Virus record (IMG/VR): IMGVR_UViG_3300022221_000183
Coordinates: 1 to 24,179 of that record
Direction: 5' to 3' (one strand)
DNA from: a virus
Length of the DNA: 24,179 nt
Part shown: positions 1 to 24,179 of the stretch, piece by piece
Layout of the letters: the number at the start of each line of letters is the position of its first letter
How positions within the stretch are numbered: the stretch's first letter is position 1
The notes under the pieces: generated by a model
Database searches by the model: none
Seen by the model: the letters and a program-made list of their open reading frames with translations, nothing else
Told to the model about the DNA's origin: nothing
Program-made: the position numbers and the translations under genes

Positions 1-216
1 CTTCTGGCTAAAAATGGCATTTGCCGCTTTGTAAACCTTGGTGGTGGCGGCAAAGTCCACGGCCACGGCCGCCAGGTTTGGGTATACCCGGACACGTTCA
101 GGAAAAACGGTATTGGCAACCAGAGAGAAAATCAGCGGCGTACCAAATCCGGTACGGGTTATCTGTGTGTCTGCCACATTGACGGTTACATTGATTACAT
201 CGGCTAATTCAGTCAT
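1..216 (-). CDS. Tail sheath-like protein, N-terminal part (cut by window edge)
   Basis: Only the first 72 codons lie in the window. The N-terminus (MTELADVINVTVNVADTQIT, then RTGFGTPLIF) resembles the start of DUF3383-type contractile tail sheath-like proteins, which open with a strand-rich segment followed by a 'GFGTPL' signature. The ATG at 216-214 is preceded by a good ribosome site (AGGTGAT). It lies 7 bases after the tail terminator gene, the expected order neck, terminator, sheath. If correct, the virion has a contractile (myovirus) tail. The call rests on a short N-terminus and on gene order, so another tail tube or sheath family is possible. Confidence 0.6.
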   Translation of the reverse strand, partial: MTELADVINVTVNVADTQITRTGFGTPLIFSLVANTVFPERVRVYPNLAAVAVDFAATTKVYKAANAIFSQK

Positions 217-223
217 ATATCAC

Positions 224-790
224 CTATTCGTTAAAAGTTGCTGTTCCGTTTGATTCTGTAGGCAATTCCACAACTTCAATCCAGTTGCCCGATCCGCTGC
301 CGCCATCATCAAATATTTTACTTGTGTAACTAAATGTCAAATCTGTTTGTGACCGGCGTTCCCATCGTTCGCCCAATTGCTGATCCAGTTTATTTGGTGC
401 ACTGTGATCCAATACAGCGATCCCAGCAGTGCGGAAAAGGTCGCGCACTTCGTCCGATTCAAGACAGGCCAGGGCAAAATTCAGATAATGGCTGGCCTCT
501 TTTGTATTAATATCAGACGCTGGTTCTGTGTAGATCATCAATTGAATGGTCATGGTCCGTGGGCCTAAGTGGGTTTTTTGTACCGCTTGGCTTGGTACGT
601 CATAAGTTTTCACAACATCATCAAACCCGGTTTTGTTGCCTTCTGAAATAATCAGAATGGTTGCGTAAGGTTTGGCTGTCCGCGTGCCGGGTTGGTTACC
701 AAATATCACATTACTGATCCCGGCGTAATCAATCAGCCAAGACAGGATCGCAAGTTGTGCGCCGCTATAATTGGTCTGATCGGTAATCAT
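224..790 (-). CDS. Phage neck/tail terminator protein (gp12-like)
   Basis: A 188-residue protein resembling the phage neck terminator family (LIC_12616/gp12-like), which caps the tail tube and joins it to the head. Family-like features are an N-terminal helix (AQLAILSWLIDYA), a central strand segment with PYATILIISEG, a TMTIQLMIYTEP strand, and a C-terminal strand (RSQTDLTFSYTSKI) before a flexible Gly/Ser/Asp-rich end. The ATG overlaps the stop of the upstream gene (ATGA), implying coupled translation. Its position between the head-completion genes and the sheath-like gene agrees. Assigned from pattern and synteny. Confidence 0.72.
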   Translation of the reverse strand: MITDQTNYSGAQLAILSWLIDYAGISNVIFGNQPGTRTAKPYATILIISEGNKTGFDDVVKTYDVPSQAVQKTHLGPRTMTIQLMIYTEPASDINTKEASHYLNFALACLESDEVRDLFRTAGIAVLDHSAPNKLDQQLGERWERRSQTDLTFSYTSKIFDDGGSGSGNWIEVVELPTESNGTATFNE

Positions 791-1119
791 GGCGCGTCAT
801 TTACATGAACAGCTGAGGCCCGCCAAAATCCGCCTTCAGGCCTACCGGTAGCACGTTGCACGGTGTAATCGCTGCCTTCCCACGTGATCACGTCTTTGTT
901 TCGGACTTCAGATAATGCCCAAATCGAATACCATGCCACGGTGTTTTGACCTTCCGGCACGTTGCGTAACTCTTTGGGTGACATAGGCTGAACATAGGCT
1001 TCAATGGTGCTGATCACGGCCGCGGCCGGCACTCGAAAGCCGTTTACTGTGCTTTCAACACCTGGGCGCTTATGAGTGACGGGCTTAACCCGCTTTTTCA
1101 GGACTGTTCTGATCGCCAT
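787..1119 (-). CDS. Probable head-closure (stopper-like) protein
   Basis: A 110-residue protein starting MAIRTVLKKRVKP. The ATG at 1119-1117 is chosen over an in-frame start 120 bases upstream because it has a GGTGG ribosome site and because the longer form would read deep into the preceding gene. It has a strand-rich middle (AVISTIEAYVQPMSPKELRNVP) and a late DYTVQRATGRPEGGFWRASAV segment, like small proteins that seal the portal after packaging. It overlaps the upstream gene by 35 bases and the downstream terminator by 4. Function is inferred from size, position and a general resemblance to head-closure or stopper proteins. Confidence 0.55.
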   Translation of the reverse strand: MAIRTVLKKRVKPVTHKRPGVESTVNGFRVPAAAVISTIEAYVQPMSPKELRNVPEGQNTVAWYSIWALSEVRNKDVITWEGSDYTVQRATGRPEGGFWRASAVHVNDAP

Positions 1120-1708
1120 TAGTGCCACCGTGAACGATGTAACGAATTGACCCGCCAAGCAAACCAGTATCCACCAGGGGATTATCGCTGCCTTTTTTGC
1201 GGATAGTGGCCGGCGCATTGGGGGGACTGCGTAATTCAATGATGGTGCGTTTAATATCTTTCTCGATAAGCTGTCCCATCAGGGCCAGGGCATCGGCCTT
1301 GTGTACCTTGCCATCAGCAATACGCTTGCCCAATGATTCAGCTGTTCTGCCGTACTTTTCTTCATTGGTATCGACAGTCGAACGAATATAGGGCCTGGCT
1401 GGGATCGTTATCGTATACGCCGGTATAGTGACCCATGATGCAAAATTTGATTTATCCTTTTTAACAAATCGACTACCCGTTGATTTACTAAAATCACCGT
1501 CTTTATTTATCTTTCTGAATATTTGCTGAGATCGTGCTGGCATATTAATTGTGCCGCCAAATTCATGGATCGCGGCGATCTTCAATAATTCTTCGGTTTC
1601 ATCCGGCTGTATACCGATATCCACGAACTTTGCAGCGTCGCGTATATTGTCGATGATCTCTTTCATGCCGTAATCATTATCGGTGACAGAAGCATTTATC
1701 TTAATCAC
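1085..1708 (-). CDS. HK97 gp10-like / virion morphogenesis-type neck protein
   Basis: A 207-residue protein with features of the HK97 gp10-like or Mu gpG-like head-tail joining group: an early IAAIHEFGGTI segment, then IPARPYIRSTVD, and a late proline-rich NAPATIRKKGSDNPLVDTG followed by LLGGSIRYIV. The 'arP(Y/F)' and 'PL(V/I)DTG.L..SI' blocks are characteristic of tail-completion proteins. Translation starts at GTG 1708-1706, overlapping the TGA of the DUF4054 gene (GTGA), so it is probably translated by coupling. It is longer than many gp10 proteins because of a lysine-rich insertion (about residues 60-85). Confidence 0.65.
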   Translation of the reverse strand: MIKINASVTDNDYGMKEIIDNIRDAAKFVDIGIQPDETEELLKIAAIHEFGGTINMPARSQQIFRKINKDGDFSKSTGSRFVKKDKSNFASWVTIPAYTITIPARPYIRSTVDTNEEKYGRTAESLGKRIADGKVHKADALALMGQLIEKDIKRTIIELRSPPNAPATIRKKGSDNPLVDTGLLGGSIRYIVHGGTNGDQNSPEKAG

Positions 1709-2076
1709 GGTGACACCATTATGAACGCCATATTTCTGCGCTTCTGAAGTTCCATATACATCAAGCCATATTGTGTTGACCCAAGTACGGACGTTTGATT
1801 GAGATATGGGAGCGTGTAAGAAACAGACACATCACCCACGGATTCAGAAGATAAAGGGCCGCGACCACCGGGTTCAGTAAAACTTAATGACAGAAGGTGT
1901 GCAGCAATATAGGTTTGTGCGTCCTTTGCGAATTTTCCAAATTTACCAACACTGACGAAATTATCAGCCGAAGCCAAGGCCAATTGCACAGCGGTATCAG
2001 CATCTTGCAAACCAGCAAAATTATCATCACCCTGTGCAATGGCCTTGATTTCTTTCAGTGTTGTCAGGACAGCCAT
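1705..2076 (-). CDS. DUF4054 family head-tail connector-type protein
   Basis: A 123-residue protein with the DUF4054 pattern: a helical N-terminus with an acidic 'QDADTAVQLALASAD' stretch, YIAAHLLSLSF, then GGRGPLSSESVGDVSVSYTLP, and a C-terminal QTSVLGSTQYGLMYMELQKR. In related phages this gene sits right after the capsid genes and is thought to form part of the connector ring below the portal. The ATG at 2076 follows the preceding gene by 6 bases with no strong ribosome site. Family assignment is good; the structural role is inferred from synteny. Confidence 0.72.
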   Translation of the reverse strand: MAVLTTLKEIKAIAQGDDNFAGLQDADTAVQLALASADNFVSVGKFGKFAKDAQTYIAAHLLSLSFTEPGGRGPLSSESVGDVSVSYTLPYLNQTSVLGSTQYGLMYMELQKRRNMAFIMVSP

Positions 2077-2082
2077 TCAATT

Positions 2083-2529
2083 TTACTTAGCTTCTTCCAG
2101 TTTTTTCTTTTCTGCGGCTGCAGCTTCTTCAGCGTCAATCAGGGCTTCGGTTTGTGTTTCAATTGCCTTGACGACACCGGGACGGCCATCAGCATTACCG
2201 GCTTCTGTTTCCTGATTCATATAATTAGCCAGTACATCAAGATCGGCTTCGGCTTCAATAACCGATTTTGCTTCTTTGACAGACATTTTTGAAACGTCCA
2301 CAACAATATTACCAGCCGCATCAGTAGTGATAACCACATCATCCAATACTTCAATCACACCATCATCCATCATATTCTTGAATGACTTATTACCTTCTGC
2401 GACTTTTTCAACATCAGCCAACAAACAGGTATTTTTACCCGGAATCAGACGAAGGCTAACACCAGGGCCAGCACTCAGAGTGTGTTCACGCGCTTCATTG
2501 AACACGATTACGCATTTTTTATCGGACAT
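2083..2529 (-). CDS. Uncharacterised structural-module protein with charged C-terminal tail
   Basis: A 148-residue protein (MSDKKCVIVFNEAREHTL...). The start at 2529-2527 is supported by GGGAGA eight bases upstream; a longer in-frame start exists 39 bases earlier but would run into the terminator-like hairpin. The N-terminal half looks like a small globular domain (SLRLIPGKNTCLLADVEK). Residues about 100-148 are helical and highly charged, ending in an Ala/Glu/Lys run suggestive of a coiled coil. It sits between major capsid and DUF4054 genes, where some phages carry head-fibre or decoration proteins. I do not recognise the family. Confidence 0.6.
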   Translation of the reverse strand: MSDKKCVIVFNEAREHTLSAGPGVSLRLIPGKNTCLLADVEKVAEGNKSFKNMMDDGVIEVLDDVVITTDAAGNIVVDVSKMSVKEAKSVIEAEADLDVLANYMNQETEAGNADGRPGVVKAIETQTEALIDAEEAAAAEKKKLEEAK

Positions 2530-2557
2530 TTTAAGTTCTCCCAAATTAGAAACGAAA

Positions 2558-2579
2558 ACGGCCCGCAAAAGCAGACCGT
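2558..2579 (-). terminator. Terminator-like hairpin after the major capsid gene
   Basis: Read on the minus strand, ACGGTCTGC, loop TTTT, GCGGGCCGT forms a 9-bp stem (two G-T pairs), followed by TTTCGTTT. It lies just after the capsid stop codon (2591) and before the next gene's ribosome site (about 2537). The interrupted T-run suggests a partial terminator that would raise capsid transcript relative to neck genes. Confidence 0.55.
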
Positions 2580-2590
2580 CAACAGTTTAT

Positions 2591-3598
2591 TTACACATCA
2601 TACATGGTACGGCAAGCCAGCGGATAACGAACAACCACGCCACCGTTACGCGCTTCAACAGGTACCTTGAATTCAAGATTCACAATCTGCGGGGGATGAT
2701 TAATCATTTCCAGTGGAATACGCTGCTCCAAAACTTCATCAGTGTTTTCATACAGAATGTGCATATTGCTTGCACCAGTACCGGCACCTTCCAGTTCTTT
2801 TAGCCAGTCAATAGTGTCAATACCGTATGTGTTTGATTTTTGAAGAATGAATTCCAGAATAGTGGTATCAGACAGGCTTGACCGTGGTGTCATAGCAATA
2901 TGATCATAGTTGTCACTTGTCAGCAACAAGGTATTACCTGAATGAATCCTGTTGGTTGAAGTGTGAATACCGGAAACCATAGTTTTCACGTCCGCCAGGA
3001 TTTCATCGGGTGATTTGTTGATCCATAAACGAGAAGAAGCACCGCCATTCAAAGGCGCCTGAACAGTTGGAATATTTACATTGTTCAGGAAGCCTGGCAA
3101 GTTGTAATCGGTTTCACCGTTCCATGCAATATCATTTTCTTTTTCGTGGACTGCACGGCGAGCGGCATCAACCTTGAACATTTCCAGCGGTCGGCCAGCC
3201 ATAGCGGCCGCACGAAGCTCTTGTGTGCTGAAACCAAAAGCTGTACCGATGGAATAGACGTTCTGCGTAAACCGCTTTGCAAAAAGATCCACACGCGGCA
3301 AATCGTCTGACGGGTTGGCAATAATCTTAGCCATACCAACACGGGTCCACTGATAGTACGTGATAGTTTCAGCGCCGGCACCATCACGATTTGAAACCGG
3401 AATCAGTTTGCGGTACTTGAGTTCACGAAGTTTTGTTTCATATAAACGCTGCTCGACAGATTCCAGTTCGCGTTCAAAAAACAGTGATTCGCCAGCATCC
3501 ATTTTGAGCGCTTCACCGGAATCATCCAGATAAACACCCATCTTCGAGGCTACGCCCAAGGCATCCTGAACGAACCGTGTTAATGTATTCTTTTTCAT
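2591..3598 (-). CDS. Major capsid protein (DUF2184 family)
   Basis: A 335-residue protein with the DUF2184 major capsid pattern: an N-terminal arm (TRFVQDALGVASKMGVYLDD), an E-loop-like region with YETKLRELKYRKLIPVSN and GAETITYYQWTRVGMAKII, a spine segment with AFGFSTQELRAAAMAGRPLE and ARRAVHEKENDIAWNG, then a NLPGFLNN block and a C-terminal domain ending VVRYPLACRTMYDV. It is the HK97-fold shell protein. The ATG has a strong AGAGGAAAA ribosome site. The cement gene lies upstream in the operon and a terminator-like hairpin lies downstream. Confidence 0.85.
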   Translation of the reverse strand: MKKNTLTRFVQDALGVASKMGVYLDDSGEALKMDAGESLFFERELESVEQRLYETKLRELKYRKLIPVSNRDGAGAETITYYQWTRVGMAKIIANPSDDLPRVDLFAKRFTQNVYSIGTAFGFSTQELRAAAMAGRPLEMFKVDAARRAVHEKENDIAWNGETDYNLPGFLNNVNIPTVQAPLNGGASSRLWINKSPDEILADVKTMVSGIHTSTNRIHSGNTLLLTSDNYDHIAMTPRSSLSDTTILEFILQKSNTYGIDTIDWLKELEGAGTGASNMHILYENTDEVLEQRIPLEMINHPPQIVNLEFKVPVEARNGGVVVRYPLACRTMYDV

Positions 3599-3637
3599 GA
3601 TTTTTCCTCTTTTGCTATTTCAGGTTAGTTCAATGCC

Positions 3638-4111
3638 TTATGGCAGGTTAATTTCAAGCAATGCCAGTTGGTCAATTGCCGTGGTGGTAGTCAACCAGCG
3701 AGCATTACTGATCAAATCGGCTCGGGCTGTGTCGGCGCTTGCACGGAAGCGGCCAGGCGCAGTGGTACCGGCATTAACTGTGTGTCGCAAATAAACCGGA
3801 CTGGACGGGTTTACGACTTCTTCAGCCAACACCCAAATACGGCCTTTGCGAAGTGTTGTGATCGCTTCGTCGATCTCATACTGTCCGACGCCGGTACTGT
3901 TTGGTTTGGCCTTATGAACCATCACAGCAACACCTTCAAAGACAAAACCAGTGGCTGACGGTAACGCTGCGACACCTTCAACAGCTGTTTGAATTAAGCC
4001 GTAACCAAACTTCACGATAGTTGCACATCGACGGGTGATCTTGTCAGTCAGACCAGAATCAGCTAACCCACCTTCAACACCTTTTGCCATACCTGTGTAA
4101 TCTGTTTGCAT
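3638..4111 (-). CDS. Structural cement (capsid decoration) protein, Gp24/DUF2190-like
   Basis: A 157-residue protein resembling phage structural cement proteins that stabilise the capsid surface. It has an early GYGLIQTAVEGVAALPSA segment, a middle VLAEEVVNPSSPVYLRH, and the typical end GRFRASADTARADLISNARW with a final hydrophobic LALLEINLP. It lies directly upstream of the major capsid gene with a GAGAGGA ribosome site, the usual order protease-scaffold, cement, capsid. Conservation of the 'GRFR' C-terminal block makes the family call fairly firm. Confidence 0.75.
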   Translation of the reverse strand: MQTDYTGMAKGVEGGLADSGLTDKITRRCATIVKFGYGLIQTAVEGVAALPSATGFVFEGVAVMVHKAKPNSTGVGQYEIDEAITTLRKGRIWVLAEEVVNPSSPVYLRHTVNAGTTAPGRFRASADTARADLISNARWLTTTTAIDQLALLEINLP

Positions 4112-4150
4112 TTTGAAATTCCTCTCGTTACGAATTATTTGCTGGATAGC

Positions 4151-4747
4151 TTACTTATCAGCTGGTTTATGAAGGTCTTTTTGATCCTGAATCATCTTCT
4201 GACGGGGCGAAAGAACAGGTTCATCATCTTTATGAAGTTCATCACCATCTTCCTTGGTCTGGCCAGGCTGCGTGACTTTCTTCAGGTTCGCCAGGGATTC
4301 AAGACCTTTGTTGTCCTGTTTGATCTGGTCAACAATTGATTCGTAGCGGCCATCAATATAGCCTTCGGTCTGACTATCCAGCTTCAGATCCTTGTTCTTA
4401 TGCTGGACAATGGCACGCTTCATGGTTGCGTTATCCATCTTCTCGTAACCGGTCAGACCGACATAATCAGCAACACCACACAGATCAGCGCGTTCACGGG
4501 CCAGTTCATCAAGGCGTTCAGGAGTGACTACCTGCTTATCCTTCATTTCATCCAGCTTGCCGGTCAGCTTCTGAACTTCAGCGGTCAGTGCGGAATTCTC
4601 ACTTTCCAGCGTGCCGATAACTGTTACAGCTGAATCCAAGTGCTTCTGAACAGTAGTTACAGCACTTTCAGCATCATCAGGGAATTCAAGAGTGACTGAA
4701 TCCATCTTGAATGATTTTGTTTGTACTGCATTTAACTTTTGTTTCAT
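4151..4747 (-). CDS. Predicted nested scaffold protein from an internal in-frame start
   Basis: Methionine 200 of the protease-scaffold gene (ATG 4747-4745) is preceded by AGAGGG six bases upstream, a much better ribosome site than that of the full-length gene. Initiation here would make a 198-residue protein with only the coiled-coil and charged C-terminal half, without the protease. This matches the lambda C/Nu3 arrangement, where an internal start makes free scaffold in excess of protease. The linker just before it (QITEPRGQV) marks the domain boundary. It is a prediction from ribosome-site position and domain layout. Confidence 0.5.
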   Translation of the reverse strand: MKQKLNAVQTKSFKMDSVTLEFPDDAESAVTTVQKHLDSAVTVIGTLESENSALTAEVQKLTGKLDEMKDKQVVTPERLDELARERADLCGVADYVGLTGYEKMDNATMKRAIVQHKNKDLKLDSQTEGYIDGRYESIVDQIKQDNKGLESLANLKKVTQPGQTKEDGDELHKDDEPVLSPRQKMIQDQKDLHKPADK

Positions 4748-5344
4748 GACTTGCCCTCTTGGTTCAGTAATTTGTGTGTCAGTTTTTATTTCACAATCCA
4801 GTTCACTTGATATTGCGTCCATCTTTTCATGTAAATAAATTCGTGCTTTTTCACCGGCTCTACCACGTTTTACCAGTGCAACATGGTTATAAACAATATT
4901 TTTTTGTACGTGATCGTACTTTTCACCGTTGTATTCACCGGCTTCCTTGATTGTTTCGGCGTTGTAGCCGCATGACAATTCAAGCTTCGGGTTCGCTTCA
5001 TCCATGATCAGTTTTATTGCTTCATCGTCCATAATCTGCAGACTGGTATCCACATAATCATCCTTCCTTGATACCGACTCACTAACCACGCCGACCTGAT
5101 AATGTTTTGTGTTCTTGGCGTTCACCAGACCGGGGTGTTCATTCACTACCGGCCGAAGTTTCAGTGTCGCCAGCGAATCCGCCTTGAACACTTCATCAGG
5201 GTGGCGTAACTCGCGTGTTGTACTCCCATCGGCATGGTGATAAACAAACACGCCTGAACGTGTCGGCTTCGCCTTTACAAGCAAATATCCATTCTGATCA
5301 AGTTTATGGCTGATGACTTCAGCACGGTCAAATCTCATACTCAT
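4151..5344 (-). CDS. DUF2213 prohead protease-scaffold fusion
   Basis: A 397-residue protein. Residues 1-172 match the DUF2213 putative prohead-protease domain: RFDRAEVISHKLDQNGYLLV, LRPVVNEHPGLVN, LELSCGYNAET and YNHVALVKRGRAGEKARIYL. The VVNEHP histidine and the LSCGY serine are plausible members of an S78-type protease triad. Residues about 200-300 form a probable coiled coil (DSAVTVIGTLESENSALTAE), expected for a scaffold, and the C-terminus is charged and lysine-rich. No Shine-Dalgarno precedes ATG 5344-5342; that stretch is pyrimidine-rich in the transcript, so initiation may be weak. The gene lies between the minor head and cement genes. Confidence 0.78.
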   Translation of the reverse strand: MSMRFDRAEVISHKLDQNGYLLVKAKPTRSGVFVYHHADGSTTRELRHPDEVFKADSLATLKLRPVVNEHPGLVNAKNTKHYQVGVVSESVSRKDDYVDTSLQIMDDEAIKLIMDEANPKLELSCGYNAETIKEAGEYNGEKYDHVQKNIVYNHVALVKRGRAGEKARIYLHEKMDAISSELDCEIKTDTQITEPRGQVMKQKLNAVQTKSFKMDSVTLEFPDDAESAVTTVQKHLDSAVTVIGTLESENSALTAEVQKLTGKLDEMKDKQVVTPERLDELARERADLCGVADYVGLTGYEKMDNATMKRAIVQHKNKDLKLDSQTEGYIDGRYESIVDQIKQDNKGLESLANLKKVTQPGQTKEDGDELHKDDEPVLSPRQKMIQDQKDLHKPADK

Positions 5345-5385
5345 GCTGAAATGATTGGAGAGGGGGGAATTTTTGTCAAACTTTT

Positions 5386-6192
5386 TTAAAGCAAGTGATC
5401 AATGTCCGGCTCTGCATAACACCTGCATTGGATATCTTCGCCTGGGTGGTTTCGTTCGCCGGCACGCTTACCGGTTGTCACCGTGATCGGTGGTTCTGAC
5501 CATTTGTGTTTGGTGCCTTCCAGGTGTTCATGACGATCACGAACGCGGCCATCCTTACTGGTGCGCCAGGTGTATTCGGTTATCCCTAAATTTGTTTGCC
5601 GCTTCTCTGTCAGATTTGCATTGAACTTACCGATCTGGTCCCTGGCCAGCACTCGCGCCCGGCCTTCTGACACATCGAATTCATCACGGATCTTGGCCCG
5701 CATGTCTTTTGGTGACAGACCGCGGCGTGACTCCCGGTACACCATTTGTTCGATATCACTCAAGCCTTCAGTCGGAATGGTTTTGATCAGGGATGAATTC
5801 TCACGGATGAACGATTTCATGGATTCATCCAGCCAGGGTTCAACCATTATGGGGTTCACACCCCTGACGCGGTTGATCAGTTCCACGTGGTAAGCCTGAT
5901 TAACTCTGTTCGCCATGCTGGCACCATCAAGGGCCGCTTGTTGGTAGTCCCGATCCTTCAGGCGCTGGCCAAGGGTAGTGCGTAGCCGGTCGAAGGCGTT
6001 CTTAATGTAATCGGAATCATCATCCTGTTTGGCGGTTATAGACGGGATCAGCTTTTCCATTTCCTGCCATACCGTTTGCCGGTAGACATCCAGGAGCATG
6101 GAGATCCGCGCCCGGTACCTGTTGCGTATCGGGTCCAGCCTAGGTGGCTTGGGTAGACGCGGCCTACGCTTCGGTTTTCTGCGGATCAGCAT
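5386..6192 (-). CDS. Mu gpF-like minor head protein
   Basis: A 268-residue protein of the Mu F / SPP1 gp7 minor head family. The hallmark C-terminus is present: LARDQIGKFNANLTEKRQTN, then YTWRTSKDGRVRDRHEHLEG, and the Cys-containing end HPGEDIQCRCYAEP. The N-terminus is strongly basic (RRKPKRRPRLPKPP), possibly DNA- or portal-contacting. The first 29 bases overlap the end of the portal gene, and it is followed by the protease-scaffold gene, the usual Mu-like order portal, gpF, protease/scaffold, capsid. The ATG at 6192 has no clear ribosome site, so coupling to portal translation is likely. Confidence 0.82.
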   Translation of the reverse strand: MLIRRKPKRRPRLPKPPRLDPIRNRYRARISMLLDVYRQTVWQEMEKLIPSITAKQDDDSDYIKNAFDRLRTTLGQRLKDRDYQQAALDGASMANRVNQAYHVELINRVRGVNPIMVEPWLDESMKSFIRENSSLIKTIPTEGLSDIEQMVYRESRRGLSPKDMRAKIRDEFDVSEGRARVLARDQIGKFNANLTEKRQTNLGITEYTWRTSKDGRVRDRHEHLEGTKHKWSEPPITVTTGKRAGERNHPGEDIQCRCYAEPDIDHLL

Positions 6193-7612
6193 CTGGATTC
6201 AAGTCTTTATCTTCGGGATCGTCGGCCGTGCCTGGGTCACCTTCGTCTGTTTCAATTGGCGTTTTACTCAGCTCAACTAGGTATTTCTCCCGGCGATCAA
6301 CATCAATATTCATATCTGAAGTGTCCACACCATCACCACCGAAGCGAGATATGGCCACTTCTTCAGGTTCAACCACGCCGGTTGTAATATAAATCTGATC
6401 TGACTGCGCTGTTTTCAGGCGAACATCAGCTTCTTCAACTTCGGATATCTGCCACAATGGATTATATTCAAACGTAACTTCACCGGGTTCATACCCTTTC
6501 TGTGCGCCGAGTACGTCAATAATCCGCTGGATTTGTGGCCGTAATTCGTTTTCTTGAAATGCTGAAATATTGTCGTAATGAATACGCAAATCACTTTCAG
6601 CTTGATCGCCACCAAGGGCGCCGGCCTTGCTTTTGAATAACCGGGTCTTTGGAATATCCGCATCTGACGACACCTGATCTTCAAACTTTTCCATCAGCTC
6701 GGCCAGGCCGGTGATCGGTGTTCCCATTTTATCCATATCTTCATCAGCACCATAAGCGGCCACATTATTGATCGCCATGCCCGATGCAATTAACTGGATA
6801 CGCTTCAGTATCATATCAAAACCTTCGTCGTCGGCTAACAAATCCTGAAGGTTGCTGATTTTCAGTTTCTTGGTGACAAAATCCTGCAGGACAGCCGAAC
6901 CAGCCTGATTGCTGACACCGTAATTTCTGAGACCTTCCCACACATGCTGAAGAACAGGATTCATCCAGCCGTAATTCCTGAGCCGGTTTAACTGTGACAG
7001 GTATTCGCCTTCAAAACGGATCACGCGGGATTCGTGCACCACTGAAGTTTGCGTGCCTTGCAGGTGAATCCTGTGCACCAGATAGGTTTCCACTTCCCCG
7101 TATTTCATGTCTCGAGGGTCATTGTAGAACGTCTGCGGGAATACCAGAAAGCGATCCACGTTGTGCATGAATTCAATCTTGCGGACCACGCCAAGCGGTT
7201 CATTCACTTCACGGCCATCGAAGGCACCCAACACAAGCAAGTTCCCGCCATACAGCCGGCCTTGCACCACAGCTTCCCATACCCGGCTTTGCACCTTCAA
7301 CCGGGTTATTTCTTCTTCAATGAATTGTGCTTTGTCTGGACTGGTTTCGTGTGTGAGTTTGATCCACTCGCGGGTGCTGTCATCAGCTGGAATATTAACA
7401 ATGCGTTTGGCCAGGGCGTTATGTTCATACAGACTGTCGAGGGTGTCCCGGCTCATTCTTGCGCTGCGCTTGAATGTGGTCAACGTGATCGGGTCACTTG
7501 CTCCACCGAACTTGTTTACCTCGTTTTCCCATCGATCCTGGCGGTCAAGCTGAATTCGTTCCTGTCTGCTCAAATGCCTTGTTATATTCTGGTTGATTTG
7601 TTTCGCGGTCAC
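6164..7612 (-). CDS. Portal protein (DUF1073 family)
   Basis: A 482-residue protein with the DUF1073 portal pattern: LDSLYEHNALAKRIVNIPAD near residue 60, AVVQGRLYGGNLLVLGAFDG near 115, a central SQLNRLRNYGWMNPVLQHVW segment, AGALGGDQAESDLRIHYDN, and LRPQIQRIIDVL in the stem region. It forms the dodecameric DNA channel at the capsid vertex. Some databases label this domain 'anti-CBASS Acb1-like N-terminal'; that name does not by itself mean defence evasion here. The last 60 residues are acidic and Pro/Asp-rich. GTG 7612-7610 overlaps the large terminase stop (GTGA). Confidence 0.83.
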   Translation of the reverse strand: MTAKQINQNITRHLSRQERIQLDRQDRWENEVNKFGGASDPITLTTFKRSARMSRDTLDSLYEHNALAKRIVNIPADDSTREWIKLTHETSPDKAQFIEEEITRLKVQSRVWEAVVQGRLYGGNLLVLGAFDGREVNEPLGVVRKIEFMHNVDRFLVFPQTFYNDPRDMKYGEVETYLVHRIHLQGTQTSVVHESRVIRFEGEYLSQLNRLRNYGWMNPVLQHVWEGLRNYGVSNQAGSAVLQDFVTKKLKISNLQDLLADDEGFDMILKRIQLIASGMAINNVAAYGADEDMDKMGTPITGLAELMEKFEDQVSSDADIPKTRLFKSKAGALGGDQAESDLRIHYDNISAFQENELRPQIQRIIDVLGAQKGYEPGEVTFEYNPLWQISEVEEADVRLKTAQSDQIYITTGVVEPEEVAISRFGGDGVDTSDMNIDVDRREKYLVELSKTPIETDEGDPGTADDPEDKDLNPDADPQKTEA

Positions 7613-9027
7613 TTGCCAGCCCTCTTTGCCAGTATTTCAGTTGTACTCATTGGTTTTTCGGTCAGATACTTGAAACCACCAGAAGCACTATCCACGGTAT
7701 CATCATGAACATCAGGGTTTGGGAATGCTTCGTGTTCATCCAGAAATGCTTTATTCCAAACGCCTCTGACAATTTTGACATTACCGTGTTCAGTGTATGA
7801 CGCATAGGGTTTAGCTCTCTCTGCTTTGCTGCCTGTTGGTTTATCTATCTTAACTATAAAGCCAATGAGTAATTTTACAAAAGTATTTGACGTGAACTTA
7901 CCTGAAGAACCGGGTTCTTCTTCAATACCGATGTGAACTTTTTTACCGTCCTGGCTTGCTGTATTTTTTACTAATCTCTGTATGGCGCCCGGGTTATCAC
8001 GCTCACGCACTTGATCGACAATCCATACTTGATCTTCATCATCAATCAGCATGTCGGTACCCACGGTGTAATCTGGATCTTTGTTTAGTTTTGGTTTGGT
8101 GGCGGCAAAATCCCAATACCTGATCCGCTTCTTCCATTTGCGCGGGTAGTCATCGACCACTTCAAACCAATCTTTCTTAAATACCGTTCCACCGGTTGCG
8201 CGGATCTTCCAGTTGCCACCAAGTAGGCGTTCACGCTCTACCAGGCCAAGGGCCATCAGGTTTCCTTCGTAATCAGGATCTGATTCTGTCAACGCTTTAT
8301 TATCTTCTAACCTTGAAGAAATAAACGTGACTGATTTTGGTTTGCTTTTTGGGTATTCTTTTTTGGCTTTCTCTTTTGAGTCATACCAATGAATTTCATC
8401 ATTAATTCTGACCATCCATCGAATAACGCCTGACCTTTCTACGCCTTGCCATTTCAGGCTTACTTTATCCCAATAATCTTTGGTGATTGGGTACCCTGTA
8501 TCTTCATCCCACCACCACTGGATGAAACCAGCTACCCAAGAATCAGCGTCAGGGTTTGTGGTGGCGCGAATATATGGCTTCACGCCGCATGTTGTCCTAT
8601 TGCGTGACAACATATAGAAAAATTGTTTTTTACTGAAATGGGTTAATTCATCAAATCCAATAAACGGGATCTGGCCACCCTGCCAACTTAACACGGATTT
8701 TTCATTTTCTAGGTGACGGAATGAAACCTTACAGCCGGACGGGTAAACAAATTGTTTTTTGTATTCCAATGGAGTTGCGCCAGCCATTGGTAATACATCC
8801 ATAGCCGTATCCCATAACCCGCCTTCATTGTCGATTTGTGTTGAATTTTTCCGGAATATTACTGCGCCGAACTTTTTGTTATCTTTATGGCGAACACATT
8901 CAAGCAATAAACCAAATGTTTTACCACCACCGGCCGAGCCGCCATAAATAACGATATCAGCCGGTGAAGATAAAAATTGTTCTTGCGGGCCTTTTTGTGG
9001 TTTTAGAACAATCTGTTCATCGGCCAT
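7609..9027 (-). CDS. Terminase large subunit
   Basis: A 472-residue packaging ATPase-nuclease. The Walker A loop is GGSAGGGKT (residues 29-37) and the Walker B region is IPFIGFDELTHF with D126 and E127. The RNase H-like nuclease half has likely metal ligands in RYWDFAATKP (D306), IGIEEEPG (E369/E370) and VHDDTVDSASG (D442/D443). Length and domain order are normal. It starts with ATG 9027-9025 just after the small subunit gene and overlaps the portal gene by 4 bases. It drives genome packaging into the prohead in the host cytoplasm. Confidence 0.93.
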   Translation of the reverse strand: MADEQIVLKPQKGPQEQFLSSPADIVIYGGSAGGGKTFGLLLECVRHKDNKKFGAVIFRKNSTQIDNEGGLWDTAMDVLPMAGATPLEYKKQFVYPSGCKVSFRHLENEKSVLSWQGGQIPFIGFDELTHFSKKQFFYMLSRNRTTCGVKPYIRATTNPDADSWVAGFIQWWWDEDTGYPITKDYWDKVSLKWQGVERSGVIRWMVRINDEIHWYDSKEKAKKEYPKSKPKSVTFISSRLEDNKALTESDPDYEGNLMALGLVERERLLGGNWKIRATGGTVFKKDWFEVVDDYPRKWKKRIRYWDFAATKPKLNKDPDYTVGTDMLIDDEDQVWIVDQVRERDNPGAIQRLVKNTASQDGKKVHIGIEEEPGSSGKFTSNTFVKLLIGFIVKIDKPTGSKAERAKPYASYTEHGNVKIVRGVWNKAFLDEHEAFPNPDVHDDTVDSASGGFKYLTEKPMSTTEILAKRAGK

Positions 9028-9029
9028 GA

Positions 9030-9611
9030 TTACCGGCCATTATCAGGAATATAAAACTGAACAGATATCGGTTTTCCTTCTGGATCACTAAGATGAACAT
9101 TGTTTGTTTTTCCCCATTCCTTTGGAAACCTACGTTCAAGGAATGCGATTGCGGCACGCCATCCATCCGATTGTTTGAATGCTTTTTTGATGGATTTAAC
9201 CGCATCACCTTTGATTGAAATTTCCGCTTGCTTAATTGCCTCCCAAAATTCCAAAAAAACCATATCATCATTGTTGATTTCTGGTGGTTCTTTTCCAGCC
9301 ATTACCAGTTCATTCATGGAGCTCATTAATATTTCAGCATGTTCAATCCATCGGTAATATGAGCTTTTTGTACAGCCAGCTAAAATACAAGCATCTTCAA
9401 TGTAATATCCTTCTTTTAGGTGTTTGACTAAATTTTTCTGAATTGCCAGTCGGTCTTGATCGAGTAGCCTTGGCCTACCGAGCTTTACTGATTTTTCAGT
9501 GGACGATTTTTTCTTAGCGACCTTTTTTTTAGCCCGAGTCTTTGCAGCCACCTTCTTTTTACTGGCTTTTTTCTTGGCAGGACGTGGGCTATTTTTTTTC
9601 TTACTGGCCAT
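9030..9611 (-). CDS. Terminase small subunit with histone H1-like lysine tail
   Basis: A 193-residue protein upstream of the large terminase. Residues about 60-95 form a helix-turn-helix region (KEGYYIEDACILAGCTKSSY, then YRWIEHA), as in small terminases that bind the packaging site. A later block with WRAAIAFLERRFPKEWG is typical of this terminase family and is followed by a C-terminus likely to contact the large subunit. The unusual part is the first 41 residues, with about 17 lysines in Lys-Lys-Lys/Ala repeats resembling histone H1 tails. The gene begins immediately after the DUF1643 stop (TGATATG) with no separate ribosome site. Confidence 0.8.
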   Translation of the reverse strand: MASKKKNSPRPAKKKASKKKVAAKTRAKKKVAKKKSSTEKSVKLGRPRLLDQDRLAIQKNLVKHLKEGYYIEDACILAGCTKSSYYRWIEHAEILMSSMNELVMAGKEPPEINNDDMVFLEFWEAIKQAEISIKGDAVKSIKKAFKQSDGWRAAIAFLERRFPKEWGKTNNVHLSDPEGKPISVQFYIPDNGR

Positions 9612-9612
9612 A

Positions 9613-10113
9613 TCAACTGTTCACATATAACTTTGGTTTCAAATCATCCTTCAGGTAGAGAGGGTGCCAGGGTTCATTATGTGATGTCACCTTCAGGCAA
9701 TAGGCCTTTATTCCATTTTTTCTGAGCATGATCCGTACTTGGTCTGATCGCTTCTGGTGGTCGCCATGGTTACCCCATCCACAAACCACAACACCGGCTT
9801 TCTTGGCAACTTCAATAATCACTTCGTCATTGCCTGGCCCTACTGGATCGGCTTGTGTTTTCATAACATCAGGATCCGTGGTACGAAAAGCAAATATATT
9901 ACAGACATACAGACCACCGTAACCCCAAGCCGTTGCGTACCGCTGACACTTCTCTACTGTTCGATCATCACTAAAAGCATCGGCTGTGGAAGGGTTCAGC
10001 ATTAGAAACATGCAATAGGGTTTTGTACTGTCCCAAATTCGCCATAATTTATACCGGTAATTCCTGCATCCGGAAAAATGGGCACCTTTTTCAATAAATA
10101 GATCGTTTTTCAT
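9613..10113 (-). CDS. DUF1643 family protein
   Basis: A 166-residue protein with the DUF1643 hallmarks: RYKLWRIWDSTKPYCMFLML, the invariant LNPSTADA, DRTVEKCQRYATAWGYGGLY, NIFAFRTTDP, and VVCGWGNHGDHQKR. The family is common in phages and bacteria; its biochemical role is not established to my knowledge. Its ATG overlaps the upstream methylase-like stop (TGATG), and it is followed directly by the small terminase, so it is co-transcribed with the accessory block rather than the capsid genes. Confidence 0.85.
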   Translation of the reverse strand: MKNDLFIEKGAHFSGCRNYRYKLWRIWDSTKPYCMFLMLNPSTADAFSDDRTVEKCQRYATAWGYGGLYVCNIFAFRTTDPDVMKTQADPVGPGNDEVIIEVAKKAGVVVCGWGNHGDHQKRSDQVRIMLRKNGIKAYCLKVTSHNEPWHPLYLKDDLKPKLYVNS

Positions 10114-10859
10114 CAGAAATTAAACGCCGCTTGGCCCGTTGGTTCAGTTACTACGGTTATCGGCTGGCCGACAGCCTCGATAACAGATTCTTTGATTTTA
10201 TTACCAGCCTGTAACCGATAATCCCAAAACCCCATGATATGCGCCGGGGTCTTGAAGGCTTCGCGCATTTCCATACTGAGTGTATTACCAACATAGACCA
10301 CAGCCGGAACGTGTAACAAAGATAATTGAATATACGCCATATAGGCCGCTGTACTGCTTACGTCCACGGCTGATACGTGTATGACTTGCTGATAATTGAC
10401 ACCTTTGTCTATCAGCGCCCGAGCCAGGGCGATAATCATACCGCCTGATCCACACGCCGGTTCACTGACGGTCACGAATTCACGGGTAATCAAACTTTCT
10501 TCCATATCCTGCGTGTTTGTTTGCGCCATCATCAAAGACAAGTGGAACGGGGTGAAAAATTGGCCTTGCCAGTGGCTTGACAGCTCCAGGTGCATAAACA
10601 GTTCCCCGAGAAAGTCACAATCCATGGACTCAAGGCCTTCCACGGTCAGGCTGTACATTTTCGGGAATTCAAGCCGTTCCTTTTCGTTGTACCTGCTAAT
10701 TATGGATAGGTATCGATCTTCCCGGTCCTGTTGAAAAGCCATGGTATTCGACATAGCCAGGGCCGACATTTCGCAAAAGTCTGAAAACACCTGCCACAAG
10801 TGGTACCGGCTTGATAGGTGCTTGATGGTTTTAATGAATTGGGTTTGGTGGTGGTTCAT
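10113..10859 (-). CDS. N6-adenine methylase-like protein lacking a visible NPPY motif
   Basis: A 248-residue protein resembling the catalytic half of HsdM-type N6-adenine methylases. It has a helical N-terminus, a QFFTP segment (residues 100-104) and a clear AdoMet-binding motif I EPACGSGG (133-140), followed by AVDVSSTAAYMAYIQLSLL, the equivalent of the motif II region. The strand VVYVGNTLSMEM corresponds to the segment before catalytic motif IV, but no NPPY/NPPF follows; instead the sequence runs REAFKTPAHIMGFWDYRL. It may be a non-catalytic AdoMet binder or use another active site. It is linked by ATGA overlaps on both sides. Confidence 0.7.
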   Translation of the reverse strand: MNHHQTQFIKTIKHLSSRYHLWQVFSDFCEMSALAMSNTMAFQQDREDRYLSIISRYNEKERLEFPKMYSLTVEGLESMDCDFLGELFMHLELSSHWQGQFFTPFHLSLMMAQTNTQDMEESLITREFVTVSEPACGSGGMIIALARALIDKGVNYQQVIHVSAVDVSSTAAYMAYIQLSLLHVPAVVYVGNTLSMEMREAFKTPAHIMGFWDYRLQAGNKIKESVIEAVGQPITVVTEPTGQAAFNF

Positions 10860-11188
10860 TTCAGTTCATTCTCATTAAATAATTTAACTAATTTTTGTAG
10901 TTTCTGAATTTCTTCACCGGTTTTAATATAATCAAGTAATTCACCTGGCTGTGGATGACCACCTGACTTTCTTGTTTTTTTATTGAATTTATACATAATG
11001 TTTTTACGTTGCCTATAGCTGGTAATCCCAAGTTTTTGCTTTAGGTCATTTCTTTTTTTATTCAGATAAGCTATTCGTTCAATAATTTCATTCCGGTTTA
11101 AGTCTTTATCTGGCTGGCATCCTTTTTGAGAAACAACAGAACCAGACGATTTATTAATGGGTACCATCGTGTAAACGTCTTGACTCAT
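10856..11188 (-). CDS. Small basic uncharacterised protein
   Basis: A 110-residue, lysine- and asparagine-rich protein. Residues 32-55 (NEIIERIAYLNKKRNDLKQK) and the last 25 residues look helical and may form coiled coils; a Gly-Gly-His-Pro turn separates them. I recognise no family. It is held in the operon by ATGA overlaps with the Ref-like gene before it and the methylase-like gene after it, which supports it being a real translated gene. Confidence 0.6.
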   Translation of the reverse strand: MSQDVYTMVPINKSSGSVVSQKGCQPDKDLNRNEIIERIAYLNKKRNDLKQKLGITSYRQRKNIMYKFNKKTRKSGGHPQPGELLDYIKTGEEIQKLQKLVKLFNENELK

Positions 11189-11490
11189 ACAGTAACCCCT
11201 ACCAATTCCCGCGTTCTTTCCAATAATTCACCTTCTGTCCCGTACCGGTGTTCAAATCTCTTTTTCCATGGGTGCCGGGAAATACAATGATCATTGTTTT
11301 GGCCTGATCGATGATGCAGCTCACAAAGGCCGATTGTTTTGAAATGGGCACCTGGCTTTGTTTTCCCGTCTATGTGGTGAATTTCAGCCGGGGATTCAAC
11401 ACCCTGAAACAGACGGCAGACAATGCACCCGAGATCCCGCACTTGGTCCATATACCGATCTTCCTCTGCTGTCGGGGTTCTACCTTTCAC
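11185..11490 (-). CDS. Ref-like HNH nuclease (recombination enhancement family)
   Basis: A 101-residue protein of the P1 Ref type. It has the zinc/HNH pattern C22-x2-C25, then EIHHIDG (H38, H39), GLCELHH (C56, H59, H60) and a final SRHPWKKRF with H73, followed by YGTEGELL. Ref from P1 is a RecA-dependent nuclease. I chose GTG 11490-11488, which overlaps the NinB-like stop, giving an N-terminus [11 protein letters not shown] like that of relatives; a more upstream GTG at 11553 would add an unlikely 21 residues overlapping the previous gene. It lies in a recombination-rich block with NinB-like and RuvC-like genes. Confidence 0.75.
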   Translation of the reverse strand: MKGRTPTAEEDRYMDQVRDLGCIVCRLFQGVESPAEIHHIDGKTKPGAHFKTIGLCELHHRSGQNNDHCISRHPWKKRFEHRYGTEGELLERTRELVGVTV

Positions 11491-11884
11491 GATATACGGC
11501 CTCCGAATACAGACTGAACGGTTTGGTGAGAAACAACGTAAATTCACTGGCACAGTAAATATCTATCTTGTTCAGGAATTCCGACATTTCAAACACATTC
11601 ATTTTACTGACTGAATGAAAATTGAATTCACCATTTGGTAAAATATCGACTGGTGCAAATAAATCCAACAGCCAGTGATTAATTTCATCCTTGGTTTTAT
11701 AGCAACCGACAGACATTACAATGTAATCAATAATTTCCTGTACCCACATCCAGTACAATTTTATTTGCCGGTAAGTGGCTTTCGGGTACCAGAATTCAAT
11801 TTTCACTTCCCATGGTCGATTCACTGGCGCTTGACTGATTCTTTGAATCAGGTGTTGGCGATCTTGTTCACTGCGAATAATCAT
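11480..11884 (-). CDS. NinB/YbcN-like recombination protein
   Basis: A 134-residue protein starting [16 protein letters not shown]. Features typical of the lambda NinB (Orf) family are the N-terminal strand and helix, a [11 protein letters not shown] strand, [20 protein letters not shown] in the mid-region, and a long C-terminal helix in [15 protein letters not shown]. NinB is a recombination mediator that acts with single-stranded DNA-binding protein. ATG 11884-11882 overlaps the SEC-C gene stop (ATGA). A start 15 bases further upstream is less likely because it would extend the overlap. Together with the RecT/YqaJ pair far to the right, the phage appears to have its own recombination set. 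Confidence 0.72.
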
Positions 11885-12096
11885 TTTAATAAACAACACT
11901 TTTTATATTTCTTACCACTCCGGCACGGGCAAGGTTCGTTCCGGCCAATTTTACGGCTTTGCCTGATATACTGTTTTGGTTTGTAGTAACTTTTATTTTT
12001 ATTTATTTCAGTTGGATCATCTGTTTGATGAATTGACACGCTTACGGCACCAACAGCAAGCGCGGATTGTGTTTTATTAAAAGAAATTCCAGTCAT
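11881..12096 (-). CDS. SEC-C zinc-motif small protein
   Basis: A 71-residue protein whose last 21 residues form a SEC-C zinc motif: [18 protein letters not shown] with C56, C58, C67 and C68. This motif closes SecA and many small phage and bacterial proteins, where it binds zinc and often mediates protein contact. The first 48 residues are polar with no recognised domain. ATG 12096-12094 directly follows a 14-bp perfect palindrome that takes up its ribosome-site region, so expression could be controlled there. The stop overlaps the NinB-like start. Confidence 0.8.
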
Positions 12097-12099
12097 ATC

Positions 12100-12115
12100 A
12101 GTTTCACGTGAAACA
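12100..12115. promoter_or_regulatory. parS-like palindrome (15/16 match)
   Basis: The 16-mer AGTTTCACGTGAAACA matches the widely conserved chromosomal parS site TGTTTCACGTGAAACA at every position but the first; the inner 14 bases (12101-12114) are a perfect palindrome. It fills the 20-base gap between the cupin-like stop and the SEC-C start. Reading as a ParB-binding site is inference; no parA or parB is in the window. It could instead be an operator or mRNA hairpin controlling the SEC-C gene. Confidence 0.55.
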
Positions 12116-12116
12116 A

Positions 12117-12617
12117 TTATTGACGATACTGTTTTACACGATCACCCTTCTGTGCTGACTTGTGCCAGTCCGGATTAGGTGACGACATATAAAACGCATG
12201 TTCATAGTTCAAAAGGTTTCCATCATTGGTTATACCGGGTTCCATGAATCCCCAGCCTTTCACGCGGGGGCCGTGAATAAATAAAGTCCAGACCGGTTTT
12301 GATTTGTCGGTGACCTCTACGCGGTGATACCGGTACCCAGGGATCCAGTTGAACCACTTGATGATCCGGGTTACCTCTTGATGTTCTTTCAGGTACCGTT
12401 CTTGATATTGGCCCTGCAAGATAATCGAGAAACCCCATCCCCAAGGGTGATCGTGTAAGTTCCTATCGGGATCGCTGGCCACAAACCGGTGAATATAGGC
12501 CGTGATACCCAATAGCCGAAACAGAAAACACCGTTCAAGGTACGGCTCACCTTTGAAGCCGTTGATTTTTCTGGCCGGTAAATAGTCTGTTATTTTTTCA
12601 AGTAATGATTCAAACAT
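12117..12617 (-). CDS. Small cupin-like phage protein
   Basis: A 166-residue protein with cupin-like histidine motifs: [20 protein letters not shown] (possible ligands in HDHPW), then GQYQERY, and [10 protein letters not shown] followed by [15 protein letters not shown]. Two conserved blocks separated by about 35 residues with His and Glu fit a small single-domain cupin metal site. I recall similar uncharacterised proteins in phages and do not know the substrate. ATG 12617 (second Met) is preferred because GGGGT lies eight bases upstream; the Met two codons earlier is too close to it. Confidence 0.6.
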
Positions 12618-12632
12618 TTTCATACCCCAAAT

Positions 12633-13658
12633 TTATGACGTTAAGATTTGCCATGCTGTTTTAACCACTGCTGGTACTTGTCCGTTGCCAATGGCTTTAA
12701 GTCGGTCCACCCGATTGGCCACCCCATGAGCCACTCGACCCATTCCGGGTTCAGTTGCCCACCAACTCCCTGCCTGGTTAATTCCTCCGGGAGGTCTACA
12801 CCTCTGCTGCTTTCCGCTGCTCTTTCCGCTGCTCTTTCCGCTGTCACAGATCCTTTGTGGTCGTTTGCTTTCGGTGTCGGCCATAGTTTTACCGCCGTCC
12901 TTAAATTCATTCCTCCCTGTTTTGCTTTTGATTGTCCCGCCCCCGTTCCTTCCGATACTGTTGGTGTTGGCCACATTTGCCGCGCCACGACTGTTTCCAG
13001 ATTTAAGAACTTTGCATTGGCTGTTTTTTCTGTGATGGTTGCGGCCATTGCCTGATTGGCTCTCGGCGTTGGTAATAACACTTGAGCTGACAACTTCGGT
13101 TCGCCCCTGCTGTTGTATTTCCCTTTCTCCCGATTTACTGCATCGTCCGCCACTGGTGTCTGCCACAATAAAGAGTCGATCACGTTTATGCGGCGCTCCC
13201 ATTTCGGCTGCCGATAAAATGCGCCATCGTGGTATATACCCGCTTTCGGCCAAGTCTCTAAATATGGTTCTTCCGTATTCGTGAGCAAGCAGACCTGGCA
13301 CGTTTTCAAGTAAGGCAAATCGGGGTCGTATAATGCGAATGGCTGCGATAGTTTCGGGCCACATATTTCTGTCATCGGCTGCGCCTTCCTGTTTTCCGGC
13401 GACTGAAAACGGCTGACAAGGGAATCCTGCTGATAGAATATCAACCATTCCCTGATAGCTTTTGGCGTACCCTTCACTGATGAATGCTCGGATATCGCCG
13501 AAGATAGGGGCTTCATCGAGGATTCCGTCGATAATTCGTTGTCGGATAACTCGCTGGCAGTAATCGTTGTATTCAACATATCCAATGTATTTAAACCCTA
13601 ATAGTTTTGTTCCGAGTAACCCGCCACCAGCACCAGAAAATAAGCTGAGTTCATTCAT
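12633..13658 (-). CDS. DNA (cytosine-5) methyltransferase
   Basis: A 341-residue C5-methyltransferase with motif I SLFSGAGGG (5-13), motif II E29, motif IV GFPCQPFSVAGKQEG with catalytic Cys81, motif VI ENVPG (118-122), motif VIII KRDRLFIVA (158-166) and the closing motifs RLKAIGNGQVP (319-329). Residues about 167-300, where the target-recognition domain should be, are low-complexity and rich in Ser, Gly, Asn, Arg and Lys. This fits constraint from a second gene read in another frame over the same DNA. It probably protects phage DNA from host restriction. ATG 13658 overlaps the RuvC-like stop (ATGA). Confidence 0.88.
   Translation of the reverse strand: MNELSLFSGAGGGLLGTKLLGFKYIGYVEYNDYCQRVIRQRIIDGILDEAPIFGDIRAFISEGYAKSYQGMVDILSAGFPCQPFSVAGKQEGAADDRNMWPETIAAIRIIRPRFALLENVPGLLAHEYGRTIFRDLAESGYIPRWRILSAAEMGAPHKRDRLFIVADTSGGRCSKSGEREIQQQGRTEVVSSSVITNAESQSGNGRNHHRKNSQCKVLKSGNSRGAANVANTNSIGRNGGGTIKSKTGRNEFKDGGKTMADTESKRPQRICDSGKSSGKSSGKQQRCRPPGGINQAGSWWATEPGMGRVAHGVANRVDRLKAIGNGQVPAVVKTAWQILTS
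12641..13579 (-). CDS. Overprinted gene inside the cytosine methyltransferase ('WPTP...LNPEWVEWLMGWP' type protein)
   Basis: A 313-residue frame runs without a stop, shifted by one base, inside the methyltransferase gene. It contains four W/L-(P/Q)-T-P modules (LWQTPVADDAV, LLPTPRANQAMA, MWPTPTVSEGTGAG, LWPTPKANDHKG) and ends with GGQLNPEWVEWLMGWPIGWT and DLKPLATDKYQQWL. I recall this C-terminal signature from stand-alone phage proteins of unknown function. The four modules lie opposite ADT/NA/ANT/ADT in the methyltransferase frame. The start is uncertain: ATG 13579 follows GGAT closely, and an upstream TTG also exists. No established function. An open frame of this length with family-like motifs argues for coding, but it may partly mirror conserved methyltransferase codons. 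Confidence 0.6.
   Translation of the reverse strand: MLNTTITASELSDNELSTESSMKPLSSAISEHSSVKGTPKAIREWLIFYQQDSLVSRFQSPENRKAQPMTEICGPKLSQPFALYDPDLPYLKTCQVCLLTNTEEPYLETWPKAGIYHDGAFYRQPKWERRINVIDSLLWQTPVADDAVNREKGKYNSRGEPKLSAQVLLPTPRANQAMAATITEKTANAKFLNLETVVARQMWPTPTVSEGTGAGQSKAKQGGMNLRTAVKLWPTPKANDHKGSVTAERAAERAAESSRGVDLPEELTRQGVGGQLNPEWVEWLMGWPIGWTDLKPLATDKYQQWLKQHGKS
12810..12845. repeat. Three tandem 12-bp units in the dual-coding region
   Basis: The unit CTTTCCGCTGCT occurs at 12810-12821, 12822-12833 and, with two end changes, 12834-12845. Twelve is a multiple of three, so copy change keeps both overlapping frames: (S)GKS repeats in the methyltransferase and AERA repeats in the second frame. 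Confidence 0.9.
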
Positions 13659-14137
13659 GCGTTTTGTTTTGCATTAAAAGTCACAGCCACACCTAGCGCC
13701 GCCCACATATCCGCTTTGAATCCATATAAAGGCCCGGGCGTTGCTTTTTTTCCAATCGCTTTATCCTTGCCAGGCCCGTAAATATCGATCAATGCCTGTC
13801 TGATATTTGCATCCTTCGCCCGATTATTTCCACACAAGTGTATTTTCACATCTTTACGATATACAAGCAGATCATTGTGGTTGATAGTTTTCCCGCCGCT
13901 CCAAGCTTCAATGAAGTGACCAATCCATAAACAGGTTTCAAATACTTCTTTACCGACCGGCATCCCGTAACTAGCGATCATTTCAACGGCTAATTTGCTT
14001 TCGATATTCTGGCCACTGAATTTTTTCAATCGTTCACGAAGTTGATTGTTTGGCAGTATTTCTTTCGATAGTCCACCATCATCGTACATATACACCACGG
14101 CTGATTGAGTTGTACCAGGGTCAATTGCAATAATCAT
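13655..14137 (-). CDS. RuvC-like Holliday junction resolvase
   Basis: A 160-residue RNase H-fold nuclease resembling RuvC. It begins with the first strand MIIAIDPGTTQSAVVY carrying D6, has a second acidic site in LAVEMIASYG (E52), and a C-terminal FKADMWAALGVA with D143 placed like the last RuvC acidic cluster. The basic segment CGNNRAKDANIRQALID fits junction binding. It would resolve branched DNA formed in recombination or replication before packaging. ATG 14137 overlaps the preceding stop, and its own stop overlaps the methyltransferase start, so it is tightly coupled in the operon. Confidence 0.8.
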   Translation of the reverse strand: MIIAIDPGTTQSAVVYMYDDGGLSKEILPNNQLRERLKKFSGQNIESKLAVEMIASYGMPVGKEVFETCLWIGHFIEAWSGGKTINHNDLLVYRKDVKIHLCGNNRAKDANIRQALIDIYGPGKDKAIGKKATPGPLYGFKADMWAALGVAVTFNAKQNA

Positions 14138-14358
14138 AACTTCATTTTACCGTTGATAATTTTTGGAATATGAACGTGCATTTCGTTTATCATATTGCTG
14201 ACAGCGATCATACGTTTACGATCAATCTCAGCTTCACGCTGAAGTTGTTTTACTTGCCTTTGTAAATCGTTGTTCCTATCACGCTGGCGCAACATTATTT
14301 TTTTGATTCGTCGATTCTCATGAAGTAATTTTTGAAACTGTGGTGTTTGTTCAATCAT
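14134..14358 (-). CDS. Small predicted coiled-coil protein
   Basis: A 74-residue, Arg/Gln/Lys-rich protein. Residues 5-55 are a nearly continuous predicted helix with heptad-like hydrophobics (FQKLLHENRRIKKIMLRQRD and onward), so a coiled coil is likely. The last 15 residues (HIPKIINGKMKL) may fold separately. No family recognised. It has ATGA overlaps with both neighbours, which supports it as a translated gene of the operon. Confidence 0.6.
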   Translation of the reverse strand: MIEQTPQFQKLLHENRRIKKIMLRQRDRNNDLQRQVKQLQREAEIDRKRMIAVSNMINEMHVHIPKIINGKMKL

Positions 14359-14636
14359 AAATAATCCACCGTTTTGGCTGCGTCATAAAATTCTTTTTTC
14401 AGTTTGTACCTGCATTCGTCTTTGTAAATCGCTTTCCGCTTGCGCCGAATTTTTCTTACTCGCTTGTTTTCAATGTAGGCCGCACCCTGCTGGACCAGCA
14501 AATTAATATACCGCTGCACTTCCATGAGCGAGAACGGTAAACTAATTCCCCTTTCATGCACTTCTTTTGCGGTCGTAGCACCACCAATGTTTACCATCAC
14601 ATTGATAATCCTAAGTAAGTTATCGTTCAGACTCAC
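14355..14636 (-). CDS. Small winged-helix-like protein
   Basis: A 93-residue basic protein. The N-terminal 60 residues have the look of a winged helix: a first helix (NLLRIINVMVNIGG), AKEVHERGI, FSLMEVQRYINLLVQQGAAY as helices 2-3, and a basic RVRKIRRKRKAIYK hairpin. DNA binding is plausible but unproven. Translation uses GTG 14636-14634, overlapping the adenine methyltransferase stop (GTGA). Confidence 0.6.
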   Translation of the reverse strand: MSLNDNLLRIINVMVNIGGATTAKEVHERGISLPFSLMEVQRYINLLVQQGAAYIENKRVRKIRRKRKAIYKDECRYKLKKEFYDAAKTVDYL

Positions 14637-15229
14637 TCTTGAGCCTTTATTGGATAATCGTTGCCCCAGCCGTCCCAGCCCTCAACCTTTTGTCTGGCGA
14701 ATAATTCAATCCTCGGTATATCACCCATCAGTTTGACGATTCGATCACGGGTTTCAGGTGGTTTGACTGAGTGGTTCAAAATTCGTGACCGCATAACTTG
14801 TGGAATGCTAGCGTCTTGCCGTTTTGATTTGCCTCTGGTTGCCAGCAAACAATCCTCTGTCACATAAAACTGTTCACCCTTTATGGCCAACAAACAATCT
14901 TCAGTGTTTGCACGGGTCCAGTTACCCATACCGTAATGAAGTTTCCCCTTTACGGTATATTTCACCCAATTGAACGCCTTGGTTTTGTATTCAAATCCCC
15001 AGGCCTCGATCACCTTCGCGGCATCCATTAAAAACGGGGGAGTCACCCATAAAAACAATACGCAATCATCAGCGGCGATATCCTGAACCGGTAAGGCACA
15101 GATATCTTCAAGGGACATGCAATTGTATTTATGGCTAGCACCACGTTTGCCGGCGTTGGCTTTATCTGAATAAGACCAGGCCGGATCGGCGTAGATTACT
15201 GAATACTTCTTGTTTGGAAATGGAATCAT
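14633..15229 (-). CDS. MT-A70 family adenine methyltransferase
   Basis: A 198-residue MT-A70-type DNA adenine methyltransferase. The catalytic motif is DPAW (residues 15-18) in KYSVIYADPAWSY, a phage variant of DPPW. Other family blocks are MSLEDICALPVQDIAADDCV, LFLWVTPPFLMDAAKVIEAW, GMGNWTRANTEDCLLA, NHSVKPPETRDRIVKLMGD, and the end RIELFARQKVEGWDGWGND. Residues 109-118 and 124-133 repeat TEDCLLAxxG, a 15-residue duplication not expected in this family. It likely modifies phage DNA. The start has AAGGAA eight bases upstream. Confidence 0.87.
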   Translation of the reverse strand: MIPFPNKKYSVIYADPAWSYSDKANAGKRGASHKYNCMSLEDICALPVQDIAADDCVLFLWVTPPFLMDAAKVIEAWGFEYKTKAFNWVKYTVKGKLHYGMGNWTRANTEDCLLAIKGEQFYVTEDCLLATRGKSKRQDASIPQVMRSRILNHSVKPPETRDRIVKLMGDIPRIELFARQKVEGWDGWGNDYPIKAQE

Positions 15230-15245
15230 TTTTTTCCTTTAAATA

Positions 15246-15267
15246 TCCCCCGAGCATGCCCGGGGGA
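15246..15267. other. GC-rich intergenic hairpin
   Basis: TCCCCCG and CGGGGGA form a perfect 7-bp stem around an 8-base loop between the acidic-tail protein gene and the MT-A70 gene. No strong T-run follows in either direction, so it looks more like an mRNA stability or processing element than a full terminator. Confidence 0.5.
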
Positions 15268-15277
15268 ATAAGTGTGT

Positions 15278-15940
15278 TTATTGTTGGTGCTGTGAATTAT
15301 CAGTGACCGGGTATATGTGCCCGACCACGTTTGATTCTTCTTCGGCTTCCTCAACCGCTTCTTCTTCGGTTTCTGACTCAGTGGAAGATTCAGTTTCAAC
15401 CTGTTCGCCAGCGTCTGATTCTTGTTCTTGGCCATAATTGTGATCTTCTTCGGCACCTTTGGCGGACTCAAGCAAATCACCCTGCGCCGCGCCGATACAT
15501 TCCAAATCCCAATGTTCGTACTCGTAACCTTTGCATAGAAAAATATATTGCTCGGGTGACGGTTGGATATTAATTTGAAACGCCAATTCAACCATGCCGC
15601 CTTCTTTTGGTTCAGCAACAAACTTACTGATCTTCACATCTTTGAACTTCAGAGCTTTTTCATCGTCCACTGACCAATTCAATACGATCATGTGTTTATC
15701 AAAAACAGTATCGAATTTGATTGTACTCAAACCGGCCGCTTTTCTTAGGTCAGAACCTGAATACAACAGCTTTTCAATTTTTTCGTGTTGTCCAAAAATT
15801 AAGCTGTCAATAATTGCTGGTGCTACTTCTGCGCGAATATTCAGATCAACAGCCAGTTTTTTATCCTCACCATGAAGTTCACGCCGAAGATTCACGTTTG
15901 TCACAATCACCTGAGTTGGTTCAAATCTTAATTGTTGCAT
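15278..15940 (-). CDS. Uncharacterised phage protein with acidic C-terminal tail
   Basis: A 220-residue protein. The first 150 residues are strand-rich (FEPTQVIVTNVNLRRELHGE, KLAVDLNIRAEVAP, HMIVLNWSVDDE, GGMVELAFQINIQP) and resemble a phage hypothetical family I recall from Burkholderia-type phages with 'NVN(L/I)R.E.HG' near the start. Residues about 160-205 are an extreme Glu/Ser-rich tail, reminiscent of acidic tails on DNA-binding partners such as SSB, but function is unknown. The ATG has AGAGGAAA upstream. It lies between replication genes and the methyltransferase block. Confidence 0.65.
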   Translation of the reverse strand: MQQLRFEPTQVIVTNVNLRRELHGEDKKLAVDLNIRAEVAPAIIDSLIFGQHEKIEKLLYSGSDLRKAAGLSTIKFDTVFDKHMIVLNWSVDDEKALKFKDVKISKFVAEPKEGGMVELAFQINIQPSPEQYIFLCKGYEYEHWDLECIGAAQGDLLESAKGAEEDHNYGQEQESDAGEQVETESSTESETEEEAVEEAEEESNVVGHIYPVTDNSQHQQ

Positions 15941-15943
15941 TTT

Positions 15944-16114
15944 TTAGTTTCCTCTTGGTTTGTTGTCGCGCTCATTCAGACTGATATCGAAATAAAACAC
16001 TCGTAATACTATCCATCCAAAAATCAAAAATACGCCAGATAAAATAATTGAGTAAACAAACAAAAATAATTGCCACCCTTCGAGACCGCTCAACCACGTA
16101 ATTAAATTATTCAT
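15944..16114 (-). CDS. Small membrane protein
   Basis: A 56-residue protein with one clear transmembrane segment at about residues 15-41 (QLFLFVYSIILSGVFLIFGW, then IVLRVF), a short N-terminus and a charged C-terminus (NERDNKPRGN). ATG 16114-16112 overlaps the end of the gpP-like gene by 8 bases and has GGGAG about nine bases upstream; its stop lies just before the next gene's ATG. No family recognised. Small membrane proteins in this place might affect host or phage exclusion, but that is speculation. Confidence 0.6.
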   Translation of the reverse strand: MNNLITWLSGLEGWQLFLFVYSIILSGVFLIFGWIVLRVFYFDISLNERDNKPRGN

Positions 16115-16751
16115 CTTTAAAGCTCCCTGGCTTGAATGTATTGATACGTTTAATAATATTTGGAATATCTGATCTGAATTTACATAAATCCAGCATTAAA
16201 CAATAATCAAGTTCGTCTGGATCAGTTTTACGTAGTTTTTTTACTTGTGATATTTGTTCTTTTTTTTCTCTCAGTATTTTTGCTGCTTCATTAATTATTT
16301 TCTTTGTTAGCAACCTTTTTTCTTCACGTTCATCATTGGATAGTAATTTAGATTTATCTCGGATCGGCCTGTTTTTTTGGTGATACATTTCAGGTGTGTG
16401 ATTCAAACCAAAACCGTTCTTACTTTGTTTTTTACACATCCCAACAAATTCAGGTAACGATGGTGGCCAAGCTTCACCGCAATCAACACAGGCCCGTAAA
16501 CCGTCTGCCAACTGATCACCAGTTAAACCTCGTAACCCACTGGCCCAGGTTTGAGCAACATCAGTAAGGGTGCCATCAATGATTGCTGATTCACCGTACA
16601 CTGAGGTGAATTTATGCCCGAACAAGTGAGTCATCCGCTCCCATAAGTTCGCCATCACCCGATTGCTCTGATTCCTCAAAGTTTTTTCGGTGCTGAGTGG
16701 CCCGTTCTCCAAGGCTGACTTTTGGGGTATGTGTTTGCTGACTTGCTGCAT
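16107..16751 (-). CDS. Replication protein P-like (helicase loader family)
   Basis: A 214-residue protein with lambda gpP-like blocks: ANLWERMTHLFGHKFTSVYG, TDVAQTWASGLRGLTGDQLA, DGLRACVDCGEAWPPSLPEF, and a lysine-rich helical C-terminus. Lambda gpP brings host DnaB helicase to gpO at the origin. ATG 16751-16749 is selected because TTGGAGG lies just upstream; a TTG 15 bases earlier overlaps that site. The first 140 bases overlap the end of the gpO-like gene in another frame. It is placed directly after gpO as in lambdoid phages. Confidence 0.75.
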   Translation of the reverse strand: MQQVSKHIPQKSALENGPLSTEKTLRNQSNRVMANLWERMTHLFGHKFTSVYGESAIIDGTLTDVAQTWASGLRGLTGDQLADGLRACVDCGEAWPPSLPEFVGMCKKQSKNGFGLNHTPEMYHQKNRPIRDKSKLLSNDEREEKRLLTKKIINEAAKILREKKEQISQVKKLRKTDPDELDYCLMLDLCKFRSDIPNIIKRINTFKPGSFKDE

Positions 16752-17469
16752 TATTGTTGCCTCCAATTCGATTTTTCAGCCACTCAATTTTGATCCCTTT
16801 CCAGCCTGCCTGGATCGTTTCGTTGATTGCGTCAACTGGGGTTAATCCGATAGCGGGTGCTTTCACTGCTTCGGCCATTGCTAAATCAAGAGCGTGCTGC
16901 GTGAGTGGTGCTTTAAGTTTTTTCCGGTGCTCAATAAAATCCTTTGCCGAACCTTCAGTCACACCATCAGGCAAGTTTGATAAATCGTAAGGTTCTTTCT
17001 TCTTTACCTTTACTTCTTCTTTTACCTTTACCTTTTCTTTTACATTTGTGGCATTTCCGCTAACATTTACCCAGTTTTCGACGGAATTTATACCGTTAAT
17101 TATGTAATCAACGACAACAACAACAGATTTCTTCTTTTTAGCTGCTTCAAAAAAACGCTTCTGAATAGCCTTTGAAGTCAGAATATTGTGTGAATTATGT
17201 AATTCTTGATTGAAGACATTCCTTTCCAGACATACATTAATGCAGTCGGAAACCTCGTTTACGTCAATATCTATTTTTTTCTTAATCAGTAAATGAAGGT
17301 CTTTATTGTTGGTAACGTAATACCCTTCATTACTATAAATCATCTGCCAAACACTGATTAAAACAGCTAATCCAATCGCCCCTTTTTCAATTAAATACAT
17401 TTCGGTCTTGTCGTCAAATTGACAATCAAGGGGGAAGTAATCAATACCTTGTTTGGTGGGTCTGGCCAC
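16612..17469 (-). CDS. Replication initiator, Lin1244/DUF4373 N-terminal domain (gpO position)
   Basis: A 285-residue protein. The N-terminus (ARPTKQGIDYFPLDCQFDD, then GAIGLAVLISVWQMIYSNEG) matches the Lin1244/Lin1753 (DUF4373) domain found in phage replication initiators. After a Lys/Val/Glu repeat linker (residues about 145-160), a C-terminal block with LTQHALDLAMAEAV and GWKGIKIEWLKNR resembles the end of gpO-like proteins. It probably binds the origin, which in lambda lies inside O; here I see no clear iterons inside this gene. GTG 17469-17467 abuts the CII-like stop. Confidence 0.75.
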   Translation of the reverse strand: MARPTKQGIDYFPLDCQFDDKTEMYLIEKGAIGLAVLISVWQMIYSNEGYYVTNNKDLHLLIKKKIDIDVNEVSDCINVCLERNVFNQELHNSHNILTSKAIQKRFFEAAKKKKSVVVVVDYIINGINSVENWVNVSGNATNVKEKVKVKEEVKVKKKEPYDLSNLPDGVTEGSAKDFIEHRKKLKAPLTQHALDLAMAEAVKAPAIGLTPVDAINETIQAGWKGIKIEWLKNRIGGNNNAASQQTHTPKVSLGERATQHRKNFEESEQSGDGELMGADDSLVRA

Positions 17470-17772
17470 CTATTTCACACCATGACCGCTTTTCATCGAC
17501 TCCAAACCATCTTCAGAAAAGGTCAACATTGCGTCATATTTTTTCTGTGGCAGACATACAAAATCTTTCTGCACCACTTTAAAACCGAAAGCACCGAGAA
17601 AGGCTTCAACTTTATCAATAGTTATACCCGCTGCATTCGCGGCAAAATACTTAGCTACCGTGTCAACACTAACCTGTTCACCCTGAATAGCTGACATCCG
17701 CTGTGATATTTGATCATTAGTCAAATTATCTTCAGCGCGAATACTTAATATTGAACTGTGTAATTTACACAT
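17470..17772 (-). CDS. CII-like transcriptional regulator
   Basis: A 100-residue protein in the cII position, between cro and the replication genes. Residues about 18-68 look like a helix-turn-helix domain: TNDQISQRMSAIQGEQVSVD as the first helices, VAKYFAANAAG as the recognition region, and TIDKVEAFLGAFGFKVV as the closing helix, similar in spacing to lambda CII. The ATG at 17772 has AGGTGA upstream. Lambda CII binds direct repeats one helical turn apart; the 10-bp-period array just upstream of this gene would suit such a protein. The CII call is inferred from position and layout, not a firm sequence match. Confidence 0.55.
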   Translation of the reverse strand: MCKLHSSILSIRAEDNLTNDQISQRMSAIQGEQVSVDTVAKYFAANAAGITIDKVEAFLGAFGFKVVQKDFVCLPQKKYDAMLTFSEDGLESMKSGHGVK

Positions 17773-17784
17773 AGTCTTTCACCT

Positions 17785-17890
17785 GGAACGGGTTGGAACG
17801 GCCGGGAATGATCTGGAATGGCCGGGAATCACTTGGAACGAAAATGATTTGAATAGAAAACAATGTGAACTTTAGTGAATGCACTGGAAT
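17785..17890 (+). repeat. Helically phased 10-bp array of GGAAYG motifs
   Basis: Six copies of GGAACG/GGAATG/GGAATC start exactly every 10 bases (17785, 17795, 17805, 17815, 17825, 17835). After a 20-base gap come TGAAC, TGAAT and GGAAT at about 17866, 17876 and 17886, again 10 bases apart. All copies face one side of the helix. The array begins 13 bases upstream of the CII-like start and covers the non-coding stretch up to the small membrane-protein gene. It is probably a protein-binding array; a pRE-type promoter control region is the leading idea. Confidence 0.85.
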
Positions 17891-17900
17891 CACCGGTTGG

Positions 17901-18062
17901 TTATGCTTTTCTTAGTTTGGAAATGCCGGACTTAGCCAGCGAGGAAAATACAGTGACGAATAACGAAAGCCAAAACAGACAACAAAAAAATGCACGCGCT
18001 ATCGGAGGAATAACACGTGCAATATTTACTCGAGATCCTTTTATTGTTGTTGTCTGGTTCAT
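17901..18062 (-). CDS. Candidate small membrane protein between cro and cII-like gene
   Basis: A 53-residue frame with a strong hydrophobic segment (IARAFFCCLFWLSLFVTVFS, residues 21-40) and basic flanks (MNQTTTIKGSRVNIAR at the start, KSGISKLRKA at the end). AGGT lies seven bases before ATG 18062-18060. It follows the Cro-like stop by 20 bases in the same direction. A competing plus-strand frame covers the same DNA but would be antisense to cro. Probably real, but unsupported by any family recognition. Confidence 0.45.
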   Translation of the reverse strand: MNQTTTIKGSRVNIARVIPPIARAFFCCLFWLSLFVTVFSSLAKSGISKLRKA

Positions 18063-18082
18063 TTTTTTACCTGGCGTACAGG

Positions 18083-18337
18083 TTATGAAGATCGGGCTTG
18101 GCGTAAATCTGCGCTGGCATCAAGTAACTGTTTTTTGGTGTACTTGGGTTTTCCTTTCTCAAGGTTCCTATTCGCCATTTTTACAATTATTTCGGTGTAC
18201 TTGGTTTCACCTGAGTTTTCAGATCGCGGTAATCCAAGCTGACCCCATTTGTGAACGGATGGGGGTTTGCGTTTACAGGCAGAACCGACCTTTGTCTGCC
18301 CCCCTGCCGTCTTTATTGCTGATTGGATGATATTCAT
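18083..18337 (-). CDS. Cro-like repressor (Cro/YdaS type)
   Basis: An 84-residue DNA-binding protein with the Cro/YdaS-type pattern AIKTAGGQTKVGSACKRKPP, SVHKWGQLGLPRSENSGETK for the turn and recognition helix, and a late KYTKKQLLDASADL. It is the first gene of the leftward operon. Its ATG (18337-18335) lies only a few bases beyond the start expected from the promoter at 18374-18347, and no ribosome site is visible, so its message may be leaderless or nearly so. It should repress the divergent CI-like gene and tune early transcription. Confidence 0.75.
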   Translation of the reverse strand: MNIIQSAIKTAGGQTKVGSACKRKPPSVHKWGQLGLPRSENSGETKYTEIIVKMANRNLEKGKPKYTKKQLLDASADLRQARSS

Positions 18338-18346
18338 ATGATCGGA

Positions 18347-18374
18347 TTATTAGCTAATAGCGAACACCTGTCAA
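18347..18374 (-). promoter_or_regulatory. Leftward early promoter (cro promoter)
   Basis: On the minus strand, TTGACA (18374-18369), a 16-base spacer, and TAATAA (18352-18347) form a near-consensus sigma-70 promoter. The predicted start is about 18339-18341, within a few bases of the Cro-like ATG. Two operator sites overlap it: one covers the spacer and -10, the other the -35 edge. Confidence 0.75.
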
Positions 18375-18390
18375 CAGCCAATAGCGGATA
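18348..18390. promoter_or_regulatory. Operator pair A (CI/Cro-type)
   Basis: Read on the minus strand, two related 19-mers lie 24 bases apart: TATCCGCTATTGGCTGTTG (18390-18372) and TGTTCGCTATTAGCTAATA (18366-18348). Both fit the dyad-like consensus TATTCGCTATTGGCTAATA shared with the second control region at 19787-19829. A weak half-site (TACTAGCCGAATG, 18403-18415) at the CI-like start could be a third operator. Confidence 0.75.
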
Positions 18391-18412
18391 TTGTGCGCGG
18401 CATACTAGCCGA

Positions 18413-18886
18413 ATGAAAGATTCAGCGAAAATGGAAAAAATAGAATTTGGCCAGAGATTCAGTCAAGCTATTGATAACAGTGATTTAAAAGGGCTTTCAA
18501 ATGCAAAGATGGGAAAGGCATTTGGTTTAAGTTCAACCACTGTTTGGGAATTTCGGAATGGTGACAAAATGCCATCAACTGTAAATGGTGTGGTTATTGC
18601 GAAGCGTTTGAAGGTTTCCTTTGAATGGTTAATGACCGGGCGCAAAATAGAATTGTTACCAAATGTTACAGGTTTACAAAACCCTACGAATATATTAAAT
18701 ATAGATAGTGGGCTTTTAACTTCATGTATTCAGTCGGCTATAGACAACATTCCCGATGCACCTAACAAGGCAAAGGCGATATATGCTGAACTAATGTATG
18801 AAGCTAAATGCGGGGATTCTGAATCAGATATTACTGAGACAGATAGAAGCAACGTCATCAATCTAATGATTGGGCGTGTGTCGTGA
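18413..18886 (+). CDS. CI-like repressor (HTH, no S24 peptidase domain)
   Basis: A 157-residue protein with an N-terminal XRE helix-turn-helix: EFGQRFSQAIDNSDLKGLSN, MGKAFGLSSTTVWEFRNGDK as turn and recognition helix, and KRLKVSFEWLMTGR. The C-terminal 80 residues do not show an S24 autocleavage domain, so RecA-triggered self-cleavage is not expected. It runs opposite to the Cro-like gene across operator pair A, the CI position. ATG 18413 lies 4 bases after a TACTAG -10-like box and lacks a ribosome site, hinting at a leaderless transcript as for lambda cI from pRM; the next Met (18431) is an alternative start. Confidence 0.7.
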   Translation: MKDSAKMEKIEFGQRFSQAIDNSDLKGLSNAKMGKAFGLSSTTVWEFRNGDKMPSTVNGVVIAKRLKVSFEWLMTGRKIELLPNVTGLQNPTNILNIDSGLLTSCIQSAIDNIPDAPNKAKAIYAELMYEAKCGDSESDITETDRSNVINLMIGRVS

Positions 18887-18895
18887 GGTTTACTA

Positions 18896-19054
18896 ATGGA
18901 AAAGAAAGATCGCGTTACAATGCTGGATGAATTAAAGAGATTGTCGAAACCGAAAAACGACAATGCAAATGTTAGCTTTCATATTCACGACAATCAGAAT
19001 GTTGTGATTAATATGGACGCTAAAAACAAGGATAAAAACAAAGTCACCACTTAA
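18896..19054 (+). CDS. Small polar protein downstream of the CI-like gene
   Basis: A 52-residue protein (MEKKDRVTMLDELKRLSKPK...). GAGG lies eight bases before the ATG and the gene starts 9 bases after the CI-like stop, so it is likely co-translated with the repressor. The first 18 residues look helical; the middle has a strand-like VSFHIHDNQNVVINM segment; the end is lysine-rich. No family recognised. Its stop codon overlaps that of the convergent Sel1-like gene (TTAA). Confidence 0.6.
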   Translation: MEKKDRVTMLDELKRLSKPKNDNANVSFHIHDNQNVVINMDAKNKDKNKVTT

Positions 19055-19479
19055 TTACCTTTCACTTTTGCCTGATTGATTTTGTTGTATAGACTTTTTC
19101 GGTGTCCCCGTACAATAACATCATCAGGTAGATCCATTAAGTACGACAAACAATAATTTGCCATCTGAAGATTACCTTGATCGGCAAACATTTCACCAGC
19201 CTTCCTGAAGCCTGGCGCCGCAATTTCTAAAGTTACCGGGAATTCACAATACCCGTGTGCCCAGGACATTGCTTGAACCAAAATACCTGGCGCCGTTGTC
19301 TTATTGGCCAGTTGCCGGATCTGGCATTCAGCCTGTTTACCGTGCAAACCTATCGCCAATTCCCATAATTGAAAGGCTTTTTCATAATTTCCGGCCTTAT
19401 AAGCTGCGATACCATCTGCAGTTTCGTTAGCCTGGACCTGGCCGGCCAGTAAAAATAATACTGCAATCAGTGTTTTCAT
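19051..19479 (-). CDS. Secreted Sel1/TPR-like protein (lysogenic-module gene)
   Basis: A 142-residue protein with a signal peptide (MKTLIAVLFLLAGQVQA, cleavage after residue 17 before NETADG) and a Sel1/TPR-like first repeat DGIAAYKAGNYEKAFQLWEL; further helices follow with scattered cysteines. It should be periplasmic. ATG 19479-19477 overlaps the stop of the second HTH gene (TAATG), so the two form a unit. By position it corresponds to the rex genes of lambda, suggesting a lysogen-expressed role such as superinfection exclusion or host modification, which is inference only. Confidence 0.65.
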   Translation of the reverse strand: MKTLIAVLFLLAGQVQANETADGIAAYKAGNYEKAFQLWELAIGLHGKQAECQIRQLANKTTAPGILVQAMSWAHGYCEFPVTLEIAAPGFRKAGEMFADQGNLQMANYCLSYLMDLPDDVIVRGHRKSLYNKINQAKVKGN

Positions 19480-19688
19480 TACCCTTCCCTTCCGGTTCTC
19501 AACCATTCCATATTCACGTTCAGCACTTTGGCCAGTGAAAAAATATGCCCTATATCGGCCGTTTTCACTGCATCGGTTAAATAGTTATACAACTCACCCG
19601 GTGAAATATCGCTTTTATCGGACAATTGAACCTCAGATATCCCCGCAGCCGTCATGGCTGACCGAATACGGGTACCGAAAGTATCCAT
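19479..19688 (-). CDS. Second HTH (XRE) regulator, single domain
   Basis: A 69-residue helix-turn-helix protein: MDTFGTRIRSAMTAAGISEV, QLSDKSDISPGELYNYLTDA and LAKVLNVNMEWLRTGREG, ending in the same EWLxTGR block as the CI-like protein. An in-frame ATG at 19721 would add 11 residues; I prefer 19688 because it gives the usual short N-terminus, though neither has a strong ribosome site. It is transcribed leftward away from operator pair B and coupled to the secreted-protein gene. It may be a second Cro/CI-like repressor reading the shared operators. Confidence 0.7.
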   Translation of the reverse strand: MDTFGTRIRSAMTAAGISEVQLSDKSDISPGELYNYLTDAVKTADIGHIFSLAKVLNVNMEWLRTGREG

Positions 19689-19786
19689 AAAGCGTATGCC
19701 GCCAATCGGTGTATTTATCATTTTTCTCAGTCTTTCCAGTCCGGTTTTTATCTAATTTTTCAACGATCTGACCGTAACATATAAGA

Positions 19787-19829
19787 TATTCGCTATTGGC
19801 TATTGACAAGTATTCGCTTTCGGCTAATA
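19787..19829. promoter_or_regulatory. Operator pair B, near copy of pair A in inverse orientation
   Basis: TATTCGCTATTGGCTATTG (19787-19805) and TATTCGCTTTCGGCTAATA (19811-19829) lie 24 bases apart, the same spacing as pair A. Over about 48 bases the two regions are highly similar once one is reverse-complemented. They should be recognised by the same repressor, controlling the rightward recombination operon and the leftward HTH/secreted-protein unit. Confidence 0.78.
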
Positions 19830-19830
19830 A
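19803..19830 (+). promoter_or_regulatory. Rightward early promoter (pL-like)
   Basis: TTGACA (19803-19808), a 16-base spacer and TAATAA (19825-19830) form a near-consensus promoter with the same geometry as the cro promoter. The start is expected near 19837, giving a leader of about 30 bases with AGGAG before the first gene at 19866. The second operator fills the spacer. Confidence 0.78.
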
Positions 19831-19865
19831 TTTCACCATCGAATCAATAAACAGGAGTTACCCAA

Positions 19866-20186
19866 ATGGCACAGGATCAGCATCAAACAAAGAGCCAGGC
19901 CGTGATCGCCATGGTCAATAGCTTTCTTCCTAAATGCGACGAAATCAACATTATTCCTTCCACAAAACTTGAATGGCTGATCGTCAATGAAGACAGTCAA
20001 TTCTATATAGGTTATGACGATCGCGGTCCGGCCTTCGGTCATATCGTTGACGCGAATTCTTCCCTGCTCAAATCTGACGCTGAAGAAGAACTTCAATTTA
20101 TCCGCACCCATTTCGATTATCAAAAGAAAATGTTTGCTATCGGCGTGCGTGATGATGATGTGTGTTTGGTTCAGACCTCATTCTGA
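19866..20186 (+). CDS. Uncharacterised first gene of the rightward early operon
   Basis: A 106-residue acidic protein with a helical N-terminus (TKSQAVIAMVNSFLPKCDEI), a strand region (KLEWLIVNEDSQFYIGYDDR) and an FGHIVDANSSLLKSDAEEEL block. Strong AGGAG ribosome site and first position after the repressed promoter show it is expressed early. Lambda has N here, but this protein is not basic, so an N-like antiterminator role is unlikely. No family recognised. Confidence 0.65.
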   Translation: MAQDQHQTKSQAVIAMVNSFLPKCDEINIIPSTKLEWLIVNEDSQFYIGYDDRGPAFGHIVDANSSLLKSDAEEELQFIRTHFDYQKKMFAIGVRDDDVCLVQTSF

Positions 20187-20188
20187 AT

Positions 20189-20434
20189 GTGATCGCAGTG
20201 GCCAAACTATCCAGCACAAAACGATTCCAACTCAGCACACCCGCTGACGGGATCGGCTTTGTCTCTGAATTTATTCAGGCTGAACGACTGGCTATTGAAA
20301 AGGCGGATGAACTCATGGAATCAGTACGGATCTTCGACCATTACGCGCACACCGGGCAGATTGATTTGTGGATTATCAGGGCTGGTGAATCGTTTATTAG
20401 ACCGGTACGGGTTAAACAGAGGAAAGTAGCGTGA
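20189..20434 (+). CDS. Uncharacterised small early protein
   Basis: An 81-residue frame (from GTG 20189) with a helical middle (FIQAERLAIEKADELMESVR) and a strand-rich end (QIDLWIIRAGESFIRPVRVK). GTG 20189 lies 2 bases after the preceding stop, without a clear ribosome site, so coupling is likely; GTG 20162 is an alternative start. Its stop overlaps the following GTG. No family recognised. Confidence 0.55.
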   Translation: MIAVAKLSSTKRFQLSTPADGIGFVSEFIQAERLAIEKADELMESVRIFDHYAHTGQIDLWIIRAGESFIRPVRVKQRKVA

Positions 20435-20556
20435 CAGACGAACCACAAGACTATTGTTTGTTTTATTGCTCGACATGTGACGAAGAATACACATTACCGG
20501 ATGATTCCGAAGAATGTCCGTTTTGTGGAACTGACAACATTGAATTAATTGAATAA
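20431..20556 (+). CDS. 41-residue zinc-ribbon protein
   Basis: A tiny protein with a CxxC...CxxC zinc ribbon: C13-S-T-C16 and C29-P-F-C32, with acidic flanks. GTG 20431 overlaps the previous stop (GTGA) and has AGAGGAAA just upstream, a strong ribosome site. It probably binds zinc and may contact a protein or nucleic acid; the partner is unknown. Confidence 0.65.
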   Translation: MTDEPQDYCLFYCSTCDEEYTLPDDSEECPFCGTDNIELIE

Positions 20557-20566
20557 GGAAATCAGC

Positions 20567-20863
20567 GTGATATCAAACAATCAAACACGAAGATTAAGCG
20601 CAATGTCTAGTTCCAGTATTGTAGGTGGCGACATAAAAGCCGCTTTGAATGAAATTAATAATTTAAGAGATATTAATTCTGATCTTCTGGAAACCACCGA
20701 AATATTATTAAAGTGGATTATTGCTGAACGTGAAGCAACGTATGACCTTTCCACTAATCAAGAAGGTGAATATTCGTCAGATGAAGATAGACAGGAAGTA
20801 GCTGAATACGATGAATTCATTATGAAAGTACAAGCCGTAATCAAAAAAGCAAAAGGTGAATAA
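20567..20863 (+). CDS. Uncharacterised early protein
   Basis: A 98-residue protein; GTG 20567 is chosen because TAAGGAAA lies upstream, while a TTG 18 bases earlier overlaps that site. It has a Ser-rich start, then a helix with DIKAALNEINNLRDINSDLL and TTEILLKWIIAEREA, an acidic loop and a closing helix (FIMKVQAVIKKAKGE). It may be a helical hairpin or coiled-coil protein. No family recognised. The next gene starts just after its stop. Confidence 0.6.
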   Translation: MISNNQTRRLSAMSSSSIVGGDIKAALNEINNLRDINSDLLETTEILLKWIIAEREATYDLSTNQEGEYSSDEDRQEVAEYDEFIMKVQAVIKKAKGE

Positions 20864-20864
20864 A

Positions 20865-21539
20865 ATGATAATTAAATTTAGAGCAATTTTAGATGTTAAT
20901 ACAGCCATCGAGGCAGTGAAACAAAACGGCTATACCTTGCGGTATGTCAAAGACCAATCAGAGGCCGTGTGCATCGAGGCAGTGAAACGAAACGGCGATG
21001 CCTTGCAGTATGTCAAAGACCAATCCGAGGCCGTGTGCATCGAGGCAGTGAAACAAAACGGCTATGCCTTGCGGTATGTCAAAGACCAATCCGAGGCCGT
21101 GTGCATCGAGGCAGTGAAAGAAGACGGCTATGCCTTGCAGTATGTCAAAGACCAATCCGAGGCCGTGTGCATCGAGGCAGTGAAACAAAACGGCTATGCC
21201 TTGCAGTATGTCAAAGACCAATCCGAGGCCGTGTGCATCGAGGCAGTGAAACAAGACGGCTATGCCTTGCAGTATGTCAAAGACCAATCCGAGGCCGTGT
21301 GCATCGAGGCAGTGAAACAAGACGGCTATGCCTTGCAGTATGTCAAAGACCAATCCGAGGCCGTGTGCATCGAGGCAGTGAAACAAAACGGCTATACCTT
21401 GCGGTATGTCAAAGACCAATCAGAGGCCGTGTGCATCGAGGCAGTGAAACAAAACGGCTATGCCTTGCAGTATGTCTTGATTAAAGATTTATTTATCAAA
21501 ATCGCAGGCATGATTAATATCGAAATTGATATTTCATAA
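20865..21539 (+). CDS. DUF4116-type tandem-repeat protein
   Basis: A 224-residue protein made almost wholly of nine 22-residue units of the form IEAVKQNGYALQYVKDQSEA with small changes at a few sites (Q/R/E, N/D, Y/D, A/T, Q/R). The unit resembles DUF4116 repeats, which are common in some protists, giant viruses and bacteria and are thought to form helical-hairpin solenoids. ATG 20865 has AGGTGA upstream. The last 24 residues (DLFIKIAGMINIEIDIS) are unique. Such a repeat protein in a phage early operon, just before csrA, has no known function. Confidence 0.75.
   Translation: MIIKFRAILDVNTAIEAVKQNGYTLRYVKDQSEAVCIEAVKRNGDALQYVKDQSEAVCIEAVKQNGYALRYVKDQSEAVCIEAVKEDGYALQYVKDQSEAVCIEAVKQNGYALQYVKDQSEAVCIEAVKQDGYALQYVKDQSEAVCIEAVKQDGYALQYVKDQSEAVCIEAVKQNGYTLRYVKDQSEAVCIEAVKQNGYALQYVLIKDLFIKIAGMINIEIDIS
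20907..21476 (+). repeat. Nine 66-bp coding tandem repeats
   Basis: Units begin about every 66 bases from 20907 with ATCGAGGCAGTGAAAC and are nearly identical; the ninth is shortened. Unit length is a multiple of three, so copy-number change keeps the frame. High identity, including silent sites, points to recent expansion or ongoing homogenisation. Two other frames are also open across the array only because the unit lacks stops in them. Confidence 0.95.
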
Positions 21540-21565
21540 CACATTATTAAAAAGGAAAAAACAGA

Positions 21566-21772
21566 ATGTTGATATTAACAAGACGTGTCAGTGAAACCCT
21601 AATGATTGGTGATGAAGTCACTATCACGGTTCTGGGTGTGAAAGGTAATCAGGTCCGGATCGGTATTGACGCACCAAAAGAAGTGGCCGTTCACCGTGAA
21701 GAAATTTATGAAAAAATTAAAAAGGAGTCAGGCAATGCCAACAGCAACCGTCCTGCCGTTCACTTTGCGTAG
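21566..21772 (+). CDS. csrA: CsrA/RsmA carbon storage regulator
   Basis: A 68-residue CsrA. The first 50 residues are nearly the enterobacterial protein: [32 protein letters not shown] and [16 protein letters not shown]-contact residues L4 and R44 are kept. The tail is slightly longer than the usual 61. CsrA homodimers bind GGA in leaders and change translation or stability of mRNAs. The ribosome site AAAAAGGAAAA contains a CsrA-type AAGGA core, so autoregulation is possible. It sits in the early operon between the repeat-protein gene and RecT-like gene and could retarget host metabolism or phage mRNAs. Confidence 0.93.
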
Positions 21773-21950
21773 TAGTAAGCACACAGATCAGGCGATGGGT
21801 ATGGATGAACTGTTTTCTAAAATCGCCACCGTGCATATTGACCGATCTAAATACTGGTCACACATCTGTCCGAACATGGGGATGGATACCTTATTACACA
21901 AAACAGTGTGCCAATTTTGCGGCGCTAAACAGGAAGAGAAAAAATCATGA
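21735..21950 (+). CDS. Small Cys/His-containing protein overlapping csrA
   Basis: A 71-residue protein starting [20 protein letters not shown] 21735 is supported by AAAGGAG about ten bases upstream, placed inside the csrA tail, so 38 bases are read in two frames. The C-terminal half has H-x-C near residue 45 and CQFCG near residue 63, which could bind zinc. The last codons overlap the next gene (ATGA). No family recognised. Confidence 0.6.
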
Positions 21951-22717
21951 GTGCAGAACAATCAAACGTCACAGAATTACAGGTACAGCCAGCTAATTCA
22001 TTCAGCTTGACGCCAAAAAATCTTGATGAAGCCATGAAGTTTTCAGAAATGATTGCCGCCAGTGATATTTGTCCGAAAGACTTCAAGGGCAAGGCCGGTA
22101 ATGTGCTGGTGGCTATTCAAATGGGTTTGGAAGTTGGATTACCGCCGATGCAAGCCATTCAAAATATTGCTGTGATTAACGGCCGACCGACTGTTTGGGG
22201 TGACGCTACACCTGCCCTGGCAAAGGCTCATCCGAAGTATGAATACATGCACGAAGAATTTGACGAAAATTCTTTCACGGCTACTTGCAAAATCAAACGC
22301 AAAGGTGAAAACGAACAGATCAGAACCTTCAGTAAGACCGATGCACAAACAGCCGGATTATGGGGCAAGCAAGGCCCGTGGACCAATTATCCGAAACGCA
22401 TGTGTCAAATGCGTGCGCGTGCCTTTGCGATCCGTGATGTGTTTCCTGATGCACTGAAAGGTATTCAAGTGGCTGAAGAAGTCATGGATTATCAAGTACG
22501 TGATATGGGTCCAGCCGAGGTGGTTGATAAGGGTACCGGTGAAATTTTAGAGCCTGAATTGATGCCTGAATATCCTGAACAGTTATTCAAAACAAATTTT
22601 CCAACATGGAAAGATTTGATTATTGCTGGCAAACAAAGTCACGACAGCATCATAAATAAACTCGAGAGCATGTACACGCTCACCGTAGAACAGAAAAACG
22701 AAATTAAAGGTATTTAA
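21947..22717 (+). CDS. RecT-family single-strand annealing protein
   Basis: A 256-residue protein with RecT-like blocks: MKFSEMIAASDICPKDFKGK, VLVAIQMGLEVGLPPMQAIQ, NIAVINGRPTVWGDATPALA, and the DNA-binding-core-like QTAGLWGKQGPWTNYPKRMC and MRARAFAIRDVFPDALKG. RecT proteins anneal complementary single strands and pair with an exonuclease in phage recombination. Its stop lies 1 base before the YqaJ-type gene, the classic exo-annealing pair. ATG 21947 overlaps the previous stop. Confidence 0.85.
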   Translation: MSAEQSNVTELQVQPANSFSLTPKNLDEAMKFSEMIAASDICPKDFKGKAGNVLVAIQMGLEVGLPPMQAIQNIAVINGRPTVWGDATPALAKAHPKYEYMHEEFDENSFTATCKIKRKGENEQIRTFSKTDAQTAGLWGKQGPWTNYPKRMCQMRARAFAIRDVFPDALKGIQVAEEVMDYQVRDMGPAEVVDKGTGEILEPELMPEYPEQLFKTNFPTWKDLIIAGKQSHDSIINKLESMYTLTVEQKNEIKGI

Positions 22718-22718
22718 T

Positions 22719-24179
22719 ATGGAAACTCACAACGTACAGCCAGGTACAGAAAAGTGGTTAATGCTCAGAGCTTACTATGATACAGCGTCTGAAGCCCCCG
22801 CCATGATGGGTGATTCAAAATACATGACCCGCGATCAGTTGATGAAACAGAAAGTCACCAGGGAATCTGAACCAGTAACCGATCATTTACAGGCTTTATT
22901 TGATAGAGGGCACGCAGCCGAAGCGGCCATACGGCCTCATATTGTTAAGTTGATCGGTCAAGAACTTTTCCCGGCCACCGGTTCCATCGAGGCAGACGGC
23001 CTGAATCTGTTGGCTTCATTTGATGGTTTGACCATGGATGATGGTATCAACTTTGAACACAAGTTATGGAATGAAAAACTGGCTGAACGTGTCCGAAATA
23101 ACGATCTTGAAGACCAATACAAATGGCAAATGGATCAACAGATGATGGTCAGTGGTGCATCACGGACAATCTTTGTTACTTCAGACGGTACGCCGGACAA
23201 AATGGAATTCTGTTGGTATGACTGGAACCCGGATCGCGCTGTTCGATTGCTGGCCGGTTGGAAACAATTCAATGAAGACCGGGCCAATTATGTTTATGTG
23301 CCTGAACCTGAACTGATAAAAGCAAAACCCGTTATCGGTCTGCCTGCTGTCTCGATCAAAGTCGATGGGCAAATTGCATTGATCGACAATCTGACTGTAT
23401 TCGGTGAAGCCCTTGAACGCTATGTTGGTCAAATAAACAAAAATCCAGCAACCGATCAAGATTTTGCCGATCTGGAATCAACCGTAAAAACACTAAAGAA
23501 TGCTGAAGACGCATTGAATTCCGCTGAAAATGGCGCACTTGCTCAGGCTACCAGTATCGACACCATGCGCCGGACAGTTGACCTATACCGCACCATGGCG
23601 CGTGATAATCGGTTGATTACTGAAAAATTGGTAAAGAATCAAAAAGAAGTGATCAGAAACAAGATTATCAGCGATGCACAAAATGACCTGTCCGACCATA
23701 TTGCCGGTCTGAATAAAAGCCTGGGTGTCAGTTATATTTTGCTGACCTCATTGGTGTTTGGGAAATTCAGAGAAGCCGCCAAAGGCAAGCGCACGATCAC
23801 CACCCTGCAAGGTGCCGCAAACGATGAACTGGCCAGAGCTAAGATTGAAGCCAATGAAATAGCCGAGAAGATCCGCGCCAATCTGAAAGCACTCGAAGAC
23901 CACGCCGCCGAATATAAGTTTCTGTTTAATGATGTTCAATCCATTATCCATAAAGATGCCAGTGATTTTGTTTTGTTAGTGAAGGCCCGTGTAGCTGAAC
24001 GTCAAAAGGTAGAACTGGAAAAAGCTGAAGCCGAACGTGAACGGATAAGGGATGAAGAAGTGGCCCGGATAGCAGAAGAACAACGGCTGGCTGAAGAACA
24101 GGAACAGATTGATGAAGCGGCCAGAATTGCAGCCGAAAAGAAAAAAACTGATGAAGTCGAATTGAAACAGGTGTTGGTT
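22719..24179 (+). CDS. YqaJ-type viral exonuclease with long C-terminal extension (runs off the window)
   Basis: An open frame of 487 codons continuing beyond the right edge. Residues 1-190 resemble YqaJ/lambda-exo nucleases: GTEKWLMLRAYYDTASEAPA at the start, LLASFDGLTMDDG with D102, NFEHKLW with E113 and K115 of the D...ExK site, and QYKWQMDQQMMVSGA. The remaining 300 residues are not nuclease: a mixed helical region, then from about residue 410 a long Glu/Ala/Arg coiled coil. Typical YqaJ exonucleases are about 200-330 residues, so this is a fusion or a long-tailed variant. It should act with the RecT-like protein upstream. Confidence 0.8.
   Translation, partial: METHNVQPGTEKWLMLRAYYDTASEAPAMMGDSKYMTRDQLMKQKVTRESEPVTDHLQALFDRGHAAEAAIRPHIVKLIGQELFPATGSIEADGLNLLASFDGLTMDDGINFEHKLWNEKLAERVRNNDLEDQYKWQMDQQMMVSGASRTIFVTSDGTPDKMEFCWYDWNPDRAVRLLAGWKQFNEDRANYVYVPEPELIKAKPVIGLPAVSIKVDGQIALIDNLTVFGEALERYVGQINKNPATDQDFADLESTVKTLKNAEDALNSAENGALAQATSIDTMRRTVDLYRTMARDNRLITEKLVKNQKEVIRNKIISDAQNDLSDHIAGLNKSLGVSYILLTSLVFGKFREAAKGKRTITTLQGAANDELARAKIEANEIAEKIRANLKALEDHAAEYKFLFNDVQSIIHKDASDFVLLVKARVAERQKVELEKAEAERERIRDEEVARIAEEQRLAEEQEQIDEAARIAAEKKKTDEVELKQVLV

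Follow-up and report, generated by a model that had tools for sequence, protein, structure and literature searches.

Two described C5-cytosine DNA methyltransferases distribute their conserved motifs over two polypeptides. M.EcoHK31I has motifs I-VIII and X together with a predicted target-recognition domain (TRD) in its large subunit and motif IX in the small one, and M.AquI consists of two polypeptides split after motif VIII, with part of the TRD and motif IX in the second (PMC3404938). Single-chain enzymes hold TRD, IX and X in one chain and have a closed +1 frame, whereas the phage locus analyzed here has a putative motif IX in an open +1 frame. Its layout is of a known type, because the division of motifs I-VIII and X from IX already exists in M.EcoHK31I (YGGCCR), which is its closest precedent as judged by motif pattern and position. 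The phage locus also encodes its small polypeptide (beta) in another frame inside the gene of the large one (alpha), as reportedly does M.EcoHK31I. The two systems differ in that the predicted TRD of M.EcoHK31I was published as part of the large subunit, whereas we infer that of the phage locus to lie in beta (a point against our reading), and in that phage beta has 312 amino acids against a reported 176. M.AquI (CYCGRG) has motif X in the small subunit, whereas the phage locus has X in alpha and two genes that overlap almost completely. Searches of E. coli genomes and plasmids did not identify the M.EcoHK31I genes; the loci inspected there were prophages. The newer points are the breadth of the class among phages and the candidate role of beta as recognition subunit. 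We found no published account of a phage-wide dual-coding pattern in the literature searched, although one may exist elsewhere.

The window, that is, the whole stretch of DNA analyzed, comprises 24,179 nucleotides of a phage (IMG/VR record IMGVR_UViG_3300022221_000183). Alpha occupies 12633-13658 on the minus strand (341 amino acids; all alpha and beta coordinates below refer to this strand) and, as the catalytic subunit with motifs I-VIII and X, matches PF00145 (E=2.3e-39), TIGR00675 (E=1.1e-33) and PHROG 363 (E=1.2e-64). The catalytic motifs of PF00145 are present at residues 7 (I), 78 (IV, PCQ), 118 (VI, ENV), 157 (VIII) and 316 (X), with FSGAGG of motif I at 13623-13640, GFPCQ of motif IV at 13413-13427, ENV of motif VI at 13293-13307 and HKRDRLF of motif VIII at 13170-13190. 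In the AlphaFold model the catalytic domain (residues 1-167; 13158-13658) has a pLDDT mostly above 90 and matches the fold of M.HhaI and M.HaeIII, single-chain enzymes that, like Dcm, have a catalytic domain homologous to alpha. The C-terminus (12636-12716) carries motif X (RVDRLKAIGNGQVP at 12672-12713), and its last helix has a pLDDT of 93-95. Between these parts lies a linker, residues 170-314 (12717-13151), which shares its DNA with the recognition modules of beta and is predicted to be disordered (pLDDT below 50 over most of it). Unlike a single-chain enzyme, alpha does not house both motif IX and a folded TRD: the segment in question is predicted disordered, and a pattern check found no motif IX in frame A, the alpha frame, in members of the dual-coded family.

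Further DNA methyltransferase genes lie nearby on the minus strand, an N6_Mtase at 10113-10859 (PF02384, E=8.6e-07) and an MT-A70 gene at 14633-15229 (PF05063, E=4.5e-29); no restriction endonuclease gene was recognized among the window ORFs scanned. The ORF list also holds an antisense ORF (12648-13055) across the alpha/beta DNA, which was treated as chance. Elsewhere, a DUF4116 tandem-repeat protein is encoded at 20856-21539 on the plus strand, and its repetition keeps a +1/+2 ORF (20969-21484) open as well, along with one on the opposite strand (antisense, 20958-21419).

The initial annotation had proposed a stop-free frame overprinted inside the methyltransferase, and this is what we find: beta lies wholly within alpha, on the same strand and shifted by +1, without an internal stop. 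It is open from TTG 13585 or ATG 13579 down to the stop at 12641, giving 312 amino acids from the ATG (12641-13579). We consider it a protein with a putative target-recognition region and motif IX on the basis of a PHROG 1008 match, the dual-coding tests described below and the recurrence of its N-terminus (MLNT/MSNST..) in relatives. Positions 12-282 of the 329 in the PHROG 1008 profile aligned with beta residues 21-297 (E=3.6e-39), so that most of the protein is covered, and tblastn matched beta in 78 phage records. The four TP modules and the LNPEWVEWLMGWPIGWT terminus that had been noticed in the sequence at the outset are located as described: WQTP (13154-13165), LPTP (13064-13075) and two copies of WPTP (12962-12973 and 12872-12883) face VADT, ITNA, VANT and MADT in alpha, in agreement with the ADT, NA, ANT and ADT noted before. 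Modules 1 and 3 fall in conserved column blocks (z=26.9 and z=18-29, respectively), and the motif IX-like terminus (LNPEWVEWLMGWPIGWT, 12704-12754) is conserved more strongly than the rest of beta (alpha-preserving shuffles, z=84 and 63), with N279-W289 mostly invariant across 77 sequences.

Pfam, NCBIfam, PADLOC and PDB contained no relative of beta. Because the predicted structure of beta alone has a pLDDT of 60 and no fold match at a Z of 2 or more, we make no claim about its fold. Hhalign gave no significant alignment between canonical C5-methyltransferases and either beta or natural variants carrying IX and X, the terminus staying unaligned with canonical motif IX, and Pfam and NCBIfam did not match these variants. 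As the profile alignment failed and the lone model is poor, motif IX was assigned by pattern, position and the natural variants.

A shortened alpha with beta continuing past its end is found in L032, L035, L111, L164, L216 and the actinophages L006 and L007. Alpha of the first five stops after motif VIII and beta continues through IX into X, which yields the canonical order VIII, TRD, IX, X and a layout in common with M.AquI, with IX and X in the second polypeptide. No stand-alone beta was found in the phages, plasmids, viral contigs and genomes searched, the relatives examined overlapping or adjoining an alpha. Similar C-terminal signatures had initially been ascribed to stand-alone phage proteins; this was not borne out, since almost all relatives examined have their beta in overlap with an alpha.

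Several features make beta resemble the small, DNA-recognizing half of a methyltransferase: the alpha linker is predicted to be disordered, frame A has no motif IX, beta ends in an IX-like terminus and variants joining IX to X exist. Computation shows motifs IX and X divided between the two frames, with IX identified by pattern and context and hence putative. We consider it very probable that the same nucleotides encode both subunits of a single C5-cytosine DNA methyltransferase of the phage. Alpha would provide AdoMet binding, catalytic motifs I-VIII and the C-terminal motif X helix, and beta (frame A+1) the target-recognition modules and motif IX, equivalent to the small DNA-contacting domain of single-chain enzymes. 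Between VIII and X, alpha would have a flexible linker under little constraint beyond an uninterrupted reading frame. Translated beta would assemble with alpha into an active, sequence-specific methyltransferase that may mark phage DNA against host restriction.

It is very unlikely that alpha is a complete enzyme and beta a protein with a separate role, for example in regulating or inhibiting the methyltransferase or in anti-restriction. Such a role would suit a protein that has no recognized domain and whose N-terminal part is weakly constrained beyond alpha, but neither motif IX nor a folded recognition domain is seen in alpha, beta supplies exactly that piece, and beta is continuous with motif X in the split variants. 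The early proposal of two proteins encoded by a single 1-kb stretch is supported by the dual-coding tests, as is the second protein as a companion of the methyltransferase, but a recognition and motif IX subunit fits better than the modulator then envisaged.

The beta ATG lies 4 nt after the alpha start in 133 of 199 relatives, often behind one shared Shine-Dalgarno, and the frame is open through beta in 132 of the 138 relatives that have a start codon at this upstream position. Of the 133 with starts 4 nt apart, 125 have AAT as codon 2, and codon choice fits an M-S-W start of beta. Codon 3 of these genes is GAG in 121 and GAA in 7, compared with 739:1470 elsewhere (p ~1e-48 in a test that ignores relatedness), a preference opposite to the simple A/T preference near starts. 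The window itself has its beta start further in, at ATG 13579, as do L094, L029 and L074, and this ATG has a weak local Shine-Dalgarno context, which counts against the two-subunit reading. Reading of the leader frame and comparison with relatives point to a vestige of the upstream start at 13598-13654, an ATG four bases after the alpha ATG that is followed by a TAG after 18 codons. Programmed frameshifting that fuses both frames into one polypeptide would be in keeping with the shared strand, the constant +1 register and the placement of IX and X in different frames. However, two shifts in opposite senses would be needed to unite I-VIII, IX and X in a single chain, and the separate beta ATG of the 133 relatives, with its fitting codons, also argues against fusion, which we likewise regard as very unlikely.

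We assessed dual coding with 300 synonymous-codon shuffles of alpha, reading stops and the score of a beta-family HMM in the beta frame. Shuffling the window introduced 7.8 stops on average into the beta interval (minimum 3; none of the 300 stop-free) and lowered the HMM score from 317 bits to 120 +/- 16. All of the 18 diverse loci treated in this way, the window and 17 others, acquired 3-9 stops and lost much of their beta score. Conversely, shuffles of the linker that preserved beta were expected to produce 714 alpha stops, compared with 0 in the real sequences (20,415 codons from 202 loci chosen for full-length alpha). Across 76 non-redundant sequences, beta conservation exceeded the alpha-preserving null at frame A positions 121-150 (z 12-35), 161-170 (27) and 221-240 (18-29), and most strongly at 301-320 (z 84 and 63), where the motif IX block scored 0.69 against a null of 0.23 (z=84). 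The excess was small at positions 1-110 and absent at 51-60. Both frames are under selection, and beta is constrained in the recognition region. The dual-coding check suggested along with the original observation favors dual coding: the second frame is open in homologues and its synonymous constraint exceeds what alpha explains. It is very unlikely that alpha alone is made and that its protein sequence and codon usage keep the second frame open and conserved in appearance. Overlapping frames always share some constraint, and 120 of the 317 bits survived the alpha-preserving shuffles, but the stops and score loss in these shuffles, the excess conservation of beta of up to z=84, the higher conservation of beta than alpha in the linker and the stop-filled +1 frames of single-chain paralogues all contradict it. 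A chance ORF or codon-usage artefact as the full explanation is ruled out by both shuffle tests, the excess beta conservation and the stops in the paralogues' +1 frames.

The frame geometry, in which position 3 of an A codon is position 2 of a beta codon and A position 1 is the beta wobble, allows the linker to be examined in the same way. In the linkers of close pairs, changes are concentrated at A position 1 and identity is lower in frame A than in the beta frame. For L046 and L054, linker identity is 0.71 for alpha and 0.98 for beta, with changes of 0.26 at A position 1 against 0.01 at position 3; this codon-position signal fades in more distant pairs, where the linker alignment is unreliable. 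The pattern supports the view that the alpha linker evolves as a passenger of beta. Together with the predicted disorder, it agrees with the initial annotation, which had found alpha residues of about 167-300 unlike a target-recognition domain. The pairs L076/L078, L030/L084 and L017/L027 have alpha cores with an identity of 0.89-0.99 but beta linker identities of 0.12-0.61. Near-identical alpha cores with differing beta recognition regions are what would be expected of swapped specificity domains, and these pairs are in support of the two-subunit reading.

All of the 80 viral loci fetched with an alpha profile have beta in the same register, a figure that calls for caution, since most of the loci behind this profile had been found through beta and several of the 80 are contigs of the first search. 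In a PF00145 search of 11 genomes, single-chain C5-methyltransferases carried motif IX in frame A, and their +1 frame held 6-34 stops; family members had the opposite pattern, with IX in an open +1 frame and none in frame A, and L270 and L274 fitted neither clearly. In a catalytic-domain tree, one branch with support of 100/99 sets the single-chain enzymes apart from all sampled dual-coded members, among them those of the actinophage and enterobacterial subfamilies. A second subfamily (L175, at 2042-3028; L286, at 1155-1979; L288, L289 and L291-L297), in phages of enterobacterial, Burkholderia, Vibrio and Rhodobacter hosts, has the same overlapping second frame with LNPAHSRWLMG-type termini. 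As side observations, L155 (2754-4659) contains two tandem methyltransferase ORFs, each with a beta-like +1-frame match; L174 (5000-5761), an E. coli prophage copy annotated as a pseudogene, has its two frames interrupted by stops at roughly matching positions; and L227 has a motif IX segment in frame A and an alpha without X, as though the gene end had been shifted by a change of frame.

Beta is already present in some records: gene 51 of Paenibacillus phage Rani is annotated 'g50 Internal gene', Escherichia phage K1ind1 has ORF28 inside the C-specific methylase ORF29, and PHROG 1008 is the same second-frame family. Across PHROG 1008 and the 'internal' or 'Mte8-like' genes (Paenibacillus and Escherichia K1 phages), the only names given are 'DNA methyltransferase', 'hypothetical protein' or 'Mte8-like', a recognition-subunit role was stated in none of the records examined, and the E. 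coli records examined annotate alpha alone. The extent of the two-frame layout seems under-appreciated, as it occurs at hundreds of loci in phages and prophages and annotations mostly omit beta. We think it fairly likely that an entire clade of C5-methyltransferases in phages and prophages is dual-coded, with catalytic and recognition subunits in the same nucleotides, the annotated recognition region a passenger, specificity evolving in the hidden frame and, in most of the largest group, starts 4 nt apart behind one ribosome-binding site.

If the two-subunit reading holds, annotations give only one of two subunits for hundreds of 'DNA cytosine methyltransferases' in phages and prophages, the unannotated subunit would decide which DNA sequence is methylated, and predicting specificity from the annotated protein would mean relying on passenger sequence. 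Clade-wide dual coding would be among the most widespread and longest cases of overprinted prokaryotic gene pairs, possibly with a single origin and repeated later escapes to split genes. The family would offer a large natural data set of two full-length proteins evolving in one stretch of DNA, for which single-chain relatives and split escapees could serve as controls, and would make the location of specificity in such enzymes directly testable.

Follow-up and report, generated by a model that had tools for sequence, protein, structure and literature searches.

A one-turn repeat array beside a CII-like gene in a viral genome fragment: a putative enlarged CII-type operator

Between the Cro-like and CII-like genes of a 24,179-nucleotide viral sequence (IMG/VR record IMGVR_UViG_3300022221_000183, analysed at its full length and hereafter called the window), six copies of the pentamer GGAAY form a phased array that is not explained by chance. 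We favour, with somewhat better than even confidence, the view that this array is an enlarged putative operator whose recognition word has changed and which would serve the CII-like protein of the gene 12 bp away. This reading is built on sequence comparison and draws its support from the lambda-type position, the exact one-turn periodicity, the one-turn repeats found at many other CII-like genes, and the changed word seen in the more diverged of those genes. As to function, the best reading is a putative role in pRE activation, in autoregulation, or in both.

Words, spacing and helical phase of the array

The repeats and a nearby hexamer are as follows.

17785..17839, plus strand: main array of six GGAAY words, starting at 17785, 17795, 17805, 17815, 17825 and 17835
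17850..17854, plus strand: out-of-phase TGAAT between the strong and the weak series
17866..17890, plus strand: weaker series of TGAAC (17866), TGAAT (17876) and GGAAT (17886), 10 bp apart
17902..17907, plus strand: TATGCT, a weak candidate for the -10 element of a pRE-like promoter directed towards cI

Throughout the main array the words start at steps of exactly 10 bp, as the initial annotation had stated, and each reads RTTCC on the coding strand of cro and cII. The core GGAA is present in six of six copies at every position, the fifth base being C or T, and the 5-bp spacers are variable. In the 24-kb window the pair GGAAY-N5-GGAAY occurs five times (0.30 expected), always inside the main array, and no second GGAAY array was found there. 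An array of this kind was absent from Markov-1 simulations (60 x 20.8 kb), in which no 4-mer reached more than four copies at periods of 7 to 30, and TRF independently detected the repeat at 17794-17840. Rfam and tRNA searches of the sequence gave no match.

The weaker copies described by the initial annotation do number three and do lie 10 bp apart, but the 20-base gap said to precede them is only approximate, because the weak series begins 31 bp (not 30) past the last strong GGAAY copy and the out-of-phase TGAAT at 17850 lies in between. It had also been claimed that all motifs lie on one face of the DNA, and roughly they do. When helical phase is computed at 10.5 bp per turn, the strong copies cover about 86 degrees of the helix, since a 10-bp step drifts by about 17 degrees per copy, and the strong and weak copies together cover about 137 degrees.

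The lambda-like early region

Read along the minus strand, the early region that contains the array runs from OR/pR through cro and a tR1-like terminator to the array itself, and then through the CII-like gene to O and P.

16107..16766, minus strand: P-like helicase loader
16612..17469, minus strand: O-like replication initiator, with internal repeats at 16997-17047 as a candidate origin
17470..17772, minus strand: CII-like regulator gene of 100 aa, with 12 bp separating its start codon from the array
17779-17784: ribosome-binding site AGGTGA of the CII-like gene
17991..18021, minus strand: intrinsic terminator in the tR1 position, with a 13-pair stem, separating the Cro-like gene from the array
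18083..18337, minus strand: Cro-like gene, YdaS-like by a weak match
18346..18391: OR-like operator region, which holds the pR-like promoter
18374-18346, minus strand: pR-like promoter TTGACA-17-AATAAT, 11/12 matches
18413..18886, plus strand: CI-like repressor gene, into which a pRE transcript would be expected to run
19786..19831: OL-like operator region, an inverted copy of OR (46 nt, 85% complementary)

The inverted OR-like and OL-like pair flanks the CI-like gene, as expected of OR and OL, and the CII-like gene is situated between cro and O in a divergent cI/cro immunity region. The corresponding order in lambda is cro, the nut/tR1 region, cII and O, and there the opening codons of cII carry the CII boxes, GCAA-N6-GCAA. 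In the window a further small HTH gene of the CI-like type (80 aa, 19479-19721, minus strand) separates the CI-like gene from the OL-like region.

The TATGCT hexamer follows the last weak copy at a distance of 11 bp, compared with 13 bp in lambda, and no sigma-70 -35 partner was found for it; a consensus scan recognised no plus-strand promoter, which counts against the operator reading. At the DNA level, phage and plasmid collections yielded no meaningful relatives of the window, the single match being one of 89 bases in a methyltransferase gene, and the nearest relatives of the initiator include a Thiotrichaceae MAG.

The assignment of the 100-aa protein to the CII type is based on a match to phrog_725 (E 6e-5) and on comparison with a profile of nine CII-like proteins (hhalign, 79%). 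A PDB sequence search returned no match. The protein also had no match to PF05269, and a single-sequence structure model was poor (pLDDT 67), with no CII match and no meaningful PDB match; both results count against the operator reading. So does the absence of homologues from the viral contigs, phages and genome contigs searched and from 369 genomes of the class to which the host of the nearest relative belongs; because the protein has no close relative in these collections, CII-like genes were compared at the level of the family. Among array-bearing contigs, phrog_725 gave one weak match only.

Repeats at other CII-like genes and the proposed operator

For this comparison, ten CII-like genes were gathered from genomes by a protein model, regardless of repeats and with HipB-like hits excluded, and further CII genes were taken from annotated phages via lambda CII. 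Strict 10-bp direct repeats lie near the gene start in six of the ten. Four of these carry GCAA-N6-GCAA (L213, L388, L393 and L394), a pair that is also present in lambda, phage DE3/21, HK97 and PP9W2. The other two have different words, namely three copies of GGGGATGGCT at -27..-3 relative to the gene start in L214, and about 2.6 copies of AGGAAAGAAC at +25..+50 in L215. Control gene starts carried GCAA-N6-GCAA in 5 cases out of 939, and a lag-10 score of 13 or more in none of the 939, so that no control equalled the arrays of L214, L215 or the window; in a wider frame, two of 728 controls reached an array-level score, both being A-rich low-complexity runs. Counted against the operator reading are the four of ten CII-like genes that have no strict repeat, and the Pseudomonas phage CII genes, the majority of which, among those examined, likewise lack one.

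The likeness to the lambda CII site at pRE suggested by the initial annotation is backed by the lambda-type gene order and by the 10-bp repeats at other CII-like genes. The lambda pRE site and its equivalents in phage 21/DE3 and HK97 share with the window array direct repeats spaced exactly 10 bp and a location at the 5' end of cII, after cro/tR1 and before O. In lambda, the two TTGC boxes to which CII tetramers bind lie within the first codons of the gene, whereas in the window six GGAAY words and three weaker ones precede the start codon and TTGC-N6-TTGC is absent near cII, so the further statement that the motif differs from that of lambda and that the array is longer was confirmed. The L214 prophage (L371) has the layout of the window (CI, Cro, terminator, repeats, CII, O-like initiator), its Cro is of the YdaS/P22_Cro type, and its CII scores above the PF05269 cut-off. 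Both it and L215 (L373) resemble the window in that one-turn repeats of a non-TTGC word mark where a CII-like gene begins within a cI-cro-cII-replication layout, but they differ from it in having two to three copies and other words, and share no detectable DNA homology with it. YdaT of prophage CP-933P likewise takes the place of CII, in a cro(YdaS)-cII arrangement, but it recognises the inverted repeat TTGATT-N6-AATCAA (PMC9986795) and not a direct-repeat array.

Searches for further examples added little. Among viral contigs, 99 stretches had four TTCC words followed by a start codon, and no other HTH or CII-like gene was recognised by eye behind them; a scan for three GGGGA words returned L214 only, and a literature search on CII/TTGC sites found nothing.

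A change of word may be linked to a change in the protein. The presumed recognition helix contains an S/T-R-W/M stretch in the CII proteins of the genes with a GCAA pair, and it is off this pattern in L214 (SQVSRIV), in L215 (GQLSKMV) and in the window protein (VDTVAKYF), the last positioned by eye because MAFFT gave no alignment there. These three cases are suggestive of a recognition word that shifts where the putative recognition helix leaves the S/T-R-W/M pattern.

If the array is such an operator, pR transcripts that pass the tR1-like terminator would give rise to the CII-like protein, which, by comparison with lambda CII, may bind neighbouring RTTCC/GGAAY words on one face of the DNA, so that several molecules could load side by side along the array. 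It is plausible that this loading of several regulator molecules on the putative operator is co-operative. The bound protein might activate a pRE-like plus-strand transcript running from about 17910, antisense to cro, into cI, and/or the occupied array might impede pR read-through into cII-O-P and act as a feedback brake; the length of the array would be expected to give the switch a steeper response or greater sensitivity. A bolder version, which we hold only tentatively and at clearly less than even confidence, is a CII-type activator that forms a co-operative row of several tetramers on five to nine one-turn sites, with a steepness beyond that of the single lambda site, in a family whose word would drift freely and whose one-turn spacing would stay fixed. 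Should the array prove to be the operator of the CII-like protein, the CII site would not be limited to two TTGC boxes, word and copy number would vary between phages with the 10-bp step kept, CII operators could be found without a known motif, and phages would offer a natural experiment on the influence of copy number on the lysis-lysogeny decision.

Alternative readings of the array

Long one-turn arrays as such are already known from phage 186, whose Apl protein has seven operators between the early promoters, in the form of direct repeats spaced 10-11 bp apart, and five more at attP; binding requires three or more sites (PMC7498355). The window array shares with these operators the form of a long array of 6-bp words, directly repeated 10-11 bp apart, in a switch region; co-operative loading is a feature of Apl and a proposal for the window. 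One could suppose that the array holds the operators of an Apl/Cox/Xis-type RDF or switch regulator that polymerises head-to-tail on one-turn direct repeats, all the more as the switch region of the window has six direct repeats at 10-bp steps and its copy number suits Apl better than lambda CII. We nevertheless think this unlikely. Apl is an excisionase whose array is placed between pR and pL and again at attP, whereas no RDF-like gene was recognised near the array or in the 24-kb fragment, the adjacent regulators being only Cro-like and CII-like, and the window has no second array, attP lying outside the fragment. A related thought is that the words are arm-type sites of a phage tyrosine integrase that were either misplaced in the early region or captured by it. 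In other phages, phased GGAAY arrays do lie no more than about 300 bp from tyrosine integrase genes (L069, L121, L027, L016/L019/L068 and L047), and such arrays of four or more copies beside integrases elsewhere count against the CII operator reading. Yet the window contains no integrase domain anywhere, the array stands between cro and cII and does not adjoin int, and most of the GGAAY-array contigs searched have no integrase nearby, so that we regard arm-type sites as quite improbable here. The arrays at those integrases have 4-6 copies, belong to unrelated phages and resemble arm-type sites in their own right.

Iterons are direct repeats, and the initiator gene is the next but one downstream of the array; both points favour the iteron-like element proposed by the initial annotation, to which, in the present terms, the O-like initiator would bind, whereas the silencing element named there as another option is purely hypothetical. 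The iteron proposal was not supported and now seems very improbable indeed, because relatives of the initiator lack the array: a phased TTCC/GGAA array stood upstream at none of the related loci checked, and in nearly all homologues examined short repeats lie inside the initiator gene, as in lambda O. Alternatively, the array could be a recent minisatellite devoid of function, or an element acting at the level of the transcript as an RNA leader. It can in part be read as 20-bp units, and duplication therefore probably contributed to building it. The restriction of conservation to the core, with diverged spacers, makes a plain minisatellite unlikely; in the 369 genomes, moreover, a four-copy pattern occurred only as near-perfect tandem repeats, and the leader RNA folds no better than shuffled sequences (z -0.75). 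Taken as a pair, the minisatellite and the RNA leader have, in our judgement, little probability.

Several repeats of other kinds were noted along the way. Those within the O-like gene, roughly at nt 420-510, are of the GTAAAG/GTAAAT type with 6- to 18-bp periods and differ in sequence between relatives; they occur in the window (16997-17047) and in the homologues L124, L125, L139, L142, L146, L152 and L126, and are candidate origin iterons. A gene at 20856-21539 on the plus strand of the window contains about nine 66-bp tandem repeats (20906-21476, 96% matching) that encode DQSEAVCIEAVKQNGYALQYV repeats. Finally, a phased TTCC array lies upstream of a family of genes whose products start with MNN.FSLPGIK, and it is kept in four diverged phage contigs (L029, L252, L274 and L297).
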